From a virus, in IMG/VR virus record IMGVR_UViG_3300010371_000028, positions 1-64,000 of that record: a stretch of DNA of 64,000 bases. The stretch is one strand, 5' to 3'. This document shows positions 1 to 64,000 of this stretch, piece after piece. Below the pieces are notes generated by a model. That model had not been told where the DNA came from. It searched no databases and saw only the letters and a program-made list of their open reading frames with translations. The stretch's first letter is position 1, and each line of letters begins with the position of its first letter. The translations under genes and the position numbers were made by a program.

Positions 1-110
1 CAGCCGGTCGGGTCGCGCCAGATCAGGTGCCGCATCGGGTTGTCGGTGCCGCTGTTGTGGCGCAGCGGGCACGGAGCGAGCTGGGAGATGTGCGGGACCG
101 GACGCGGCAT
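1..110 (-). CDS. Partial hypothetical protein (N-terminus only)
   Basis: The reading frame starts at ATG 110-108 and runs off the left edge, so only about 36 N-terminal residues are visible. The start shares a base with the stop of the gene before it (TGATG), the coupling used throughout this operon, and that is the main reason to believe it. The visible part has one Cys and several His and Arg residues but no family I recognise. Confidence 0.45.
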   Translation of the reverse strand, partial: MPRPVPHISQLAPCPLRHNSGTDNPMRHLIWRDPTG

Positions 111-316
111 CACGACACCGCCCATGCGGCTGCGGCAACCAGCCCGGCCGCTACGCCCACGACCGCGAGCAGCCACAGCGCGCCGAGGACGACGGGCAGC
201 CGAAGCCGGAGACGCTCCGGGTCCGCGTACCCGACTCCGCTACGGTCGGCGAACGTCGGCGGGAGCGGCGCGAGCTGACGCGTGCACAGGTCGCAGTAGT
301 GCCGGGGGAGTGTCAC
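110..316 (-). CDS. Small CxxC and transmembrane protein
   Basis: A 68-residue protein starting at a GTG that overlaps the preceding stop (GTGA). The N-terminus has a CxxC pair (C8, C11), a possible half zinc site. Residues about 43-66 form one hydrophobic helix, so it is probably a single-pass inner-membrane protein with a short soluble N-terminal part. The ORF stays open further upstream but that extension lies wholly inside the SLOG gene. Function unknown; last complete gene of the early operon in the window. Confidence 0.6.
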   Translation of the reverse strand: MTLPRHYCDLCTRQLAPLPPTFADRSGVGYADPERLRLRLPVVLGALWLLAVVGVAAGLVAAAAWAVS

Positions 317-816
317 GCGCCACCGCCGGTCTCGTACGTCCTCACGGGGATCCCGGCGGCCTCGGCACGCCGCATGCAGTCTCGGGTTCCGGTGGACACC
401 CCGAGCGGGAACGCCAGCGCCAACTCCGCCCCGGCGTCGACCATCTGCTGGTTGCGGTAGTTGCCCGCGGCCGGGCAGAAGTCCGTGCCGTCCTGCCGCT
501 TCCGACGGTGGCCCGGGCGGCACGTCTTGCGGCACGGGCCCTTCCAGTTCGCGGGCCAGCATTCGCGGGTCATCCCGAACGTCGGCGCGAGTTCATGGGC
601 GAGGCCGTCCGCGCCGTCGGCGCCGCCGTGGACGATCACGACCGGGCGAGGCGAGAACATCGCCTGCGCGTAGGCGAGCCCGTCGGACACCAAGGCCGCG
701 TCGGTCAGGTTCCTGCTGCCCGTCACAAGGACGCGGGCTGGCTTCAGGCCGAGCAGTACGCCGTACTTGGCGAAGAACGCGTCGTCGTACCGCTGCTGCT
801 GCCAGTAGTCGCTCAC
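313..816 (-). CDS. SLOG-domain protein (DUF2493/YspA-like)
   Basis: A 167-residue protein. After a short N-terminal tail comes a Rossmann-like start (ARVLVTGSRNLTD) followed by VIVHGGADGADGLAHE, the nucleotide-binding Gly-rich loop and downstream helix typical of the DUF2493/YspA branch of the SLOG superfamily. A late ALAFPLGVSTGTRDCMRRA segment matches the usual 'GxGTxd' region. SLOG proteins bind nucleotides or NAD-derived ligands; in phages the role is usually unknown. I chose the GTG at 816 over an upstream ATG because it overlaps the stop of the Xre gene (GTGA) and the family starts there. A short Cys-rich insert sits between the two conserved blocks. Confidence 0.75.
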   Translation of the reverse strand: MSDYWQQQRYDDAFFAKYGVLLGLKPARVLVTGSRNLTDAALVSDGLAYAQAMFSPRPVVIVHGGADGADGLAHELAPTFGMTRECWPANWKGPCRKTCRPGHRRKRQDGTDFCPAAGNYRNQQMVDAGAELALAFPLGVSTGTRDCMRRAEAAGIPVRTYETGGGA

Positions 817-1271
817 CGGTCGGCCGCCGCATCCCGCTTCATCGCCGCAATCCCGGCCGCAGCGCAGTCGTCCCAGCCGCGCCGGTACTCGGCCACGGCA
901 TCCGAGGGGCCACCCGTCAGCCAGTCCAGCGACAGGCCCAGCCATGCGAGCAGCGCCAGCAGTGCGGGCGAATCCGGCGTACGTTCGCCCTTCTCGAAAC
1001 CGGTGATGGTCGTGAACGGAACCCCGATCTCGACGGCGGCAGTCCGCAGGGACAGCCCGCGAGCCGACCGCCGCTCGCGGACGAACCCGCGCAGCTCGGT
1101 CATCCGCTCGTCCACGAGGGCTGCGGGCGTGGTTGTCGGGCGCGCCGCTGGCCGACCGGGCCGCTGCTGCCCGAGCGCCGCGTTCGCCTTGTCGAGCTGG
1201 TGCTGCAGGTCCTGGTTCGCGGCGACCAGACGGTCATGCGCGTCGAGGCGGTCAGCGGATTCCTGGGTCAC
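813..1271 (-). CDS. Xre-family HTH protein with coiled-coil N-terminus
   Basis: A 152-residue protein with three parts. Residues 1-35 are a short heptad-like helix; about 60-115 are a Cro/CI-type helix-turn-helix (LRTAAVEIGVPFTTITGFEKGERTPD, shown here in part); the C-terminus ends in RRGWDDCAAAGIAAMKRD. The same C-terminal tail occurs in the Xre gene at 1607-1924, so the two are related. Probably a sequence-specific regulator in the cytoplasm; the target is unknown. Its stop overlaps the SLOG gene start (GTGA) and its start overlaps the 59-residue gene upstream (ATGA). Confidence 0.75.
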   Translation of the reverse strand: MTQESADRLDAHDRLVAANQDLQHQLDKANAALGQQRPGRPAARPTTTPAALVDERMTELRGFVRERRSARGLSLRTAAVEIGVPFTTITGFEKGERTPDSPALLALLAWLGLSLDWLTGGPSDAVAEYRRGWDDCAAAGIAAMKRDAAADR

Positions 1272-1447
1272 GGTGCTTCCATTCGTCGGGCGGGAAGGTT
1301 GCGGGTAGGCGCGCCGGCCAGGACGAGCGACCAGATCCGGTCACCGTCCGCCGGGTCGACCACGGCGTACAGCTCGACGGCGGCAACCTCGAGGGCGGCG
1401 AGCACGTCGGGAAACTCGGCGGCGAGAACGGCGTCGTTGTCAGACAT
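1268..1447 (-). CDS. Hypothetical small acidic protein
   Basis: A 59-residue protein beginning MSDNDAVLAAEFPD. It is Ala/Val-rich and acidic in its first half, with no recognisable domain. The internal ATG at 1447 is chosen because it overlaps the upstream gene's end by 8 bp and the longer ORF is Pro/Thr-rich out-of-frame sequence. Its stop overlaps the next gene (ATGA). Confidence 0.5.
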   Translation of the reverse strand: MSDNDAVLAAEFPDVLAALEVAAVELYAVVDPADGDRIWSLVLAGAPTRNLPARRMEAP

Positions 1448-1610
1448 GGATCTCTCCCAGTTCGCCGTCGCGCTGGACCTCAACCGCCATACAGCGGGTG
1501 CAGGAGCGCTGGTGGACGGCTTCGTCGAACCCGTATAAGGCCCAGTCGGACCAGCGCGTCCAGGCGTGCGTGGACAGGCGGCAGCGGGCACGCTTCAGGC
1601 GGCGGATCAC
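1440..1610 (-). CDS. Small Cys/Trp-rich hypothetical protein
   Basis: A 56-residue basic protein from a GTG at 1610 that overlaps the upstream stop (GTGA). It has two Trp residues in TRWSDWALYGFDE and a CTRC pair (CxxC). It could bind one metal ion with the upstream Cys or His residues, but only one clear pair is present. No function can be assigned. Confidence 0.5.
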   Translation of the reverse strand: MIRRLKRARCRLSTHAWTRWSDWALYGFDEAVHQRSCTRCMAVEVQRDGELGEIHV

Positions 1611-1924
1611 GCGGCACCCCGCTTCACCGCAGCGACGGCAGCCGCAGCACAGTCGTCCCAACCACGGGCGTACACCTGCGCCGGGCTTGCATCACTGAGT
1701 TCGCCGAGCCGCAGATCCACGCCGAGTGCCGCAGCCCACTGCCGCACAGTCGGGAAGTCGGGCGTGTTGACCCCGGACTCCCACGACGAAAGCGCGCGCT
1801 GTTTCGCGCCGATCAGGCCAGCGACCTCCGCCTGCGACAGGTTCGCTTTGACCCGCAGGGCGCGCAGGTCCGCGATGACCGGGTCGACCGGGCGCGGGAC
1901 GAGGCGTACACGCTGGGCGCTCAC
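1607..1924 (-). CDS. Xre-family HTH protein
   Basis: A 105-residue protein. Residues about 18-62 form a classic Cro/CI helix-turn-helix (LRVKANLSQAEVAGLIGAKQ, then ALSSWESG). The C-terminal tail ARGWDDCAAAAVAAVKRGAA closely resembles the tail of the Xre protein at 813-1271. It starts at GTG 1924, overlapping the upstream stop (GTGA); the longer open frame upstream is a high-GC shadow of the membrane-protein gene. Likely a small transcriptional regulator of unknown target. Confidence 0.75.
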   Translation of the reverse strand: MSAQRVRLVPRPVDPVIADLRALRVKANLSQAEVAGLIGAKQRALSSWESGVNTPDFPTVRQWAAALGVDLRLGELSDASPAQVYARGWDDCAAAAVAAVKRGAA

Positions 1925-2127
1925 GGCGTCCTCCGCTTCCGGCGCCACCAGCGCACCCCGGCGACCACGCACGCGACCGCATACAGGACCGCGAGGCCCG
2001 CCAGGATCGTCGGCACCGGCACGCCCTCGAACTCGAGGACCAGCAGAACCAGCGCCGCGAGCGCGATGCCGGCGTCCTCGAGCGCACGGCGGCCACGTGA
2101 GGGCCGTCGCGTCGAAGTGCCCGTCAT
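1921..2127 (-). CDS. Small two-helix membrane protein
   Basis: A 68-residue protein with an Arg-rich N-terminus, two hydrophobic segments (about 18-35 and 38-57) and a basic tail WWRRKRRTP. The topology suggests a hairpin in the inner membrane. Start ATG 2127 overlaps the upstream stop (ATGA). Actinophages often encode such small membrane proteins; the role is unknown. Confidence 0.6.
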   Translation of the reverse strand: MTGTSTRRPSRGRRALEDAGIALAALVLLVLEFEGVPVPTILAGLAVLYAVACVVAGVRWWRRKRRTP

Positions 2128-2978
2128 CGGCCACCGCCCGGCAGGATCCCGGCCCGACACGCCAGCAGAACGGCGTGGGGAAGCGTCCTTGCGCCCAAGA
2201 CCGCCATCGCCTCGCGCAGCGCCTCCCGCACCGCACCCGGCCCGATCCGCAACCGCGTCGCCACCGCATCCGAATCCAGGCCCAGAGCCACCATCCGCAG
2301 CGCCTGCTCCTGCACAGACGACAGCGGAGACTCAGGCGCTGGCTCCGAGGCCGACGCGTCAGCCACAACGACGGGACGCGGAGCCGCACCGCGCGCCGGC
2401 GACAGATCCGGCGCCATGAACCCGGCATCCACCGCCCGCCGAACCAACTGGGCCCGGTTCGCCGCATCCAGCAGACGGAAAAGCACCGACAACCGCTCCT
2501 TGACCACCCGCACCGGCTCGCCCAGCCACACCGCGATCCGCGCCAGCGGCAGGCCCTGCGCAACCAGCGGCGGCAACACCAGCAGATGCGCGCCCGGCAG
2601 CGTAGGCCTCAGTCCCGGCGGCAACGACCGCGGGACGAACGCGCCGCGCCGGTAGCACTCCCCGACCATCCCGGCCCGGTCAGGCGTCCCAAGGATCTTC
2701 GCGGCCGACTCCACGTACGTGGCGACCGTGTTCGGGCGCAGGGCGAGACGCCGCGCGATCTCGTGGTTCGGCAGGCCATCGGCAACAAGATCCAGCACCG
2801 TGACGTGATGCGGATCGAGACGCGACTCGGGCGCAACGGAAATCCGCACCGTCAGGCCGGGAGCGGAATGCCCCGTCCCGGCCCTGGCGAGCCCCTCTGG
2901 CGGCCTGGCGGCTCCTCGCGGTCCCCCAGTGCCACCCCGGGTGCTCTCAGCGAGGCTCAGGGCGGCCGCCGCGGCCAT
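2124..2978 (-). CDS. Protein with three LuxR-type HTH domains
   Basis: A 284-residue protein. After a low-complexity N-terminus come three LuxR/GerE-like helix-turn-helix modules: one starting at LDPHHVTVLDLVADGLPNHE with VATYVESAAKILG, one around VAQGLPLARIAVWLGEP, and one starting SSVQEQALRMVALGLDSDAV. Single LuxR HTH domains bind DNA as dimers; three in one chain, with no receiver or sensor domain, suggest a monomer contacting an extended site, or that one or two copies have diverged. The ATG at 2978 shares its A with the whiB stop (TGATG), so the two regulators are co-translated. Confidence 0.7.
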   Translation of the reverse strand: MAAAAALSLAESTRGGTGGPRGAARPPEGLARAGTGHSAPGLTVRISVAPESRLDPHHVTVLDLVADGLPNHEIARRLALRPNTVATYVESAAKILGTPDRAGMVGECYRRGAFVPRSLPPGLRPTLPGAHLLVLPPLVAQGLPLARIAVWLGEPVRVVKERLSVLFRLLDAANRAQLVRRAVDAGFMAPDLSPARGAAPRPVVVADASASEPAPESPLSSVQEQALRMVALGLDSDAVATRLRIGPGAVREALREAMAVLGARTLPHAVLLACRAGILPGGGR

Positions 2979-3352
2979 CACGACATCCTCGAGCGGGCGC
3001 GAGCCTCGCGGCGCTTGAACGCGCGCCTCTCGTCCTCCGACATCCCGCCCCAGACGCCCTCGCCCATGCCCGACTCCAGCGCCCAGGCGAGGCAAGCCTC
3101 GATCGCCGGACAGCGGCGGCACACGGCCCTCGCGTCCTCGATCTGCAGCAGCGCCGGCCCTGTGTTCCCGATCGGAAAGAACAACTCAGGGTCCTCATGC
3201 ACGCACTCGGCGTCGTGCCGCCAGTCCTCGGCCGACGTCCGCGACACCGCGAACGGCGCCCTCGCCACGTTCGGCGTGCCCGACTTCCGCTGCGGCACCG
3301 TCGCCGGGAGCGACCCCAAGCCCGTACTGCGATGCGTCTTGCTCATCTCCAT
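2978..3352 (-). CDS. WhiB-family transcriptional regulator
   Basis: A 124-residue Wbl protein. The four iron-sulfur cysteines are C50, C78, C81 and C87 (C-x27-C-x2-C-x5-C), followed by the family turn GVWGG at about 99-103 and a basic C-terminal tail. Family members carry a [4Fe-4S] cluster and act with the main sigma factor; phage Wbl proteins can rewire host transcription (as shown for mycobacteriophage TM4 WhiB). The start is well supported by AAGGAG just upstream of ATG 3352. First gene after a gap of about 130 bp, so it may begin its own transcript. Confidence 0.92.
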   Translation of the reverse strand: MEMSKTHRSTGLGSLPATVPQRKSGTPNVARAPFAVSRTSAEDWRHDAECVHEDPELFFPIGNTGPALLQIEDARAVCRRCPAIEACLAWALESGMGEGVWGGMSEDERRAFKRREARARSRMS

Positions 3353-3485
3353 GTCTCCTTGATGGTTATCAACAGGCTGTAGATTTGTTGTGGATTAGTG
3401 CAGGTCAAGCGCTTCTGACTTTGGACTCAGTTGGGATTCGCTCCGGTCCGAACGCCAGCTAAGCGCTCGCTCAGGTCCGCCGCGA
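3353..3485 (-). promoter_or_regulatory. AT-richer leader upstream of whiB
   Basis: This 133 bp gap is clearly less GC-rich than its surroundings and separates the methyltransferase gene from whiB. On the minus strand it holds a TTGACC hexamer and an AAGCGCTT palindrome upstream, and the whiB ribosome site AAGGAG at its end. I could not find a well-spaced -10 box, so a promoter here is only likely. Confidence 0.35.
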
Positions 3486-5174
3486 TTACCCGTCGACCCC
3501 GAACAGCGACGGCTGCAACGGCTTCGACAGCCGCGCCACGCACAGGTCCGCGTACGGCTCCTCGCGCTCGATCCCGATCGCGTGGAAGCCCTCTTCGATC
3601 GCGGCCTGCAGCGTGGTGCCGGATCCGGCGAAGGGGTCGAGGACCGTCCCGCCCGGCTGCGTAACCAGCCTGACCAGCCATTTCATGAGTTCGAGCGGCT
3701 TGACCGTGCTGTGCTGCGTCCCGTCGGCGAGCTTCGGCCTCTCCGACGCAGCCGCCTTCGCCTGGTATCTGAAGACCGGGAAGAACCTCGACGCCGAGCC
3801 ACTGTCCGCGCCGCGCGCCGGCACGCAATCGCGGTCACCCTCGAACTCGCCGTACGCCGCACCGAACTTCGGCGACGAACGCCGGGCTGGGTTCGCGCCC
3901 GACGTGCGCACGCCCGACTGCGCGTCGAGTTCCGCCACCGGGCAGCCGACCGCGCACGCCTCGGCGCACTGCTCGGAGTGGCTGAGCACGATGTTCGTCG
4001 GCCACCGGCCGAGATCGCTGGAGTGCCCGGCGGTCTGCTTGAAGTCCAGCTGACGGTCACGGTTTCCCGCATGGCCCCGGTCGCCTGATGCGTTGCGGGC
4101 GTAATCGGCGTCGCGAACCTCAGTGCGGCACGCGCCCACGTTGATCGCGCCGGTGCCCCATTCGAGGACGTTCGCGACGGTCGTGTTGAACCCGGTGGAC
4201 TTCCGGGCGACGATCACTGGCTCGTGGCTGGGTTTGAGCTGCGTGTTCCAGCCCTCCCACTGCTTCGCGAGGTCGGAAGCGGCAATCGTGACCGGGATCA
4301 TCCGGTCGGCGTCGCGGCCCTTCGCGCCCGCCAGATAGACACTTGCCGAGCCCTGATCGAGGCCAGAATCCCGGTGCCCGACGACTTCGCGACGACTCCA
4401 GTCCTCGCCGAACTCACCCTTGCGGCCGTTGAGTTTTTCGACGAGCGGCAGGATCTCGGCATCGTTGAAGCCGAGCGCGCCGCGGATCGTGGCCCACTGC
4501 TCAAGGCTGGGGACAATCGCGGCAACGCCCTGGGTGGTCCAGAGGTTCGCCATGTTGCCGCGGAACCCGAACAGAGCCTCGATCTGCTTGTTCGTCCAGC
4601 CGGCCTGGTCCCTGGCCGAGGCAAGCCACGCGGTGACCTGAAGGATCCCGGGTCGGTCATCGCGCCGCTTGTCGATCGCCTTCGCGATGTCCACGCCCTT
4701 GGGGAAGCCCTGGCCGTAGATCCAGTTGATGCCGTCGCGGATCTCGAAGCCGGCTAGCCGGATCGACATGGTCATCAGATCGGCCGTGCGGGGCGCGGCG
4801 AACGCCAGCAGGTGCCCGCCGGGCTTCAGGACGCGCAGGCACTCGTCCCATGCGGCAGGCGGCGGCACGAACTTGTCCCAGTCGGCGCCCATGAATCCGC
4901 CGTTCCCGGCCGGGGTGTATGCGCGGTCACCGGCCAGCCAGTGGGTGAGCGCGTCGGTCACCTTGGGCGCCGGGAGGTCCGTCAGGGCATACGGCGGGTC
5001 GCAGACCACGGCGTCGACCGAGTTGTCCGGCATCGTCCGCAGCACCTCGATGCAGTTGCCGAGGTGCAACGTCACCTGCTCGTCCTGGTAGTGCACGGTC
5101 GCCGGTTCACCTCCTTCGGTCCGGTCCGGGGTTGTGGGCGGCCTGCTCGGCTCGACGTGCAGGGCGGGGGTCAT
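3486..5174 (-). CDS. DNA methyltransferase (N4-cytosine/N6-adenine type)
   Basis: A 562-residue methyltransferase. The catalytic motif DPPY is at about 59-62 and the AdoMet-binding motif DPFAGSGTT at about 513-521 near the C-terminus, so the catalytic motif comes first (beta-type order). The roughly 430 residues between hold the target-recognition part and are longer than in minimal phage enzymes. It probably methylates phage DNA against host restriction, or takes part in replication control. No restriction enzyme is next to it, so it looks like an orphan methylase. Start ATG 5174 overlaps the helicase stop (ATGA). Confidence 0.93.
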   Translation of the reverse strand: MTPALHVEPSRPPTTPDRTEGGEPATVHYQDEQVTLHLGNCIEVLRTMPDNSVDAVVCDPPYALTDLPAPKVTDALTHWLAGDRAYTPAGNGGFMGADWDKFVPPPAAWDECLRVLKPGGHLLAFAAPRTADLMTMSIRLAGFEIRDGINWIYGQGFPKGVDIAKAIDKRRDDRPGILQVTAWLASARDQAGWTNKQIEALFGFRGNMANLWTTQGVAAIVPSLEQWATIRGALGFNDAEILPLVEKLNGRKGEFGEDWSRREVVGHRDSGLDQGSASVYLAGAKGRDADRMIPVTIAASDLAKQWEGWNTQLKPSHEPVIVARKSTGFNTTVANVLEWGTGAINVGACRTEVRDADYARNASGDRGHAGNRDRQLDFKQTAGHSSDLGRWPTNIVLSHSEQCAEACAVGCPVAELDAQSGVRTSGANPARRSSPKFGAAYGEFEGDRDCVPARGADSGSASRFFPVFRYQAKAAASERPKLADGTQHSTVKPLELMKWLVRLVTQPGGTVLDPFAGSGTTLQAAIEEGFHAIGIEREEPYADLCVARLSKPLQPSLFGVDG

Positions 5175-6502
5175 CGGGCGCCACCGCGGTAGTCATCGCC
5201 CTGCATGTCCACGAAACGGCTGAAGTGGCCCTGGAACGCGACGGTCACGGTTGCCCGCGGACCACCACGGTGCTTCGCCACGATCAGGTCGGCCTCGCCG
5301 GCACGCGGCGATTCGCGCTCGTACATGTCCTCGCGGTGAATCAGGATCCCGATGTCACAGGCCTGCTCTGCGACGCCGGTCTCGCGGATGTCGCTCATCT
5401 GCGGGGTCTTGTCGGCGCGGTTCGCGGGCCCGCGGTTGAGCTGGGCGAGCGCGATCACGGGGACGCGCAACTGCTTGGCGAGGCGCTTGAGGCCGTAGAT
5501 GATCGCGGCGGCTTCCCGCTCCCGGGACTCATACCGCTTGCCGTTGCCGGCGTCGAGCATCTGGAAGTAGTCGACCGCGATCACCTTGATCGGGTATCGC
5601 TTGACCATCTTCCGGGCGCGGGTGATGACCTTCATCAGGGTCAGGTCTTCGGAGTCGTCCACGTGGATGGCGGCGGTGGCGACGTCGCCGTAGTGCTTGC
5701 CGAACCGGGACCAGTCGTCCTCGGTCATGTGCCCGGGCCGCATGTGGTGCAGCGGGATGCGGGCTTCGGCGGAGAACAGGCGGGCGGTGATCTCGTCGTG
5801 GGTCATCTCGAGGGAGAACATCGCCGAATGGCCGCCCTGCTTGATCGACACGTGTCGCAGGACGTCCGCGCACAGGGTGGTCTTCCCGGTGCCGGCTCGG
5901 GCCCCGATGATGACCAACTGGCCGGGCTTGAGTCCGCCGGTCAGCTCGTCGAGGTCCGCGAATCCGGTCATGACGCCCGGCTCGCTTTCCGTCTCGAGAC
6001 GGTCGGCGACGCGCATGGCGGAGTCCGCCTGGCTGGATTCCTCGACCTCGCGCCGCGCCGTGACCGAGAACGCCTCGTCGTGCGCGCGGGCGACGATCTC
6101 CTCGATGTCGTCGCCGTCGGTCTCGAAGCCCATCTGCTCGATGCGACGGCCGACCTCGACGAGCCGCCGCAGCACGGCCTTCTCGCGCACGAGTTCGGCG
6201 TAGTGGCCGGTGTTGGCGGCGGTGGGGATCGCGTCCATGCAGTCGTGCAGGAAGATCGGGCCGCCGACGCGGGTCAGTTCCCCGCGGTCCTCGAGCCACT
6301 TCGCCACGGTGACCACGTCGGCCGGGTCTCCGCGCTCGGCGAGGTCCGTGATCGCGTCGAACACGGACTGGTGGCGCGGCAGGTAGAAGTCGTCGCGGCC
6401 GATGACCTCGAGGGCGTCTTCGATGCCGTCGCGGTGCAGCAGCATCCCGCCGAGCACTGCCCGTTCCGCGTCGAGGTTCTGCGGCAGTTCCCGTCCGTTC
6501 AC
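5171..6502 (-). CDS. Replicative DNA helicase, DnaB-like
   Basis: A 443-residue hexameric helicase. The N-terminal DnaB domain (NLDAERAVLGGMLLHRDGIE) is followed by a RecA-like core with Walker A GARAGTGKTT at about 200-209, the SLEM segment, Walker B VIAVDYFQML, and the LAQLNRG and SDIRETG motifs. Slightly shorter than cellular DnaB but complete. It unwinds DNA at the phage fork. Neighbours fit: a helicase-loader-like protein overlaps its start and the initiator-like gene follows upstream. Confidence 0.95.
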   Translation of the reverse strand: MNGRELPQNLDAERAVLGGMLLHRDGIEDALEVIGRDDFYLPRHQSVFDAITDLAERGDPADVVTVAKWLEDRGELTRVGGPIFLHDCMDAIPTAANTGHYAELVREKAVLRRLVEVGRRIEQMGFETDGDDIEEIVARAHDEAFSVTARREVEESSQADSAMRVADRLETESEPGVMTGFADLDELTGGLKPGQLVIIGARAGTGKTTLCADVLRHVSIKQGGHSAMFSLEMTHDEITARLFSAEARIPLHHMRPGHMTEDDWSRFGKHYGDVATAAIHVDDSEDLTLMKVITRARKMVKRYPIKVIAVDYFQMLDAGNGKRYESREREAAAIIYGLKRLAKQLRVPVIALAQLNRGPANRADKTPQMSDIRETGVAEQACDIGILIHREDMYERESPRAGEADLIVAKHRGGPRATVTVAFQGHFSRFVDMQGDDYRGGAR

Positions 6503-6876
6503 TGGGTGCCTCCGGCCGTGATCGCGGCGACGGGGCGTGCCACCGGCAGCCCGGGCGCCTGGAACCGGCCGGCCCGCAGCGCCGCGACGTACGCGGCGCC
6601 GGAGTCGTTCCCGCCCGTGTCGGGTACCCGGTGGGCTTCGGCCACGGACTGGCGCTCCGGACCGGGCGGGTTCGCCGCCTCGACCCGCTCGCGCAGGATC
6701 GCGGGGGTGAGCCAGCGGCTGTCACCGCGCAAGTGCTCCCGGGCCGCGGGGATCGCGTCGGCGAGGGTCACGTCGTCGAGCAACTCCGCCCAAACCTCGA
6801 TCAGTTCGCGGTCGATGTTCCGGTTGTCCACGCGGGCGATGTACGTCAGCAGGGCCGAAGCCTCCGTGCGGTTCAT
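6499..6876 (-). CDS. Probable helicase loader (G39P-like)
   Basis: A 125-residue protein whose first 60 residues follow the pattern of phage helicase loaders such as G39P: an initial helix, IEVWAELLDDVTLADAIPAA, then a turn and WLTPAILRERV. The C-terminal half is Pro/Ala-rich and probably flexible, as in G39P, where that part meets the helicase. It directly precedes the DnaB-like gene and overlaps it by 4 bp. Named from pattern and position only. Confidence 0.6.
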   Translation of the reverse strand: MNRTEASALLTYIARVDNRNIDRELIEVWAELLDDVTLADAIPAAREHLRGDSRWLTPAILRERVEAANPPGPERQSVAEAHRVPDTGGNDSGAAYVAALRAGRFQAPGLPVARPVAAITAGGTQ

Positions 6877-7901
6877 GCGGTGATCTCCCTTCTGGGATTC
6901 GGGAAGATGGTGGCCAGGTCGACGCCCTCTTCGGCCGCGAACTCCTGCATGAGGTCAAGCCCGGTCTGCTTGCGCAGGGTCGCCGCCGACGGGCGTGCGG
7001 CGGTCGCGCCGCTCGTTCCCTGGGCGCGGCGCGACTGGACCCGGTCGACGAAGCTGGGGATGGCGGTGGGCGCGCTGCTCTTCTCGCTCCACTCCACGAG
7101 GCCCTGCCGGACGATGTCGTACGACACTTCCGCGAGAAGTTTCTTCAGTTCTTTTCCGACGCGTCCGATCATCTGATCGGTGGGCTTGTTCTCGATTCCT
7201 TTGCTGACGCGGAAGTCGACCCATTCGGCGATGAGGGTCTGCGAATTCCGTACTGGCTCGATTGGTGGCGCGGGCTCATCGCTTCGCGCCGCAGGCGCGC
7301 ACTCGAACAGCGCGACGGTCACGGCGGCTGGCGCCTGGGTTGGTGGCTTTGGCGCCGCGACGGGCAGGACGGTGACGGAGGCGAGCGGCGCAAGCTCCTC
7401 TTCCTCTTCCATTTCCCCTCCACTTCCACTTCCGGGGCGCGCGCGCGAGGCTTGAGGGCTCACTGCGCCCTCACTGAGGGGTGCGTGAGGATGCCCGGAG
7501 GGCTCCGTGAATTTCGGCGCGGGTGGCTTGGCGCCGGGCTTCGGACTACCGTCGTCCTCGTGGTACGGGCACCCCGGAAGGTGACTCTCGGACGGCCGGT
7601 TGATGCGCTGGTGCTTGCTGAAGTTGATGAAGTGGAGATACCAGGACCCGTTTACCTGGTAGCGGCAGAGCATTTCGACGTCGAGCATTTCCTGAATGTG
7701 CGCCTCGACGTCTTTGATGCTCACCTCGTCCATCTCGAGGGGGTAGATGTCGGCGCGGATCAGGTCGATGTCGTCCTTGACGCGCCCCTTGTCGTCGGCG
7801 TGGACGACGAGGCCTTCGAAGGTCCAACGGGCCGGAAACGACAGCTTCTTGATCGTGCGGGAGCGGAAGGCCTCCGGCTTGATCGTGCGGATGCGCGCCA
7901 T
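6873..7901 (-). CDS. Phage replication initiator (winged-helix, DnaD-like tail)
   Basis: A 342-residue protein. It opens with MARIRTIKPEAFRS, a very common start of phage replisome organisers, followed by a winged-helix domain to about residue 110 (VVHADDKGRVKDD and HFINFSKHQRINRPS are typical). A Pro/Ala/Glu-rich linker with an EEEEE run leads to a helical C-terminal domain that may recruit the loader and helicase. Start ATG 7901 shares a base with the upstream stop (TGATG); the 13-residue longer version would lie inside that gene. Origin binding is inferred. Confidence 0.8.
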   Translation of the reverse strand: MARIRTIKPEAFRSRTIKKLSFPARWTFEGLVVHADDKGRVKDDIDLIRADIYPLEMDEVSIKDVEAHIQEMLDVEMLCRYQVNGSWYLHFINFSKHQRINRPSESHLPGCPYHEDDGSPKPGAKPPAPKFTEPSGHPHAPLSEGAVSPQASRARPGSGSGGEMEEEEELAPLASVTVLPVAAPKPPTQAPAAVTVALFECAPAARSDEPAPPIEPVRNSQTLIAEWVDFRVSKGIENKPTDQMIGRVGKELKKLLAEVSYDIVRQGLVEWSEKSSAPTAIPSFVDRVQSRRAQGTSGATAARPSAATLRKQTGLDLMQEFAAEEGVDLATIFPNPRREITA

Positions 7902-8533
7902 CAGACCTTCGCCCCCTTCAGGCTGTTGCACAGGGAGCACAGCGTCTGCAGGTTGCTCAGGTCGTTGCCGCCGCCGAGAGCCTTCGGGTAGACGTGATCC
8001 ACCTCAAGGCCGCGGAAGATCTCAAGGCTGGATGCGCCAGCCTCAACCGGGTCGCCCGGTTTCCAACCGCACTTACAGCATCGATAGCCGTCGCGTTCGA
8101 GGACGACCGCGCGCACCCCGCTTGGCGTGTGCTCGTAGCCGCGGCGCACCTCATCCGCGAGTTCGGCCTGTCCGATTGCCCGGAGCTTCTTTGAGTACGA
8201 CTGATTGAGCACCTTCAACGCGCCAGCAGCGCGCCGCGGCTGGCGGCCGATGGACTCGGCGGCGAAGTACCCGGAAACGAAGACCTCGTCCTCGTCGTAG
8301 TCGACCTCGACAAGGTGACTCGCGCCGAGAGCCGCGATGTCGCTCCTCACCGTGTCGGGGTCTGAGCTGACCAGGTCAGCCCATGCGCGGTGGGCGAACA
8401 CGATCAGGCCGCCCGCGTTGAGCTTGGGATGCGTCAGCAGGAAGGTGTACAGGAGCTTCTGGCTGGCGGTGTGGCTGCGGAATAGGTTGTCGTACCACAT
8501 CGAGGTGGGAATGCTTCCGGACTTGCGGACCAT
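7901..8533 (-). CDS. Winged-helix protein fused to HNH nuclease
   Basis: A 210-residue protein with two parts. Residues 1-110 look like a replication-initiator winged helix (SMWYDNLFRSHTASQKLLYT). Residues about 140-210 are an HNH nuclease with two CxxC zinc pairs (CCKC and CSLC), the catalytic VDHVYPKALGG and NLQTLCSLCN. It sits next to the initiator gene, so it may be an initiator relative that gained a nuclease, or a nuclease aimed at the origin. ATG 8533 has a GGAGAG site 9 bp upstream, while the open frame extends further only as shadow sequence. Confidence 0.75.
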   Translation of the reverse strand: MVRKSGSIPTSMWYDNLFRSHTASQKLLYTFLLTHPKLNAGGLIVFAHRAWADLVSSDPDTVRSDIAALGASHLVEVDYDEDEVFVSGYFAAESIGRQPRRAAGALKVLNQSYSKKLRAIGQAELADEVRRGYEHTPSGVRAVVLERDGYRCCKCGWKPGDPVEAGASSLEIFRGLEVDHVYPKALGGGNDLSNLQTLCSLCNSLKGAKV

Positions 8534-8616
8534 CGTGGTGCTGCTCTCCCGTGGCTGATCGTGGATAGGTGGACTTCGTGCCGGCCCTGTGACCGGCCTG
8601 GTATCTCGCGGCCCCA
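8534..8616 (-). promoter_or_regulatory. Short intergenic leader, 83 bp
   Basis: One of few real gaps in the early operon. It carries the ribosome site of the winged-helix/HNH gene. No clear -10/-35 pair or hairpin was seen. Confidence 0.2.
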
Positions 8617-8844
8617 TCAGGCGGCTGCTTCCGGGCGGTAGGCGGCGACGGACCGCCCGGTCCACCAGCCGTGGCCGCAGCGGTCGCACCGGTAGGCGCA
8701 CGCGAGGGTGTCGCCGCTGATGGCCCAGAGCAGCGGCCGGTTGTCGGCTTGTCGGCACTTGGGGCACGCGTCCAGCTGCCTGGTGACCCAGTCGGGCGCG
8801 GTGGCGATCGACTTGTACCGCCGGGCGGTCTTCAGCGGGGCCAT
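8617..8844 (-). CDS. Zinc-ribbon protein
   Basis: A 75-residue protein with two CxxC knuckles (ACPKC at about 26-29 and CDRC at about 53-56), forming a zinc ribbon, and a Trp-containing end GHGWWTGRS. Start ATG 8844 is coupled to the upstream stop (TAATG). Small zinc ribbons in phages may bind DNA or RNA polymerase; no specific role can be read here. Confidence 0.65.
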   Translation of the reverse strand: MAPLKTARRYKSIATAPDWVTRQLDACPKCRQADNRPLLWAISGDTLACAYRCDRCGHGWWTGRSVAAYRPEAAA

Positions 8845-9470
8845 TACGCCGGCCCCCCGATCTCGGCGTCGTGCCCGTCGGCGGGGTGCTCGACGTGGGA
8901 CCAGCGGGAGTCGAGGACGTCGTCTTCGACGCCGTTCCAGCGGGTGTACTCCCAGTAGTGGATCTCTCCGCCGCAGATCGCGCAGGTACCGCGGTCGCCG
9001 TCGCGCGGCTTCGGGTCGGCGTCGGTCTCGTAGCCGTCCTCGTCGTCGCCGAGCACCACCGCCTCGCCGAGGAACTCCCGTGCCGCAGCGATCGCTGTCG
9101 TCTCGATCGCGGTCGGCTGGCTGACGTGGGCAAGTGCCCCGTCTTCCCAGTGCTTGAGGCTGATGGCGGCGAGGTCGGCGACCGCGTCCCACTGGTCGGC
9201 GATCAGCAGCATCACGCCGGGGTGGACGGCGGCGATGTAGATGGCGTCGGGGTAGGCCTGCCGGTCGATCTCGTTCGGGTCGTTGCTGAAGCTGGGCGCC
9301 CACGCGACCGGTCTCGTGTCGTTGCCGTCACCGGCGAGCACGGTCGCGGTGTAGCCGCCGTCGTGGACGTAGGTGTCGTGGGTGCGCCACGGGCTGGGCG
9401 TGGCCGCGTTGGCGAGCCCGCGCATCTTCTCGGCGGCGCGGCGCAGGGTCTCGGCGGGCGACTCAGACAC
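8844..9470 (-). CDS. Conserved actinophage protein with Cys pair
   Basis: A 208-residue protein. The start ETLRRAAEKMRGLANAATPSPW is a pattern I associate with hypothetical proteins of Streptomyces and mycobacterial phages, followed by a region that holds dates, places and water-type residues and then CAICGG (CxxC) near the C-terminus. Its role is unknown. It overlaps the upstream gene by 8 bp and has no transmembrane segment. Confidence 0.6.
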   Translation of the reverse strand: MSESPAETLRRAAEKMRGLANAATPSPWRTHDTYVHDGGYTATVLAGDGNDTRPVAWAPSFSNDPNEIDRQAYPDAIYIAAVHPGVMLLIADQWDAVADLAAISLKHWEDGALAHVSQPTAIETTAIAAAREFLGEAVVLGDDEDGYETDADPKPRDGDRGTCAICGGEIHYWEYTRWNGVEDDVLDSRWSHVEHPADGHDAEIGGPA

Positions 9471-9744
9471 CGGACACCGCCTCGGCGTCGGTCTCGGCCC
9501 GCACTCCGTACTTGGCGAGTTCCACGGTGTGGTCGGCGCACAGTTCCCGCTGCTGGTCGAACTCGCCTCGCAGGGTGTTGTACGCGTCGGTCTTGTCCTC
9601 GAGGTCCCGGGCGAGCGTGTCCACGTAGCCGAGCAGTTCCTCGCGGTGGGTACGGGCGTGGTCGCAGGCGATCTCGCCGCGCTGCTCGCGGAGCATGTGC
9701 GCGCGGATCTCCTCGATCCGCTCGGCGACGGGACCGGTCCTCAT
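9463..9744 (-). CDS. Small helical protein
   Basis: A 93-residue, charged, mostly helical protein (RIEEIRAHMLREQRGEI, LARDLEDKTDAYNTLRGEF). The helices could form a coiled coil. No domain recognised. Overlaps both neighbours by a few bases, typical of this operon. Confidence 0.55.
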   Translation of the reverse strand: MRTGPVAERIEEIRAHMLREQRGEIACDHARTHREELLGYVDTLARDLEDKTDAYNTLRGEFDQQRELCADHTVELAKYGVRAETDAEAVSGV

Positions 9745-10406
9745 CGGGACGCCTCCGGCGGTGCCACCTGAGCGACGGCCTCGCGCAGCCGCTCGATCGA
9801 CACGCCGCGCTCCCAGCCGATGCGCGACAGGGCGAGGAACTCCGGCTGGTCCTGATGGCGCAGCGGCTCGCCGACTTCGACGAGTTCGGCGATACCGTCA
9901 GCGACGTGCCACTGGTCCGCGATCTCGCCTTCGCCCTCGTCGTCGACCACCTGTGCGTCGAGCCGCAGGTACGGGAACGCTGCGGCGATCGCCTGCCACT
10001 CCTTGGTGACCTCTTCGGTCGAGGGCCACTTGCCGATGTTGTAGTTCGAGCAACCGATCGTCCCGTCCCAGTCGCACCAGCCCTTCGGGCCGCCGATCCA
10101 CGACGAGGAGATCCGAGACGTGGCCAGGTACTCCAGCGGGAGGATGCCGAGTTCGGCGCAGCGCTTGTCCACGGCAGCCCAGCGCTCCTTGACCCACGCC
10201 ATGCGGGCGTCGCCTTCGAGTTCGCGCGGCGGGAAGTCGTCGCCCTCGGGCAGGCCCATCGCGCGGGCAACGACCTCGTTCCAGGCGCGCTCGTTGACGG
10301 TGAGGTAGCTTGCTACGCAGGTGCGGATTAGGATCTCGTTGGCCTGCTGCTCGGTGACGGGCTCGCCCACGACAATCAAGCGCGGCCACTTCGTGTGGAT
10401 GGTCAT
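9741..10406 (-). CDS. Conserved phage protein, function unknown
   Basis: A 221-residue soluble protein. The middle carries an aromatic, Gly-rich stretch (ISSSWIGGPKGWCDWDG) and ends in a helical C-terminus. ATG 10406 overlaps the upstream stop (ATGA). I do not recognise the fold, though it resembles hypothetical early proteins of actinophages. Confidence 0.55.
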   Translation of the reverse strand: MTIHTKWPRLIVVGEPVTEQQANEILIRTCVASYLTVNERAWNEVVARAMGLPEGDDFPPRELEGDARMAWVKERWAAVDKRCAELGILPLEYLATSRISSSWIGGPKGWCDWDGTIGCSNYNIGKWPSTEEVTKEWQAIAAAFPYLRLDAQVVDDEGEGEIADQWHVADGIAELVEVGEPLRHQDQPEFLALSRIGWERGVSIERLREAVAQVAPPEASR

Positions 10407-10576
10407 CGGGTCCTCCCGGCGAGGTAGTCGGTTGCGTGGCCGGCGGCCGTGAGCCCGGCGGAAGCAACAGCGACCGCCGCCTCGTCCGACATGGCCACGA
10501 CCAACTGCTGCGGGAGGCGGAAGCGCTGTACCAGCAAGAGGCGGGCGCCCAGCACGGCGAGAGACTCCGGCGTCAT
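10403..10576 (-). CDS. Small Ala/Leu-rich protein
   Basis: A 57-residue protein from ATG 10576, which overlaps the upstream stop (ATGA). Composition is Ala/Leu/Val-rich, with helices at LAVLGARLLLVQRF and AAVAVASAGLTAAG. Too short and plain for assignment. Confidence 0.5.
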   Translation of the reverse strand: MTPESLAVLGARLLLVQRFRLPQQLVVAMSDEAAVAVASAGLTAAGHATDYLAGRTR

Positions 10577-11097
10577 CGGGCCACCGCCGATGCGGTGTTG
10601 AGGTCGAACGGGACGCCGTAATGCAGCACCGTCACCGGGCTGGACGACAGGCCCTCGGCGACGTGCTGCCGGCCCCACCGGGCCATGTCCGCGACGAACT
10701 TGCGGATCGTCTCCTCGGTGAACAGCGGGTCGCCCTCGTTGCGCCGGTCGAAGGAGTCGTCCATGCCGTGGACGAACGCGACCCACTCCGTGCCAGACCA
10801 CGTCTCCAGGGCCCAGGCCAGTTCTTCGGCATTGAACGCGGGCGCGGCCTCGATGCCCTCGGGCGCGGCCAGCGGGCGGCCGTAGTGGAACACGGTCGCG
10901 TACTGCCAACTGAGGGGATTGCGCGCCTCGTTGACCCGGCGCGCGAGCCGATCCGCCTCGTACAGAGTGAACGGCCGGTTCTCGTCGTCCGCGACGATCG
11001 TCATGTCCGGGCCGAGGACGTGCACGAGGAACTCGGTGTCGGCGTAGTCCGCACGGAACCGGGCCAGGTCGGCGGGGGTATAGGTCGGCTTGGTCAT
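10573..11097 (-). CDS. Hypothetical early protein
   Basis: A 174-residue acidic soluble protein starting MTKPTYTPADLARFRADYADTE. It contains an internal near-repeat: TVFHYGRPL in the middle and TVLHYGVPFDLNTAS at the C-terminus, suggesting an internal duplication. Start ATG 11097 overlaps the membrane-protein stop (ATGA). Function unknown. Confidence 0.55.
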   Translation of the reverse strand: MTKPTYTPADLARFRADYADTEFLVHVLGPDMTIVADDENRPFTLYEADRLARRVNEARNPLSWQYATVFHYGRPLAAPEGIEAAPAFNAEELAWALETWSGTEWVAFVHGMDDSFDRRNEGDPLFTEETIRKFVADMARWGRQHVAEGLSSSPVTVLHYGVPFDLNTASAVAR

Positions 11098-11315
11098 CGC
11101 CGTCCCCGCTTCATCCCAGCGCCGACGAGCGCGACCAGGACGACGACGATCGCGCCAGCCAGGAACAGCGCGGTACCGCCCCACAGCGGGAGCGTCACGA
11201 GCCACCAGGACCAGTGGATGACGTGGCCGAGCTTCAGGCCGATGAACAGGAGGCCGAGCGCCCCCAGGAAACTGATGCCGCCGGAGCGGGTCGAATTCTG
11301 TGAGTTGTTGGACAT
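11094..11315 (-). CDS. Small membrane protein (Fragile-X-F-like)
   Basis: A 73-residue protein with a polar N-terminus and two transmembrane helices (GISFLGALGLLFIGLKLGHV and about 40-66). The GLLFIGLKL...HWSWWLV pattern matches small phage and bacterial proteins annotated as 'transmembrane Fragile-X-F'. Start ATG 11315 has GAGAGG about 7 bp upstream. Role unknown; may act in the membrane during infection. Confidence 0.65.
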   Translation of the reverse strand: MSNNSQNSTRSGGISFLGALGLLFIGLKLGHVIHWSWWLVTLPLWGGTALFLAGAIVVVLVALVGAGMKRGRR

Positions 11316-11317
11316 GA

Positions 11318-11731
11318 TCAGGCCTCTCGGAGGAATGAAGGCTGGTCTGATTTGCGCCTGTAGACCGGCGGCGCGCCGGGGCGCAGATACCAGGCGTTCA
11401 ACAGGTAGTGCGCGGCGTTGTGGGCGAATTCGAGCGGCCATGGCCACAAGCGCGGGTCGTCAAGGCGCCTGTTGCAGCGCGTGCAGAGCAGGCCCCGGAC
11501 GGCGTTGAATCCGACGTAGACGTCGTGGTCGAAGTACAGCCCGAAGGGTGCATCAACGTCAGTGACGCCGCAGATCTCACAGCACGCCTGCGCGCGATTC
11601 CATAGCGCGTCAGCCTCGGCGCAAGTCATGCCATATGTCTCAGCGTGATGACACTTCGGTCGGCGCGACCTCGGCTTCACCGTTCCATGCGGGGCTTCGA
11701 AGACCCAAGAGGTTTCACTGGGTTCGTCCAT
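11318..11731 (-). CDS. Recombination endonuclease VII-like nuclease
   Basis: A 137-residue His-Me finger nuclease. The order is CHHAETYGMTCAEADALWNRA, CEICG (CxxC), FDHD (catalytic His), LLCTRCN (CxxC), then a Trp-rich tail. This is the endonuclease VII pattern; the T4 enzyme cleaves branched DNA before packaging. The ATG at 11731 is preceded by TACGAT six bases upstream, so the mRNA may be leaderless. The open frame continues upstream but overlaps a divergent promoter. Confidence 0.85.
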   Translation of the reverse strand: MDEPSETSWVFEAPHGTVKPRSRRPKCHHAETYGMTCAEADALWNRAQACCEICGVTDVDAPFGLYFDHDVYVGFNAVRGLLCTRCNRRLDDPRLWPWPLEFAHNAAHYLLNAWYLRPGAPPVYRRKSDQPSFLREA

Positions 11732-11737
11732 GGAACC

Positions 11738-11743
11738 ATCGTA
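11738..11743 (-). promoter_or_regulatory. -10 box for leaderless endonuclease VII mRNA
   Basis: On the minus strand TACGAT ends six bases before ATG 11731. In actinomycetes this spacing gives a transcript that begins at the start codon. The -35 region is weak (a TGTCAA hexamer about 18 bp further upstream). Confidence 0.45.
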
Positions 11744-11792
11744 CTGCAAATCTTGATAACCTTGACAGTCTTGCCGTGGAAACCTTGACGAG

Positions 11793-11821
11793 TTAGCATG
11801 CTGGTGAAGTCTGGCTAGAAT
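11793..11821 (+). promoter_or_regulatory. Leaderless promoter for the lone rightward gene
   Basis: TTAGCA (11793-11798), 17 bp, then TAGAAT (11816-11821) and six bases later the GTG start at 11828. This fits a standard vegetative promoter with no 5' leader, and explains the lack of a ribosome site. Confidence 0.65.
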
Positions 11822-11827
11822 CCCCCC

Positions 11828-12067
11828 GTGACCAAGGAACCCAAGGTGACCACTGAGACCATCAAGGCGGCCGACGTGTACAAGCGCCTTGGCCCAATCA
11901 GCCGCGCCGCATCGGCCGCCCGCCACGAACTGGGCGAACTGCCGATCGTCTACCTGGAGAGTCGCAACGCGAAGACGCTCGGCCTCGTGCCGCCGTGGGC
12001 CGCTGCCTGGCTGGAACGGCATGCCGCCGAGGTCATGGCGTCGCTTGAGGCCGAGCAGAAGTCCTGA
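11828..12067 (+). CDS. Small rightward hypothetical protein
   Basis: A 79-residue protein, the only rightward gene in the first 25 kb. It starts MTKEPKVTTETIKAADVYKRLGP and is helical and charged; a weak HTH-like look at AADVYKRLGPISRAASAARHE is possible but not convincing. It has its own leaderless promoter and a hairpin terminator right after it, so it is an independent unit, perhaps expressed in the lysogen (a 'moron'). Function unknown. Confidence 0.65.
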   Translation: MTKEPKVTTETIKAADVYKRLGPISRAASAARHELGELPIVYLESRNAKTLGLVPPWAAAWLERHAAEVMASLEAEQKS

Positions 12068-12080
12068 CCGCCCCACCTGA

Positions 12081-12117
12081 CCGCCCGCAGCCTCCACCAC
12101 GGCCTGCGGGCGGTTTC
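12081..12117 (+). terminator. Hairpin terminator after rightward gene
   Basis: A perfect 10-bp stem (CCGCCCGCAG, 12081-12090, with CTGCGGGCGG, 12104-12113) followed by TTTCG. It ends the small rightward transcript 14 bp after its stop. The 71 bases after it, up to the next gene at 12189, hold nothing else I can name. Confidence 0.7.
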
Positions 12118-12188
12118 GCCGCGCCCGAACGACGGCCGGGCGTGCGCAGGGCGGGGCGGGTTGGGCGGCGGGGGAGGGCGCGACGACT

Positions 12189-13109
12189 TCAGCGGACCCA
12201 GGCATGAACCTTCTCCCCTCCGAGCAGAGGGGCGCCCTCGGGTCCCTTCACATGCGGGGCGATCCAGACCGGCCGGTGGACTTCACGGCTCGGGTACCAC
12301 TGCTGGCGCCAGTGGCCGCGCACGATCCACTGGTGGTGGTACTCGCGATCGCTCGCGCCGGACCCGCTGCCGGACGGCCGCCGCAACGTGATGACCCTCA
12401 CCGGCTTCGGCTCCACGCCCATGCGGCGTAACCGCTTGCGCGCAGCCGGGTACGTCATCACATCTTCGTTACGCGCGATTGGTTGCTGCATCAGCAGCCA
12501 GACCGTTTGAATCAGGCTGAGCAGGCCCGGGGGGCCGTCGAGAATGGCGCCGGTGGAGCCGTCCATCATCGGAATCTCGTCGTCGCTGAACGGAACCAGG
12601 AACTCGTGGTCATAGATGAACCGGGTCGGCCACGCGCCCATCGGGTCTTCCATGGCCCGGCGGTCGGTGTACCAACTGATCCACGCCCCGCCTTTGGCGC
12701 GCGGCGACGGGCTCCAGTGAGACCAGGAAGCGGCGATGATTGATGCGACGACCTCGACGGCAGGCGCGCCGAGGAAAACGTCATCGGCGAGGGCTTGTCG
12801 CACGACCGCCACAGGCTTCTCGAACACGAGGAAGCCAGACGGCGACGGCAGGTCTTCCGGGGCGAAGGTGAACTTGGGCAGGCTGTTTGCGGCACTCTTT
12901 GCCAGGGACGCCATGTCGTCGCTGACGAAGTAGAGATCGCCGGAAAGTCGCTGGGCTTCCTTGTCGCAGAGGCTCCTCGCAGATTCCGGCCGTACGGGGA
13001 ACATGCCCAGGTCCATGAGCGCCTGGAAGGCGACAACGCCGGGCCCGTTCATGTAGCTGACCAACTCGGCTCGGAGTTCGGGCACGTCTACGGCTCGGAC
13101 TTCGCTCAC
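12189..13109 (-). CDS. Possible AcrVA2-like phage protein
   Basis: A 306-residue soluble protein of mixed alpha/beta character. The most telling part is the C-terminus: YHHQWIVRGHWRQQWYPS, then HRPVWIAPHVKGPEGAPLL and a final KVHAWVR. This RGHWRxQ...WIxPxxKGP pattern recurs in phage and plasmid proteins that I believe are grouped with AcrVA2 (an inhibitor of Cas12a), but that link is from memory and untested. If wrong, it is a conserved phage protein of unknown role. It overlaps the zinc-finger gene upstream by 4 bp and is the last gene of this block before a 71 bp gap. Confidence 0.5.
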   Translation of the reverse strand: MSEVRAVDVPELRAELVSYMNGPGVVAFQALMDLGMFPVRPESARSLCDKEAQRLSGDLYFVSDDMASLAKSAANSLPKFTFAPEDLPSPSGFLVFEKPVAVVRQALADDVFLGAPAVEVVASIIAASWSHWSPSPRAKGGAWISWYTDRRAMEDPMGAWPTRFIYDHEFLVPFSDDEIPMMDGSTGAILDGPPGLLSLIQTVWLLMQQPIARNEDVMTYPAARKRLRRMGVEPKPVRVITLRRPSGSGSGASDREYHHQWIVRGHWRQQWYPSREVHRPVWIAPHVKGPEGAPLLGGEKVHAWVR

Positions 13110-13309
13110 GCGGCCGCCTCCTCGATGTCGAGTTCTTCCTGGCCCGGCATGTCCTTCACCCAGGTGCGCCGTCCGTGTCCGAGCGTCTTGGCTGGCGCAA
13201 TGCCGAGTGCCGCCCGGTGCTCACGCCAGCAGTGCGAGCCCCGCTCGCGGGCCTGCGATTCGGGGTCTGAGATCGGGCGGTGGCAATCCCGGCAGGTCGT
13301 GGTGGTCAC
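13106..13309 (-). CDS. Zinc-finger protein (DUF6011-like)
   Basis: A 67-residue protein. The N-terminus TTTCRDCHRPISDPESQARERGSHC has CxxC, the 'lsdpeSrarG.GshC' pattern of DUF6011-type fingers, and a fourth ligand nearby; the rest is a short basic linker and an acidic tail ELDIEEAAA. Probably binds zinc. Such fingers are common in actinophage early regions, without known function. Confidence 0.65.
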   Translation of the reverse strand: MTTTTCRDCHRPISDPESQARERGSHCWREHRAALGIAPAKTLGHGRRTWVKDMPGQEELDIEEAAA

Positions 13310-13719
13310 AGGACACCCCCGGCCACGGTCACGTCCTGGATCTCCCGGGCGGGCGTTGCGGGCGCCGGCTCGCGCAGCCCCGGGCTGGCCACCACCTCAG
13401 CCTCGGCGGCCTTGCACGCCGCGTGATCGACGCACCAGTGCCGGCCAGCGAACGTCACGCCACCCGGCTGGTAGGCGGCGCACGCGAGCCCTTCGGCGAG
13501 CTGGTTGAACACGGCAGCCGCAGCGCCCTTCTTGCCGCCGAACATGAGCGTGTCGCCGTGCGAGGCGACCTCCTGCGCGCACCGTTTTGCTATCGCCATG
13601 CGCTGACTGGGTGTCCGGTCGCGCAACTCCCAGATCCACAGGGGGACCGCGAGCGCGAGCGTCTCGACGAGCGTCGTGTTGCGCGGATCCTCGGCGATCC
13701 GCAGCACCGTGTCGTTCAT
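13306..13719 (-). CDS. Hypothetical early protein
   Basis: A 137-residue protein starting [25 protein letters not shown] (first part shown only). It has a helical N-terminal half, then [24 protein letters not shown], with two Cys and two His residues that could form a small metal site. ATGA/GTGA overlaps on both sides. No family recognised. Confidence 0.55.
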
Positions 13720-14480
13720 GGCGCACCGCCAGCAGCGGCGGCAGCGCGCTCAGCACGCTTGCGGGCGGCATACTCCGCGCGCTCCTGGGCGTCCTGCTCA
13801 TCGACGGGCTCGCGGCGCACCGCACGCCGGTCCTGACGTCGCTTCGGCGCCGTCTCGCCCTCGAACCACAAGGCGTTGAACGATCCGCGCGCCCGGCCGA
13901 TCAGCGACCGGAACGTCTGCGGTTCGATCCCCAGGAACCGCGCCGCCTCCACGTAGTCCTCGCGGGCAGCGAGCGCGCCGAACGCCTCACGCTGCCGTTT
14001 CGTGAGCGCCGCCATGACCTGCTCGACGGCGATCCGCTCGACGACCGCGGCTTCCGGCGACGCGGTGACGTGGTTGAACCAGGACCAGTAGCGGGTGAAG
14101 TTCGCGCCGTTGTTCGTGCCGTCCGTGCGGGCCCCGTGCATCTGGAGGTGGCCGCGCACCTCGGTGGCGAGCGCACGGCGCCCTGCCTCCATCAACTCGT
14201 TCCGGGTCGGCACGTCCTCGGTCGAGTAGAGGTGCTCGACGATGCCGTGCCACGCGGTGTCGTGCTGGTCACTGCGGTCTCCGGCGGGCCACCAGTGCAT
14301 GTTGTTGATCACTACTCGTTTGGCGAGGTCGTTGAGGCCGGCGAGGGTGTAGCCGTGGCGGATGCCGGTGTCGTTTTCGCGCGGTGGTTCGGGCGCGGCT
14401 GCGACCTCAACAACGGCCGCGGCAGGGTGGCTGACAGTCCACTGCCGGACCTGCGCTTTGGAGTACGGGGTGTGCTTCAC
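13716..14480 (-). CDS. Sigma-like helix-turn-helix protein
   Basis: A 254-residue protein. A central helical region (about 85-155) is followed by [42 protein letters not shown], which resembles sigma-70 region 4: the 'L..rqreaf.al..g....AA..LGi...tv...l.rAr' pattern. A basic, Ala/Glu-rich helix ends the protein. It may steer host RNA polymerase or act as a DNA-binding regulator. Two GTG codons lie back to back (14483 and 14480); I prefer 14480 because it forms the usual GTGA overlap. Confidence 0.65.
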
Positions 14481-14800
14481 CACGCCCCCTTGGGCCGGCG
14501 CGCGGACAGCCGCATGGCCTTCGCTGCGGACTGGGGGACCCCGCCGAAGGACACCATGTGCTCGGCGAGGCTTTCGGCGTCATCCTTCGGCCCGCACATG
14601 ACGTGCCACTCGCCGCCCGACGGCGTCAGGCTCAAGCACGTCATGCGGGGTGTCGCCTCGAAGCGGGCGGTGAACGCCATCCACCAGTCGGCACCTAGGC
14701 CGGTGGCGAAGATCCGTACTTCGTTGACGTAGACACCCCAGTCGGTGGCGGCAGGCTTGGGCGGCTTCGGATGGAACAGCTCGAGTTGGACTGCGATCAC
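14477..14800 (-). CDS. Hypothetical protein
   Basis: A 107-residue soluble protein starting with [21 protein letters not shown] from GTG 14800, overlapping the upstream stop (GTGA). The first residues match the short 'vQLeLFp' start seen in many small phage proteins. A beta-rich middle ([17 protein letters not shown]) precedes a helical end. No function assigned. Confidence 0.55.
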
Positions 14801-15285
14801 AGCGCACCCGCCCATGCGCCGGCCAGTCGGACGGTTTCGCGTCCCCGGAACGCGACGTCACGCGGCGCGTACACGCTGGCCCAGGCGGTCGTGAGCGGCG
14901 GGACCGGCTCGGCCGGGGCCGGGTTCGCGCGACGGATCAGGCTGGCCGCATGGCACCAGTCCGGTTCGCCCAACTGCGGCAGCGGGCACGTACACGCGAG
15001 CGGATGCCCGGTCAGGTCGCCGATGTGCGCGAGGATCCACGTGCGCCGCTCGGCCAGGTCGTCCACGTTGACGAGCAGCCCGTCGAGCCACAGGTCGAAC
15101 AGGCCCGTGCAGTACTCACGCGCCTGGGCGTCGGTGAGTGTCGGGTCGTCCGCGATCGCCTCGGTGACCGTGAACGGGTTGCCGAACCGGGTCGGGCGGC
15201 GCACGACGATCGCACCGGGCGCGTGCTGCTGGAGGCGGAAGCCCTTCGCGCGGGAAAGCCGGACGCGGGCGGGGATCTCAGGCAT
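14797..15285 (-). CDS. DUF4326 protein
   Basis: A 162-residue protein with the DUF4326 signature: RVRLSRAKGFRLQQHAPGAI at the start, then RRPTRFGNPFTV, and ACTCPLPQLGEPDWCHAASLI, which carries the conserved Cys and His residues. The 'GNPF' and 'C.C.....CHa..L' parts are diagnostic. The biochemical role of DUF4326 is unknown; members are common in phages and are often next to nucleotide-related genes. Confidence 0.85.
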   Translation of the reverse strand: MPEIPARVRLSRAKGFRLQQHAPGAIVVRRPTRFGNPFTVTEAIADDPTLTDAQAREYCTGLFDLWLDGLLVNVDDLAERRTWILAHIGDLTGHPLACTCPLPQLGEPDWCHAASLIRRANPAPAEPVPPLTTAWASVYAPRDVAFRGRETVRLAGAWAGAL

Positions 15286-15550
15286 TGCCGACCTCCGCGA
15301 ACGTCGCGGTGAAGTCGGCGTCGTCCATCACACTGACCGAGCCGCCGGGGCCCAGAACCGCCCAGTTGCCCGGCTCGATCGGCGTCCATGACGAATGCTT
15401 CGTCGTCAGGACCTCGACGTCGTCGGCGTCATGCATGTCGAAGTGGTTGCCGAGGAGAGCGGTCATCTCCTGCGGGTTCGACCCGGTCCACTGGACCGCG
15501 GCGACCTCGAGAGGCAGGCGCGTGAAGCGGCGGGCGGTCGTCTCGGGCAT
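15278..15550 (-). CDS. Small phage protein (QWTG family)
   Basis: A 90-residue beta-rich protein. It has LPLEVAAVQWTGSN near the N-terminus and EPGNWAVLGPGGSVSVMDDADF near the C-terminus. This 'kPv.veAvqwtG...pGdwiv...g....' layout is common in phage and prophage proteins of unknown function. Overlaps the next gene by 8 bp. Confidence 0.65.
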   Translation of the reverse strand: MPETTARRFTRLPLEVAAVQWTGSNPQEMTALLGNHFDMHDADDVEVLTTKHSSWTPIEPGNWAVLGPGGSVSVMDDADFTATFAEVGNA

Positions 15551-15553
15551 CGG

Positions 15554-16189
15554 CTACTCGCCTGCCTCGAACTGCTCAGCAATCGCCAGGAACGCCGCGT
15601 GCTCCGCCTCGGCCTCGGGCAGGTACTCGTTCGCGGACTCGACGCTCCGGCCCTCGCGCAGACACTTGCGCCAGGTCTCGATGCTCGACTCGGCCGAACG
15701 CGCATGCTCCCGAGCCGCCTCGGCCACGGCCGCGGGGGTCGCCCACGTCTCGTCCGTGACGACCGGGGCCCCGGTCCGCTGGCACGAGCCCACGTAGCCG
15801 ACCACGCTGGTCAGGCGCATGAACGCGCGCCTATCGTAAAACGCTGCCTTATAGAAGATGGCTACGCGCTCACGGCCGTGCTCGTCGTTGATGTACGACC
15901 ACATGTCGTGATCGCTGCCGTGCTTGGTCCACCCCGCCGGGAGCGTTGCGGGCCGGAACAGGGCGTCGCCGTTGACGGCCTCGGAGAAGGTGAAGCCGAC
16001 AGCCTCGAACTCGGCGTCGGTGCCGTTCGTGTCTGTGGGCAGGAGGCTGGATGCGACGAGCTGCCGCTGACCGGCGGCCTCCATGTCGCCGATGATGGAG
16101 TCGGTGGACTTGCCCGCCATCGCTTCGGCGAGGATCAGGTAGGAGCCGCCGTTCTTGACGAACTCGGTGGTGTTCTGGATCTCAGCCAT
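15554..16189 (-). CDS. Hypothetical early protein
   Basis: A 211-residue soluble protein beginning MAEIQNTTEFVKNGGSYLIL. ATG 16189 has AGGAACC just upstream, and the frame further upstream is Arg-rich shadow. The C-terminal 60 residues are helical and Glu/Ala-rich. The middle, WTKHGSDHDMWSYINDEHGRER, is rich in His/Asp/Trp and could be a substrate or metal site. No family recognised. Confidence 0.55.
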   Translation of the reverse strand: MAEIQNTTEFVKNGGSYLILAEAMAGKSTDSIIGDMEAAGQRQLVASSLLPTDTNGTDAEFEAVGFTFSEAVNGDALFRPATLPAGWTKHGSDHDMWSYINDEHGRERVAIFYKAAFYDRRAFMRLTSVVGYVGSCQRTGAPVVTDETWATPAAVAEAAREHARSAESSIETWRKCLREGRSVESANEYLPEAEAEHAAFLAIAEQFEAGE

Positions 16190-16218
16190 GAGGGTTCCTG
16201 TTCGTGGTCGGATTCGGG

Positions 16219-16530
16219 TTACTGGTGTCGTCCGCGGCGACCACGCCGGCGTACCGGCGCGGACTCGGGGACGTAGCGGGGCAGTTCGACCGTGGGAGCC
16301 ATAGCGGCCAGCCGCCCCTGCCACGTCTCGTTCGCCTTCCGCAGCTCCCGGTTCTGGTGCTCGAGCTCGCCTATCCGGGCCTCGTACGCGATGCGAAGCC
16401 GCCGCTCCACATCGCGCTCAGCCGCCACGCGCAGAGCCTTCGCCTCGACCGCGCGCAGCCACTCGAGGAACGCTGACTCCTGCTCGGCCGTCATCGCCGG
16501 CGTCGGGGGAGTGTCGAGGATCGCGGTCAT
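16219..16530 (-). CDS. Coiled-coil protein
   Basis: A 103-residue protein, mostly helix with heptad pattern (about 15-80; for example RIGELEHQNRELRKANETW), followed by a short basic tail RRRGRRGRHQ that may touch nucleic acid. ATG 16530 overlaps the upstream stop (ATGA). Function unknown. Confidence 0.55.
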   Translation of the reverse strand: MTAILDTPPTPAMTAEQESAFLEWLRAVEAKALRVAAERDVERRLRIAYEARIGELEHQNRELRKANETWQGRLAAMAPTVELPRYVPESAPVRRRGRRGRHQ

Positions 16531-16976
16531 GCTGCGATCGCCTCCTCGCCCATGACGACAGCCGGGTCGACGAGGTCCGCGAGCACGATGGCGAGCGCGT
16601 ACAACGCCCGGTAATCGAGGCCCTCGAACACCTCGGCGACCGCCGCCCTGTCCCGTGCTCGAACCGCGCCCACCAAGTCCGCAGCGGGCTCGCGCATGCA
16701 CGCCGCGAGGAACTCGGACTCGGCCGCCGGCAGTGCGGCACGCCGACGCCGGATCAGGACTTCGAGATTGTCCTTCGTGATCCCGATCGCCCCGGCGATC
16801 ATGTGCCGGTCGATGCCGTCCACGTCGCACAACGTCACAACGGCGCCCTGTTCGAGCTCACGCAGCGCGGTAGGGGTGCCGAGCAGGGCACGGCGGATCG
16901 CACCCACGTCGATCAGGTGGGCCGCGCGCTCCTGCTCGGTCCGGGCCGGGCGCCTCGTCGCGCCGGTGAGGCTCAC
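16527..16976 (-). CDS. HTH-like hypothetical protein
   Basis: A 149-residue helical protein. GIDRHMIAGAIGITKDNLEVL resembles a helix-turn-helix (a 'd...iA...Gi....v' pattern), with basic residues after it (RRRRAAL). A second helical part follows (DLVGAVRARDRAAVAEVFEG). It starts at GTG 16976 (GTGA). Possibly DNA-binding, not certain. Confidence 0.5.
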   Translation of the reverse strand: MSLTGATRRPARTEQERAAHLIDVGAIRRALLGTPTALRELEQGAVVTLCDVDGIDRHMIAGAIGITKDNLEVLIRRRRAALPAAESEFLAACMREPAADLVGAVRARDRAAVAEVFEGLDYRALYALAIVLADLVDPAVVMGEEAIAA

Positions 16977-17515
16977 GACGCACCCCCGAGCGGCGTAACG
17001 CGGATGACGGCGCCGGGCCGGTCGAGCGAACCGGGGCAGCCATAACCCGGGTAGTACTTCGCCACGAGCGTGTACAGCACGACCAGCGCGTCGTCCGACC
17101 AGAGCACGCCAGTCAACGCGTCCTCGGTCGACCTGACCAGCTTCGAAGAGTCCGGATACGCCGCCGGGTACGGGACGCCGTCCACGAACCGCTCCGCCGG
17201 AATCCGAGCGGGCGGCTTGAGCGTGAACACCATCTCCGCCCGAAGCGGGCCGGCCAGCGGGTAGCGCAGACGCTCGGCGGGGAAAAGACGGTAGAGCGCC
17301 GTCGTGGCCGCCTCGGCAACCGCTTCACGCCAGGGCTTCACCTTCTTCGAGGACTCGACGAGGATCGGGGCCCGCCCGCCACTCTTGGTTGCGCGGGTGC
17401 CCTTGAACGACTTACTGCCCTGCGGACCGGGCGTGCCGTAGGCGACGATGGTGATCGTGCCCCCTGCCCGCGGCGCCACGACAGCCGCGGGCAGGGACGT
17501 CTCGATCGCGGTCAC
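16973..17515 (-). CDS. RusA-like Holliday-junction resolvase
   Basis: A 180-residue protein in the RusA family. It has AYGTPGPQGSKSFKG at the start, KPWREAVAEAA, the beta strand MVFTLKPPARIP, then the conserved acidic part PDSSKLVRSTEDALTGVLWS, followed by DDALVV. RusA enzymes cut Holliday junctions as dimers with metal held by these Asp residues. It probably resolves recombination intermediates together with RecT and the exonuclease upstream. Confidence 0.88.
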   Translation of the reverse strand: MTAIETSLPAAVVAPRAGGTITIVAYGTPGPQGSKSFKGTRATKSGGRAPILVESSKKVKPWREAVAEAATTALYRLFPAERLRYPLAGPLRAEMVFTLKPPARIPAERFVDGVPYPAAYPDSSKLVRSTEDALTGVLWSDDALVVLYTLVAKYYPGYGCPGSLDRPGAVIRVTPLGGAS

Positions 17516-17841
17516 TGGGCACCGCCCTGGAAGCCGTACAACGGAACGTCGTCAACGTCAGCCGGCAGCCTGTACAGCCCGTCGGCGATCGCGTTCAGCC
17601 ACGTCCCCGCGCAGAGGTCCGGGTCGATGAACAGGCCGTCGTCCTCGCCCGGCACGACATTCGGCGCCGCGTACATCGTGCCGAGAGCCACCAGCAGGGC
17701 ACGGCTGCGGACGACGTACTCCGGGTCCGGCGTCGCGGCCGGGAAGTCGTAGAAGTCCGCCCGTAGCTTCTCGACGACGGCGCGCTCAGCGTCGGTCGCG
17801 TCGGCCAGAACGGGCGTGTCCGGGTTCGTGGTCGTGGCCAT
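17512..17841 (-). CDS. Hypothetical early protein
   Basis: A 109-residue acidic protein, starting MATTTNPDTPVLADATDAER. Helical in the first half, then VVPGEDDGLFIDPDLCAGTWL. No domain recognised. Placed between RusA and the ASCH protein; overlaps the RusA start by 4 bp and directly follows the ASCH gene. Confidence 0.55.
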   Translation of the reverse strand: MATTTNPDTPVLADATDAERAVVEKLRADFYDFPAATPDPEYVVRSRALLVALGTMYAAPNVVPGEDDGLFIDPDLCAGTWLNAIADGLYRLPADVDDVPLYGFQGGAQ

Positions 17842-18273
17842 CTACTCCGCCCCCATCTGGGCATTGATCTGCTCGGTAAGTTCCGGGCTGGGGATCCACA
17901 AGCCGAGGCGGCCTACGGCGGCAATCGGGGAGAACAGCGGCCGGATGTCGGCGAGCTGCCAGTGCCAGACGCCATCGGTCCGCTCGGCCCACGGCGAGAC
18001 GCAGCAGCCGGCCTCGCGCGGGTGGCAGTCGTCGATCCGGGCGACCGCGACGACGGCTCCGCGCACGTTGATCCACGGGAGCGCGGCAAGCCTGACGGCG
18101 CCAGTGGCAGCGGGATGAGCGAAGCCGGACCGGTCGCCAGTAACGCCGGCGTGGATGGCGAGCAGACCGCGGTACTTCGTTGCCCACGTGCGGTTTTCCA
18201 CCGACTTCACGATGGAGGCGATGAAGGCGCTCCAAGGCGGCCGGACGGTCAGGGCGCGGATCTCGGCGGGCAT
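17842..18273 (-). CDS. ASCH-domain protein
   Basis: A 143-residue protein. ALTVRPPWSAFIASIVKSVENRTW and YRGLLAIHAG are the ASCH (PUA-like) start, and the C-terminal WHWQLADIRPLF matches the closing strand. ASCH domains are thought to bind RNA; phage copies appear in many genomes without a known role. Starts at ATG 18273 sharing a base with the previous stop (TGATG). Confidence 0.85.
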   Translation of the reverse strand: MPAEIRALTVRPPWSAFIASIVKSVENRTWATKYRGLLAIHAGVTGDRSGFAHPAATGAVRLAALPWINVRGAVVAVARIDDCHPREAGCCVSPWAERTDGVWHWQLADIRPLFSPIAAVGRLGLWIPSPELTEQINAQMGAE

Positions 18274-18638
18274 CAGGCGCCACCTTCGGTCAGGGCCCGG
18301 GCGTCGCGGTCCCACGCGTCCTCGGCCGGCTCGTCCTCTTCCTCGTCCCGGTCACGCCACAGCGGGCAGCCGACCACGGGCGTCGCCTCGTACTGCATTT
18401 CCTCGCTGCGGGCGCCGCACCAGATGACCGCGGGCGCGCCGGTCTCGGGGTCGCCGTCGTCGCGGCTGAAGCGCAGACAGGTCTTGCAGGACCGGTTGGC
18501 CCGGTCGTACCAGCACCGGGCCATGTGCTCGACGACGAGCTTCTTCGTCGCACGACGGAAACGGCACGACGTGCACTGATAGCGCTTCACCATCACCTCG
18601 ACCGGCATGGTCGCGGGGGTGATCTCGATGTCGGTCAC
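18273..18638 (-). CDS. Zinc-binding hypothetical protein
   Basis: A 121-residue protein rich in cysteine. YQCTSCRFRRATKKLVVEHM has a CxxC then HxxxC, and CKTCLRF and WCGARSEE add more Cys; the whole suggests two zinc fingers. Acidic C-terminus (DEEEDEPAED). Starts at GTG 18638 (GTGA). Possibly DNA-binding; no family assigned. Confidence 0.6.
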   Translation of the reverse strand: MTDIEITPATMPVEVMVKRYQCTSCRFRRATKKLVVEHMARCWYDRANRSCKTCLRFSRDDGDPETGAPAVIWCGARSEEMQYEATPVVGCPLWRDRDEEEDEPAEDAWDRDARALTEGGA

Positions 18639-19606
18639 GACGCCGCCACCGCCTCGGGCATGCGCGGGAACTCTCGCACCATCAGGTCCGCGTCCCACTC
18701 GTCCGGTACGCCACCCTTGCGGTCCAGCGCACCGCTCGCCTTAGCCCACGCGGAGCCCATCTGCTTGACGAACGCGGGCACCTGGGCGGCACGCGCCTGG
18801 CTGACGACCGACCGGATCCACGACGGCTCGCACGACCTCGCGCCCGGCCCGGACTCGCCACCGACGATGATCCAGCCGATCGGGCAGGCCTCCTCGCGGT
18901 CGTACTCGAAGTACGGCAAGTCCAAGGACGGCGACTCGTCCGCGCTGACAGAGCAGTCCAGGCAGACCCGATCCCAACTCTGAAGGAGATCGGTGTCGTG
19001 GCCAGAGCCCGCGCGGTGTCCGAGGTGCAGATCCACGGGCCCGAGCAGCGGCTCGACCGACAGGAACTTCACCGCCGCCTTCACCTCGCGGTCAGCAAGC
19101 AGCGGGACCCGGATGTCGGCCCACTTCTGCGACTCAACCGACACGCCCACGTGCAAATTCGGGAGCGGCCACTGCGCGTAAAGCGCCCGTGCCGTCGCCT
19201 CGTCGCGGGCGGCCTCGATCAGGCGCTGACCATCGTGGCCGAGCAGGTAGTGCATGCGGCCGGCGCGCTTCGTGAGCAACTGGAAAGTGTGCTGCGGCGC
19301 CCGGGCCATCGTGGCGAACACGGCGGCGATGTGGGCGTCCGGAACGTCCTTGTGGAACATGTCGCTGAGGCTGTTGACGAACACGCGGCGCGGCTTGCGC
19401 CACGTCAGCGGCAGACCGAGGCGGTCTTCGTGGAGCAGGACGCCGGTCTTGCCGCCGATCTCGGGGCTGTCGAACTTGCGGTGCGCCATGCGGAACGGCG
19501 GGGTGCGGTCGATGTAGCACCGCATGCATCCTTCGGAAGTGCGCGTACAGCCACTGATGGTGTTCCACGTGGCGTCAGTCCACTGAATGTGGCTCTGATC
19601 GGACAT
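18635..19606 (-). CDS. Phage Gp37/Gp68-family (DUF5131) protein
   Basis: A 323-residue protein. It starts SHIQWTDATWNTISGCTRTS with EGCMRCY, the hallmark of the Gp37/Gp68 (DUF5131) family, then VFVNSLSDMFHKDVPD, FQLLTKR, VGVSVESQKWAD, FLSVEPLLGPVDL and WIIVGGESGPGAR, all expected blocks. The family has a radical-SAM-like (TIM-barrel) fold; some members bind metal through the clustered cysteines. The reaction is unknown. ATG 19606 has GGAGGGA upstream. It begins a cluster after a 147 bp gap with a strong hairpin. Confidence 0.85.
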   Translation of the reverse strand: MSDQSHIQWTDATWNTISGCTRTSEGCMRCYIDRTPPFRMAHRKFDSPEIGGKTGVLLHEDRLGLPLTWRKPRRVFVNSLSDMFHKDVPDAHIAAVFATMARAPQHTFQLLTKRAGRMHYLLGHDGQRLIEAARDEATARALYAQWPLPNLHVGVSVESQKWADIRVPLLADREVKAAVKFLSVEPLLGPVDLHLGHRAGSGHDTDLLQSWDRVCLDCSVSADESPSLDLPYFEYDREEACPIGWIIVGGESGPGARSCEPSWIRSVVSQARAAQVPAFVKQMGSAWAKASGALDRKGGVPDEWDADLMVREFPRMPEAVAAS

Positions 19607-19753
19607 TGGTCCCTCCGAGTTTGATAAGGCTGTTGTTGTCCCTCCGGGCGCCGCCCTGGTTCTAGAAGCCAGGGCGGCGCCGTGGCCGCCAAAAGGGGAG
19701 AGGCGGCCGTCCCAGCGCCGGCCGGAGGGGGAACCCGGCGCCGGAATCCTCGG
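19607..19753. terminator. Intergenic gap with 13-bp perfect hairpin
   Basis: Between the genes at 18635 and 19754. A perfect stem GGCGCCGCCCTGG (19648-19660) pairs with 19670-19682 around a TTCTAGAAG loop; TTCTAGAA is itself a palindrome. There is no T run, but many actinomycete terminators lack one. It may end or attenuate the transcript of the upstream genes; the remaining bases hold the ribosome site of the next gene. Confidence 0.5.
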
Positions 19754-20143
19754 CTACAGGTAGCCGCAACAGCCCGGCGACCCAGGCGTCCGCACAGCCC
19801 GCAGCACCGCGGCCATCGCCAACGCCGCGACCTCACCGAGCGCCTGATCGAACACGGCCCGCTCACCCGGGAACGGCAGATCCAACGCGCGCACGAACAC
19901 CGGCCGCGTCACATCCCAGCCCGTCCCCGACACCAGCACCCCGACCTCATCGACCAGGATCTCCACCGCGTTCACCCGCGCCTGGAACCCGGTCGCGCCC
20001 AGATCAACCAGGCGGGCGAGCACTTGGCCGGGAGCCAGAGCCTCAAGCGCGAGAGCCACATCCAGAGCCACCGACATCCCCAGTGCCAGACCCGGGCACC
20101 GGACCGGCCACGTCGGCACGTAACGGTCAGGACTCGTCGTCAT
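19754..20143 (-). CDS. Hypothetical early protein
   Basis: A 129-residue, Ala/Leu/Val-rich protein (LGMSVALDVALALEALAPG, LVDLGATGFQARVNAVEILV). The strands and helices suggest a small alpha/beta domain, and the C-terminus ends CCGYL. No signal peptide or clear membrane helix. Overlaps the end of the next upstream gene by 17 bp. Confidence 0.5.
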   Translation of the reverse strand: MTTSPDRYVPTWPVRCPGLALGMSVALDVALALEALAPGQVLARLVDLGATGFQARVNAVEILVDEVGVLVSGTGWDVTRPVFVRALDLPFPGERAVFDQALGEVAALAMAAVLRAVRTPGSPGCCGYL

Positions 20144-21056
20144 CGCTGGCCCCGCTGTCCCTTGCCGGGCTTGCGTCGCCGCTCAGCCCGGTTCCCGAGA
20201 AAGGGCGCCGCTCCCGCGCCCGCTCGTCGTCCTCATCGGCGGAAGACGCGGCGCCCGCGTCGGCCTGGGCCAGGTGCTCGAGCACGTCATCCATCGGCAG
20301 CCGCTGGGTATCGCCCATCCGCTGCTGCGGTAGCGCCGCCGCGGCGAACACCGGATCCGGTACCCGCGTCTCCAACGACGACCCGTGGTCCTTCCGCGCC
20401 GCCCGCTCGATCTCCGCCGGGATGTCATGGCCGTTCTCACGCAGCCGCGAGAAGATCGCCCCGGTCTGCTCGGTCGGAGTCTCCGGCGGCGCGGGCGGGA
20501 ACATCGGCGGCTGGAGCGGCGCGATCGGCTGGCGCTGCTGCGACACAGCATTCGACGACGCCAGCGACGCCGGACCGGGCGGAAGCGCCGGCTGCACCAC
20601 CGCGGCGTTCTCCAGCCGGTCCGCACGCAGATACATCGACTGCGCATGCTGCGCCGCGCCCGCCAGATGCCGCTCCAGCCGCACCGCATGCATGTCATCG
20701 AGCACATCAAACGGCAACTCACCCTGCCGGACCCGCTCCACGAACTCGCAGATCGCCGCGACCGACGCCGTACCCTGCTCCGGGCCGCCCGGGTCGTGCC
20801 GCAGCGCGTTGCCCGGCCGCAGCACCGTCATCTCCTCACGCCCGTTGACTTGATCCGACAAGATGTCGAACGCGTCCTCCAGACGCCGGGTGTCGGCGCC
20901 CAGGTGCGCCGCGCGCGTCCGCTCCGACCGGGCCACCGCCACGGCGTGCGACACGTGCGCCGCCGCCTGCCGCTGCTCGGCCGCATGCTGCTGGTTTGCC
21001 TGCGCGGCCTGGTCGTGCTGGTTCCGCTCGCGCTGCGGATGCTCAGTCATGGTCAT
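20127..21056 (-). CDS. Large low-complexity hypothetical protein
   Basis: A 309-residue protein rich in Gln, Ala, Pro and Glu. The first 60 residues are a helix with many Gln/His/Ala (NQHDQAAQANQQHAAEQRQA); a helical centre follows, then a Pro-rich and an acidic C-terminus. Probably extended or a coiled-coil. ATG 21056 overlaps the upstream stop (ATGA); the 29-residue longer start would lie inside the next gene. Function unknown. Confidence 0.5.
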   Translation of the reverse strand: MTMTEHPQRERNQHDQAAQANQQHAAEQRQAAAHVSHAVAVARSERTRAAHLGADTRRLEDAFDILSDQVNGREEMTVLRPGNALRHDPGGPEQGTASVAAICEFVERVRQGELPFDVLDDMHAVRLERHLAGAAQHAQSMYLRADRLENAAVVQPALPPGPASLASSNAVSQQRQPIAPLQPPMFPPAPPETPTEQTGAIFSRLRENGHDIPAEIERAARKDHGSSLETRVPDPVFAAAALPQQRMGDTQRLPMDDVLEHLAQADAGAASSADEDDERARERRPFSGTGLSGDASPARDSGASDDDES

Positions 21057-21424
21057 CGGTTCTCTCCATCGAGGGTTTCGGTCAGGTCGGCCCGCTCCAC
21101 CAAGCGGGGCCCGAGGGTGTCGTTCTTGTGAGGCAGCTGCCACGACTCGCCCGGCTCGGCGGCCGGCGCGGCCGGGCGCTTCGGCATCGGGAAACGGTCG
21201 GCGTACTCGTCGGCGAGCGCCGCGTTCGCACGGGACTGCACGTAGCCCGCATAGGCGGCCTCAGCATCCGCGACGATGCCGTCGACCACGGCCGCGTCAA
21301 GCGCAGCCTGACGCCGATCCGCGAGACGATCCGCGTACTCCGCCAGCCGAACCGCAGCCACGACCACGGCCACCACGGCCAGAGTCAGGAAGAAGCCGGC
21401 GACATGATGCGCGAGCCAGGTCAC
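21053..21424 (-). CDS. Single-pass membrane protein
   Basis: A 123-residue protein with one N-terminal membrane helix (about 8-28: VAGFFLTLAVVAVVVAAV) and a cytoplasmic helical and Pro-rich tail. Starts at GTG 21424 (GTGA). It may anchor a partner to the membrane; role unknown. Confidence 0.55.
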   Translation of the reverse strand: MTWLAHHVAGFFLTLAVVAVVVAAVRLAEYADRLADRRQAALDAAVVDGIVADAEAAYAGYVQSRANAALADEYADRFPMPKRPAAPAAEPGESWQLPHKNDTLGPRLVERADLTETLDGENR

Positions 21425-22026
21425 GAGGCACCGCCGTTGCGTGCCTTGAGCAGGGCGTTCCGCTCGCGCAGAAGGATCCTCAGCGCCTCCCAGCGAAGGA
21501 CGTGGTTCGGCGCGATCTCCTCAGCGACAGTGAAAACGCCGACGTAGTGAGACAGGGCCTCCTCATGAAGCCGAATCTCGGCCAGCGCATTCGCCGCAGC
21601 CCACTCGCCGTCCTCGGCGCACTCGGAGCACGACGGATCGAAGGCGGCGTTCTGGTCGTCATGGACGTGCACGTCAACCGAGTCCGCGGCCTCGTCCACG
21701 CACGCCTGGCAGGACGAATCGAACGCGGCGTCGTGGTCGTCGTGAACGTACGCCGTGATGACCTCGGCGCTCGGCCTACCGGCGCGCCGCCCGACCGCGT
21801 CCAACCAATCGTTGACGTGATCGCCATCTCCGACGTAGCGGTCGGCAAGGCGCTCCGCACTGGCCGCGCCAGCTGCGAGGGTCGCGTGGACCTGCGCGCG
21901 GGCGACCAGCAACGCTGTCGTCTGCGGGTCGAGCGACGGCGCCGCGTCGCTCTCCGAACGCTCGAAACTGGCCCGGCTCAGCAACTTCTCGGCAGCGCGG
22001 TAGTGCTCGGGTCCGGTGAGAGGCAT
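21421..22026 (-). CDS. Protein with duplicated HDDxxAAFDxSCxxC motif
   Basis: A 201-residue protein. The N-terminus (GPEHYRAAEKLLSRASFE) and helix are common in Streptomyces phage proteins. In the centre a 22-residue unit occurs twice: VHDDHDAAFDSSCQAC and VHDDQNAAFDPSCSEC, each with His, Asp, and CxxC, probably two metal sites. A helical C-terminus follows. Starts right at the end of RecT. Function unknown. Confidence 0.55.
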   Translation of the reverse strand: MPLTGPEHYRAAEKLLSRASFERSESDAAPSLDPQTTALLVARAQVHATLAAGAASAERLADRYVGDGDHVNDWLDAVGRRAGRPSAEVITAYVHDDHDAAFDSSCQACVDEAADSVDVHVHDDQNAAFDPSCSECAEDGEWAAANALAEIRLHEEALSHYVGVFTVAEEIAPNHVLRWEALRILLRERNALLKARNGGAS

Positions 22027-22973
22027 CAGAAACCTGCCTCATCCGGAGCGGACTCGTACGCGTCGGCCGCCCGCTTGCCGCAGTCGTCCTCGAAGTGGCC
22101 CGGCTCCATGCAGTACCCGCACGAGTCCGAAGGCGTCGCCGCCGCAATCGCGGGCTGCTCGGCCGCCTTCAACTCCTGGCCGCGCTGCACCAGCGCCGTC
22201 TTGAGCTCCTCGTCGAGATGCCCGGCCGAGAGCGCCTGGTTCCAGACTTCCCGCCACGCCTCGAGCGACGTCGCGGACTGCGCCAGCGCCAGGTAGTCCG
22301 GCCGCACGTCCTCGACGGCGGGCGCCTGGCTCATGACCTCGTCCACCGTGACCCGCGGCTCCGCGAAAGCCCGGCCATCCGGCAGCGTGTCGCCGTCCAA
22401 CTCCTCAGCCGCATACGGCATCGCGAACAACACGTCGGACGCGATCAGGCGGCAGATCTCGCCCGTAGCCCGAGCCGTCAGCATCGTCTCCGGCTGCTTC
22501 TTCCACTCCGGCTTGTTCATCAGCCCGAGGCCGATGGCGCGCGGAATGTCCCAGGTGACCTCCTGCCAGTCCTCGTCGTCCTTGCGGCGCCCACGCATCA
22601 CAACCTTCTGGGCCGAGTGCTCGAGCCGCTGCACCTTGTGCCCATGCGACTGCACGAGTCCGCGCATCGCGTGAGCCCGCAGCGCCGGCGTGCCCTGGAT
22701 CACGTCCATCGAACGGAGCGTCGCCATCGGCTGGAGGCCCAGTTCCAGGCCCGCGAGGATCGCGGCCATGATCTCCACGGGCTTGCCGCGCAGCGTGGAA
22801 GGAACGAAGGAAGTGGCCGCGAGGCGCGTCGCGAGTTCCTCGGCGCGCGTGGCCTCCTCGACCCAGTGCACGAGCGGGCTCGGCTGGGCGGCGGACCGCG
22901 CGGGCTGCTGCGGCAAACGCTGCGCGGGCAGCTGAGAGACGGGGTTTTCGGTGCGGATAGCCAGTTCAGTCAC
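22026..22973 (-). CDS. recT: RecT-like ssDNA-annealing protein with zinc knuckle
   Basis: A 315-residue protein. The core matches RecT: ATSFVPSTLRGKPVEIMAAI, LAGLELGLQPMATLRSMDVI, then PALRAHAMRGLVQSHGH, and the closing ETMLTARATGEICRLIASDV. It anneals single strands during recombination with the nearby exonuclease. Unusual is the C-terminus, CGYCMEPGHFEDDC, an exact CCHC zinc knuckle (C285, C288, H293, C298). Start GTG 22973 with AGAAGG upstream. Confidence 0.9.
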   Translation of the reverse strand: MTELAIRTENPVSQLPAQRLPQQPARSAAQPSPLVHWVEEATRAEELATRLAATSFVPSTLRGKPVEIMAAILAGLELGLQPMATLRSMDVIQGTPALRAHAMRGLVQSHGHKVQRLEHSAQKVVMRGRRKDDEDWQEVTWDIPRAIGLGLMNKPEWKKQPETMLTARATGEICRLIASDVLFAMPYAAEELDGDTLPDGRAFAEPRVTVDEVMSQAPAVEDVRPDYLALAQSATSLEAWREVWNQALSAGHLDEELKTALVQRGQELKAAEQPAIAAATPSDSCGYCMEPGHFEDDCGKRAADAYESAPDEAGF

Positions 22974-23028
22974 GGCCGGGCCTTCTCACTGTCGGTTCGG
23001 GTAGTTGAGGGGGTGGGGTGCGTGGCGC

Positions 23029-23943
23029 TCACAGGTACTCCTGGGCGTCGCGCGACTGCGCCCAGCCGGGCGTATCGATGTAGGCGATCCCGGGCTCATA
23101 CGCCGGCCACTCGCCGGTCAACGTGCACTGCGCGAACAGGTCGATCGCGCGCCGGTTCTTCGCCGCCGCGATCATCCGGTCGATCTCCGGCACGCCGACG
23201 ACCTGAATCAGGTACGGCTTCGTCTTGCGGATGAAGACGAACAGGAACGCGACGTCCTGCGCGATCCCCAATGCCCTGATGCCGGACTCGTAGAAGTCCG
23301 CCTGCATCGGGTAGGCATAGTTCGCCATCGACTTAGCGATCGAATCGGGGTCCACCTCAGGGATCGTCTTGATGTCCGGTACGAGCAGTCGCTCGCCCTC
23401 GACCGCCTCGGGCAGCCAGTCCGGACGCGCCCGCAGCATCACGCCCGTCTTCTCATCCCGCCAGACCAGGCTCCGCTCCGCCTTCCCGCGCGAAGGATCC
23501 AGCAGCTTCGCCGCCAACGGATGCCTGCGCAGCGCGACGCACATCTCATGCGCCGCCTGGAACTGCGCCTCCAACAGCGGGATACGGCCCGACGCCCGGA
23601 TCTCCCGGCGCTCAGCCTGAGCCGCGTTGCCCACCCAGGACTTCGCCTCCACCGGCACGACCTCCGCGCCGTTCCCAAGAGCGATCGAGTGCACGGCCGA
23701 ACCGAACTCCATCGCGTCCGTCGGCGGGGACGGGTGACGCCGCTCGTAATCGAACTTCGCCGGACACGACGGCGCCAGCAACTTCCGCGCGCCTGAGGAG
23801 GAGAGCGAACCGCCCGGCACCATGTCCGCGTGATACTGCTCGAGCGTCAGATAGTCGTAGATGCCCGGCTCGGTGATCTCAGTGGCGCACTCGGCGTACG
23901 CCTCGAGCTGAGCGGCGGGCAGGTCGATGGCCTCGGCGGTCAC
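23029..23943 (-). CDS. RecE-like exonuclease (PD-(D/E)XK)
   Basis: A 304-residue nuclease. The N-terminal LTLEQYHADMVPGGSLSSSG and FDYERRHPSPPTDAMEFGSAVH parts, and RARPDWLPE...LLVPDIKTI (catalytic Asp and the (D)xK), match phage RecE/PDDEXK exonucleases (DUF3799 type). Such enzymes resect 5' ends for RecT-type annealing. Its RecT partner lies 55 bp downstream. The acidic N-terminus and C-terminal tail are short. Overlaps the small gene upstream by 4 bp. Confidence 0.9.
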   Translation of the reverse strand: MTAEAIDLPAAQLEAYAECATEITEPGIYDYLTLEQYHADMVPGGSLSSSGARKLLAPSCPAKFDYERRHPSPPTDAMEFGSAVHSIALGNGAEVVPVEAKSWVGNAAQAERREIRASGRIPLLEAQFQAAHEMCVALRRHPLAAKLLDPSRGKAERSLVWRDEKTGVMLRARPDWLPEAVEGERLLVPDIKTIPEVDPDSIAKSMANYAYPMQADFYESGIRALGIAQDVAFLFVFIRKTKPYLIQVVGVPEIDRMIAAAKNRRAIDLFAQCTLTGEWPAYEPGIAYIDTPGWAQSRDAQEYL

Positions 23944-24188
23944 GCGGCACCAACCAGCGTCCGGGACTCGACAGCCTCGACCACGCCAGCCAGATCACGC
24001 GCCGGAACCGAAACCCACGTGTGCCGCAGCGCATCGGCCAGGTCGGCGCGCGCGTCCACGTCACCATCAGCCGCAGCGTCGACCAGTTCCCGAGACTCCA
24101 AGAGCGCGGTGAGAACCGACGGGTGAGCGAGGAGGCCGCAGATCGCGACGGTGTCGTTCGGGCGAGACTCGGCGGTCACGGCGGTCAC
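23940..24188 (-). CDS. Hypothetical early protein
   Basis: An 82-residue, helical, acidic protein. It consists of a short leader, then LLAHPSVLTALLESRELVDA and a second helix pair. The pattern suggests a four-helix bundle. No function assigned. Overlaps the exonuclease and AP2/HNH genes by 4 bp each. Confidence 0.5.
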   Translation of the reverse strand: MTAVTAESRPNDTVAICGLLAHPSVLTALLESRELVDAAADGDVDARADLADALRHTWVSVPARDLAGVVEAVESRTLVGAA

Positions 24189-24712
24189 AAGGCCACCTCG
24201 GCAGGGAAGTTAGGCTGCGCGAACCCAGGCCACGCCGCGACGGCGGCGCGGTCGTAGGCGCGGGCGGCGTCTGCCTCCGACTCGTAGCGGCCGAGGAACC
24301 TCAGCCGGCCATCGACTCTGATCGAGGCCTGCCACTTCTTCTGGCTCCGGTTCCAACAGACGCCTTTATAAACGGACGACCACGGGCGGCCGTCCGCGCG
24401 CCGCGACTTCGGAGTGTTGGCGACGTTCTCAGCCCGCGTCGCGGGACGCAGGTTGTAGCGCTGATTGTTCAGCGCGTCCCCGTCCTCGTGGTCGGTGTCG
24501 AAGCCGGCGGCGGTACCGACGATGAAGCGGTGAAGGAAGACAGTCTTACGGCCGATGACCGTGTAGGCGTAGACCTTGCCCGTCTTGCTCACCATCGGAC
24601 GCCAGCGGTGCTCGGCAACCAACTCGGCATCCGCCTCATCGACCAGCGCCACGTAATCGCCCACGGGGATGGCCACGGCTCCGGGCGGCACGTCAGGCGT
24701 GTGCGCGGTCAC
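24185..24712 (-). CDS. HNH homing endonuclease with AP2 DNA-binding domain
   Basis: A 175-residue protein. The first half has a His-Me finger nuclease: VFLHRFIVGTAAGFDTDHED and the Asn NLRPATRAENVANT. The C-terminal AP2/ERF-type domain begins SSVYKGVCWNRSQKKWQAS and has FLGRYESEADAARAYD. The pair is the standard layout of phage HNH-AP2 homing endonucleases. It probably spreads itself by cutting unoccupied sites; fully in the operon, so no intron or disrupted gene is visible. Confidence 0.88.
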   Translation of the reverse strand: MTAHTPDVPPGAVAIPVGDYVALVDEADAELVAEHRWRPMVSKTGKVYAYTVIGRKTVFLHRFIVGTAAGFDTDHEDGDALNNQRYNLRPATRAENVANTPKSRRADGRPWSSVYKGVCWNRSQKKWQASIRVDGRLRFLGRYESEADAARAYDRAAVAAWPGFAQPNFPAEVAL

Positions 24713-25119
24713 CGGCGGGCCGTCGCTTCCGCGTAGCCGCGGTCGAACTCCTCGACCAGTTCGTCGAACCAGGCCATCGCGCGCTGCTCCTGGGCCTCGC
24801 GCATGTCCGCGAGCAACTGCTGCGTCTCGGCGGACTCGAAGAACGTGGCCAGCCGCACCTGACGCGGCAACTGGGCGAGCCGCTCGTCGATCGCGGCTTC
24901 GGCGTTCAGCGTGTCGCGCAGGTCGAACGGCGCGGTCCCGTCGGCGTCCGTGTACACCGTGTCGGTCACGGGCTTGCCGGTCTTGACCGACACGACGCGG
25001 CGGGTGCCGGGCTGCTCTGCGTGCTGCACGATGAACTGCGGGTTCTGGGGGGCGTGCGAAGCAGGGTTCTTGCGCCGGGTTGCGCGGGCTTCCTCGAGGT
25101 CTACGATTAACGCAGCCAC
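24709..25119 (-). CDS. Hypothetical early protein with TTA codon
   Basis: A 136-residue protein, acidic and helical at its C-terminus (FFESAETQQLLADMREAQEQ). GTG 25119 has AAGGAG five bases upstream. Codon 4 is TTA, a rare leucine codon in actinomycetes that needs the bldA tRNA, so translation could depend on growth stage. No family recognised. Confidence 0.55.
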   Translation of the reverse strand: MAALIVDLEEARATRRKNPASHAPQNPQFIVQHAEQPGTRRVVSVKTGKPVTDTVYTDADGTAPFDLRDTLNAEAAIDERLAQLPRQVRLATFFESAETQQLLADMREAQEQRAMAWFDELVEEFDRGYAEATARR

Positions 25120-25200
25120 CTGTACTCCTTCAAAGGTCTCAACTGGTGGTGATCTGCCGCCTTGCGCCCGGATGGCCCCGGGCCGGGCGGCGTTTTGCTG
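25120..25200 (-). other. Intergenic gap, 81 bp
   Basis: Gap between the HTH gene and the next early gene. It holds only the AAGGAG site of the 25119 start; no promoter or hairpin was clear. Confidence 0.3.
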
Positions 25201-25479
25201 CTAGGCGGCGAGGCGCTGAAGTGCGCGTGCGACGTCGTCCCGGGTCGGGCCGGCGATCGTGGAGGGCGCGGCCATGGCTTCGGCCTGCCGGTGCTGGATC
25301 TCCTCGATCGCGGTCGCGTCGTTCTCGGTGAACTTGATCGCGGCGCGGGGCCCGTGGCCGATGCGCATGTGCGGCCAGCCGTTCTTGCAGCCCTCGTAGA
25401 CGGCGGCCCGGCCGCAGCCGAGGCGGCGCGCGAGTTGTGCGACGCCGAGGGCGGTGCGCTCGGGGGTGGCCGCGTTCAC
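25201..25479 (-). CDS. Small HTH protein, possible excisionase
   Basis: A 92-residue protein. GVAQLARRLGCGRAAVYEGC is a MerR/excisionase-like helix-turn-helix, followed by KNGWPHMRIGHGPRAAIKF, the usual 'P..rig...r...f' wing. A C-terminal helix carries Arg/Glu. It is the second early gene, close to the integrase, which fits excisionase or an early regulator. Starts at GTG 25479 (GTGA). Confidence 0.65.
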   Translation of the reverse strand: MNAATPERTALGVAQLARRLGCGRAAVYEGCKNGWPHMRIGHGPRAAIKFTENDATAIEEIQHRQAEAMAAPSTIAGPTRDDVARALQRLAA

Positions 25480-25835
25480 GCGGCGCTCGCCACTTCGGCG
25501 CGCTGTTCGACCACGATCTCGAAGAGCTCGTCGAACGCCTCGCCGGGGGTGGAGCCGATCCGGTGGGCGTGCAGCGCGGTCATTCGCGCCGCCATTTCGG
25601 CGCCGATCGGCTCGCCGGTCTGGACGCGCTCCCTGAAGTCGTAGGCGACTCCGCCGCCGGCCTTGGTCAGTGCACGGATGCTCGGGCTTCCGTCGGGTTT
25701 GCGGGGGATGTCGTAGGCGGCGTCGGCCATGCGTAGGAGCGCTTCGGGGCGCGCACGCAGGTAGCACCGGTCGCCGAACCCAGGGAATCCGCCCCTGATC
25801 CTGCGCTCGCCGTTGCGAGCCGGGGTGTTCGCCAT
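25476..25835 (-). CDS. First early gene, HTH-like regulator
   Basis: A 119-residue protein, the first gene of the leftward early operon. The order is a basic N-terminus, then PSIRALTKAGGGVAYDFRERVQ and GEPIGAEMAARMTALHAHRIG, which could be a Cro-like helix-turn-helix. It stands where a Cro protein would be, divergent to the repressor. ATG 25835 lies seven bases after a TAGATT -10 box, so it is read from a leaderless mRNA. Three residues longer versions are unlikely because they would precede the transcript start. Confidence 0.6.
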   Translation of the reverse strand: MANTPARNGERRIRGGFPGFGDRCYLRARPEALLRMADAAYDIPRKPDGSPSIRALTKAGGGVAYDFRERVQTGEPIGAEMAARMTALHAHRIGSTPGEAFDELFEIVVEQRAEVASAA

Positions 25836-25896
25836 AGCGAGCAATCTATGCCCATGACGCTCGCTCCGTCAAGCGGTCGGGCTTTCTGTAGCGAAC
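25805..25896. promoter_or_regulatory. Operator-like heptamer cluster at early promoter
   Basis: The heptamer AGCGAGC (25836-25842) faces its complement GCTCGCT (25859-25865), bracketing the -10 box. GCTCGC-N4-GCGAGC lies at 25805-25820 in the first codons, and GTAGCGAAC at 25888-25896 upstream of the -35. The shared core AGCGA suggests repressor sites; only the pattern is seen. Confidence 0.5.
25843..25872 (-). promoter_or_regulatory. Main leftward early promoter, leaderless
   Basis: TTGACG (25872-25867), 18 bp, TAGATT (25848-25843), then seven bases to ATG 25835. This is the best -35/-10 pair in the window and drives the long leftward operon. Operator-like heptamers flank the -10 box. Confidence 0.8.
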
Positions 25897-26070
25897 TTGA
25901 GGGGTGCGCGGAATTTAACCGTGCGCGCGGGGCCGGGATGCGACCGCCCCTTGCGCACACTTACGTGCACTGAGACAGTGACGACGTAATATGCCCGCTA
26001 CCAGCGCTTTCGTGCAACATTGCATGCGCATGTGCCCGTGCCGACTTGCGTCAAAGGAGCGACGTCCGCC
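25897..26070. promoter_or_regulatory. Divergent control region
   Basis: Between the early promoter and the repressor gene. It includes a perfect CACTG-N3-CAGTG (25968-25980), a TAATAT hexamer (25987-25992) that could be the -10 box of the rightward repressor transcript, and a 10-bp palindrome CATGCGCATG (26023-26032). AAAGGAG (26053-26059) is the repressor ribosome site. No matching -35 was found for TAATAT. Confidence 0.4.
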
Positions 26071-26616
26071 ATGCTAGGCGCCGACCAGTTCGCTAGAGCG
26101 AACACATACGCCCGGAACAGCGAAGCTACCCTTATGCCCGCACAAGACGACGCCGGCACCCCCCGCACCCGCCACTGGGGCCGCTGGATCACCGAGCAAC
26201 TCGACCGGCGCGGCATGACCCCCGCCGACTTCCGCAAGACCCTCACCGCGCTCGCCGGACCCGGCCGGTACAGCTCCGGCACCATCAGCTCCTGGCGCTC
26301 CGGCGACAAGGCGCCGAGCGAGGGCGCATGCCTGTTCATCGCACGCGCCCTGCTCCTGCCCGTACCCGAGGTGCTGCGCAACGCCGGATACGAGGAGATC
26401 GCCGCGATCCTCGAAGCCGAACCCCCGCGCGAGGACCCACGCCTCGCCCGCATCCGCGACGCCGACCTCAGCCCTGCGCAGGCCTCCGCACTTGAGGAGT
26501 TCTACCGCGAACGCATCGCCGACCTCGACGACCTGATCGAGGCGCGCATCAGCAGGATCCTCGGCGAGGGCGAGGCCGGACGCGAGGAGGAAGGCGACGA
26601 CGAGGACGCGTCCTGA
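26071..26616 (+). CDS. Probable phage repressor
   Basis: A 181-residue regulator, read rightward away from the early operon. A helix-turn-helix lies at about 40-95 (RHWGRWITEQLDRRGMTPAD, TISSWRSGDKAPSEG), followed by a helical region and an acidic C-terminus EEEGDDEDAS. This size and place fit an immunity repressor of the early promoter. I chose ATG 26071 because AAAGGAG lies 11 bases upstream; ATG 26134 lacks both a ribosome site and a well-placed -10. A palindrome lies in its first codons. Its stop directly abuts the integrase stop with no gap. Confidence 0.72.
   Translation: MLGADQFARANTYARNSEATLMPAQDDAGTPRTRHWGRWITEQLDRRGMTPADFRKTLTALAGPGRYSSGTISSWRSGDKAPSEGACLFIARALLLPVPEVLRNAGYEEIAAILEAEPPREDPRLARIRDADLSPAQASALEEFYRERIADLDDLIEARISRILGEGEAGREEEGDDEDAS
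26088..26103. promoter_or_regulatory. Palindrome GTTCGCT-AG-AGCGAAC
   Basis: A perfect 7-bp inverted repeat with two central bases, within the first codons of the repressor gene. It shares AGCGA with the heptamers at the early promoter, so it may let the repressor control its own gene. Confidence 0.45.
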
Positions 26617-28020
26617 TCAGACCGTGAGGTCCGCCAGGTCACGCTCGCGGCCACGGCTCATCAGCGCGGCCAGGTTCGCTACGAGGTCGTCCTCGACCTC
26701 CGGCAGCAGGTGTCCGTAACGATCCTGCGTGATCTTGATGGAGGCGTGGCCCAGCCGACGCGAGATCGCCAGCAGCGGGGCGCCCGACGCGATCGCCCAC
26801 GCCACCTGCGTATGGCGCAGATCGTGCACCCGCGGGTACTGCTCGAGCAGCCCGGCGTGCCCGCACCAGGTGCAGTCCCTCCGACGCACCGTGGTCGGGC
26901 CGCGCCGGGCGATACCCCGCTTGTGGTCCTGCTCCCGGCACGCCTCGCAGCGCATCGCCATGTAGCAGGCCGCGAGCCACCGGCCCGTGTAGAACGTCGC
27001 ATGCGAGAACCTGCCGCCAGACGGCCCCGTGAACACGAGATCCGTCTTCGCCTTCCCGGACAGCACCGGCAGCAGCATGTCGACCTGCTCCTCCGACAGG
27101 CGCACCCCGCGCCGCGCCGCCTTCGTCTTCGGCGCGCCCAGGATGTACGCGCCGCGCCCGTCCTGCTTCCACGCCCGCTTCACCCGCACCTTCGGCTTGC
27201 CGAGGAGGTCCTCGAAATCCCGCACCTGCAGCGCCGTCGCCTCGCTGTAGCGCAGCCCCGTACCGACGAGGAACCGGGCGAGTTTGCGCGCCATCGGGTC
27301 GAACGCGATACGCCCGTCGATCAGGTCGTACTCCTCCGGGGTGAGGAACACCATCTCCTCGTCGCCCTCGTCGTCCTCAAGCTTCGGCAGGCTCGTCTTC
27401 GCACACGGGTTCCTGGCGCGCAGCGGCGGATCCGCGTCCACCACCGACTGCATCAGCGCATAGAAGAGTCCGTGGATGTTGCGGACTGATTTGGGGGAGA
27501 GCGGGTCGCGCTCCCACTCCTCATCGCCGTCGCCCGCGCGACCCTCCCGCAACTCGCCGACCCACGCGCCGACCGTCAACGGGGAGATCGCGTCCGTGTC
27601 GGCGATGTCCGCTTCCCCGAACCACGGCAGGATGTTGCGTTCGAACAGGCGGCGGTACTTGCCGAGGGTGTCGGGTTGCACGCCGGACTGCGCCCGCAGC
27701 CACCGGTCCGCGTAGTCGGACACTGTTACCCCGGCGCCGCTCCTACCCGCGTCGGCGCCCTCCTGCGGCGCCGTCAGGCGCGCCATCTCGGCCGCGGAGA
27801 CGAACCCGATGCCGGGCAGGTAGCTCGGCGGCCACCGGTAGCCGTTGGCGGCGAGCGCGTTCGTGAACAGGATCGCGGCGTTCAGATCGCGTCCCGGGTT
27901 GCGCACCGGGTTGAACGTCTCCGTGACGGACTTGCCGGCGCGGTTGCCACCGAGGTGGAACTTCACCCGGTACACCGTGGTGCCGTCGGCGAGGGTGTGC
28001 GGCTTCGGAGTGGGGGCCAT
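26617..28020 (-). CDS. int: Tyrosine integrase with zinc-ribbon insert
   Basis: A 467-residue tyrosine recombinase. It has an arm-binding-like N-terminus, a core-binding domain (VSDYADRWLRAQSGVQPDTL), and the catalytic domain: Arg in GTGLRYSEATAL, HDLRHT (H399, R402), LGH (H425) and Tyr435 in DRYGH. It integrates phage DNA at a tRNA-like site; the attP candidate lies about 140 bp upstream of the start. Between the strands and HDLRHT, CEAC and CTWC (C358, C361, C383, C386) form a probable zinc ribbon, an uncommon insert. I start at ATG 28020; ATG 28104 is in frame and possible. Confidence 0.93.
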   Translation of the reverse strand: MAPTPKPHTLADGTTVYRVKFHLGGNRAGKSVTETFNPVRNPGRDLNAAILFTNALAANGYRWPPSYLPGIGFVSAAEMARLTAPQEGADAGRSGAGVTVSDYADRWLRAQSGVQPDTLGKYRRLFERNILPWFGEADIADTDAISPLTVGAWVGELREGRAGDGDEEWERDPLSPKSVRNIHGLFYALMQSVVDADPPLRARNPCAKTSLPKLEDDEGDEEMVFLTPEEYDLIDGRIAFDPMARKLARFLVGTGLRYSEATALQVRDFEDLLGKPKVRVKRAWKQDGRGAYILGAPKTKAARRGVRLSEEQVDMLLPVLSGKAKTDLVFTGPSGGRFSHATFYTGRWLAACYMAMRCEACREQDHKRGIARRGPTTVRRRDCTWCGHAGLLEQYPRVHDLRHTQVAWAIASGAPLLAISRRLGHASIKITQDRYGHLLPEVEDDLVANLAALMSRGRERDLADLTV

Positions 28021-28161
28021 GAACGCAGTGTGCACCGGACCGCCGTGATCGTTCCAGCCCCGTGGGGAATTTGCCCCACGGATGAGGATAACCCGAGGAA
28101 ACATGAGACAGGATGAGAAAGGCTTAGCCGCTTCGACCTGCGGATCTGGCTGTGCCAGAGT

Positions 28162-28185
28162 GGTTCAAGTCCCCCCTCGGACACA
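28162..28185. other. Probable attP core (3' end of a tRNA gene)
   Basis: The 24 bases match the T-loop (TTCAAGT), T-stem (CCCCC) and 3' acceptor (CTCGGAC then A) of a tRNA with a 5' end GTCCGAG, as in some actinomycete tRNA-Leu genes (from memory). No tRNA body precedes it, so it is not a working gene. It lies upstream of the integrase, the usual place for attP. The remaining bases of 28021-28271 show no gene. Confidence 0.6.
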
Positions 28186-28271
28186 ATATGTTAACGGTTC
28201 CCAGCAGCGCTGATCGGTAGATCTTTCCGAGCGGCCCTGGCTTTGCCCCACCAAATACCCCACCGGCCCGG

Positions 28272-28973
28272 TCACGGCTGCCCGAACCGGGCCCGCGAAC
28301 CGTTCGCCGAACCCGCGTCCGGCACCGACGCCAGCCGCCGCACGCCGGGCGCCGGACGCTTGCTCTCCAGCAGCTTGGCCGCAAGGCACACCAGAGCCTC
28401 GAGCTGCTCCACGGACATCGCCTCCATCCGGTCCAGGCCCGCGAGCGCCGCGCACCGCGCATCCTCACGTTCCGCCGCCGACTCGAGCCGCCCACGCTGA
28501 TACGCGAACGCCTCCCGCCTGGCCGTCTGGACCTCACAGTCCGCGGCGTTGGCGGCCTGGATCCCGGCGGCCTCAGGCAGGATCACCGCGAACACGCCGC
28601 TGATCGCGTTGAAGTGCAGGGCGCCGCCGAGCGTCAGGACCGTGAGGACGAGCGCGAGGGTGAAGCAGGAGGCGGCGATGAGCCGGCATGTCTGGGGGGT
28701 GAGGCAGCGGGCGGGACCGCGCATGGGCAGGATCGGGCAGCCGATGGCGCCGATGCAGCCGAGTCCGACGAGCCAGGTTTCGACCATGGCGAATCTGGCG
28801 GCGCCGGGGAGGGCGAGGCGGGTGGAGTGGAGGGCGAGGACGGTGGCTGCGGCGGCCCAGAGGGCGGCTGCGGCGATCCAGGGGCGGTGGCGGAGGTAGC
28901 CGAACGTCCGTGCGAACCGGCCGCGTACCGGTTCGCCTTGGGCTGGGTCGGCTTGGGGTGGTGCGGTGAGCAA
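28272..28973 (-). CDS. Four-helix membrane protein
   Basis: A 233-residue protein with about four transmembrane helices in the first 135 residues (PWIAAAALWAAAATVLALHS; METWLV-type helix; a Cys-rich loop CPILPMRGPARC; TLALVLTVLTLGG), then a cytoplasmic helical tail. The start TTG 28973 has GAGGGGGA upstream; the frame stays open to 29132. It sits beside attP and could be a lysogeny-expressed exclusion protein; nothing identifies a family. Confidence 0.5.
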   Translation of the reverse strand: MLTAPPQADPAQGEPVRGRFARTFGYLRHRPWIAAAALWAAAATVLALHSTRLALPGAARFAMVETWLVGLGCIGAIGCPILPMRGPARCLTPQTCRLIAASCFTLALVLTVLTLGGALHFNAISGVFAVILPEAAGIQAANAADCEVQTARREAFAYQRGRLESAAEREDARCAALAGLDRMEAMSVEQLEALVCLAAKLLESKRPAPGVRRLASVPDAGSANGSRARFGQP

Positions 28974-29221
28974 AATTTCCCCCTCGATGTCGTAAAGGGC
29001 GGCGGCTTGCCCATTGTGGCCTCTCCCACCGAGGCCGGGGCAAGTACCGGACTGCCATCGTTGCAGAACACGAACGGTAGCGTGCTCACTCGTGCAGGTG
29101 ACGAATGGATGGGACGCTACTGCTGTACCCAACTGTGGTCAAGGGCGGTACCCATGAGCGCCCATGACGCCCGGCCCACCACGTGTTTTACCTTGCGGCA
29201 GGCGAGTATTACGCTGCCGGT
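28974..29221. promoter_or_regulatory. Divergent intergenic region, 248 bp
   Basis: Between the leftward membrane gene and the rightward HTH gene. It carries the leaderless promoter of the latter (29187-29215). No conserved gene or hairpin is clear in the rest. Confidence 0.4.
29187..29215 (+). promoter_or_regulatory. Leaderless promoter of HTH gene
   Basis: TTTACC (29187-29192), 17 bp, TACGCT (29210-29215), then six bases to ATG 29222. The -35 matches four of six positions of TTGACA. Confidence 0.5.
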
Positions 29222-29662
29222 ATGCCTGGAAGCCGTCCGCAGGCCACACTCGGGGCCCGCATCGCTCTGCGCCGCAGGGAACTTCGCCTGACCGTAATCG
29301 ACGCCGCCCGTCGCGCCGGGGTCAGCCATAAGACGTGGCGCTACTGGGAGCGTGACGCGCGCAGACCCGAGGACGTGAATCACCGGCTGATCGAGGAGTT
29401 CTGCGAGTGGGAGCCCGGTTCCGTTGACGCGGTCCTGCTCGGCCGTGAGCCGGTCCGGCGCGGTCTCGCCAGCGTCACCGAGCTGCATCCGGGTGTCGCG
29501 CACGCCCCGCCGGACGACGAGCTGATCCGGGAGTTGCGTGCGATGGACCTGCCCGAGCAGTTTCTCAACAACCTCATAGCCGCCTACTGGAGTGAGAAGG
29601 CGCACGCGGACACCCAGCGCCAGCACCGATATCTCGGGCTGGCCCGGGAGGCTAGCGGCTAG
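29222..29662 (+). CDS. Xre-family HTH regulator
   Basis: A 146-residue protein with a Cro/CI-type helix-turn-helix in its first 60 residues (LGARIALRRRELRLTVIDAA, VSHKTWRYWERDARRP). The C-terminal half is helical. It lies between attP and the late genes on the rightward strand, apart from the main repressor, so may be expressed in the lysogen. ATG 29222 is chosen since the promoter leaves no room for a longer start. Confidence 0.7.
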   Translation: MPGSRPQATLGARIALRRRELRLTVIDAARRAGVSHKTWRYWERDARRPEDVNHRLIEEFCEWEPGSVDAVLLGREPVRRGLASVTELHPGVAHAPPDDELIRELRAMDLPEQFLNNLIAAYWSEKAHADTQRQHRYLGLAREASG

Positions 29663-29746
29663 ATCCCTTGCGGGCAAGGTCGTACGGCGCGAGCATCACT
29701 CGATCGTGTAGATGCGCGCCCTGCGACCGAGGAGCATGCTGCAAGG

Positions 29747-30457
29747 ATGGGTTTTCCGGCCTTCGCGGTGGTGGCCTTCGCGGCCGGGCTGGCCGTCGGG
29801 CTGGTGCTGCTCGCGGCATATGTGGCCCGCAATTCGCGGCGTATCAGGCGCCTCGAGGATCAGGTGGCGGTGCTGACGCGGCGTCAGGCGGCGCATGGCC
29901 TAGTGATCCGGCATTTGGCGGAGGAGTGGGTGGATCCGCAGGAGCCGCCCCCGCCGTCGCGTCCGGTGTTGCGTGTCCTCGGCGGGGGTGCGGCGGTCGC
30001 GGCGTTTTTCGCTGTGCTGCGCCTTGTGCGTGCGTATCCGGCTCGGGCTGCGCTGGTGTCGGGTGCGGTCGCGGCGACGGCGGGGGTCGCGGTCGCTTTG
30101 GCGGTCGTGCCGCCGTCCGGCGTGGGCGTCGGTAACCGTGGTGTCTCGTCGTCGGGGGTGCGGTCGTCTGCGGCGTCTGTGCGGCCTGTGGCGGGGGCAT
30201 CGGGGTCGGCTGGTGGCAGGCCTGCGCCGGTGCCCGGGCGGTCGCGGGCGCCGAGTGCAGGAGGGGCCGGTTCGGCCGTTGCGACGCCGACTGCGTTCGG
30301 CCCGGCAGGCTTGCCGTCGCCGAGTCCGGGCGCGCCTACGGGCTTCGTGCCTACGCCGCCTGTGGCGGTGCCGGTCTTCACGCCGAGCGGGACCGGGTCG
30401 TCCTCGTGCGCGGTGGTGGTCGCGGCGCCGCCGCTGCTGTCGCTGTGTGTACCGTAG
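29747..30457 (+). CDS. Membrane protein with low-complexity tail
   Basis: A 236-residue protein. One N-terminal membrane helix (about 3-27), a charged helix with heptads (RIRRLEDQVAVLTRRQAAHG), two more membrane helices (about 80-120), and a Pro/Ser/Gly/Thr-rich C-terminus, which is likely outside the cell. ATG 29747 has GGAG and AAGG sites upstream. It ends just before a bidirectional terminator. Perhaps a lysogenic surface protein; function unknown. Confidence 0.6.
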   Translation: MGFPAFAVVAFAAGLAVGLVLLAAYVARNSRRIRRLEDQVAVLTRRQAAHGLVIRHLAEEWVDPQEPPPPSRPVLRVLGGGAAVAAFFAVLRLVRAYPARAALVSGAVAATAGVAVALAVVPPSGVGVGNRGVSSSGVRSSAASVRPVAGASGSAGGRPAPVPGRSRAPSAGGAGSAVATPTAFGPAGLPSPSPGAPTGFVPTPPVAVPVFTPSGTGSSSCAVVVAAPPLLSLCVP

Positions 30458-30464
30458 AACGCCG

Positions 30465-30512
30465 AAAGGGCCCCCACCACCCAGCCCGGAGGCGTGGGTG
30501 GTGGGGGCTTGG
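30465..30512. terminator. Bidirectional terminator
   Basis: A perfect 14-bp stem GCCCCCACCACCCA (30470-30483) with 30495-30508, around an 11-base loop. It lies between the convergent genes at 30457 (rightward) and 30529 (leftward). Flanking AAA/TTT on the leftward side supports ending the late transcript. Confidence 0.8.
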
Positions 30513-30528
30513 AGTCGGCGAGGGCGGG

Positions 30529-31578
30529 TCAGGCGGCGGGGATCCCGAGTGCCTTGGACGTGTGCTTCCCGACTATCCCGTCGGGGGGGAGTTTGCGGTG
30601 CCGCTGGAACGCGAGCACTTCGGTGGCCGTGGCCGGTCCGGCCGTCGAGTCCGTCCCGCCGTCGCCGAGGCCTTCGCCGACGAGGGCGCGCTGCACGACC
30701 AGGGTGCGGGCCCGCAGGTGCTGCCACGTCACGGGGCCGACCTGAGAGTCCACGTGGATCTTGAACGCCTTCTGTGCGGCGTCGACCGCAACCTTAGTGT
30801 TGCCGCCGTAGTGCCCGTCGACTCCCTTGGGGTCTTGCCCGGCGAGCATGAGGGCGCGCTGGAGGAGGGTGACCCAGGGGCCGGTGGTGCCGGGCGAGAC
30901 GGTCGGCCAGGACGGCGCGGGCTTCGATCCGGTCGGCGTCGGGGCGGACGGCGCCGTGGTGTCGAGGAGCCGAGCGAGCTGCGTCGCGGAGCCGCGGTAC
31001 GCGTTGATGTCGATGCGCTGCCCGGACTCGATGCCGGCGTCGGTGAACTGCCACAGGGACGGCGTGACACCGCCGTAGCCGGCCCATTCGGTCGCGTTGT
31101 CGCCCGGGTACAGGGCGACGGGCGTCCCGGCCTTCATGGTCGGGTAGGCGGCGTTGATGAGCGCGAGGCCGCGGGAGGCGAGCGGCGCGGCGAGGGCGGG
31201 CGAGCCGAGCGAAGCCCAGCGGCCGTGGGCGAAGTAGAGCAGCCGCGGGTGCAACTCGGCGGCGGTCATCGCGTCGGCGACGTCGAGGGCCTGCCGGAAG
31301 CCGCCCTCTTCGAAGTCGAGCATGACCGGCAGGGACGGGTCGCCGATGTGGGTCTTGAGCCACGCGGCCTGCGCTGTAGGGCTGGATCCGTCGATGTAGT
31401 GGTAGGCCGCGACGATGAGGCCCGCGGTCTTGGCTTCGGTGAGCCAGCCCGCATAGTCGGGGTCGACGTAGGTGGCGCCTTGGGTGGCTTTGATGAACAG
31501 GCCCGCGCAGTCGGGGCGCAGCGCGGCCGGTATCAGGCCGTGCTGGTAGGACGCGATGTCAGCGACGAACACCGTCAT
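30529..31578 (-). CDS. Endolysin: GH25 lysozyme with two peptidoglycan-binding domains
   Basis: A 349-residue lysin. Residues 1-200 form a glycosyl hydrolase 25 barrel: VADIASYQ (D7), FIKATQG, YHYID, the catalytic MLDFEEG (D88, E90), and LWQFTD. The C-terminus (about 220-349) has two putative peptidoglycan-binding repeats (LQRALMLAGQDPKGVDGHYG; FQRHRKLPPDGIVGKHTSKA). It hydrolyses the bacterial cell wall at the end of infection. No signal peptide, so release needs a holin. ATG 31578 has GGAG upstream. Confidence 0.92.
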   Translation of the reverse strand: MTVFVADIASYQHGLIPAALRPDCAGLFIKATQGATYVDPDYAGWLTEAKTAGLIVAAYHYIDGSSPTAQAAWLKTHIGDPSLPVMLDFEEGGFRQALDVADAMTAAELHPRLLYFAHGRWASLGSPALAAPLASRGLALINAAYPTMKAGTPVALYPGDNATEWAGYGGVTPSLWQFTDAGIESGQRIDINAYRGSATQLARLLDTTAPSAPTPTGSKPAPSWPTVSPGTTGPWVTLLQRALMLAGQDPKGVDGHYGGNTKVAVDAAQKAFKIHVDSQVGPVTWQHLRARTLVVQRALVGEGLGDGGTDSTAGPATATEVLAFQRHRKLPPDGIVGKHTSKALGIPAA

Positions 31579-31579
31579 G

Positions 31580-32389
31580 TCAGTCTCCAAGGAGGAAGAG
31601 GTCTTCTCGCCGCAGGAGCGGCAGGCCGAGCAGCAGCAGGCCTTTGAGGGTTGGCGGGCTCGGCGTGGTGGGGGTGGCGCTGGGGCCCAGTGCTGGCGCG
31701 GGCGTGCTCGCCTGCGTGCTGCCCGATGGGTTCGGTGTGGTCGCCGGGTGGGTGCGCAGGGATTCGGCCGCGGTGTTGGCGGCGCCGGTCGCGGACGGGC
31801 TGCTGCTGGCCGTGGCGGGCGTGCAGGTGTAGTGCGGTGCCGGGGACTGGCCGTCCAGGGTGCAGTCGTAGGTGACGCCGGACGGGTCGGTCCAGGACCA
31901 GCCGGCCGGGGGAGAACCGGGGGCGCCGTTTTGGCCCGCCTCTCCGGCCGGACCGACGGCTCCCGGACTGCCGGGTACGCCTGGCTCGCCTTGTGGGCCG
32001 GCCGGTCCGCTCGGGCCCACGCTTCCGGGGGCTCCGCTGACACCCGGGCTTCCCGGGGAACCGGGGGCGCCGGTCGCGCCTACGCCCGCAGGGCCCTGCG
32101 GGCCAGCCGGACCCGACACTGTAATCGTCTCGAGGATCTCGCTGGGCGCCGGCACCACGGGTGTCGCACCGAGATCCTTGATCTGGGCGCGGGCCGAATT
32201 CACCGCGCCCGCGAGACCGTCGATCTGCGCGTCCTGCGTTGCTTTCGCCGCACCCAGACCGGAGATCTGCGTCGAGTCCGAATGCAGCATCAGCAGCATG
32301 TACACCATGAGCGCGAGCGCGAGCAGCGCGCACAGCATCAGGGCGGAGGAGAACCAGTTCCGGCGAAGCCGTTCGGGCGTGCCCGTCAC
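31580..32389 (-). CDS. Collagen-like membrane-anchored protein
   Basis: A 269-residue protein. One membrane helix (about 13-35: [20 protein letters not shown]), a helical coiled-coil stretch, about 24 collagen-like Gly-X-Y triplets (about 92-160; [10 protein letters not shown] and so on), then a TYDCTLDG region and a Ser/Thr/Pro-rich tail. Such proteins usually trimerise. Placed between the coiled-coil membrane protein and endolysin, it may act in lysis or as a surface fibre; function unknown. Confidence 0.65.
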
Positions 32390-32754
32390 TACCTACCTCC
32401 CTGGTGGGCTGTCGCGTACCAGGCCGTGGCGAGTACCGCGAGGATTGAGGCGATCGCGAGCACGCGCGTCCAGACTCTGTCGCTGCGTTTCTCCACTGCG
32501 GCCTTCACTCCGTCGAGGGCCTTGCGCAGTTCTCCGAGAGCGTCCATGGCGATCTTGTGGCGTTCTTCGCAGTGCTCGTCGACCTCGGCGATGTCTTTCT
32601 GGAGGTGGCCGTTCTCGCGTTGCCAGGAGTCGACGGAGACGGTGGTCTGGGCGAGGTTGGTCAGCCGGTCGTCGAGTGCTTTCTGGTCGCGCTGGCGGTC
32701 ATCGAACTTGCCGAGGATCTCGCGGTTGCTGAGTGGCTCATCGGCCACGATCAC
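32389..32754 (-). CDS. Coiled-coil protein with C-terminal membrane helix (holin candidate)
   Basis: A 121-residue protein. Long charged helix (about 10-90) with heptads, then one C-terminal membrane helix (about 96-115: [19 protein letters not shown]). This layout is like XhlA/haemolysin-type lysis proteins and other phage tail-anchored proteins. Two GTG codons (32754 and 32748) could start it. It lies two genes before the endolysin, so it is the best holin candidate, but the family is not proven. Confidence 0.55.
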
Positions 32755-32782
32755 CCCCGGGTTGCGCGTTGGTGGTCAAGGG

Positions 32783-33088
32783 CTAGGCGTCCGGTTTCTG
32801 CGCGTCGCGGTGGGCGGCGTGGATGTGCTCGGCAGTGACCAGGTCCGGGACGGCGGGGTGGTGGCGCTTACAAGCCCGGAACGGGGTGCCCTCGACCGGG
32901 TGTGAGCCCCACCGCCAGCAGAAGCGGGGGCTCTCGACGTGACAGGTGTGCTTGCGCCAGAACGCGATGAGGGCACCGATGAGGGTGAAGTTGCCGAGGT
33001 CGGAACAGAACCCCGACCAGAACGCCCCCCACCGGTTGCTCGAGTCGGTGATGCCGTACTCGTCCAGCAGGTGCAGGAGCCAGGTCAT
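32783..33088 (-). CDS. Small membrane-like protein with zinc-type tail
   Basis: A 101-residue protein. Starts MTWLLHLLDEYGITDSSNRW, then one hydrophobic helix (about 27-45: GFCSDLGNFTLIGALIAF), then HTCHVESPRFC and CKRHHP, suggesting a zinc site. The pattern is common in actinophage lysis regions, where it has no known role. ATG 33088 overlaps the previous stop (ATGA). A holin is possible. Confidence 0.55.
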   Translation of the reverse strand: MTWLLHLLDEYGITDSSNRWGAFWSGFCSDLGNFTLIGALIAFWRKHTCHVESPRFCWRWGSHPVEGTPFRACKRHHPAVPDLVTAEHIHAAHRDAQKPDA

Positions 33089-33594
33089 GCTGAGGCGTCC
33101 GGCAGGAACTCGTACTCCTCGCGGGCGTACTTGTCGAGAAGCCATGCAGGATACGTGATCGCGTGAATGCCGTGGTTCGGAGAACGGTGATGCTTATCGC
33201 AGATGATCATTAAGCCACCCTCCCCTTCGGCGTAGTTGAGGAAGTCCTCGTCAGAGTGCAGATCCGCCTGCGGGAAATCCTTAGCGACCTTCCGCCAGTC
33301 GATCTCGGAGAGACCTGCGAACTCCGCGATGGCGTGGTGCGCCTCGAGTTGCTTCGCGCCTTCGCAGCGGTGTCCTTCTGGCAGCCCCGCCTTGATCTGC
33401 TGGAGGGTGGCGCCGCCAATCCAGCACCCGACGCCGAGTACATGAATCAGCCGGTGCTGCGCATGGTGGAAGATCTTGTAATGGGCGTCTTCCTCGCGCG
33501 GTGCGTGCGGCGGGTAGGCCACCACCTCGTGCAGCGTGCGCCGCTCGAGGTGCGGTGCGTGCGCCGCTACGGGCGAGTTGTCGTGGTCGGTCAC
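33085..33594 (-). CDS. HNH-like nuclease family protein
   Basis: A 169-residue protein. EAHHAIAEFA, then GLMIICDKHHRSPNHGIHAIT, gives a His-His and CxxHH pattern like HNH-related actinophage proteins. It lies between tail and lysis genes. Whether it cuts DNA is not certain; the canonical Asn is present in NHGIH. Confidence 0.5.
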   Translation of the reverse strand: MTDHDNSPVAAHAPHLERRTLHEVVAYPPHAPREEDAHYKIFHHAQHRLIHVLGVGCWIGGATLQQIKAGLPEGHRCEGAKQLEAHHAIAEFAGLSEIDWRKVAKDFPQADLHSDEDFLNYAEGEGGLMIICDKHHRSPNHGIHAITYPAWLLDKYAREEYEFLPDASA

Positions 33595-33605
33595 TGCAAG
33601 CCTTT

Positions 33606-34112
33606 CTAGACCGTACCGAGGTACGTGACGAACAGTTCCCGGATGAACTGCGTGGCGCCGTTCGCGTTAGGCGGCTCCGGGGTGAACGCTCCCGTCCCGG
33701 AGGTGCGGGTGGCGGAGAACCCGAATGTGTGCAACCCGGTCGAACTGGCGATGAACGTGTTGGCGAGAGGGATCGGCAGCCGGGAGAGGCTGCCGGTCGT
33801 CGTGGATGTCCACTGCGCCTGCGCGACCAGCGTGGACGATGCGGTCGGGTTCGATGCGCTGCCGGAGTCGCGGATCTGGAGCGAGTAGATGTCGTTGGCT
33901 ACGCCGCAGTTGCCGTGCAGTCCGAGCATGGTCGCCTGGTAGCGGCGTCCGGCGGTCAGTTGGCACTGGTAGTACCCGAGGACCGTGTCGAACGTCTCGG
34001 TGGCGCCGCTGGTGGCGGTGCCGGGGAGGGTTGTGGATGCGGGCGCGACCGTCGCGGGGACGGCGAGCGGCCCGGTCAGCGCCATCAGCAGGAGTTCGAG
34101 GTCTGACGCCAC
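33606..34112 (-). CDS. Small tail/fibre protein
   Basis: A 168-residue beta-rich, Thr/Ser/Ala-rich protein. GTG 34112 has AAGGGGG upstream. The C-terminus (FIRELFVTYLGTV) and the repeated polar strands suggest a jelly-roll domain. It follows the large tail protein and precedes lysis genes, so it is likely a tail fibre or tip component. Confidence 0.55.
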   Translation of the reverse strand: MASDLELLLMALTGPLAVPATVAPASTTLPGTATSGATETFDTVLGYYQCQLTAGRRYQATMLGLHGNCGVANDIYSLQIRDSGSASNPTASSTLVAQAQWTSTTTGSLSRLPIPLANTFIASSTGLHTFGFSATRTSGTGAFTPEPPNANGATQFIRELFVTYLGTV

Positions 34113-34122
34113 GTCGGCCCCC

Positions 34123-36405
34123 TTAGGCGAGTTGGACGACGCCGGTGCCCTGGGTGGGCGCGGGCCAGGTACCGGACGCGGTGATCTGCGCGACGGTGGA
34201 GGCTTGCGGGCCGGTGTAGGTGTAGTGCGCGTGGGCGACGTCGAGGTACCAGCGCTGTGCCGAGGGCGGGGTTCCGGAGAGTGTCGCCTGGATCTGGAAG
34301 CCGTAGGCGCCGGCCGGGGCCTGGAGTGTATGTGTCTCCTCGGTCCATGTGGCCGCTGGGACGCTCGTCAGGTTCGCTGACGTGGAGATCGGTGTTCCGC
34401 CGGACACGGCCGTGTACCACGTGATCGACATGGAGAAGTTGGAGGTGGCCGTGTTGGTGAACCATGTCCAGCCGGTGGTGGTGCACCATTGTCCGGGCAT
34501 GCACGGCATGATCTCGGAGGCGGCGATGACGTTCGCGGCGCTGCCTGACGGGGTGATCTGCAGGGCGTACTGGCCTTCGTAGACCTGGGTGGTGGATTGG
34601 GCGCCGGTGCCGCCGGTCACGGTCCATGGGGAGGTCCCGGTCTCGAAGCCCTGGTTCGCGTTGAGCGCGACGGCTTGCCGTGTCGCCTCGCACACGCCGA
34701 GGACGCGCTGGTCCGGTGTCGTCGCGGACACGATCGTGGTGATGCGGGCGCCGTTGTCCGACCATAGGTGCAGCGCGGGTCCGCCGACGGACTGATCGAA
34801 GATCTGGATCGGGACGGCGTTGCCGCCGCCGGCCGACGTCCACGTGTAGGTGCCGCGAGGGCTGGTCAGCGCGGCCGGGTTGCCGGGGAAGACGTTGTGG
34901 TCCTGGTGCATCCGCAGGTAGTCGTTGAGGTCGCCGCCCTGCTGCTGCATGAGGATGTGGTACGTCGCACCGTTCGTCAGGCCCGTGGCGGGCAGCGGCG
35001 CCGAGATGTACGGGGTGAGCGCGATCGGGAAAGTCACGTAGTTGCTCGTGCGCAGTCCGAGAATCAGGACCGTGCCGTTGCCTTGGTCGATCGCCCCGTT
35101 GAAGATCGAGAGGAGGTTGCCGGAGGAGCTCCATGCCGCCGCGGGTCCGGTCGCGCAGACGCCGAGGCCGAAGAGCGTGTCGGTATCGGACGTCACGTAG
35201 ATCATGCTGTTGTTCGAGAAAACGGTGTTGTTCAGGTTGCCGATGGCGACCGGGAGCGACGGTCCGGGCACCCAGGCGCCGAGGGACCCGTCGGAGTGGA
35301 TCGGCGCGTACCACACGGAGGTGACGTTGCCGGCGAGCGCTTCGCCCGCCATCAGGAACAGGAATCCCTGCATGGCTGTCACGAAGCTGAGCTGGGTTGC
35401 CACGGGCATCGGCGTGCCCGCGTTCCAGGCGGTGATCTGCCCGTTCTGCACCTGCGCGTAGGAAACCGTGTTGATCGGGTCGCCGCCGGGGTTCGGGATC
35501 CCTCCGAGCACGTACACGTACCCGTTGTAGGAGCACGTCGCCTGGTTCTGGACGGCGTACGGGAGCGAGGTCTGCGTGGACCACGCCGAGAGTTGGCCTG
35601 TCGTCGGGTCGATCGACGCCGTGTAGACCGCTCCGCTGGGCGTGCCGAAGAAGCTCGTCGAGCCGCCCGCGGTGACGATGACGGGAGCTTGCGTGACCGC
35701 GTCGATGACTGCGCAGGTCTTTCCCGACCCGTCGTTCGTGGTGGGGAACGCGGCCTGTGGGATGGCCTGCGAGAGGGCCGCGGTCGCGCCGGACTGGGTG
35801 TAGGGGATCGTGAACACGGCCGAGAGGGCCGCGCCGGCTGCTACGCCGCCGATCTGGACCATGTAGTTGCCGTAGTACGTGGCCGACGGCGCGGCCGTCG
35901 AGGTCGTGTACGGGTACGGCCAGGGCGTGGTCAGGGACGCCTCCATGATCGTCCCGTTGAACTGGGCGACGGCGAGGGGGTTTCCGGTCAGCTGGGTGCT
36001 GAACGAGGTGCCCTCGGCGATCCCGGACACCGCGGCCAACTGGTAGATCCAGTTCGCGGGGATCCGGGCTTGCTGGAGCACGGTGCCGGGCACGCCCGCA
36101 TTGTCGGCGCACAGCGACACGAGCAGGTCCGCGCCGCCCCCGACGGGCAGCAGCGGGATCTGGACGCGGCCGATCGCGGTCCCTGACATCGTGAACGGCT
36201 GGTCGATGTCCGTGGAGGACAGGTCGCGTTTCCATGCCGAGGCGCCCGAGCCGTTTGGCGTGAGGATCGGGTTGCCCTGGTAGAGCGCGGTGATGCCGTG
36301 CGTGCCGAGGAACTGGTTGACCTGGCCGGCGCCTGCCGTCGCAGAGGCGTCGCCGATGAGCCCGTTGTGCGGTGCCGAGTAGATCGGCGTGGTCGTTGTC
36401 GCCAT
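34123..36405 (-). CDS. Large tail protein with beta-propeller and jelly-roll
   Basis: A 760-residue tail protein. An N-terminal beta-rich domain (about 1-210); a middle with repeated Kelch-like blades (YVYVLGGIPN, FLFLMAGE, MIYVTSD with 'W...t.LP' sections, about 215-480); and a C-terminal carbohydrate-binding-like jelly-roll (FETGTSPWTVTGGTG, YALQITPSG, about 595-740). The design suggests receptor binding. ATG 36405 has AAGGAAGG upstream. It is divergent from the mannosyltransferase. Confidence 0.7.
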   Translation of the reverse strand: MATTTTPIYSAPHNGLIGDASATAGAGQVNQFLGTHGITALYQGNPILTPNGSGASAWKRDLSSTDIDQPFTMSGTAIGRVQIPLLPVGGGADLLVSLCADNAGVPGTVLQQARIPANWIYQLAAVSGIAEGTSFSTQLTGNPLAVAQFNGTIMEASLTTPWPYPYTTSTAAPSATYYGNYMVQIGGVAAGAALSAVFTIPYTQSGATAALSQAIPQAAFPTTNDGSGKTCAVIDAVTQAPVIVTAGGSTSFFGTPSGAVYTASIDPTTGQLSAWSTQTSLPYAVQNQATCSYNGYVYVLGGIPNPGGDPINTVSYAQVQNGQITAWNAGTPMPVATQLSFVTAMQGFLFLMAGEALAGNVTSVWYAPIHSDGSLGAWVPGPSLPVAIGNLNNTVFSNNSMIYVTSDTDTLFGLGVCATGPAAAWSSSGNLLSIFNGAIDQGNGTVLILGLRTSNYVTFPIALTPYISAPLPATGLTNGATYHILMQQQGGDLNDYLRMHQDHNVFPGNPAALTSPRGTYTWTSAGGGNAVPIQIFDQSVGGPALHLWSDNGARITTIVSATTPDQRVLGVCEATRQAVALNANQGFETGTSPWTVTGGTGAQSTTQVYEGQYALQITPSGSAANVIAASEIMPCMPGQWCTTTGWTWFTNTATSNFSMSITWYTAVSGGTPISTSANLTSVPAATWTEETHTLQAPAGAYGFQIQATLSGTPPSAQRWYLDVAHAHYTYTGPQASTVAQITASGTWPAPTQGTGVVQLA

Positions 36406-36473
36406 CGGCGCCTTCCTTGTCTGCGGAATCGGCTACCGTCGGTACCAGAGTCGGACTCAGGGGGTTGATCTTC

Positions 36474-37634
36474 GTGTTGCAGCGTGAAGCCGAGGCCACG
36501 TCGGTGATCCGCGTGCGCCCTTCCACGCGTATCGGACGCGCCTACTGGTCGGCCACGCGGCACTTGAACCGGCGAGACCGGCGCATCCTCGGCCTGTGGG
36601 GCAGCGCGCACCTCGGACTGGCGGTACTCGCGTGGATGAGCTCGTGGATAAGTGGCCAGCGCGGCATCTACCACGCGCTACTCGGGATCTACGCGCAGTG
36701 GGACTACGACTGGTACCGCGCTATCGCCGCCCACGGGTACTTCAGCGGCCGGTCCGGAGGCGAGGCGGCGCGGGCGTTCCTGCCCGGGTTCCCGGTCGTC
36801 CTCGCGGCCGTGCACCTGCTCGTGCGCAACTGGGTCGCGTCCGGGCTGCTCGTCTCGCTGGTCGCGGGCGGCGTCGCGCTCGTGTGCATCGGCCGCCTCG
36901 GCGGTGAGCGCGCAGCCCTCTACCTGCTGACCGCACCGGCCGCGATGTACCTGGCGGTCGGCTACTCCGAGTCGCTGTTCCTCGCGCTCGCGCTGCCCGC
37001 GTGGATGGCCGCGCAGCGGCGGGACTGGCCGCTCGCCGCCGTCATTGCGGCCCTCGCGGGGCTCGTCCGCGTCAACGGACTCTTCCTCATCGTCGCCCTG
37101 CTCGTCGCCGCCGCAACGTCCGAACGCGGGAAGCGGCTACGCGCGATTGCGTGGTCGTCGTTCGGGTTCGTCGGCCCGGCCGCCTACGTTGCGTATCTGT
37201 GGGCCGGGACGGGCTCGCCCACCGCCTGGTTCGCGGCCAGCAACGCCGGCTGGGGCCTGCACCTGGTCTCGCCCTGGTCCGCGTGGAAGACCACGTGGGG
37301 AATGGCGTTCGGGCGCGTGCTGCCGCCGGACCGTGCCGCGATGTTCCAGGTCGAGATCGCGTGCATCCTTGCCGCGTGGGCACTCACGCTCGTCCTGCTG
37401 CGTCGCCACGCCTGGGCCGAGGCGACCTACTGCGGGCTCGCGGCTGCCGTGCTCAGCTGCACGACGTACTACCAGGCGGTCCCGCGCGCCGTCCTGATCA
37501 TGTGGCCGCTTTATGTGCTGGTCGCCCGCGCGGCCGAGAAGCGGCCCTGGGTCGGACAGGTGTACCTGTGGGTCTGGGCACCGCTCGCCGTGGTCGTGGC
37601 CGTTTACTTCTTCCTGGGCAAGTGGGCGGTCTAG
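36474..37634 (+). CDS. PIG-V-like mannosyltransferase (membrane GT-C)
   Basis: A 386-residue membrane protein with about ten helices. The first loop has AQWDYDWYRAIAAHGYFSGR, the 'WD..wY..IA..GY' acidic motif of PIG-V/GPI18-type dolichol-phosphate-mannose enzymes. A GYSESLFLALALPAW segment is also typical. Such enzymes move a mannose from a polyprenol carrier to a lipid or protein. It is rightward in the leftward late region, between tail genes. GTG 36474 with AGGGGG upstream is chosen; the frame is open upstream. Its 3' end overlaps the convergent tail gene by 4 bp. Possibly modifies the host surface to block other phages (inference). Confidence 0.72.
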   Translation: MLQREAEATSVIRVRPSTRIGRAYWSATRHLNRRDRRILGLWGSAHLGLAVLAWMSSWISGQRGIYHALLGIYAQWDYDWYRAIAAHGYFSGRSGGEAARAFLPGFPVVLAAVHLLVRNWVASGLLVSLVAGGVALVCIGRLGGERAALYLLTAPAAMYLAVGYSESLFLALALPAWMAAQRRDWPLAAVIAALAGLVRVNGLFLIVALLVAAATSERGKRLRAIAWSSFGFVGPAAYVAYLWAGTGSPTAWFAASNAGWGLHLVSPWSAWKTTWGMAFGRVLPPDRAAMFQVEIACILAAWALTLVLLRRHAWAEATYCGLAAAVLSCTTYYQAVPRAVLIMWPLYVLVARAAEKRPWVGQVYLWVWAPLAVVVAVYFFLGKWAV

Positions 37635-38353
37635 GTGACCGACACCAGCGCGCCGCCGGAGTACGAGAGCGACCGCGACGAGGTCATGTAACCGGACGCG
37701 GTCTGCCCGGCCGTGTACTCGGCCAGCGACGTCGGCTCCGCGCCCGACCAGCCCCACGTCGTCCAGCGCGCGCCGGCATCGTCATAGGAGTGCACCAGCG
37801 GCGGCACCGCGGACTGGTCCCACAGGCTGTAGTAGAACCCGTACGACTGCGCCGTCCACGACGTGCCGTTCGTGCTCGTCGAGGCGCCAGTGACCTGGTT
37901 CGACTTGGACCAGGCGTAGAAGTCCGATGCATCCCCCGCGACCGCCACGACGATCCAGTAAGCAGTACCGGATGCCAGTGAGCATGGCAGCGGGACCGAT
38001 ACCGTCGCGGCCGACGCGGGCACCATGGCCGGCGGCAGCGTCGTCGAGACCAGCGCAGTGCCCGTCGGCGCGCTACCGGTGCTCGTCTGGATCGACACGG
38101 TCGTCGTCGCGGGCAGTCCGGTCAGCGCCAGGTAGAGCACGGCCCGGCCGAGCGAGAAGTTCGAGCCTGCCGTGAACGACTGGGCCAAGAAGAGCCCGTT
38201 CGTGGCCGCCGAACCCGACCCGAGCGTCGTCTGGCCGCCCTGCTGAGTCCCGGCGTACAGGTACGTGGCGGCGTGCGAAACGAGGTACTGATCGACGTGC
38301 GCTGCCCTCGGCGGCTGACCGGACGTGGCGGCGATCCAGGCGGGCGCAGCCAT
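37631..38353 (-). CDS. Tail fibre-like protein, paralog of 40065 gene
   Basis: A 240-residue beta-rich protein starting MAAPAWIAATSGQPPRAAHV. It shares with the gene at 40065-40823 the block W..SNQ.tGA.TS.DGTSWT.QSYG..Y and the closing EYT..Q...SSR.L.Y. Probably a jelly-roll tail-tip module. Starts at ATG 38353 (TGATG with the spike gene's stop). Confidence 0.65.
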   Translation of the reverse strand: MAAPAWIAATSGQPPRAAHVDQYLVSHAATYLYAGTQQGGQTTLGSGSAATNGLFLAQSFTAGSNFSLGRAVLYLALTGLPATTTVSIQTSTGSAPTGTALVSTTLPPAMVPASAATVSVPLPCSLASGTAYWIVVAVAGDASDFYAWSKSNQVTGASTSTNGTSWTAQSYGFYYSLWDQSAVPPLVHSYDDAGARWTTWGWSGAEPTSLAEYTAGQTASGYMTSSRSLSYSGGALVSVT

Positions 38354-40065
38354 CAGGAAATCCCGACCGTGATCGCCAGCGCGCTCGTCACGTTCGACGA
38401 CGGCGTGATCGATACGGGCACTGCGATAAGCCCGGACCCGTTCGTGGCGAAACGCTTGGTTGCCGCCGCGTTCGGGCCGAGGTTCGCCACCGTGCCGTTC
38501 GCGTTGCTCGCCCGGTACAGCTTCGCCGGGGTCGTCGCGTTCTGCAGGATCCCGACCCAGTACAGGCCCGGCGTGACCGCCGTGGACGAGATCGTCGAAG
38601 TCTGGCCGCCAGTCCCGGCCACGTTCGTGTCGATCGACACGCTCGCCAGCACTGTACCGGCTGCGTTGATCAGCATGATGAAGTTCTCGCCGGCCGTCGG
38701 CGTCGCCGCCGCGGTCCCGACGCCCCAGTAGATCTTCGTGATCGACGTTGCGCGCTGCACGTAGACCGCGGCGAGATAGATGACCCCCGACGTCATCGTG
38801 TCGCCGCTCGACTGCGACGTGAAAGCCGGGTCGTGCGACCACGCCACCATCCCGGACTCGAACGGTGTCGGCAGCCCTACTGTGTGGCCCTGGAAGTCGA
38901 GGGCCGACAGCGACGACTGGAGGCCGTGGAACGCGGTCGAATACCCGGTCTGTCCGCCGACGCGTTCGATGACGTTCGCGCCGCGCAGGATGTTCGTGTT
39001 GGTGGCGTCGTCGATCCACGCCTGCGTGTTGCCGTACAACATGCCGCCGGAGACGACCACGTTCGAGGACGACGCGTTGACCGCGAACCCGTACTGCGGG
39101 CCCGGCACGCTCTGGCCGATGCCCGCGTTGGCCAGGCCGGTCAGCACCGTCGGCTGCGTGATCTCCACGGGGATGGTGGAGCCGGTGCACTGGATACCGG
39201 CGTAGGAGCCGCCGCCCGCGATTCCGTTCGCGCCGTCGCGCCGGTAGTACCCGCCGATGATACTCAACGGCGTGTCACCGGTCGCCGTGATCAGGATTCC
39301 GTTCCTGTTCGAGCCGTCCGTGGAGCAGCCGATCAACTGGCACCCGCCACCGCCCGTGTTGCTACCCGTCCACGTGCCGGAAATCTCGAACCCGTTCCAG
39401 TTCGAGTACTCCGACCGGCAACCAATGAAGACGCTGTTGGATGGCTGCGCGTTGAGCAGGAACCCCGACTTGCTCGACCCGATCGACTCCACGTCGATCC
39501 ACGTCGTGTCCGTCATCCCGCCGGCCGAATACCCGTAGCCGCCGCAGTTGTTGCCCAGGACGCGGGTGAACCGGTGCGAGTAGGAGAACCCGCTGCCGTT
39601 CGACACGGAACTGATGAAGTGGTTCGGCATCGACCGGATCTGCACGTCCTGCACGATCACGCCGTGCACGAACCCCTGCATCTGAAGACCGTCGGTCGTG
39701 CTGCCGGTGATGGCCGAGCCGTCCAGCGTGACGAAGAAAAGGCCCTGCTGGTTCGAGGCCACCGAGTAGCCGCCGGTTGCCTGGTCGACCATCAGGATCA
39801 TCGCCGGGTTCGACGACGAGAACGACGCGAGCGCTTTGATGCAGCAGGTCGTCGAGTCGATGTGCGAGGAATGCGAGCCCCACAGCGTCACCTGCGGCGG
39901 GATGTAGAGGGGGCTGGAGATTCCGTACGTGCCCGGCGGCAGATAGACCACACCCCCGAGAGGCGCGGCGTTCAGGGCGTTCTGGATCGGGAGGGTGTCG
40001 TCCGCGGTACCGTTGCCGACCGCGCCATAGTCCTGCGGCGTGATGAACCCGGCGAGATACGGCAT
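38353..40065 (-). CDS. Tail spike with pectate-lyase-like beta-helix
   Basis: A 570-residue protein. The start FITPQDYGAVGNGTADDTLP and VVYLPPGTYGIS is the classic pectate-lyase-3 entry of phage tail spikes, followed by a right-handed beta-helix (about 20-400), and a C-terminal jelly-roll-like domain (about 400-570) related to neighbouring tail genes. It probably binds or degrades a surface glycan. ATG 40065 overlaps the previous stop (TAATG). Confidence 0.85.
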   Translation of the reverse strand: MPYLAGFITPQDYGAVGNGTADDTLPIQNALNAAPLGGVVYLPPGTYGISSPLYIPPQVTLWGSHSSHIDSTTCCIKALASFSSSNPAMILMVDQATGGYSVASNQQGLFFVTLDGSAITGSTTDGLQMQGFVHGVIVQDVQIRSMPNHFISSVSNGSGFSYSHRFTRVLGNNCGGYGYSAGGMTDTTWIDVESIGSSKSGFLLNAQPSNSVFIGCRSEYSNWNGFEISGTWTGSNTGGGGCQLIGCSTDGSNRNGILITATGDTPLSIIGGYYRRDGANGIAGGGSYAGIQCTGSTIPVEITQPTVLTGLANAGIGQSVPGPQYGFAVNASSSNVVVSGGMLYGNTQAWIDDATNTNILRGANVIERVGGQTGYSTAFHGLQSSLSALDFQGHTVGLPTPFESGMVAWSHDPAFTSQSSGDTMTSGVIYLAAVYVQRATSITKIYWGVGTAAATPTAGENFIMLINAAGTVLASVSIDTNVAGTGGQTSTISSTAVTPGLYWVGILQNATTPAKLYRASNANGTVANLGPNAAATKRFATNGSGLIAVPVSITPSSNVTSALAITVGIS

Positions 40066-40823
40066 TAGCCCACCGCCTTCAGCAGCCCGTTGGAGGCGTA
40101 GGTGAGGGTGCGCGAAGAGACGAGTGTCGTCCCGTCCTGTGCGATCGTGTACTCGGTGATTCCGGTCAGCGTCGTGCCGGACCACGTCAGGTTCGTGATG
40201 CGTGCCCCGTCGTCCGCGACGATCGACTGGATCTGCCCGGTGCCGCCCGTGCCGTACACCTGGTACATCAGCCCGTAGGACTGCGGCGTCCACGTGGACC
40301 CGTCGGGCGACGTGGCCGCGCCGGAAGCCTGGTTCGACTGTTGCCACACGTAGTACGCGCTCGGCGAGCCGGCGCCGGTCACCACCAGGCAGTAGATGCT
40401 CGACGGGCTCAGACCGCTCGCCAGCAGGGGTACCGGAAGCCAGAACGCGCCCGCGTACACGTACGGCTCCGCCAGTTGCGCCGAGGCGAGAGGCGCACCC
40501 ACTGGCAGACCAGACGCCGCCGCGAACAGCGACACCGTCAGCGGACTGATCGTCGCAGTGACGGCTGAGCCGCCGACCGTGGAGATCTGGAGCGAGACCT
40601 GGCCGATCGCTGTCTGCGCCGACCCGGTCGTGATGGTCTGCGACAGGTAGCCGGATTGCAGCGACTGGTAGACGGCGGCGCCGGTGGCCTGCTGAGTCTG
40701 GACCGCACCCGGGTTCGTGTAGATCCACTGCGCGTTGTGGCCGCCGAGGAACTGGGTGTTCAGCCCGGAGTCCCCGCGCTTCCCGACGGACGCGGCAAGC
40801 CACGCAGGGGTAGCCATCAGCAC
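40065..40823 (-). CDS. Tail fibre-like protein
   Basis: A 252-residue beta-rich protein, starting MLMATPAWLAASVGKRGDSG. It has the SNQASGAATSPDGSTWTPQS block shared with the gene at 37631-38353, and similar ends. ATG at 40823 or 40817 could start it. Likely a jelly-roll tail-tip component that flanks the spike. Confidence 0.65.
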   Translation of the reverse strand: MLMATPAWLAASVGKRGDSGLNTQFLGGHNAQWIYTNPGAVQTQQATGAAVYQSLQSGYLSQTITTGSAQTAIGQVSLQISTVGGSAVTATISPLTVSLFAAASGLPVGAPLASAQLAEPYVYAGAFWLPVPLLASGLSPSSIYCLVVTGAGSPSAYYVWQQSNQASGAATSPDGSTWTPQSYGLMYQVYGTGGTGQIQSIVADDGARITNLTWSGTTLTGITEYTIAQDGTTLVSSRTLTYASNGLLKAVG

Positions 40824-40845
40824 CCCCGGGATTCAGCGCGACAGG

Positions 40846-41481
40846 TCACGGCCCGAGCAGCAGCGAGATCTCGAGCAGCAGACTGTCGGTCGTCGGTACG
40901 GTCAGCGTCGGCGAGAAGCTCCAGTGGTCGATCATCGTGCCGCTGTTCGTCGTCGAGGTCGCGCCCGCGAACAGGCCCGCCTCCGCGACCGTCCACGTCG
41001 TGGCCGGCGACGTGAAGTAGAACAGCCAGGTGCAGTAGGCGGGGATCGAGGAGGATGCCGGGTTCGTGCCGCCCGCGCCGACCGTCTGCCGGCCGAGCTC
41101 CGCGAACAGGGAGGTATCCGACTTCACGGGCGTGCCCGTGCCGGAGCCGACCGCGCCGTAGAGAGGCGTGAGATACGTCGGGGACGTCACGCCGAGGTTC
41201 GCGGCCTGGTCCTCCAAGCCCGCCCACACCAGGGCCGCGGCGAGCGCGCCGTACCCGACGGTGCACATGACGTTCTCGCCCGCGCGGTGGCCGGCCACCG
41301 CGTCCGGGCGGCCGGCGATCCGGGCGAGCGCCTCGGCGGGGGCGAGCCCTTGACGCTTAGTCAACTCGAGGTAGTCCGCGAGATCCTTCGGGCTCAGATC
41401 CGGGCTGTCGCGGAGGACGGTCGCGGCAAGCCGGCCTCGTATCGGCAGCGCCTCGCGCACGGCCGGGCTTCCTACTGCCAT
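40846..41481 (-). CDS. Tail-tip/baseplate-like protein
   Basis: A 211-residue protein. ATG 41481 overlaps the previous gene's last codons. A helical N-terminus, then CTVGYGALAAALVWAGL and the tail-type block YLTPLYGAVGSGTGTPVKSD with LFAELGR, followed by beta strands. Phage tail proteins often carry this 'lyGavGtGt...D..l..ElgR' section. Role: tail tip or fibre attachment (inferred). Confidence 0.6.
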   Translation of the reverse strand: MAVGSPAVREALPIRGRLAATVLRDSPDLSPKDLADYLELTKRQGLAPAEALARIAGRPDAVAGHRAGENVMCTVGYGALAAALVWAGLEDQAANLGVTSPTYLTPLYGAVGSGTGTPVKSDTSLFAELGRQTVGAGGTNPASSSIPAYCTWLFYFTSPATTWTVAEAGLFAGATSTTNSGTMIDHWSFSPTLTVPTTDSLLLEISLLLGP

Positions 41482-41687
41482 GCCCACGCTCCCCAGACGT
41501 CCTGACCCCAGCCCGGCGGGGTAGTGACGACAATCCCGGTGGCGGCGTCCGCCCACGCGGTCTGTTCGTCGGCCTCGGCGACGTATCCGAGGCCCGAGGT
41601 GGACGTGTCGGCACTGGAGGAGTTCTGCCCGTTGATTGAGTTGAGCAGATCGACCCAGGTCATCGGACGGTACAGGCCGGAGGTCAT
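41472..41687 (-). CDS. Small tail-region protein
   Basis: A 71-residue protein, MTSGLYRPMTWVDLLNSING and a Trp-rich end (GWGQDVWGAWAWQ). It lies between the tail hub and the tail-tip genes. No family recognised. Confidence 0.5.
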   Translation of the reverse strand: MTSGLYRPMTWVDLLNSINGQNSSSADTSTSGLGYVAEADEQTAWADAATGIVVTTPPGWGQDVWGAWAWQ

Positions 41688-41699
41688 CGGCTACGCCCC

Positions 41700-43094
41700 T
41701 CATATCCGGACGGTGGTCAGCGCCATGGTGCGGTAGCCGCCGTCGGCGAACGTGACCGTGTTCGCAACGATCACGAAGGTGTCCATGAGCCCCCAGGTGC
41801 TGTTCTGCGGGTCGTAGAGCAGGCGGTTAGGGTCCGCCACTTCGCAGGACCAGCCGGCCCGCACCCACCCGATCCAGTCGGGGGACGTGTTGAAGGTGAA
41901 CCGCTGGACGACGAACGCGTACTCGGTGCGCATCTGCTGTGCGCGGGCGAGCGCCATCGGGACGGTCGTCAGGCTGCTGTCGGAGACGTACTGGCCGAAG
42001 ATCCCGCCGTTCGGCCCGGCGTACCGGGTGATCGACGCCTGGTCTGAGGCCTGCGCCACCACCGGGACGAGGTAGGTGTACCAGATCTGGATCTGCGTTC
42101 CGGCGGCCGGGACCGTGGCCGCGACCAGGAAGTACTGGCCGATGGAGTTCTGCTCGACGACCCACGGGCCCGTCACGCTCGCACCCTTGTCCGCGACGAC
42201 GACGGTCGTCGAGACGCCGCCGATGTGCAGCACAGGCTGGCCGGTGACGGTGTAACGCAGCGGCCACGCGGTCTGGGTGCCGTCCGCGAGCCACGTGTCG
42301 GTCGGCGGTTTCGACGTCGAGCCGTAGGAGATCGTCTGGTTCGCGCCCTGCACCAGGATCCGGTTCGACAGGGATGTGCCGTCCTGCTGGTTCGCGTTCT
42401 GGCTGTCGAGGAGGATGTGGCCCTCGGTCAGCGACCCTGCGGCGGTCGGGGCGGTGGTGAACGTCACGCCGCTGCTCAGAGCCTCGGTGCCGGGGAAGAA
42501 GTGCAGTTCGAGGTTCTCGTCGACATACCAGCCCCACGGTGTCGTGGAGCCAGCGAGGTTCGCCAGCTGCCGCCATGCCGTCGACAAGGGGTTGAAATTC
42601 AGGACGTAGGAGGCGAGTTGCGGGCCCGGTTCGACGTATCCGCCGTCCGCGACCGTCGCGGCGGTGATCCCGCAGTCGGCCTGCCGGACGAGGCTGACCA
42701 CGATCTGGTCGACGGTCCAGCCGTAGAAGATCCCGTGGACGTCCTTGTTGTCGGCGTACAGGGTGTAGTCGACGCAGGCGAGGTCCCATTCGTTCAACGT
42801 CTTGTTGACGATGACCGCCTGGGTCACGGAGTTCGCCACCCCGGCGAAAAGGCTCGTCGCGGCGGTGTTGTCGTACAGGGAGACCTGCGACATGCCGAGG
42901 ATCGCGATGGTGGGCGTGCCGGCGGCGGCGTAGTCCTCGACGAGCGGCAGGACGGCTGTGTCGCCCTGTCGGCCGAAGTTCTGCGTGACCGTCGTCTGCT
43001 GTTGGGCGCCGGCCCACGTGAGGTGCGTCGTGTAGTCGGTCGGCGAGCCGCCCGGCGGGGTGACGGTCAGGGTCAGGTGTGGGGCAGCGACCAC
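41700..43094 (-). CDS. Minor tail protein (tail hub / distal tail)
   Basis: A 464-residue beta-rich protein that directly follows the tape measure. It opens with LTLTVTPPGGSPTDYTTHLTW and has a centre with LFFVP-type strands (WYVDENLELHFFPGTE) typical of gp27-like or upper tail-tip hub proteins. GTG 43094 has GAGGTG upstream and overlaps the tape-measure end region. Its job is likely tail-tip assembly. Confidence 0.7.
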   Translation of the reverse strand: MVAAPHLTLTVTPPGGSPTDYTTHLTWAGAQQQTTVTQNFGRQGDTAVLPLVEDYAAAGTPTIAILGMSQVSLYDNTAATSLFAGVANSVTQAVIVNKTLNEWDLACVDYTLYADNKDVHGIFYGWTVDQIVVSLVRQADCGITAATVADGGYVEPGPQLASYVLNFNPLSTAWRQLANLAGSTTPWGWYVDENLELHFFPGTEALSSGVTFTTAPTAAGSLTEGHILLDSQNANQQDGTSLSNRILVQGANQTISYGSTSKPPTDTWLADGTQTAWPLRYTVTGQPVLHIGGVSTTVVVADKGASVTGPWVVEQNSIGQYFLVAATVPAAGTQIQIWYTYLVPVVAQASDQASITRYAGPNGGIFGQYVSDSSLTTVPMALARAQQMRTEYAFVVQRFTFNTSPDWIGWVRAGWSCEVADPNRLLYDPQNSTWGLMDTFVIVANTVTFADGGYRTMALTTVRI

Positions 43095-43098
43095 GCCA

Positions 43099-46000
43099 TC
43101 ACCTCAGCAGTGTCTTGACGCCGCCCTGTGCGCCGATGGAGGTGACGACCCGGCTGCCGACCTTCTGCGCGAACTTGTCGAAGTCGGCATCAGTCATCAG
43201 GGTGTTGCCGCCTTCGATGATGATGGTCGGCCCGCTGGTGGCGGACGTGGTGCCGAGTGACGCGGCGCCGCCGAGGCCCGAGGCGAACGCCTGCCCGAGG
43301 TTCTGCGGGCCCGTCATATCCGCCTTGATCGACGCACTGATGGATCCGAGTTTCGCGTGCAGTGCGGGAACCTGGTCGTCGAACCCGGTGATCAGACCCT
43401 TCATGATCAGCTGGCCGTTGTCGGTCAGCATGACCGCGTCATAGGACGGCGGCCCCTTCCAGGAGATGATGTCGGAGGCGATCCCGCCGAAGAACGACTT
43501 CACGTCACCGAGCGCGGACTTCGCTCCGCTGATCAGGCCGGTCAGGATCGTCTTGCCGATGTCGTAGAGCCACGAGCCCGCGTCCTTGAAGAACCCGATG
43601 ATCCCGTTGTAGATCGTCTTGAAAGCGCCGGTCACGCCCGAAAGCGCGTCCTTGATCGCCTTCTCGAAGCCGCCGAAGATCGAGGAGACGGAACCGACGA
43701 CGGTCTTCTCGATATCGCCGAGGATCGACTTGAAGAACGAGTAGATGTCCTGCCACACGGCGCTCACCGTGGACTTCACATCACCCCACAGCTTGCCCCA
43801 CTTACCCGTCACCAGGTCAGCGAAGAACTGGAAGAACCCCTTGATCAGGTCCAGTGCGACGTTGATAGTGGCGGTGATCCCGGCCCACGCGGCCCGAACG
43901 ATCCCGAGAACGACATCCCACGCCGCCTTGATGATCCCCTCGACGATGTCGAGCTGCGCCCTGACGATCCCCGAGATCACCGACCAGGCCGCCCGTACGA
44001 TGGTGGACACCAGATCCCAGGCCAGTCGGAACGCGCCCTCGATCGCCTGCCAGCCGGCCTTGAGGACCGTCTCCACCAGGCCGAGCTCAACCCTGAAGAT
44101 CCCGACGATGAAATTCCAGGCGGTCTTCGTGAGCGACTCGACAACCCCGAACGCCGTCTCGAACGCCTCGATCATGAAATTCAGTGGCGGCTCGACGACA
44201 TCCTCGACGTCCTGGACCGCGCCCTCGAAGAGCGCGACGATCGTGTCCCAGTTCGAGGAGATCAGCGAGACCAGCTTGCCGCCCGTCGCGTTCCAGATCG
44301 TGACCAGCGACTGCCAGATCGACGACAGGTCGGACGAGATCTTGTCCCACTCTTTGGAGACCGCCGCAGACGCCTGATCCCAGGCGCGCGAGATCGCGGT
44401 CACCACCTTGCCGCCGGTCGCGTCCCAGGCCGCCGAAAGGCCGCCCCAGACCGCCTTCAGGACGCCGACGAAATCGGCCCACACGCCCTCGGCGACCGCC
44501 ACGGCCGTACGGAACGCGCCTGAGACAGCGTCGCCGACGTCCTTGGCCGCGCCCTTCATCCAGTTCCAGACGTCCTTGAGCACGGCCTCGACCTGCCGCC
44601 AGTGCGTTGCGATCTCCAGGACCGCGGCGATCAGCAGCCCGATCGGGCCGAGCAGCACCACCAGGCCGGCGGCGATCTCGTGCACGTGGCCCTTGACGAA
44701 GGCAACGGCGTCGTCGAATGCGGACTTAAGCCAGCTCCAGAAGTCGCCGAGCCACCGCTTGACCGTCGACCAGTGCGTGACGATCAGGACGGCGGCGAGC
44801 GCGAGCGCGGTGACCGCGAGGATCACCGGATTGAACTCGAGGCCCTCGGTGACCTCGCCGAAGGTGACCATGGCGCCGCGGATCAGGTCGATCGCCTTGG
44901 CTGCCAGGATGAACACCGTCACGCCTGTGGCGAGCGCCCCGACGACCAGGAGGATCATCGCGGCCAACGTCTTGTTGTGCTCGATCCAGTTGGCGATCGG
45001 CCCGACGACCTTGAGCACCATGTCGAGGATCTTCGTGACCATCGGCAGCAGCGCCGTGCCCAACTGGATCCCCGCAGCCTCCGCGGTCTGCTTGAGCTCG
45101 GACAACTTTTGGTTCAGGTTCCCCTGGATCTCGGCCCAGCCGTTGACGTTCTGGCCTGCCGTCTTCCCGGCGTCACCCACGGCCTTCACGTTCGACTGGA
45201 ACGTCGCCGTGTTCGCGCCGGTCAGCATCAGCGCCGTGTTCAGGCCGGTCGCGCCGCCGAGCATCTTCGACAGCGCCGCCGTATAGGTCTGCGCGGCGGG
45301 CGAGCCGGAGGTGAGCAGCGAGTTGAAGGAGTGCGCCTTCTCCGCGGTGCCCGCGAACTGCGTCAACAGATGCGCGGAGACCGGGTCGAGGCCCTGAAGA
45401 TCCGTGCGCCACTGCTTCGCCGTCACCGACCCGTTCAGGAAACTCGTGGCGAGCTTCTGCAGGTTCGCCGGCATCGCCGCGATTTCCTGGTTGGCATCGG
45501 ACGCAGCAGCCTTCGCCTGCTGGAACGTCGACATGATGACCTGCCCCGACGGGCCCATATGCTGGGCGATCGCCGAGGTGAGTTCCTCGAGCGTCCCGGT
45601 CAGGCCCTTCTTGCCGAGCTGCTGCGAGACCTGGTTCGCGTTCAGGCCCATCTGCGCCATCTCGTTGATCGCCACGTTGTTGGGGTTCTGGAGCGACCGG
45701 ATCGAGTTCGCCAAGTCCTGGGCAGCCTGCTGCGCGCTCATGCCCTCGCCGGTCATGGTCGCCATGGCGCCGCCGACCTGCTCGAAGGAAAGGCCGGCAG
45801 CCGACGCGATGGGCAGGACGTTCGAGAGCGACGCGGCAAGCGCCTCGGTCGTCGTCTTGCCGTTCTGGACCACCGCGATCAACTGGTCCATCGACGCGGT
45901 CGCTCTGTCGGCGCCGAGCCCGTAGTCCTTCAGGATCGTCGTCAGGGCATTGCTGACAGTCCCCAGGTCGGCGTTCTCGGCCTTCGCGCCCTGCGCCGCC

Positions 46001-47061
46001 GCCGTGAGCACCGTCAGGCCCTTAGCGCCCGTGAACCCGGCGCTGCCGATCATGTACATGCCGTTGGTGAGCTCTTGGATCTCCGTGCCCGTAGACGAAG
46101 CGATGCTCAGAATCCCCGCGCGCACCGCGGCCATCTGCGCCGCAGTCTCGCCGCCGGATGTCTGCAACACGGTCGTGGCCTGCTGGAAGTTCGCAGCCGC
46201 CTTCACCGACTCGTAGCCGATCCCCGCCACCGCCGCAGCCGTAAGACCCGCAGCGACCGTCGCGCCCTTGAGCGCCGCCCCGGACCCGGCCACCGACGTG
46301 TTCGCGGCGTCCTGCGCCGCAGCCATCTCCGCGCTGCGCGTCGTCACCCGCTTCTGCGCGGCGGACAGCGCGTCGAGCGCCGCGACCTGCTCCGCCGACG
46401 CCGCCTTCGCCGCCGTAGCGGCCTCGCGGGCGGCCACGGCCTGCGCCTGGAAGCCGGTGAGAATTTTCGCGTCGGACTCGCCGAACGCCGCGGTCACTGC
46501 GGCGGCGGACTCCTGCGCGGTCGCGGCCAGCGCCTCATAGGACGCCATCTCACGGTCCAGGGCGCCCTGGACCGCGTCCGCAGCGGCCCCGTGGACGGAC
46601 GCGAGCTTCGTCTCGAGATCGGTGATCTTCGCGGCGGAAGCTTCCGCCGCGCTCGCATCCGCAGCAGCGGCGTCCGCGAGCTGCGAATACTTCACGATCA
46701 TCTCGTCCGCGGACGCGCCCAGCGCAGCGGCAGCCGCCTCCTGCGCCGCCGACTCGACCCTCGCCGCGTCAGCCGCCGCCGCCTGCGCGTCACGCACAGC
46801 CCGCGTCGAAGTGAGCAGACGGGCCTGAGCAGCCTCCTGCTCCTGCACGGCGACGGTGTACGCGTTCGCCGCAGCCTCGGCCTTGACCTGCGCGGCTTCC
46901 AACTCCTCGCCGGTCATGCTGGCCTTCGCGGCGGCGTCCGCCGCCTTCTCGCCCAGCCCGTCGAGCTTCCCCGTGATCCCCTCGATGACCTTCGAGGCCT
47001 TGTCGATCGCCTCGAGCATCAACAGGACCGTGACCTCAGAGGACGTCGACACGCAGGCCAC
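43099..47061 (-). CDS. Tape measure protein
   Basis: A 1320-residue protein, the longest in the window. Residues 1-330 are Ala-rich coiled coils; then a TP901-type tape measure domain (LKGATVAAGLTAAAVAGIGY, then 'AAG.sleqvggamA.m...Gmsa'). Three hydrophobic patches lie at about 700-725, 745-765 and 795-820. The C-terminal half has repeated helical Trp units (AWDVVLGIVRAAW, AWSVISGIVRAQL). It sets tail length (about 200 nm at 0.15 nm per residue) and may aid DNA entry. GTG 47061 or 47052 starts it. Confidence 0.93.
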   Translation of the reverse strand: MACVSTSSEVTVLLMLEAIDKASKVIEGITGKLDGLGEKAADAAAKASMTGEELEAAQVKAEAAANAYTVAVQEQEAAQARLLTSTRAVRDAQAAAADAARVESAAQEAAAAALGASADEMIVKYSQLADAAAADASAAEASAAKITDLETKLASVHGAAADAVQGALDREMASYEALAATAQESAAAVTAAFGESDAKILTGFQAQAVAAREAATAAKAASAEQVAALDALSAAQKRVTTRSAEMAAAQDAANTSVAGSGAALKGATVAAGLTAAAVAGIGYESVKAAANFQQATTVLQTSGGETAAQMAAVRAGILSIASSTGTEIQELTNGMYMIGSAGFTGAKGLTVLTAAAQGAKAENADLGTVSNALTTILKDYGLGADRATASMDQLIAVVQNGKTTTEALAASLSNVLPIASAAGLSFEQVGGAMATMTGEGMSAQQAAQDLANSIRSLQNPNNVAINEMAQMGLNANQVSQQLGKKGLTGTLEELTSAIAQHMGPSGQVIMSTFQQAKAAASDANQEIAAMPANLQKLATSFLNGSVTAKQWRTDLQGLDPVSAHLLTQFAGTAEKAHSFNSLLTSGSPAAQTYTAALSKMLGGATGLNTALMLTGANTATFQSNVKAVGDAGKTAGQNVNGWAEIQGNLNQKLSELKQTAEAAGIQLGTALLPMVTKILDMVLKVVGPIANWIEHNKTLAAMILLVVGALATGVTVFILAAKAIDLIRGAMVTFGEVTEGLEFNPVILAVTALALAAVLIVTHWSTVKRWLGDFWSWLKSAFDDAVAFVKGHVHEIAAGLVVLLGPIGLLIAAVLEIATHWRQVEAVLKDVWNWMKGAAKDVGDAVSGAFRTAVAVAEGVWADFVGVLKAVWGGLSAAWDATGGKVVTAISRAWDQASAAVSKEWDKISSDLSSIWQSLVTIWNATGGKLVSLISSNWDTIVALFEGAVQDVEDVVEPPLNFMIEAFETAFGVVESLTKTAWNFIVGIFRVELGLVETVLKAGWQAIEGAFRLAWDLVSTIVRAAWSVISGIVRAQLDIVEGIIKAAWDVVLGIVRAAWAGITATINVALDLIKGFFQFFADLVTGKWGKLWGDVKSTVSAVWQDIYSFFKSILGDIEKTVVGSVSSIFGGFEKAIKDALSGVTGAFKTIYNGIIGFFKDAGSWLYDIGKTILTGLISGAKSALGDVKSFFGGIASDIISWKGPPSYDAVMLTDNGQLIMKGLITGFDDQVPALHAKLGSISASIKADMTGPQNLGQAFASGLGGAASLGTTSATSGPTIIIEGGNTLMTDADFDKFAQKVGSRVVTSIGAQGGVKTLLR

Positions 47062-47076
47062 CCCCGCCCGTGCGCG

Positions 47077-47298
47077 CTACCTAGTGGCCATCGGGGGCCG
47101 CTCAATCCTCGGAAGCCGGGCGAACGCGGCATCAACCGCCTCAGGGTCCTGACCGCCGCCCGAGGAGCCGCCCTTGGACTTGCGCTCCTCCGCCTCGATC
47201 CGGAAAAAAGTCAGGACGTCCGCGAACTCCAGCGGGTCATACAGGGCGCGCGCCGCCTCCAGCGTCAGCCCAAGTCGCGACCACCAGATCTCCCGCAT
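47077..47298 (-). CDS. Second tail assembly chaperone (T-like)
   Basis: Read here as a 73-residue product from ATG 47298, which has AGGAG six bases upstream. It contains MREIWWSRLGLTLEAARALYD and FFRIEAEERK. The reading frame is +1 relative to the first chaperone and open back to 47445, so it could instead be made as a fusion by +1 (or -2) frameshifting, as in many long-tailed phages. It lies between the first chaperone and tape measure, as expected. Confidence 0.6.
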   Translation of the reverse strand: MREIWWSRLGLTLEAARALYDPLEFADVLTFFRIEAEERKSKGGSSGGGQDPEAVDAAFARLPRIERPPMATR

Positions 47299-47848
47299 CC
47301 AGATCTCCTGGATCAGCGGATGCTCCGACCTCCCGCGCCTCGCCGCCGAACGGCACCTCGTCTCGAAAGTCGGCGTCCTCGGCCGGCGTGCGCTTCTTCG
47401 GCCGCCCCGCCTCGATCCGCTCGAACAGCCGCTCGCGCACCTCACCCGGCAGCACCCGAATCGAAGCGGCGCGCCCCTCGGGATCCTTCAGCGGCAGCGG
47501 CCGACCGTGCTGGTCCGTGAGGTTCCACGTGACAATCGCGGCTTCGAGCACGGCGCGCTTGTACGCGACGGTGTCGAACGACAGCAGCGTCGTCAGGTCC
47601 TCGCCGTCATCCTCGACGGGCTGCCCGTTCGCGAGGGCGGCACGGCGCTTGGCAGCCGCCTCGCGCGCCGTCTTCGCGGCGGAGACCTTCAGGTTCGCGG
47701 ACGCCTTCACGTGCAGCGCGTCCGCACGGTCCCACACATCGCCCGAGAGCGCCGAGCGGATCTCGACCCAGTACTCGGTGCCGTCGTCGGGCCCGAGATC
47801 GGTCACATCGACCTTCTCGGTTCCGGCATAGCGGCTCATGAATCCCAT
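47237..47848 (-). CDS. First tail assembly chaperone (G-like)
   Basis: A 203-residue protein, starting MGFMSRYAGTEKVDVTDLGP. Alpha/beta N-terminal domain and an acidic C-terminus; position between tail tube and tape measure fits the G-type chaperone that holds the tape measure. ATG 47848 has AAGGACG upstream. The last 62 bases overlap the second chaperone frame. Confidence 0.75.
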   Translation of the reverse strand: MGFMSRYAGTEKVDVTDLGPDDGTEYWVEIRSALSGDVWDRADALHVKASANLKVSAAKTAREAAAKRRAALANGQPVEDDGEDLTTLLSFDTVAYKRAVLEAAIVTWNLTDQHGRPLPLKDPEGRAASIRVLPGEVRERLFERIEAGRPKKRTPAEDADFRDEVPFGGEAREVGASADPGDLDAGDLVVATWADAGGGARPV

Positions 47849-47911
47849 GGAAACGTCCTTACCGATAGTGGAGCGCCGGGCGCGAGATGCGCAGACGCCG
47901 GTGGTGGATGG

Positions 47912-49141
47912 TCACAACGCCAGGTAGGAGGAGTCGACGATCGTCGCGGAGACCGTGTTGTTCGTGGACTGGTTCAAGAACGCCAGGTAGTTCAGCGACT
48001 CCATGACGATGTCCTCGGGCTTCGGGTCCTCCGAGTCCGTCTTGATGTAGACGTTCGGGCAGGAGAAGGAGGCCGAGCCGCCGTTCGTCGGGTGCGCGAG
48101 CGTGAAGCTCAGGACGCCGTGCCCGCCGTTCAGGGCCTGAGTCCAGTAGCCCCAGGTGGCGTCATCGAAACTCTGCCACACCAGGTCGATCTTCCCCGAC
48201 ACCTCGATCATGCCGGGGGTCAGGAACTGCAGGTTGTGCGACTGGTTGAACGTGTACGTGCTGATCAGGTGGTTGTCGATGTCCATCGTGAAGCCGTTGG
48301 CCTGCGCCACCGTCTGCCCGAACAGCGACAACGTGCCCTCCGCGAACACGTACGGCATCTCGTTGACCACCGCGACCGACGTCGGGGAGTCGAGCACCGC
48401 CGCGGACTGCGCGACCATGTCCGCCGACAGCGCCGCCTCGGCATCCGTCGCCGTCACGTTGATGCTGAGCTTGTTCACCCGCGAGCCCGCGAACAGGATC
48501 GACTGGCCGCCGAGAGTCGCCGGACCACCCAGGCACTTCTCCACCGTGTATGAGGAGAGCGCCACGGCCTGCTGAATCGAGTGCGTGAACGGCGCGGTGA
48601 CGACAGACACGGCGACGCCTGAAGCGTGCGCGTACGTCCACGGCGCATCCACCGTGCCGTTCGTGCCCGTCAACGTCGCGATCTTCCGGCACTCGGTCGT
48701 CGTCGGGGTCGTCGGAGAGTTCACATCCACCTGGACGATCGACCCGATCGCGTAGCCCGTCGCCGACGTCAGCGAGATCGCCGAGGAGTTCGCCGTGACC
48801 GGAGCGGCGAGAGTCGTCGCGGACGTCGGCGACGAGCCCGTCACCCCGTAGCCGGGCTGGGCATCCGGACCGATCGCGCCAGGGATCAGCGTCGCCGCGT
48901 TCGTCGGCCACACCGGGCCCGCCAACGTCCCCGCGTTCTTGAACTGCCCGTTGAGCGGATACGAGTTCTTGTCCCGGTGCCCGAACATCAGCGTCGGGGA
49001 GAACAGGCCCGGGTCGATGTTCATACCGTTGCCGGTCATCGGGAAGTACGTCGTCGCCGACAGCGGCGTCCCGAACACCGCCTCCTTGGCAAGGCCCGTG
49101 GCCGACATGGCCCCGAACTTGGCCGTCACCGCCGTGGTCAT
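47912..49141 (-). CDS. Major tail tube protein
   Basis: A 409-residue protein. Beta-rich with the start KFGAMSATGLAKEAVFGTPL, common in actinophage tail tube proteins, and FPMTGNGMNIDPG. A middle insert (about 100-190, SATGYAIGSIVQVDVNSP) may be an Ig-like or domain insertion. It forms the tail tube together with the tape measure. Two genes upstream is a neck protein. A terminator precedes its start. Confidence 0.85.
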   Translation of the reverse strand: MTTAVTAKFGAMSATGLAKEAVFGTPLSATTYFPMTGNGMNIDPGLFSPTLMFGHRDKNSYPLNGQFKNAGTLAGPVWPTNAATLIPGAIGPDAQPGYGVTGSSPTSATTLAAPVTANSSAISLTSATGYAIGSIVQVDVNSPTTPTTTECRKIATLTGTNGTVDAPWTYAHASGVAVSVVTAPFTHSIQQAVALSSYTVEKCLGGPATLGGQSILFAGSRVNKLSINVTATDAEAALSADMVAQSAAVLDSPTSVAVVNEMPYVFAEGTLSLFGQTVAQANGFTMDIDNHLISTYTFNQSHNLQFLTPGMIEVSGKIDLVWQSFDDATWGYWTQALNGGHGVLSFTLAHPTNGGSASFSCPNVYIKTDSEDPKPEDIVMESLNYLAFLNQSTNNTVSATIVDSSYLAL

Positions 49142-49201
49142 GGCGTCGCCGCCTCTCTGCGCTTAGGCATCGGAAAGTGCTCGCCGCATCGCGCAGGCGA
49201 G

Positions 49202-49231
49202 AAAGACGAAAGCCCCGCACGCGGCGGGGCT
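49202..49231 (-). terminator. Hairpin terminator upstream of tail tube
   Basis: On the minus strand AGCCCCGC (49231-49224) pairs with GCGGGGCT (49218-49211) around a five-base loop, followed by TTTCGTCTTTC. It sits between the 97-residue gene and the tail tube gene, so head-side and tail-side expression may be uncoupled. Confidence 0.7.
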
Positions 49232-49254
49232 GGGGCGGCCGGAAGGCCGGAAGA

Positions 49255-49548
49255 TCAGGACAAGGTGGGGCGCGCGAACAGCGGACGCTCGCCGCGGCAC
49301 ACCTGATCCGCGACCGCCGCAGGCATCGGGTAGGACTCGCCCGGCGTACACAGGCCGACACCGGCGACGAACATCTCGGCCTGCCCGAGGAACACCAGCG
49401 TCTCCGCGGGCCTGCACTCCGAGCCGGCCTCCTCGGCCGGCGCGGGCGTCTCCTCGGCCACCGGCGCCTCCGGGACCGCGACCGCAGCCGCGGAATCGGT
49501 GCCATCGGCAGAGGGCGCGCCATCGCCGGTCTTACGGGAAACAGCCAT
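49255..49548 (-). CDS. Small acidic tail-region protein
   Basis: A 97-residue protein. Ala/Pro/Glu-rich first half (VPEAPVAEETPAPAEEAG), then AETLVFLGQAEMFVAGVGLC. Possibly a head-tail joining accessory or scaffold. No family recognised. Confidence 0.5.
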   Translation of the reverse strand: MAVSRKTGDGAPSADGTDSAAAVAVPEAPVAEETPAPAEEAGSECRPAETLVFLGQAEMFVAGVGLCTPGESYPMPAAVADQVCRGERPLFARPTLS

Positions 49549-49549
49549 C

Positions 49550-49990
49550 TCAGATCTCCTCGAACAGGGCCGCGAGCGACGAGGTCATCTCGGGCAGCAG
49601 GTGGTCGATCGCACGCTGCGGGAACGGGTTCGCCGCCGTGCCCGGGTGGTTCACGTGCAGCGCGAACACGTCATCCCAATGCAGCGCCTTGACGTTCTTC
49701 GGGTAGATCGGGTGCGGCGACGTGCCCTCGATCACGAACCCGGCGTACGGCGCGTCCGACGTCCACGTCATCGACACCCGGCCAGGCGAGACCTCAATCT
49801 CGGGCGCGTGGATCGAATCGCGCAGCCGCCCGGCGTCATCGCCCTGCCCGACCGGCGCCTCACCCGCGAGTTCCGAGGTCACCAGGTGCGCCCACGTCCT
49901 CGCCCACTCGGCCATCGCCGCCATCGGATTGGCGCGCTCGAGCTTCGAGGAATCCCCCGCCATCCCGATCGCAAGGAACGGATCCGACAT
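49550..49990 (-). CDS. Tail completion / neck protein (HK97 gp10-like)
   Basis: A 146-residue protein. YAGFVIEGTSPHPIYPKNVK, then ALHWDDVFALHVNHPGTAAN and PFPQRAIDHLL, are the gp10-type hallmark: 'Ya..vE.GT.ph.I.p....AL.f...g..f...V.hPGt.a.PFl..A'. It closes the tail end of the neck. Placed correctly between connector genes and tail tube. Confidence 0.85.
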   Translation of the reverse strand: MSDPFLAIGMAGDSSKLERANPMAAMAEWARTWAHLVTSELAGEAPVGQGDDAGRLRDSIHAPEIEVSPGRVSMTWTSDAPYAGFVIEGTSPHPIYPKNVKALHWDDVFALHVNHPGTAANPFPQRAIDHLLPEMTSSLAALFEEI

Positions 49991-50003
49991 CCAGCACCCC
50001 CGG

Positions 50004-50486
50004 TCAGGCCTGGAGGAGTTCCTTCACCTCGAACTGGATCCGCGCGACATACACGTACGTCTGCGACTTGTTCGCTGTGCGGATCGGCGGATAGTCCAAC
50101 GTGAACCGCTCCCCGATGGACATCACCGACGATTTCGCGCCCGTCGTCGGATCGACGATCGGCGTCGGCATCGTCGTCGTCCACATCCTCGTCATCACCG
50201 TGTCCACGATGACCGGGAAGATCTGGTCCAGGTTCGCCGCCGTCGGCGCGGACTGGTAGTGCAGGTACACCTCGACAGTCCAGACCAGGTTCTTGAAACC
50301 CATCCCCCGCGGCATCGACTCGCGCGACGCCTGCATCCGCGCACCCGCGATCACCGCGATCGGGCCGTTGAACGTACCCGGCGCAGGAGGCGTGACGTAT
50401 GCGGTGATCGCCGCGATGCCGTCCCACGGGATCTCGAGACCCTGCAGCAAGCCGTAGCAGTACTGCGTGACCGCGTTCATCGCCAT
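50004..50486 (-). CDS. Head closure / tail terminator-like protein
   Basis: A 160-residue protein. A helical N-terminus and TAYVTPPAPGTFNGPIAVI, WTVEVYLHYQSAP, FPVIVDTVM, IGERFTLDYPP segments, typical of tail terminator or gpU-like proteins. Between the adaptor and gp10-like genes; ATG 50486 directly abuts the adaptor gene end. Confidence 0.65.
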   Translation of the reverse strand: MAMNAVTQYCYGLLQGLEIPWDGIAAITAYVTPPAPGTFNGPIAVIAGARMQASRESMPRGMGFKNLVWTVEVYLHYQSAPTAANLDQIFPVIVDTVMTRMWTTTMPTPIVDPTTGAKSSVMSIGERFTLDYPPIRTANKSQTYVYVARIQFEVKELLQA

Positions 50487-51419
50487 CTAGATCACGCGCC
50501 GGTAGGGCGCGAGGAGATCCTTGATCTGCGCGGCGAGGTCAGCCACACCCTTGCCGCCGAGCGACGTCGACCCGGAGAGCGTCTGCGCCGTGATCGACTC
50601 CATGCCGGAGTCCAGAACCTGCGACGTCGCAATGAGGATCGTCGCCCACGCGATGTCCTGCGGAAGCGCCGAGAGTACGGTCTCCGCGGAATGGTTGTAC
50701 GCCAGCGGAGCCGACAGCGTCACGATTCCCGGCCCCGCCTGAACGGTGCCACCGGCGGGCAGCGTGACGGGAGCGGTTGCCGTCGCCGTCGCCACGGTCA
50801 CCGTCTCGGTGAACGCCCCGTCGTAGAAAAAGCACGTGGCGCCAGCCATGCCGGTGACGTCATCGACGGCGACCGCCTGGGTTCCGGCAGTCACGTCCGC
50901 GGTCACGCCGGCGTGCGGCCACCCGTTGAGATAGGTGGACTCGAACGTGTAGCCGTTCCGACCTGACGCCCACGAGACGTAGCCTGGCGCGATCAGGACG
51001 GCGCTGCCACCTGCCCCCGATGCGCCTTCGACGACGGGAGACAGTAGCGTGATCGGCGGGTCCTCGAGCGCCATCGCGGTCAACGGGATCGGCGACCACG
51101 ACCGCGGGATCGTCGCCCGGGGCGAGACGCGGCCGGCGAGCAGTTGGGTCACCGGCCACCGCGAGAGCATCGCCCGGCCGACTCCGGACTGATCGACCGT
51201 CATCCGGTAGTCGGGTCCCTGGACCTGTTCGACCGACACGGTGGAGCGCAGCGGCTGGTTGACCTTCGCGTCGGCGATGTTCGAGGCACGCCAGAGGATG
51301 TTGGTCATCTCGGCGGTCTGGGCGGGTGAGAACTGGCTGCCCGCCTGCGGAATGCTGTTCCACGGAACGCCTGTGGGGGCGTTGAGGAGCATCTGTACGG
51401 AGCAGTAGGGGGTGGCCAC
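50487..51419 (-). CDS. Head-tail adaptor (connector)
   Basis: A 310-residue protein. The first part (SPAQTAEMTNILWRASNIAD, VNQPLRSTVSVEQV) and the last (VADLAAQIKDLLAPYRRVI) are helical as in gp6-type adaptors; in between lies a beta-rich domain. GTG 51419 with GGAGGGAG upstream. It connects the portal ring to the neck. Confidence 0.7.
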   Translation of the reverse strand: MATPYCSVQMLLNAPTGVPWNSIPQAGSQFSPAQTAEMTNILWRASNIADAKVNQPLRSTVSVEQVQGPDYRMTVDQSGVGRAMLSRWPVTQLLAGRVSPRATIPRSWSPIPLTAMALEDPPITLLSPVVEGASGAGGSAVLIAPGYVSWASGRNGYTFESTYLNGWPHAGVTADVTAGTQAVAVDDVTGMAGATCFFYDGAFTETVTVATATATAPVTLPAGGTVQAGPGIVTLSAPLAYNHSAETVLSALPQDIAWATILIATSQVLDSGMESITAQTLSGSTSLGGKGVADLAAQIKDLLAPYRRVI

Positions 51420-51471
51420 GTTCGCTCCCTCCGCGGTCTCGGATGGGAATCGCCAGGAGGGGGTGGCGGGG

Positions 51472-51648
51472 TTACCCGCTGCTGGTGCGGATCAGGTCAG
51501 CGCCTTGCGGAGCGCAGTGGTTGCACACCCACTGCTCGCCGTCCCACCCGCCGTGCCGTCCGCAGAACGCTCGCCGGCACTTGTTGCAGAACTCGCACGG
51601 TTTGCCGGATCGGCGCGGACACAGGGCGCATGTCTTGCGGCCCTTCAT
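51472..51648 (-). CDS. Small zinc-finger protein
   Basis: A 58-residue Cys-rich protein from ATG 51648 to TAA. It reads MKGRKTCALCPRRSGKPC then EFCNKCRRAFC and WVCNHC: three CxxC pairs plus extra Cys/His, so probably two zinc sites. Not long enough to be caught by simple length limits. It fits between the connector and the upstream head gene with no overlap; the ribosome site is weak. Confidence 0.6.
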   Translation of the reverse strand: MKGRKTCALCPRRSGKPCEFCNKCRRAFCGRHGGWDGEQWVCNHCAPQGADLIRTSSG

Positions 51649-51659
51649 GGATGGGCGCC

Positions 51660-52076
51660 CTAAGCCGAGGGCTTCGTTGCGGCAGCCTTGCGGGCCCGGG
51701 TGGCCGACTTCTTAGCCGGCTCGGGGCTCGCCGCGGCAGGGGCGGGAAGCGGAGCCGCCGGCGCGACCGCCGAGGCGACCTGCGCCATGCTCAGTCCTCC
51801 GCCGGCCAGGGCTGCGGCGAGTGCCGCGACCGACTGTGCGGCAACGGCGTCGAAGGTGGACTTCGCCGCCTCGGCGGTCTTCTGCTCCTTGTCCGTAAGC
51901 GGCACCTCGGACGGGACGCCGGCCCACAGCGGGTCCTTCGCCAGGTGCGGCTCGCAGCGCGGGCAGTCGACGGACATGTGCACATCGCCCTGGTCGGGCC
52001 GCTCGTCGTAGTGGTGGCCCGCGCAGGCGCCGCCAGGCGGCACGTAGGTGCGGATTCCGGTCTGTGCGTAACGCAA
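51660..52076 (-). CDS. Conserved actinophage head-tail protein
   Basis: A 138-residue protein. RYAQTGIRTYVPPGGACAGHHYDE, then GDVHMSVDCPRCEPHLAKDP, LWAGVPSEVPLTDKEQKTAE: a Cys/His N-terminal zinc-like region, with a Ala/Pro/Lys-rich low-complexity tail. This layout recurs in actinophage structural operons, function unknown. Confidence 0.65.
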   Translation of the reverse strand: MRYAQTGIRTYVPPGGACAGHHYDERPDQGDVHMSVDCPRCEPHLAKDPLWAGVPSEVPLTDKEQKTAEAAKSTFDAVAAQSVAALAAALAGGGLSMAQVASAVAPAAPLPAPAAASPEPAKKSATRARKAAATKPSA

Positions 52077-52085
52077 AGCTGGCTC

Positions 52086-52388
52086 CTAGGTGGTGTATCC
52101 GGGGGGCGGCAGGATGACGATGGTGACGTCCGGCGGCGTCGCCCCGGCTACTACCGCGGTCAGGCCGGCGTGGAGACGGATGTCGTACGGGAGGGCCACC
52201 TGCGCTGTCGCCGCGATTGCCGCGATCTCGGGGTGCGCGGTGTCGGGCCCGTCGTAGAGGGTGACTGTCGCGCCGCTCTGGCCCGTGTTGATGGTGACGA
52301 GGTGCAGGATGGCGCCGGGGTTGACGTCGAGGTTCTGGGTGCCGGCTGCGTTCAGGTGGAACGCGGCGCCGCCTACGGCCGTGCTGAT
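52086..52388 (-). CDS. Head-region protein without a standard start codon
   Basis: A roughly 100-residue beta-rich protein: ISTAVGGAAFHLNAAGTQNL, PGAILHLVTINTGQSGATV, LYDGPDTAHPEIAAIA. The coding frame clearly begins near 52388 but the codon there is ATC, and no in-frame ATG/GTG/TTG is near. Upstream sequence in frame is shadow of the zinc protein. It may be a head decoration or fibre protein. End is firm, start uncertain. Confidence 0.5.
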   Translation of the reverse strand: MSTAVGGAAFHLNAAGTQNLDVNPGAILHLVTINTGQSGATVTLYDGPDTAHPEIAAIAATAQVALPYDIRLHAGLTAVVAGATPPDVTIVILPPPGYTT

Positions 52389-52696
52389 ACGCCACCTGCT
52401 TCCGGGGTCTTGCGGGGCCGGCGCCCGGGCGCGAGCGGTTCCTGGCACTTGGGGCAGTCGGTTTGCCAGGCGTAACCCACGAACGTGCATGCCGGACAGT
52501 GCGTCGAGGACGTCTTGAGGGGCGCGCTGTAGACGGCGCGCGCGATCATTCCGCCGGATTCGTCCGAAGCGCGCATGATCTCTCGGACGTGTTCGGGCCG
52601 GTCCACCGTGAGGCGTCCGGAGCGGGTCGCGTTGTAGCGGGAGCCGTCTTGCATCTGCAACCCGGTGCAGCCGGGGGGGACGCGGAGTTCGGGCAC
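52373..52696 (-). CDS. Conserved head protein with zinc ribbon
   Basis: A 107-residue protein. PELRVPPGCTGLQMQDGSRY, NATRSGRLTVDRPEHVREIM and a C-terminal CPACTFVGYAWQTDCPKC (two CxxC) form a common actinophage head-region protein with a zinc ribbon. GTG 52696 has AGGA upstream. Directly after the capsid gene; role unknown. Confidence 0.65.
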   Translation of the reverse strand: MPELRVPPGCTGLQMQDGSRYNATRSGRLTVDRPEHVREIMRASDESGGMIARAVYSAPLKTSSTHCPACTFVGYAWQTDCPKCQEPLAPGRRPRKTPEAGGVSARP

Positions 52697-52729
52697 GAGG
52701 GTTCCTACCGTTCGGGTTCGTTCGCTAGC

Positions 52730-52761
52730 CGCGTCCGGCCGGGGCTCCCCGGCCGGACGCG
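52730..52761 (-). terminator. Perfect 15-bp hairpin after the capsid gene
   Basis: Arms 52730-52744 and 52747-52761 pair perfectly around two bases. It lies 17 bp after the capsid stop. There is no T run, so it may be a partial terminator or an mRNA-end block that keeps capsid mRNA abundant. Confidence 0.6.
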
Positions 52762-52777
52762 GGTGCCGCATGGGCGA

Positions 52778-54583
52778 TCAGCTGTAGGTGCCGCCGTTGC
52801 CGACGGTGGTCTTCTGGATGCCCTGCAGCAGGCCGTTGTACTGGACCGCCGGGGAGAACAGTGCCCCGTACATGAACAGGCTGTAGCGGAAGGTCACGTC
52901 CACGACGGGCCACGAGATGGACAGGTAGTCCTGGACCATCACGTTCTCCCACACGTTGCCGACGTTCGTCCACGGCTGCGGGAGCTTGTAGGACAGCGCC
53001 ATGGCGGTGCCCTGCGGGATGTACGGGTGAACCCGGAGGTTCATCACCTTGCGCGTCACCGGGTTGGTGTACTCGCTGACGGCGACGCCGCCGCGCACAC
53101 CCCCGACCTCGCTCTGGTTGATGAAGAACCGGTAGTTGTTCGGGTTGGCCTGGTTGTTCTGGTTCGCGAGCGAACCGGCCAGCCGGGTCAGGTCGCCGCC
53201 CTCGGCCCACAGGTCGTCCGGGTCGGCGAAGATGCCGTTCGGGCCGTCCCACATGCCGGTGAGCATGTTGTTGATGGCGTTCTCCGACAGGATGTCGCCG
53301 ACGGAGTCGTTGACGTACGAGCCCTGGTAGCCGGACGGGTAGACGGCGGAACCGCCGGACGCCGAGTGGCCGGAGATCGTCGGGATGAAACCCTCGTAGT
53401 CCGTGGTCGCCGAGGTGCCGGTGTCGGCGGTCGGCGGGGTCGCAGTCCCGGTCGGCAGCGCGCCCTGCAGGGTGAAGCGGGTCGCGCCGACGGCCGAGGC
53501 CATCAGGTGGAAGCCGCTGTTGGCCGGGGCGGCCGTGCCGGTGCCGACGTAGACGTTGTAGGCGAGCGCGCCGTTGGACGGGCTGATCAGCACGTCGACC
53601 ACGTTGCCAGCCGACCAGGCGACGGACGCGCTGGAGGAGCCCGCGGTCTCGCCGTAGTAGTTCAGCGCCGTGACGATCACGTACACGTTCGTGGTGACGC
53701 CGGACAGCGCCGTCTCGCCGCTGCCCGCGGCGCGAGCCGTGAGACCGGGCGTTCCCGGGGCCGACAAAGCGATCGAAGTCGCGCCGATCATGGCGCGCTC
53801 CTCGAGGACCATCATCTCCTGCAGCAGCACCAGCGACGCGAGCCCCGCGGCGTCGTCGAACCCCTGACCGGCGAACTGCGCCAGCCAGGAAACCGCCTCG
53901 GTCAGGCCGAAGAACTTGTACGGGACATTGACGTCCACGGCGGTCTGCGACCCGGAGGCGGGCAGCTGGTTGGGCCAGTTGTTGCCCGCGATACCGCCGC
54001 CGGCAGGCAGCTCCGGGATCGAGATGCGGTTGGAGGTCACGCCGAGCTGGCCCGGCAGCGCGCCGGAGATCGAGGTCATGACCTTCGCCCGGTGCACGGT
54101 GCCCTGGCCGGGCACACGCGGGATCAGGTTCCGCAGCGGCGAGTAGACCGGGTAGATCAGCTGCGTCGGCGCCGTCAGGTCGAACGGCACCAGGCCGGTC
54201 GCGTTCGGCGAAGTCAGCGTGATGGACTTGCCCAGTTGCGCGGACAGCTGGTCGTTCAGCTGCGACACGAACTGGTTCATCGCGTAGACCTGCGGGCTGT
54301 TCTGCATCGCCATCGACAGGGCGTTGCCGAACGCCGGCGACAGCGACTTCAGGACGGTCGCCGGGTCGGACAGGCCCTTGCGGATGGCCGACTTGAGCAG
54401 GTGCTCGGCGGCGTAGGCCTGGTCGTCCTCGCTGGCGCCGACACGGCGGCCCTTGACGAGGGCGGGGATGCGGCGGGAGATCGCGTCTCCGTAGCCGCCG
54501 TTGCGAACCTCGCCGAGAACCGACTTCGCAATGACGTCGGTGTTCGCCTCGCTCGAGATCTGCTCGATGGTTGCGCGCGTTAT
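52778..54583 (-). CDS. Major capsid protein, apparent ATA start
   Basis: About 601 residues, HK97-like from position and layout. The coding frame opens with TRATIEQISSEANTDVIAKS and LGEVRNGGYGDAISRRIPAL, and the end (VTFRYSLFMYGALFSPAVQY) is typical of actinophage capsid proteins. An Ig/FN3-like insert lies at about 275-385 (NVYVIVTALNYYGE, YNVYVGTG). No ATG/GTG/TTG exists in frame for the first 90 codons; ATA at 54583 sits six bases after AAGGAG. If only ATG is allowed, the first is MAMQN at 54313, which would cut a clear 90-residue N-terminal region. Confidence 0.8.
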   Translation of the reverse strand: MTRATIEQISSEANTDVIAKSVLGEVRNGGYGDAISRRIPALVKGRRVGASEDDQAYAAEHLLKSAIRKGLSDPATVLKSLSPAFGNALSMAMQNSPQVYAMNQFVSQLNDQLSAQLGKSITLTSPNATGLVPFDLTAPTQLIYPVYSPLRNLIPRVPGQGTVHRAKVMTSISGALPGQLGVTSNRISIPELPAGGGIAGNNWPNQLPASGSQTAVDVNVPYKFFGLTEAVSWLAQFAGQGFDDAAGLASLVLLQEMMVLEERAMIGATSIALSAPGTPGLTARAAGSGETALSGVTTNVYVIVTALNYYGETAGSSSASVAWSAGNVVDVLISPSNGALAYNVYVGTGTAAPANSGFHLMASAVGATRFTLQGALPTGTATPPTADTGTSATTDYEGFIPTISGHSASGGSAVYPSGYQGSYVNDSVGDILSENAINNMLTGMWDGPNGIFADPDDLWAEGGDLTRLAGSLANQNNQANPNNYRFFINQSEVGGVRGGVAVSEYTNPVTRKVMNLRVHPYIPQGTAMALSYKLPQPWTNVGNVWENVMVQDYLSISWPVVDVTFRYSLFMYGALFSPAVQYNGLLQGIQKTTVGNGGTYS

Positions 54584-54614
54584 ATGCCACTCCTTTCCGG
54601 GGTGGTCAGGTGCT

Positions 54615-56963
54615 CTAGCTGAGCAGCTTGACCGCCAGCTCGCGGCCGGCAGTCTTCATCAGTTCATCGAGGGCGGGAAGGGCGATCCCCTGGTCGGGGT
54701 CCTTCGCCTGCTTGACGAGCCTCACGAGCCGCTCCGTACGCGCAGCCTCGTCCCCGCCCGCGGGGACCTCCTGGCCGTCGTGCTTCGCCTTGGTGAGACT
54801 GGCCCCGGACCGCGGCGCCATCTGCGCCGGGTCGGGGGACGATTCGAACTCGGCGATCCTCGCCTCGAGGTCGCCGATGGTCTTGGTGAGGTCACCGAAC
54901 TGGTCGGCGACGAGGTCCCGGATCGTGGACTTCAACATCTCCGGGTCGATGAGGGGCCCCGCGGTGGCAGTGGCGGCCGGCGCGGCGGCTTCCTGCGCGG
55001 GGTTCGCGGCGTTGGCCATCTCGGCCTCCTTCGTGACGTGCGGGGTGACGAGGGACGCGGCGTGCGCGGCGTCGACCGGGATCGGCGTGCTCGTCGCGTT
55101 GGTCTTGCCGAACTGCTGCGGGACGGGCGCGCTCGCGGCGGGAGAAACGCCCATCGCGCCGTGCGCGGACTCGCCCATGGCGCACACGCCCGGGTGCTGG
55201 CCGGCGATGTAGTCGTGCATCGCGGCGAGGACGCCCTTGGCCTGCTCGCGGGCCGCGGTCGTGTAGTAGGTGCGCGCGTCCTTGGCCGCCGACCCGGGGG
55301 ACGCGGCTTCGCGCCCGGCCGTGATCAGAGGGCGCTTGAAGTCGTCGGGGTTCGGAACGTGGCTGGCGAGGGGGATGCGCGGCTTCTGGCCGGAGCCCGC
55401 CGTCTGGTTGGCGCGCCCGGCGGACACATACGGCCGTTCGAACTGGCCCGGGGTGATGCTGCCGGGCTTCACGTGCACGTCCGGGTAGTAGTCGGCGAAC
55501 GCCTTGCGGAGATCCGTCATGGCTTCGGCCATCAGGCCCGAGTCGGCGGCCTTCAGGACCGCGGCGAGGCTGTAGGCGTGCGAGAGGCTGGGCAGCGCCA
55601 TGGCCGCGCTGGCGGAGTCGCCGGCGGTCAACGCCGCGGAGATGGAGGCTGCGAACACGTCGGGGTCGGCGATGTGCGCGAGGCCCTTCGATACGGCGGG
55701 GTGAGCGGCGATCACGTCGTCGGCGCGGTATGCGGCGCAGGTGGCGTCGTGCAGCCGGGCCAGGTGGTAGGCGGCCGGTCCCGCAGCGCTCTTGGTGGCG
55801 TGCGCGGCCGGCGAGTCGGTCGCCTCGTCCTTGTCCTGGGCCGCAGCCGCCGTCTGCACGTCCTCGCGCACGTTCTCGAGCGCCTGGGCGACCATCTGGT
55901 CGGCCGGGTGAGTGGTCGCGTCGGGGTCCTTGGCCTGGGCGGCGAGCGCGGCGTCAGCGTCCTGCTCAAGCCGGTCGATGGCGCGTTCGACGTCCGTGTC
56001 GGCGGTAGACGGCTTGGCTGCCTTCTTCATGGCGGTGCCGCACTGGGCGCAGAACTTGTCGCTCTTGCGCATCGGGGCGTCGCATTCCGAGCAGTTGCCG
56101 GCCTTCTGCGCCTGCGCCTTCTCCGCCGAGTCGTCGTCGGAGTCGCCCTCGTCCTCGGCGTCGTCGGGCTCGCTGCCGTCGTCGCCCTCGAACGGCTTGG
56201 CCGCGCCCTTGAACGGCGGCTTGCCCTTCTCAATCTCGTCGCCGGCCTTGGCCGCAGCCGGCTCGCCTGTGGGCTCGGCGTCCTTCTTCGCGTCGTCGTC
56301 CTTCACGTCTTCGCCCTTCCACGAGTCGGGGATCTTCGCTTCGAATTCGGGCCCCTTGCGGCGGGCGATAGCCATGGCACGCTGCTTGATCTTCTCGGGG
56401 TCGCCCTTGATGTCGTGGTTCAGGTTCGGGGCGATGTCCGCGACGTCTTTCGGGGTGACGATCGGGAATGCGCGGTGCTCCGGGTCGGCGAAGTCCTCAG
56501 TCGGGATCTTGTCGCGGTCCACTCCGCCGCCGACGTTCCGATCGAAGTCCCGCTTGGCGACCTCGCGGACCGAAGGCTCTGCGGTGAGTTGCCGCTTGAG
56601 CGCGTTCAGCTTCGCCAGGTCGCGCGGGGAGAACGACACGGACACGTCCGCCGGGAGCTCCACCGTCACCGTCTCGGCCTCGATCGCCTTCGTGGCGCCC
56701 TGCGCGGGCGCTGGCGCGTCCTGGCGGTCCGGTTCGGTCATGACGGCGGCAATATGCCCCTCCTGGGTTTCTGCGGCGGCCACGTTGGCCGCCGGATTGA
56801 TCTCGGCAACGTCAAGGGCCTTCATCATGAGAATGGGGAATCCGTTTGCCGGCGTACCGACACCATCCACGCGAGTCGGGTCGAACTTCTCCAACTCGGT
56901 GATCTTCTCCAGGTCATCGCCGGCCTCCCCCTGGTTTCCGACCCCTGGAAACGCTGCGGCCAT
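54615..56963 (-). CDS. Capsid scaffold-like protein with DUF6582-type part
   Basis: A 782-residue acidic protein. N-terminus ITELEKFDPTRVDGVGTPAN, as in XkdF-related proteins; then DFADPEHRAFPIVTPKDVAD (DUF6582-like); a zinc ribbon CSECDAPMRKSDKFCAQC at about 295-315; a long Ala-rich helical middle; and a C-terminal coiled coil. Its place between the protease and capsid fits a scaffold or internal head protein. ATG 56963 has AGGAGG upstream. Confidence 0.65.
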   Translation of the reverse strand: MAAAFPGVGNQGEAGDDLEKITELEKFDPTRVDGVGTPANGFPILMMKALDVAEINPAANVAAAETQEGHIAAVMTEPDRQDAPAPAQGATKAIEAETVTVELPADVSVSFSPRDLAKLNALKRQLTAEPSVREVAKRDFDRNVGGGVDRDKIPTEDFADPEHRAFPIVTPKDVADIAPNLNHDIKGDPEKIKQRAMAIARRKGPEFEAKIPDSWKGEDVKDDDAKKDAEPTGEPAAAKAGDEIEKGKPPFKGAAKPFEGDDGSEPDDAEDEGDSDDDSAEKAQAQKAGNCSECDAPMRKSDKFCAQCGTAMKKAAKPSTADTDVERAIDRLEQDADAALAAQAKDPDATTHPADQMVAQALENVREDVQTAAAAQDKDEATDSPAAHATKSAAGPAAYHLARLHDATCAAYRADDVIAAHPAVSKGLAHIADPDVFAASISAALTAGDSASAAMALPSLSHAYSLAAVLKAADSGLMAEAMTDLRKAFADYYPDVHVKPGSITPGQFERPYVSAGRANQTAGSGQKPRIPLASHVPNPDDFKRPLITAGREAASPGSAAKDARTYYTTAAREQAKGVLAAMHDYIAGQHPGVCAMGESAHGAMGVSPAASAPVPQQFGKTNATSTPIPVDAAHAASLVTPHVTKEAEMANAANPAQEAAAPAATATAGPLIDPEMLKSTIRDLVADQFGDLTKTIGDLEARIAEFESSPDPAQMAPRSGASLTKAKHDGQEVPAGGDEAARTERLVRLVKQAKDPDQGIALPALDELMKTAGRELAVKLLS

Positions 56964-57020
56964 CGTGAACCTCCTGGCGATCATTACCCTGAAACAGGGC
57001 GTGGTGGAGTTCGAATTCGG

Positions 57021-57026
57021 TAGAAT
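57021..57026 (+). promoter_or_regulatory. -10 box for rightward endonuclease
   Basis: TAGAAT ends five bases before GTG 57032, so the mRNA may be leaderless. The -35 region shows no good match. Confidence 0.5.
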
Positions 57027-57031
57027 CTGAC

Positions 57032-58516
57032 GTGGCTACCAATGCAGAGAAATCGGCGTTAGCCGAACGGGCTTTCCTGGCACGCCTCGCCGAACTTGGC
57101 GTCATGCCGGACTACGAAAAGTGGGAGGGCACGGGGCGCCCCCACAAGGCAATCTGCCGTGTGGGCCACGAGTGCTATCCGTACCCCTCCGCGATCCGCA
57201 AAGGAATCGGGCCGTGCAGAGCCTGCGCCGGGCAGGACCCGCGCATGGCAGAGGCGGCGTTCCGGAACCGCCTCGCCGAACTGGGAGCCGCCCCCGTCTA
57301 CGACACCTGGCTCGGTGCGCGCAAAGGCCATGCCGTGATCTGCAAGAACGGGCACGCGTGCCATCCGACGCCCGATGCGATCCGCGCAGGAAACGGTCCC
57401 TGCAACACCTGCGCCGGCACGAACAGTGCGGCGGCCGAACGGAACTACAAGGTCCGGCTCGCTGAACTCGGAGCCGCGCCCGCCTGGACCGCCTGGATCG
57501 GCGCCGCGAAGCCTCACAAGGTCATGTGCCCGCAAGGGCACGAATGCTCCCCGATCCCTTCGGGCGTCATGGGAGGCAAAGGCTTATGTCGGACATGCGC
57601 CCGGCTCGACCCGCTGGTAGCCGAAGTCGCATTCCGACGGCGCCTCGACGAACTCGGCGTCGTCGCCGAATGGGCAACGTGGCGCGGCAATCACGCCAAG
57701 TACCAGGCAACCTGCGCTGCCGGGCACGAGTGCTGGCCGCGCCCTGACCACTTGCGGCGAGGCGACGGGCCCTGCCGCGCCTGTGGGAAGTGCGACCCCG
57801 TCGAGGCCGAGGCCCAGACCCGGCGTCGGCTGGAAGCATCCGGCTTCACGCCGGCTTGGGAACAGTGGGTCGGTGCAGGCCGCCCCCACAAAGTAGCCTG
57901 CCCGGCCGGACACGAGTTCCCCATGTACCCGTCCGCGCTGGCGCGGAGAGGGTGTACGTGCCCTCATTGCGCCGGCACGACTCCGGAAGCGATCGAGAGC
58001 GTCTTTAGGGATGCCGTCGTGAGGCAGGGCGCCACCCCAGCGTGGGGCAGTTGGCTAGGGAGCAGCCAGGGCCACAGGGTCATCTGCAAGAACGGGCATG
58101 TGGTCTACCCCAGGCCGAACGGTGTCGGGCAGGGGCGTGGCGTCTGCCGGTTCTGCAAGGGCCGGGCTTGGGACGTCTTCTACGTCGTGGTCAACGACGT
58201 GAAGCGCGAACTGAAATTCGGGATCACGAGCGGCGACCCCCGGGGGCGCCTTGCCGTCCACAGGAACCGCGGCTTCTCGCATGTGGCCCTGATCGCCGCG
58301 ACTCCGCTGGCCCTGAAGATCGAAACCGCGACGAAGAGAGCCCTCCGCGCCGCCGGACACCGGCCCGCCCACGGCAGGGAGTACTTCGGCCTTGACGCCC
58401 TGGAAGAAGTCTTACAGGTGGCGATCAGCTACGGACTCGAAGCCGGGATCAGTCGCGAAGACTGGCCAGGGCGTCCTGGGACGGCTCTCGCCTTACGGCC
58501 GAGCCTTGCATGCTGA
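57032..58516 (+). CDS. GIY-YIG-like endonuclease with six zinc-finger repeats
   Basis: A 494-residue protein. Residues 1-375 hold six copies of a 62-residue unit: 'F..RLaElGa.P.w..W.G....HkviC..GHec.P.p.......G.C..C'; first Cys residues at 42, 104 and 166 show the period. The C-terminal domain (about 380-470) matches T5orf172/GIY-YIG: VFYVVVND, LKFGITSGDPRGRL, and a Glu in KIETATK (E431). Probably a homing endonuclease with an array that reads a long DNA site. It opposes the late genes, has four TTA codons, and overlaps the protease 3' end by 68 bp. Confidence 0.8.
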   Translation: MATNAEKSALAERAFLARLAELGVMPDYEKWEGTGRPHKAICRVGHECYPYPSAIRKGIGPCRACAGQDPRMAEAAFRNRLAELGAAPVYDTWLGARKGHAVICKNGHACHPTPDAIRAGNGPCNTCAGTNSAAAERNYKVRLAELGAAPAWTAWIGAAKPHKVMCPQGHECSPIPSGVMGGKGLCRTCARLDPLVAEVAFRRRLDELGVVAEWATWRGNHAKYQATCAAGHECWPRPDHLRRGDGPCRACGKCDPVEAEAQTRRRLEASGFTPAWEQWVGAGRPHKVACPAGHEFPMYPSALARRGCTCPHCAGTTPEAIESVFRDAVVRQGATPAWGSWLGSSQGHRVICKNGHVVYPRPNGVGQGRGVCRFCKGRAWDVFYVVVNDVKRELKFGITSGDPRGRLAVHRNRGFSHVALIAATPLALKIETATKRALRAAGHRPAHGREYFGLDALEEVLQVAISYGLEAGISREDWPGRPGTALALRPSLAC

Positions 58517-58973
58517 CCCCGCGGATCTTGCCGCTCTTGATGAGTTCCCAGGTCTCCGGGGTCCACTGGATCCCCAGGAGCCAGTCCCCGGACTTGATCG
58601 TCTGCGTTGTGCCGTCGGCTGCGGTCAAGTGCCAGTCGGGGCCGCGATAGACATACGATTCCACAACGTTGCCGCTGCCATCCGTGCCCTGCTGATGCCA
58701 CAGCCCCACCGAGCGCGACTTCAGCATGTAGGACCACGCCGCATCCTCGACCGCCTGCGGGCCTGCGAAGTCGCGGAAGCCGTCCGCGGCCACGCCGGCA
58801 TCCGGCTTGTTCGCTGGATACGCGACGTGCAGGGTGAAGCGGCGATCAGGCTGCGACTTCACGACGCGGGCGGCGATGCCCATGCCGTCCCATACGTCAG
58901 GCTGCGCGTCCTTGACGACTTCGCCGCCGTCGATGACCACGCGCTCGGTGCCGTCTTCGATAGTGACGCGCAG
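58449..58973 (-). CDS. XkdF-type prohead protease
   Basis: About 174 residues from CTG 58973 (163 from GTG 58940). The blocks FTLHVAYPANKPDAGVAADG, WSYMLKSRSVGLWHQQGTDG, SYVYRGPDWHL, and GDWLLGIQWTPETWELIKSG then GVSMQGSA match XkdF-type phage serine proteases. It matures the head scaffold. The CTG has AGGAG six bases upstream and gives a natural start (RVTIEDGTERVVIDGGEVVK); GTG 58940 has no ribosome site. The HAD gene before it ends with TAG in the same frame. Confidence 0.8.
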   Translation of the reverse strand: MRVTIEDGTERVVIDGGEVVKDAQPDVWDGMGIAARVVKSQPDRRFTLHVAYPANKPDAGVAADGFRDFAGPQAVEDAAWSYMLKSRSVGLWHQQGTDGSGNVVESYVYRGPDWHLTAADGTTQTIKSGDWLLGIQWTPETWELIKSGKIRGVSMQGSAVRREPSQDALASLRD

Positions 58974-58982
58974 ATGCAGCTC

Positions 58983-59603
58983 CTACCTGGTTTCGAGCCG
59001 GGTCAGCAGTTCGGTCCAGTCCGCGAAGGCGCGGACGTTCGGGTACTGCCGCCAGGATTGAGGGGTCCACGGGCGTATCGGCGTCCACACGTCGACACCG
59101 GGCCGGGCGATGGTGAGCCACTTCGCGGGGTCATCGTCGATCAGGACGGCCGGATTCATGGGCCCTCGGGCGGCGAGCGCCATCGTTTTCGATGTGGGAC
59201 CGTCGAGGATCTGCCCGTCGCGCGGCACCGCGCTGGCGTCGAGCCACTTTTCAGTGGCGGGCGCGGTGGACGCCGGGCGGTCCGAGGCGATGAGGACCCG
59301 ATGTCCGGAAGCGCGCACGGTTCGCAGCGCCGCGATGGCTTCGCGGTCCGGGGCGAGGTTGAGGATCCACGGGTCGCGTGCGGATTGGGCGAGCAGCCAT
59401 CTCTTCTGGTCTGGCTCGAACAGGTTCACGTACGGGTAGGCGCGCATGTCCGAGACAAGATGCGAGGAGCCGAAGCGCGCGTTGACTGCGGTGCAGCCGG
59501 CTTCGACCTCCTGCGCGAGTACGTTGTCGATGTCGCACACCACGAGCGGTCGTGTCGCCTCGGCCGCGAAAACGGCACCGAGATCCACGCGGCCTCCCGT
59601 CAA
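58983..59603 (-). CDS. HAD-family phosphatase (5'-nucleotidase-like)
   Basis: A 206-residue protein. VVCDIDNVLA at about 21-30 is the HAD motif I (DxD), a cap region follows, then VLIASDRPAS (motif II), and NPAVLIDDDPAKW (motif IV Asp pair). This resembles NT5C-type nucleotidases or polynucleotide phosphatases. Inside a head-gene operon this is unusual. Its TAG stop is in frame with the protease ORF that follows. Confidence 0.75.
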   Translation of the reverse strand: MTGGRVDLGAVFAAEATRPLVVCDIDNVLAQEVEAGCTAVNARFGSSHLVSDMRAYPYVNLFEPDQKRWLLAQSARDPWILNLAPDREAIAALRTVRASGHRVLIASDRPASTAPATEKWLDASAVPRDGQILDGPTSKTMALAARGPMNPAVLIDDDPAKWLTIARPGVDVWTPIRPWTPQSWRQYPNVRAFADWTELLTRLETR

Positions 59604-60076
59604 CGGCGGTCGTAGTCGTGCAGGTGCAGCGAGCGCTTGTGCACGTGCGGCCGATAGCCCAGGGTCCGCAGTAGCTGGGACAGGCGGGTATCGAGCCGGT
59701 GCCAGTCCTTGGCCGGGGACCCGTCGCCATCTACATCACCGAGCCGGCCCATGAGACCGGGATGGCGAGTTTTGAGCCTGCCCGCCAGTTTCACGCAGCC
59801 GAGCCCGTCCTGGAGCCACGTGTGCTCGATCCGGTACGGGCTTGTACACCACGGCCGGGCGCAGGCCCCCATGGCGGCGGTAACACCGTCGGCCGGAAGC
59901 ATGTCGTGCTCGATGAGGATCAGGTCACCTGGGCGGTCCCATTCGGCGGCGAGGAGGCGCCAGTAGGCTTCGACGTCTGCGTCGAGTTGGCAGATTCTCG
60001 CACCCTCGGCCTGCGCCCACCTGCGGGTCGCTTCGTGCAGCATGCCGGGTGCTGCCGCAACGATGGCCACCGTCAC
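59600..60076 (-). CDS. Glycosyltransferase-like protein
   Basis: A 158-residue protein. The start TVAIVAAAPGMLHEATRRWA, DLILIEHDMLPADGVTAAMG (an acidic 'EHD' like a GT-A DxD), and LGCVKLAGRLKTRHP and DWHRLDTRLSQLLRTLGYRP match small phage glycosyltransferase-like proteins. It may modify capsid or DNA. GTG 60076 overlaps the portal stop (GTGA). Confidence 0.6.
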   Translation of the reverse strand: MTVAIVAAAPGMLHEATRRWAQAEGARICQLDADVEAYWRLLAAEWDRPGDLILIEHDMLPADGVTAAMGACARPWCTSPYRIEHTWLQDGLGCVKLAGRLKTRHPGLMGRLGDVDGDGSPAKDWHRLDTRLSQLLRTLGYRPHVHKRSLHLHDYDRR

Positions 60077-63000
60077 ACCATGTCCGATGCGCCGAGCCGG
60101 TACCTGACCACCTCGCTGTCGCCGCGATGGACGGACAGGTGCGTGAAGGTCACGGGCAGCGCCGGCAGCGGATCCGGCAGGCTATCACCAGCATCGACGT
60201 AGGCCCTGGTGACGTGCGGATGCCAATCCGCGTGCTCGCTGGCCGAGAGGTCCGCTAGGTTCGCTCGTAGTTGCTCGGCGCCGGGGAGAGTGACTCCGGC
60301 CCATACGACGGTCTTGCCGTCGCTGGAGTCGGACGGTTCGAAGGTGCCGAGTCCCGAGACGATTCCCGTCAGCGGTCCCGGCGCGGACGCGGCGGCTCGT
60401 GCGGCGCGTGCGCACGCGAGCGCGAACGCGTCGTCGTCGACGTCAGGCCCGAGATATGCGACGGTCACATGGAAGTCGGCGACTCCGCCGGGGACCGGCT
60501 CGATCAGCGCTTCAGGCAGATCCAGCGAGATCATTCCCGATTGCGCGTTAAGACTGTATCCGCGCGCTGCTTTCACCGTGTCCGAGGAGTCCTCGGCGGG
60601 GACGAAACGGCAGGAGCAGCGGCAGTTCGGGCCGCCGAGGCACACGTTTCCTCCGAACCCGCCGTCCCCGGGCCAGCCGGGCAGCGTCTTGAGTGTGAAC
60701 GTCTTGCCCGCCCGGTCGACGCAGGGCCCGCAGTGGTCCTTCGCGTCCCCGAGTTCCCACACGATCGTGTAGGTGGGGTGCGCGTCCATCACGGTTCGGC
60801 CGTAAGCCTGGTTGTACGCCTTGTACAGGGACGCGGCGTACTGGGCGAGACGCGCCCCGATCGCGGCGAGCGACAGTCCCGCGACGACGTCCTGGATCAG
60901 CCCCATGAGGTAGCCGCGCTGCCGTTCGGCTTGCTCGCCGGCATCGTCGTCGAGGTCGTCCTCGTCGATGGGCGGAGTGTCCTCGTAGTCTCCGGACGCG
61001 TCCGTCGTGCCGGCTGCCATCGCCTTCCGGTACCCGGCGGCCATCGCCCGCACTCCGCCGTCGACGGCGTGCGGAAGGGACAGGCCCGCGTTCTTGTGGT
61101 CGCGCACCAGTTGTCCGAGGTGCGCCGCCACGGCTGCGGCAGCCGCTTCCAGGTGTCGTTCGCGCCGTTCCTGCCGCTGCTTGGCGTCGGTGGCGTCCTT
61201 CGCGGCCTTCACTGCGGCGGGCACGCCCTGCGGGAGCATCCGAGCGGCAGCTTCCACGGCTTCGACGGGAAGCGCTTCGGGTCGGAACCGGGCAAGGTCG
61301 CGGCCCTTGCGCAGGTAGCGGCCGAGGATCTCAAGCTCCGCCTTCTGTGCGGCTTGTTCGGCGGCCTGCGCCTCCGCGTCTGCTGCGCCTGCGCTGCCGG
61401 GGGTGTCCGGCAGTCTTTGCGCCGCCTCGTGCGCCGGTGTCGTCAGCGAGTCGTCCGAGACCTGCGCCGACGCGTCCGGTACGGCGCCGGGCACGCCCGG
61501 GGCCTGGGGCTGTTCGCTGGCGATCGCCGAGAGCGGTACCGGGCCGGTGGCGGTGAACACGAGCGGCACCGAGGTCTCGGGCAGCCCGAACGGCGTCCAC
61601 CCGAGTTCGCCGCGGAACTCGTCGATCGTCTGCACGCCGCCCTGGGTCAACTGCACGCCCTGGTCGATCAGCGACTGCCGGTTCTTGCCGCGGTCCGTCA
61701 GGCCCCAGGACCATTCCATGTCCTTCTGCCCGAAGACTTCCCGGATCACGAAGTCGAAGATGACGGTCTTGAGTGCCGCGCACACCGGTTCAACGCGGGT
61801 CTGCGACCCCTTGTCCGAGTTGATCTGGGAGAGTTCCTTGGATTCGGACGGCGACTGCACTGCGGAGACCCGCGGGGTGACGCCGAGGTCCATCGGCGTC
61901 AGGCCGAACGGCATCGCCACCTGGGAGATGATCCACTCATCGAACTGGTCGGCGAGCGCGACCGGCTTCTGCGCCTCGGCTTTCGACCCGGGCGGCAGCA
62001 CCACGATCCGGTGCTTCGCCCCGATGTCCCCGGCCATCGCGTTCAGCGCATCCTGCAACTGCCGGATCTGCTGCGGGGTGGAGATGTCCGGGCCCGGCGT
62101 AATGAACTGCCCGGGAATGGAGCCGTCGGTGAAGTAGTCGTTCTGGAACTGCTGACGCGCCAGACCGATCGAGATCGGGAGGAGCGCCTTCTCCACGAGC
62201 GACTGCCCGTACGGGGTGAACGCGCGCGGCGTCTCCCTCATGTAGATCAGCTGGTCGGCGCGGAAGTCCGCGACGGGCTCGCTGAGTTCTTCGAGGTCGT
62301 CCCCGTTGATGACCGACAGGAGGTCGACGCGGGGTACGCCCCACACGAACTGCTGGTAGCCCACGGCGGACGGCCTCGGCGTCTCGCCGAGCGTCGAGAT
62401 CAGCGGCCTGACGGTGGACCCGTCGATGAGGTTGAGCGCGGCGAGGTCGGAGCCGAACGGGCCGGCGCCCTTCTTGCGCGGCGGCACCAGGTGGATCGCG
62501 ACGGCGTCGAGGACGAACCGGTCTTCGAGCAGCGCGCTCAGCCACGCCCCGAGGGTCGGATACTTGGCGCGGTCGGAGTCGGGGTGGCTGAAGAAGTCGA
62601 GGACGATCGCGCGCCGCTTCTCCCAGTCGGCCCGCAGACTCTCGTCCCCGGCCATGGCGTGCTCGGCCTCAGGCGTGGGAATCACGTCGGGTTCGAGACC
62701 GATGATCTCCGCCTTGCGCTTGTCGACGCAGGAGCGGGCAACCGAGTACATGTCGGCGACGGCGCGCAGCGTCGCGAACGGCGCGAGCTTGAGTCCTTCG
62801 CTGCCCGGCTGCCCGACGGGGAGGTTGTAGCCGGGCTCGTACTGGTATCGGCGGACGTCGGGCCGGTGGGTGTCCTCGCGCGGCGGGTCGATCGGCATGG
62901 CCGTGACTGGCGCCATGGGGCCGAACGCGCCGTTGAGGAACACGGGGGCGGGCCGGGGCAGCGGCGAATACGGCACGGAGGCGCTGTAGCCCTGCCCGTA

Positions 63001-63111
63001 TGACGCGACCAGCGGCGAGAGTCCGCCCTGGCCGGTGCTGCCGCTACTGCCGGCGTTGTTCGCTGCGGCGAGTACGGCTGCCGCGATCGCGTTCCCTTTC
63101 GGCACGGCCAC
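60073..63111 (-). CDS. Portal-MuF-2H phosphoesterase fusion
   Basis: A 1012-residue protein. (a) Portal, about 60-520: 'RVADMYSVARSCVDKRKAEI', 'LLSVINGDDLEELSEPVADF', 'SIGLARQQFQNDYFTDGSIP', 'FDEWIISQVAMPFGLTPMDL'. (b) Linker rich in Ala, Pro, Gln. (c) MuF-type domain about 690-860, with Cys residues in DHCGPCVDRAGKTF and CLGGPNCRCSCRF. (d) 2H phosphoesterase about 865-1012, with HVT at 881-883 (FHVTVAYLG) and HVT at 966-968 (WHPHVTRAYV), 85 apart, as for LigT/2'-5' ligase-type enzymes. ATG 63111 is chosen. Confidence 0.88.
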   Translation of the reverse strand: MAVPKGNAIAAAVLAAANNAGSSGSTGQGGLSPLVASYGQGYSASVPYSPLPRPAPVFLNGAFGPMAPVTAMPIDPPREDTHRPDVRRYQYEPGYNLPVGQPGSEGLKLAPFATLRAVADMYSVARSCVDKRKAEIIGLEPDVIPTPEAEHAMAGDESLRADWEKRRAIVLDFFSHPDSDRAKYPTLGAWLSALLEDRFVLDAVAIHLVPPRKKGAGPFGSDLAALNLIDGSTVRPLISTLGETPRPSAVGYQQFVWGVPRVDLLSVINGDDLEELSEPVADFRADQLIYMRETPRAFTPYGQSLVEKALLPISIGLARQQFQNDYFTDGSIPGQFITPGPDISTPQQIRQLQDALNAMAGDIGAKHRIVVLPPGSKAEAQKPVALADQFDEWIISQVAMPFGLTPMDLGVTPRVSAVQSPSESKELSQINSDKGSQTRVEPVCAALKTVIFDFVIREVFGQKDMEWSWGLTDRGKNRQSLIDQGVQLTQGGVQTIDEFRGELGWTPFGLPETSVPLVFTATGPVPLSAIASEQPQAPGVPGAVPDASAQVSDDSLTTPAHEAAQRLPDTPGSAGAADAEAQAAEQAAQKAELEILGRYLRKGRDLARFRPEALPVEAVEAAARMLPQGVPAAVKAAKDATDAKQRQERRERHLEAAAAAVAAHLGQLVRDHKNAGLSLPHAVDGGVRAMAAGYRKAMAAGTTDASGDYEDTPPIDEDDLDDDAGEQAERQRGYLMGLIQDVVAGLSLAAIGARLAQYAASLYKAYNQAYGRTVMDAHPTYTIVWELGDAKDHCGPCVDRAGKTFTLKTLPGWPGDGGFGGNVCLGGPNCRCSCRFVPAEDSSDTVKAARGYSLNAQSGMISLDLPEALIEPVPGGVADFHVTVAYLGPDVDDDAFALACARAARAAASAPGPLTGIVSGLGTFEPSDSSDGKTVVWAGVTLPGAEQLRANLADLSASEHADWHPHVTRAYVDAGDSLPDPLPALPVTFTHLSVHRGDSEVVRYRLGASDMV

Positions 63112-63168
63112 CCCCGCCTGTGTGACGTGAACGGCACAAGGATCTGGCGATCGTCGGCTTGCTGCCGG

Positions 63169-63609
63169 TTACGCGGCGGCCGGTTCGTCCTGCCATGCCG
63201 CGGCTTCTTCGAGGTCTTCACGCCAGAGCACCTGGTCTTCGGGCCACTCGCCGTGCCGGAAGTAGGTGACCCGCTGCACTCGCCCGTCAGGGTGGTATTC
63301 GAGTTCGGAGACCGCCGGGCATTTGCGCGAATGAAGGCCGAGGCAGTGCGGGCAGCGCTGCTTGTCGAACACGGTGGTCTTCAACCCGGCGACGCCTGGG
63401 AAGGGCGGGGGCTCGTCGACCACCTGCAGGAGTTGGCGGGCAAGAGCAGGGTCGAGGCGCAGCGCGGCCCGGGCCGAGCCTCGCCGCCGTTCGTCGCGGC
63501 GCGCTATGTAGGCGTTCTTGGCGCGCCTGGCGTGGTGGCGGAGCCGGTGGCCGTGGCGGCCCAGCTTGTCGTAGAGGCTGCCCGGCCAGCCGAGCGGGGC
63601 GCGGATCAC
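63169..63609 (-). CDS. Small zinc-like protein upstream of portal
   Basis: A 146-residue basic protein. The N-terminal half is Arg/His-rich; CPHCLGLHSRKC is a CxxC-x3-H-x3-C motif, then beta strands. It precedes the portal gene and may be a terminase accessory or head protein. ATG or GTG at 63609. Confidence 0.5.
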   Translation of the reverse strand: MIRAPLGWPGSLYDKLGRHGHRLRHHARRAKNAYIARRDERRRGSARAALRLDPALARQLLQVVDEPPPFPGVAGLKTTVFDKQRCPHCLGLHSRKCPAVSELEYHPDGRVQRVTYFRHGEWPEDQVLWREDLEEAAAWQDEPAAA

Positions 63610-63652
63610 GTCGGTGAACGTCTCGGCCTCCTCGCGCTGTCATGATGGGCGG

Positions 63653-63877
63653 GTGAGTAGAACTTCGGCCCGCGGCGGCGAACCGGTGCCTGAAGAGTTC
63701 GGCGAACTCGCTACGTTCAACGGGCGCATTGCCGACGATTCCGCGGTTGCGCCGGAGTGCGCGGCGCGGATGGCCCTGGTGCAGGGGCGGTTCGACGTGT
63801 GGCTCGCCTCGAAGCTCGAGGGTATGGGCTTCCGGCCCGTGGAGGGCTCCGATGACGTGTGGGTGTTGGAAGCGTGA
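63653..63877 (+). CDS. Small rightward protein
   Basis: A 74-residue protein from GTG 63653, reading SRTSARGGEPVPEEFGELAT then FDVWLASKLEGMGFRPVEGS. CATGAT lies six bases upstream, a weak -10 for a leaderless mRNA. It abuts the stop of the leftward gene at 63878 with no gap. Function unknown. Confidence 0.5.
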   Translation: MSRTSARGGEPVPEEFGELATFNGRIADDSAVAPECAARMALVQGRFDVWLASKLEGMGFRPVEGSDDVWVLEA

Positions 63878-64000
63878 CTACGGTTGTTGGCCGACGTTTG
63901 TCTGCTGCTTGAGCCTGATGCGCTTGTCCAGATCGTTGCGCATCCGCTTGGCGGCCCGCTTGTCCCGTAGGCCGAGGGTGGCCGCGATCGCGCTCCACGG
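63878..64000 (-). CDS. Partial HTH-like protein (C-terminus only)
   Basis: The last 40 residues of a protein that enters from the right edge: PWSAIAATLGLRDKRAAKRM then a basic helix. The 'W..IA..LGL.....A' pattern is like a helix-turn-helix found near phage terminases. It may be a small-terminase or a regulator; the rest is outside. Confidence 0.5.
   Translation of the reverse strand, partial: PWSAIAATLGLRDKRAAKRMRNDLDKRIRLKQQTNVGQQP

Follow-up and report, generated by a model that had tools for sequence, protein, structure and literature searches.

Our analysis points to a free-standing homing endonuclease gene inserted between two head genes of a virus whose host is probably an actinobacterium. 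We consider this identification very likely. The gene lies in a stretch of 64,000 nucleotides (the window) from a virus record of 132,777 bases, in which no second gene of its kind was found. Its product carries six zinc-finger-type modules followed by a nuclease domain, and 16 related viral loci lack the gene at the corresponding site. The combination of a zinc array with a T5orf172 nuclease is not new, having been published in 2023 (PMC10448857); the window gene joins it from an actinobacterial branch.

Gene organization and start

The 494-codon reading frame is intact (Table 1) and, as the first-pass annotation had stated, opposes its neighbors, being on the + strand with head genes on the - strand on both sides. 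The portal gene (60073-63111, -) lies on the far side of the XkdF-like protease gene from the endonuclease, and the 511-aa gene that comes after the scaffold-like gene is, from its position, probably the capsid gene. The final 68 nt of the endonuclease frame overlap the end of the XkdF-like gene in antisense, so the last ~22 residues are presumably drawn from host sequence, and the stop codon would likewise be provided by host DNA. Third-position GC is 0.79 in the endonuclease gene, compared with mostly 0.83-0.96 in late genes, a difference weakly consistent with foreign origin.

Table 1. Coordinates of the endonuclease gene, its parts and its flanking genes in the window
Feature	Position	Strand	Basis or remark
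Scaffold-like head protein gene, flanking	54615-56984	-	Likely start 56963, AGGAGG upstream at 56970-56975
-10-like hexamer TAGAAT, ends 5 nt before GTG	57021-57026	+	Putative leaderless-type start
Endonuclease gene (probable homing-endonuclease type), 494 aa, GTG start	57032-58516	+	ORF and PHROG/profile matches
Zinc module 1 (ligand pattern C42, H46, C62, C65)	57053-57235	+	Sequence pattern
Zinc module 2	57239-57421	+	Sequence pattern
Zinc module 3	57425-57607	+	Sequence pattern
Zinc module 4	57611-57793	+	Sequence pattern
Zinc module 5, loop most divergent, ligands retained	57797-57979	+	Sequence pattern
Zinc module 6, adjoins nuclease domain	57983-58165	+	Sequence pattern
T5orf172-type GIY-YIG-superfamily nuclease domain	58169-58429	+	Conserved Y384, G397, R406, H410, E431, E450
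C-terminal tail, absent from relatives	58430-58513	+	Final part antisense to the XkdF-like gene end
XkdF-type head maturation protease gene, flanking	58449-58940	-	Pfam Peptidase_S78_2, 5.8e-15

The head region has other features that deserve mention. The scaffold-like protein contains a zinc-ribbon-like CxxC...CxxC at residues 298-320, with a match below the cut-off. The portal protein (1012 aa) is fused to a C-terminal 2'-5' RNA ligase-type domain (2_5_RNA_ligase2, 1.6e-7), and a polynucleotide kinase/NT5C-like gene (58983-59603, -) sits between the portal and head protease genes, a place that it also occupies in one related locus (L013).

Two further regions of the window resemble nuclease genes. 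A 175-aa frame (24185-24712, -) has an HNH_3-like stretch (E 1.6e-5, below the cut-off) followed by an apparent AP2 domain, and probably encodes another free-standing homing endonuclease, this one of the AP2-HNH kind. The frame at 7901-9133 (-) has a C-terminal HNH nuclease match (PF01844, E 2.3e-11 at 7910-8014) and overlaps another at 6873-7940; both look replication-type by eye.

The leaderless-type start proposed for the endonuclease gene on first reading agrees with the sequence: TAGAAT is followed after 5 nt by the GTG, and no Shine-Dalgarno sequence precedes it. The layout recurs in the branch. A TANNNT box ends 5-7 nt before a plausible start in 8 of 36 members (not all independent, as some are close relatives), none of which has a Shine-Dalgarno sequence, and the remaining members mostly have one; per start codon, the layout has a background rate of 0.2-0.4%. 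In five of the eight, the -10 box is of the extended form (TGGTA...T). Actinobacteria commonly use leaderless starts, so that of the endonuclease gene is not exotic.

Zinc modules

The first zinc-type cysteines of the six modules fall at residues 42, 104, 166, 228, 290 and 352, giving the period of exactly 62 residues that had been annotated. The C..GH..C..C pattern, also annotated, is present in every unit, and the C, G, H, C and C of C-x2-G-H...C-x2-C are unchanged in all 76 modules from the window protein and its relatives, the four ligand positions included. All 24 predicted ligands are retained in the window protein; the loop of module 5 is altered (RRGCTC). The units had been described as near-identical, a description that does not hold, since pairwise identity among the six is only 31-52% for protein and 45-62% for DNA.

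In a profile-profile comparison, the modules matched those of known phage endonucleases with a probability of 98.9 (E 1.5e-17; best shuffled control 0.0098), and Pfam assigns CapR and DUF4379 to these known modules. With a treble-clef-type ligand pattern (C..GH...C..C) in a module of ~60 aa, the units fall within the CapR/DUF4379 type and may be expected to coordinate zinc and bind DNA.

The first-pass annotation had also proposed that the array reads a long site through a repeat code, and suggested aligning the units. The alignment gives no support to a code of the TALE kind, which we reject: the modules are divergent (31-52%), and variation is scattered over ~10 columns with an entropy of at least 3 bits across the 76 modules, unlike a two-residue code. 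The most variable columns (28, 42, 49, 47, 52, 37, 61, 57, 23 and 29) are spread along the module and contain no RVD-like hypervariable pair, and family members differ in their number of modules, from 2 to 7. Recent internal duplication was likewise rejected for most modules, as only 29 of 141 find their nearest match within their own protein; in the window protein this is true of module 5 alone. Of 36 last modules, 20 have another protein's last module as their best match, compared with a 0.26 share of last modules overall. Together, the last-to-last matches and the few same-protein matches suggest that the arrays are mostly old and that the module next to the nuclease is the most stable.

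Nuclease domain

The nuclease domain (~ residues 380-466) reads W-D-V-F-Y-V-V...K-F-G-I-T-S-G-D-P-R-G-R-L-x2-H-R...E...G-R-E-Y-F. Among 14 aligned relatives from the branch, W380, D381, Y384, G397, R406, H410, E431, G448, E450 and Y451 are invariant or nearly so. A profile of the domain aligned with T5orf172-type domains of T5-like, Vibrio and Krischvirus proteins at an hhalign probability of 92.9 (E 3.7e-7), the best E from 100 column-shuffled control profiles being 0.042. The whole protein matches PHROG 681 ("endonuclease") at 1.7e-20 and PHROG 559 (endonuclease) at 1.4e-19.

The window protein by itself has no Pfam match at 0.01 and falls below every Pfam cut-off, and searches of PDB sequences gave no credible match. 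The Pfam families are reached only through homologs: T5orf172 or MUG113 and CapR or DUF4379 are called on relatives, T5orf172 in 3 of 20 branch members (best 2.8e-4) and MUG113 in one. Some branch members also match TOBE, BRCT and DUF7895 weakly, which we took as chance.

GIY-YIG nucleases are defined by two short motifs (GIY/YIG), a central arginine and a C-terminal glutamate (PMC1564403), and T5orf172 is one of their sub-families (PMC8263062). The window protein has F-Y384-V-V and K-F-G397-I-T, then R406 (with H410), then E431. The spacing of R406 and H410 resembles that of the active-site Arg/His pair of the GIY-YIG enzyme R.Eco29kI, R104 and H108, which are four residues apart (PMC1952068). 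The profile match and the retained catalytic positions bear out the T5orf172/GIY-YIG-type domain originally noted after the modules. Judged from these comparisons, the C-terminal domain is of the T5orf172 type and belongs to the GIY-YIG superfamily.

Insertion between head genes

Searching with the XkdF-like protein, we obtained 36 related viral loci and compared gene order in the nearest 16 (L012-L027), some of which are near-duplicates. In these, the scaffold-like gene follows the protease gene within a few tens of bases, its start usually coupled to the protease stop by a CTGAGGAG-type sequence, and a nuclease gene is present at the junction in none; among these loci and the window, only the window has one. 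Since the flanking genes are adjacent in the 16 related loci, the ~1.46 kb that separates them in the window is an insertion. The window protease retains its normal C-terminus but has lost the CTGAGGAG sequence (CTTCGCGACTGA), and the scaffold-like gene has its own AGGAGG upstream of the ATG at 56963. We rejected the idea that the insert splits a single XkdF gene, because in the relatives the protease frame closes with a stop codon of its own and the scaffold-like protein is encoded in a different frame.

The comparison with phages lacking the gene, which the first-pass annotation had recommended, pairs an occupied site in the window with an empty one, the protease and scaffold-like genes directly adjacent, in 16 loci, as expected for a homing gene. 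The annotation had called the gene recently inserted between head genes; the 16 empty loci uphold the insertion, and we do not conclude that it was recent because the nearest empty relatives are only ~65% identical in XkdF. This same distance (best ~65% aa identity) places the borders of the insert only to within tens of nucleotides.

Relatives and known systems

We found 35 relatives of the window protein, encoded on viral contigs or in genomes of Streptomycetaceae, with arrays of 2-7 modules. A search of viral contigs with the window protein alone gave no matches; the relatives came from profile searches, which returned 26 and then 31 viral loci in overlapping sets and 13 loci in Streptomyces, Kitasatospora and Actinacidiphila genomes. 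The longest array found, of seven modules, is on a Streptomyces carpinensis contig (L085, 1105-3348). Relatives are flanked by genes for the terminase large subunit, portal, head protease or tape measure, and those of T5-like phages and Krischvirus adjoin terminase/portal, nrdD and gp32/frd, the same placement as reported for T5orf172 homing genes (PMC10448857).

The closest published parallel in layout is a set of T5orf172 homing genes whose zinc fingers, of the CapR, DUF723 or DUF4379 type, are repeated like "beads on a string". Examples come from the Vibrio phages Helene and 184E37.3a, and Vibrio phage genes with six repeats are known (Helene has six); the homing genes neighbor those for terminase, capsid and reductase, and their repeats recombine (PMC10448857). 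Shared with the window protein are the zinc array followed by the nuclease, repeats of ~60 aa in variable number, and insertion beside essential head or replication genes. The window protein directly matched proteins of the Vibrio phages 184E37 and F88. However, identity to the Vibrio members is only ~24%, and the window protein belongs to a separate actinobacterial branch, recognizable by the W-D-x-F-Y-V-V and K-F-G-I-T-S-G-D-P-R motifs and an R-x3-H in the nuclease.

Within this branch, gp30 of Streptomyces phage phiSAJS1 is 40% identical over the nuclease domain and last module, and its gene also opposes its neighbors and has a leaderless-type start; it differs in having two modules rather than six and other neighboring genes. 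More distant is ORF240 of Escherichia phage Phi1, free-standing between genes 32 and frd, in which five CapR-type modules precede a T5orf172-like nuclease. In contrast to the window gene, it is co-directional with its neighbors and has another host and insertion site, with ~22% identity between the proteins. I-TevI of T4 has its GIY-YIG nuclease at the N-terminus, has a single zinc finger and is encoded in an intron. While it differs from the window protein in these three respects, it shares by layout the "beads on a string" arrangement (nuclease, zinc-finger linker and DNA-binding domain) and a catalytic Arg and Glu that are alike in kind. In phage group II introns, homing proteins combine CapR modules with an EDxHD/Vsr-like nuclease (PMC12350094). 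These also have 3-5 modules of ~60 aa (CapR/DUF4379/DUF723-like) before a C-terminal nuclease, but the nuclease fold is different and the proteins are intron-encoded.

Discussion

We suggest the following model for the window gene. The six modules would bind zinc and contact a long DNA site at, or next to, the uninterrupted junction of the XkdF-like and scaffold-like genes in a related, insert-free phage, and the T5orf172-type nuclease would cut at that junction. During co-infection, the cut genome could then acquire a copy of the ~1.46 kb cassette through double-strand-break repair. The carrier would be protected, as the insert interrupts its own presumed target DNA, and a promoter and leaderless start of its own would allow the gene to be expressed despite its antisense position in a late operon.

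Other functions are less likely because the catalytic residues are conserved, empty sites are found in related phages, and the relatives occupy varied sites. The modules are homologous to the CapR type, and the CapR of PLE represses the capsid operon of phage ICP1 (PMC10448857). As the gene lies within the head operon, with a divergent promoter beside the scaffold-like gene, the protein could be a DNA-binding regulator that represses or tunes late transcription, its nuclease secondary or unused. We consider this quite improbable, given that every catalytic nuclease position is conserved in the window protein and its relatives, that relatives adjoin such unrelated genes as terminase, portal and tape measure, and that 16 related head operons do without the gene.

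The nuclease might instead act against competitors such as satellites or other phages, as does Odn of ICP1, which joins a nuclease domain of this type to a different DNA-binding domain and serves anti-satellite immunity (PMC8263062). A gene flanked by conserved head genes, for which related loci show the matching empty site, is rather a signature of homing, and no satellite or defense genes were seen beside the window gene, making such a role very unlikely. It is equally improbable that the gene is what remains of a homing endonuclease that is decaying or already inactive. The altered loop of module 5 and a C-terminus that extends 20-odd residues into antisense host sequence could be read as decay, but the 494-aa frame is intact, no catalytic residue and none of the 24 predicted zinc ligands has been lost, and the promoter-like sequence is retained.

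The modules of the branch could form a re-combinable DNA reader, each contacting a few base pairs, with arrays of 2-7 setting the length of the target. We regard this as unlikely. If true, however, the modular reader would represent a naturally occurring nuclease scaffold of another type than TALE or C2H2 arrays, and the arrays would be of interest for genome engineering if their modules proved to be separately readable.

The leaderless-type promoter and start in part of the branch suggest an expression route for genes that land antisense in a late operon. More generally, our data add to the T5orf172 zinc-array homing endonucleases a clear branch in actinobacteria, associated with Streptomycetaceae, which has arrays of 2-7 modules and candidate empty target sites. 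The branch and its candidate empty sites offer a concrete place to ask whether the number of modules sets the length of the target.

Follow-up and report, generated by a model that had tools for sequence, protein, structure and literature searches.

A viral portal-MuF chain with a C-terminal LigT-like 2H domain: a candidate exchangeable cargo against host defence

Gene organization of the locus

The window, i.e., the whole stretch of DNA analysed here, covers bases 1-64,000 of an IMG/VR virus record that is 132,777 bases long. The features relevant to this work, all of which lie on the minus strand, are listed below.

60073..63111, minus strand: portal-MuF-2H fusion protein, 1012 aa, GTG start, single ORF
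61477..62859, minus strand: portal domain, approximately residues 85-545 (PF04860 and phrog_2662)
60592..61194, minus strand: MuF-like head domain, approximately residues 640-840, with a CxxC...CxC motif at its end (motif and Foldseek)
60091..60564, minus strand: 2H phosphoesterase domain, approximately residues 850-1007 (PF13563, AlphaFold2, Foldseek and PDB profiles)
60463..60471, minus strand: first HxT motif, H881-V-T883 (invariant in 29 of 29 domains)
60208..60216, minus strand: second HxT motif, H966-V-T968 (invariant in 28 of 28 complete domains)
59600..60076, minus strand: 158-aa ORF, function unassigned, with a 4-base overlap with the end of the fusion gene
58983..59603, minus strand: HAD/NT5C-like phosphatase (Pfam E 2.8e-4, below the cut-off; PHROG 415 "polynucleotide kinase", E 4.8e-8)
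58449..58940, minus strand: XkdF-type capsid maturation protease (Peptidase_S78_2; PF14550, E 5.8e-15)
64443-65921 of the record, minus strand, outside the window and just upstream of the fusion: terminase large subunit

The fusion ORF is continuous in the record, and its coordinates, strand and length are those given in the original prediction. Read 5' to 3' on the minus strand, the terminase large subunit is followed by a 146-aa ORF, the fusion gene, the 158-aa ORF, the HAD/NT5C-like phosphatase and the XkdF-type protease, the order of a normal head-gene module.

Two neighbouring genes had initially been described as a nucleotidase and a glycosyltransferase-like gene. The latter assignment found no support, the first downstream ORF (158 aa) being devoid of matches in Pfam, PHROG and NCBIfam; its single homologue among the related loci occurs in L030. 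A nucleotidase-type gene is indeed present in the form of the HAD/NT5C-like phosphatase, which is the second gene downstream, but its proposed tie to the 2H domain did not hold. Homologues of the phosphatase adjoin portals that lack a 2H domain (in L030, L031, L032, L040 and L043), and none was found beside the 2H fusions in the related loci compared. The synteny is independent of the 2H domain, and a single system composed of the phosphatase, the 158-aa gene and the 2H domain was ruled out on this basis.

The portal and MuF-like parts of the chain

The portal part of the chain is confirmed by two profiles: PF04860 matches residues 280-501 (E 6.8e-10, with a score exactly equal to the cut-off of 39.1 bits), and the PHROG 2662 portal family matches residues 85-673 (E 3e-41). 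Together with the neighbouring terminase, these matches identify the protein as a phage portal. Relatives of the portal were found in 59 viral loci, most of them 41-63% identical to that of the window.

The assignment of the subsequent region as MuF-like has some support from motif and fold matches, but not from Pfam, which gave no PF04233 match in the fusion protein. The region shares with its relatives a pattern consisting of WxLG, CxxC, LPGxPGDGxFGG and CxC. A medium-confidence model of residues 561-1012 (pLDDT 72.7) matched phage head-morphogenesis and minor capsid proteins in Foldseek, and it is from this model and the shared motif that residues 640-840 or so appear to be MuF-like. Closer relatives are needed to reach this part of the chain, as a MuF profile built from other relatives aligned with it at an hhalign probability of 62% and yielded nothing significant in hmmsearch. 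The MuF region alone, used as a query, retrieved no matches in the viral-contig scan or in tblastn of phage genomes.

The C-terminal 2H domain

A search of the whole record with PF13563 gave a match in one place only, the C-terminus of the fusion protein (residues 881-992, E 1.6e-7, 31.9 bits against a curated cut-off of 27). Residues 845-1012 were modelled by AlphaFold2 together with 18 relatives, resulting in a pLDDT of 90.2 and a pTM of 0.84. As originally predicted, the two HxT motifs at H881 and H966 are 85 residues apart, and both histidines are located in predicted beta strands (residues 37-44 and 122-128 of the model). The placement in strands and the fold match suggest the geometry of the HxT/HxT tetrad.

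The structure prediction thus did not refute the 2H reading. When the model was compared with the PDB by Foldseek, the top matches were the D. radiodurans CPDase (5h7e, E 5.6e-7) and E. coli LigT (5ldm, E 1.9e-6), with a probability of 1.00, followed by viral RNase L antagonists and Usb1. Acb1 ranked 33rd (7t26/7t27, E 1.5e-3). The proposed comparison with LigT and Acb1 therefore upheld the 2H fold but showed a weak likeness to Acb1, LigT and CPDase being nearest. The matches also included a phosphodiesterase of Burkholderia phage BCSR5, a 2025 PDB entry, on which no literature was found. LigT-type proteins were likewise the best matches in a PDB sequence profile search, where the two top alignments, those of the LigT-like 1vdx and 2fyh, cross both HxT motifs. 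The equivalog model for RNA 2',3'-cyclic phosphodiesterases (TIGR02258) did not reach its cut-off (17.5 versus 65.7 bits).

With a profile score above the cut-off, the paired HxT motifs in strands and a matching fold, the domain belongs to the 2H superfamily (PF13563, LigT-like). Membership in Acb1 was set aside on the structural rank and on the HxT spacing, which is 69 residues in Acb1 (H44/H113; PMC9117128).

Related 2H domains and their architectures

Two scans with the 2H alignment revealed 14 viral and 7 bacterial-genome loci, to which the portal scan added more. The resulting set comprises 28 complete domains, including that of the window, and a 29th which is cut by the contig end with its first HxT motif intact. 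The identity of the related domains to that of the window ranges from 72% down to 26%. Neither HxT motif is disrupted in any of the 28 complete domains; a catalytic site is therefore probable, and the conserved tetrad would imply a metal-independent phosphodiesterase.

The domains occur in a variety of modular contexts. The portal-MuF-2H order of the window is also found in L062 and L064, the latter of which has a ParB-like stretch preceding its 2H domain. An extended portal-MuF-(ParB-like)-2H-tail arrangement is present in L014/L076 and L015/L070; the ParB-like stretches of L014, L015 and L064 were judged by their resemblance to L048/L072, in which there is a PHROG 1033 match. A portal-2H-MuF order characterizes L010 (the same locus as L004) and L012, whose portal also bears an intein-like insert. 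In L084 a NUDIX domain follows (portal-MuF-2H-NUDIX), and the portal is split in two frames. The 2H domain may also reside outside the portal chain: in the gene after the portal, together with an ADP-ribosyltransferase domain (L053 and L073), in large non-portal proteins (L008, L009, L011, L013 and L016), in 2H-XkdF fusions of Arthrobacter phages, and in S78 protease-2H proteins (the Streptomyces locus L024, with L025-L027 alike).

Exchange of cargo on the portal chain

The closest relatives of the window's portal, L029 and L030, lack the 2H domain (approximately 62% identity over the portal; 62.5% for L029). In L029, one alignment of 49% identity runs across residues 7-928, such that the portal and MuF-like region are conserved; beyond it the C-terminus is unrelated and matches PHROG 16493. 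Conversely, similar 2H domains ride on portals that are 27-45% identical, either downstream of MuF or inserted between it and the portal. The 2H domains of L010 and L012 are 64-68% identical to that of the window, yet are positioned between portal and MuF rather than after MuF; in L010, a 2H domain of 67-68% identity is joined to a portal of 27% identity.

The clearest exchange was observed between L070 and L071, whose portals are 81% and tails 82.5% identical: at the same position, L070 contains a 2H domain and L071 a NUDIX domain. A NUDIX domain was identified on 16 of the 42 scanned C-termini of related portal chains, one of these 16 also bearing a zeta toxin. In the portal tree (FastTree, midpoint root) the 2H fusions are scattered. 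Since L084 combines both domains in a single chain, no claim is made that 2H and NUDIX strictly exclude each other.

An effector that is fused to portal and MuF and varies between relatives places the chain among the polyvalent (effector) fusions predicted to be packaged in the virion. Since the enzyme is exchanged for NUDIX at the same spot in relatives, these comparisons support the view of the 2H domain as a swappable cargo on the portal-MuF chain.

Proposed role of the fused domain

From the observed fold, conserved tetrad, fusion and cargo swap, we propose with moderate confidence that the protein contains a probably active LigT-like 2H phosphodiesterase, carried as exchangeable cargo of a portal-MuF chain and serving to blunt host defence. 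Portal rings consist of 12 subunits, with their C-terminal parts facing the capsid lumen. We infer that the domain is catalytic, is incorporated into the virion and is located in the lumen: the portal-linked 2H domain would be made late and, given the 12-subunit ring, each particle would incorporate as many as 12 or so copies in its head, on the lumen side. The enzyme would most likely hydrolyze a phosphodiester of the nucleotide type in the host and thereby blunt a defence; candidate substrates are a 2',3'-cyclic phosphate, ADP-ribose 1'',2''-cyclic phosphate, 2'-5' oligoadenylate or a cyclic oligonucleotide signal. An anti-signalling role is plausible and has been put forward in print for this architecture.

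Delivery is the weak step of this proposal, since portals normally remain in the particle and ejection would need cleavage or some other route. One possibility is that the 2H domain is released, perhaps when the XkdF protease cuts the chain, and leaves the head along with the DNA; alternatively, it may work inside the infected cell at a late stage.

Both the replacement of 2H by NUDIX and the combined 2H-NUDIX chain of L084 speak for a nucleotide substrate rather than RNA repair. The same is suggested by the searches for RNA ligase (PF09414), RtcB and KptA, which found none in the possibly incomplete record. More tentatively, and with considerable doubt, the portal-MuF chain could be a standard carrier that offers a docking slot to a small enzyme hydrolysing nucleotides, 2H and NUDIX being alternative cassettes directed at the same host pathway. 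Such a shared pathway might involve ADP-ribose, NAD-derived or cyclic nucleotide signals, and each particle would then carry its own counter-signalling enzyme into the cell ahead of phage gene expression.

Alternative explanations

It is possible, if on the unlikely side, that the cargo is directed at RNA, either as a Usb1-like RNase or by healing ends that bear a 2',3'-cyclic phosphate after a cut by defence RNases such as anticodon nucleases and toxins. The nearest folds, LigT and CPDase, are RNA 2',3'-cyclic phosphodiesterases, Usb1 is matched as well, TIGR02258 gives a weak match, and the second gene downstream encodes a phosphatase that resembles a polynucleotide kinase family. That phosphatase, however, adjoins 2H-less portals and not 2H fusions, and the swap with NUDIX hints at nucleotide rather than RNA-end chemistry, although NUDIX enzymes act on RNA caps as well. 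Searches of the 132,777-base record, which may be incomplete, yielded no RNA ligase (PF09414) and no KptA or RtcB (PF01885, PF01139); a search with PF09511 (Rnl1) ran without a positive control. An RNA-repair cassette of 2H with RNA ligase, KptA or RtcB was rejected, as these partners are absent from the record in its possibly incomplete state. No NUDIX domain was found in the record either. An RNase role for fusions of this kind is among the proposals of PMC5512222.

That the domain is a dedicated anti-CBASS enzyme, i.e., a functional Acb1, seems improbable. The fold is the same, the Acb1 structures are among the matches and the viral library yields matches to two predicted Acb1 proteins; LigT-type structures nevertheless match far better and the HxT spacing differs. 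The family libraries, which may hold no such model, returned none named Acb1. Still less probable is a structural role only, in which the domain would be a non-catalytic decoration of the portal or an aid to its folding or assembly. Attachment to an essential structural protein would fit such a role, but both HxT motifs are invariant in the complete domains even at 26% identity, and the closest portal relatives do without the domain while others have NUDIX instead. A chance motif or annotation artefact, for which nothing was found in favour, is refuted by independent Pfam, PHROG, PDB-profile and structure matches, by the continuity of the ORF and by the recurrence of the fusion in other contigs, and its probability is negligible.

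Comparison with known systems

Neither the fusion nor the anti-signalling idea is new, as both are stated in two earlier studies, and the original prediction arrived at them independently. The first study (PMC5512222, 2017) described fusions of 2H domains with MuF or portal domains and, as an alternative to an RNase function, proposed the degradation of defence nucleotides; the second (PMC9503650, 2022) reported the same 2H fusion, considered packaging and injection of such domains probable, and described NUDIX domains fused to MuF, portal and capsid protease. These polyvalent fusions (PMC5512222, section "The 2H phosphoesterase domain"; PMC9503650, section 3.4.5) are of the same architectural class and have the same proposed use as the protein described here, which differs from them in that the 2H domain is the only recognised cargo and lies at the very C-terminal end of one portal-MuF-2H chain. 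The exchange of 2H and NUDIX on one backbone was not found in the available text of the two papers, figures and supplements aside.

The fusion is real, well formed and ordinary for its class, and is useful as a test case. What is new is the specific fusion protein, the closer affinity of its 2H domain to LigT than to Acb1, and the exchange of 2H and NUDIX seen side by side. Such fusions have been predicted since 2017 and remain at the prediction stage in the literature found, and they concern enzymes that possibly enter the cell as a component of the head, in place of being synthesized there. The exchange between L070 and L071 offers a matched pair for asking what the cargo does and whether the two enzymes share a target.

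LigT and CPDase (5ldm, 5h7e) share with the window's domain the fold and the HxT/HxT tetrad and are its best structural and profile matches. In contrast to them, the window's domain is fused to a virion protein, is approximately 20% identical and misses the TIGR02258 cut-off. Acb1 (PMC9117128) is also phage-encoded and has the same fold and tetrad, but is a compact separate protein with a shorter HxT spacing and a weaker structural match, as opposed to the portal fusion with a spacing of 85.

Among the Arthrobacter phages, Sonali and Mufasa8 encode a related portal with an enzyme domain in the chain. Their cargo is a NUDIX domain between portal and MuF (portal-NUDIX-MuF), whereas that of the window is a 2H domain after MuF; the NUDIX motif of Sonali was read by eye, and one Mufasa8 record is annotated as MutT/NUDIX. 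The gp18 "RNA ligase" of Arthrobacter phages (PHROG 14859), e.g., that of Salgado, contains a homologous 2H domain, likewise within the head-gene module, and caution is advised with this public label, which several such phage proteins bear. In the Salgado-type gp18 the 2H domain precedes, in the same chain, an XkdF-like protease domain to which it is N-terminally fused; in the window its fusion partner is the portal.

Enzymes carried on or beside the portal

The portal chains of two related loci, L070 and L071, share a portal backbone and tail and differ in the cargo, which is 2H in the former and NUDIX in the latter. They thus form a natural matched pair, usable for testing the function of the cargo. 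Three further loci present other enzyme combinations, either in a single chain or in the gene that follows the portal.

Portal-associated enzyme domains (coordinates within each locus)
L070, 5923-10563: portal chain, 2H between portal backbone and tail
L071, 1-4161: portal chain, NUDIX instead of 2H
L036, 5848-11859: single chain of 2003 aa, portal, MuF, NUDIX and zeta toxin
L053, 6780-11378: gene after portal, 2H and ADP-ribosyltransferase domain
L073, 9438-12035: gene after portal, 2H and ADP-ribosyltransferase domain

Interrupted genes and annotation

The head operon of the window contains, on the opposite strand, an endonuclease-like gene, possibly a homing element:
57032-58516 (+): 494 aa, PHROG 681 (E 1.7e-20) and PHROG 559 (HNH)
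About six zinc-ribbon-like repeats were counted by eye in its product. In the portal-2H-MuF protein of L012 (1944-6263), an intein-like insert, which weakly matches LAGLIDADG_3, splits the portal. L029, the closest portal-MuF relative, which lacks 2H, has its portal and MuF-like regions in a single chain; in L030 (5863-8642) these regions are spread over two reading frames, reflecting a sequencing error, a pseudogene or a frameshift.

The 2H-XkdF proteins of Arthrobacter phages (gp18-20 of L002, L006 and others), in which 2H precedes an XkdF-like protease, have records that label them either “RNA ligase” or “aldolase class I”; both names appear to be mistaken.
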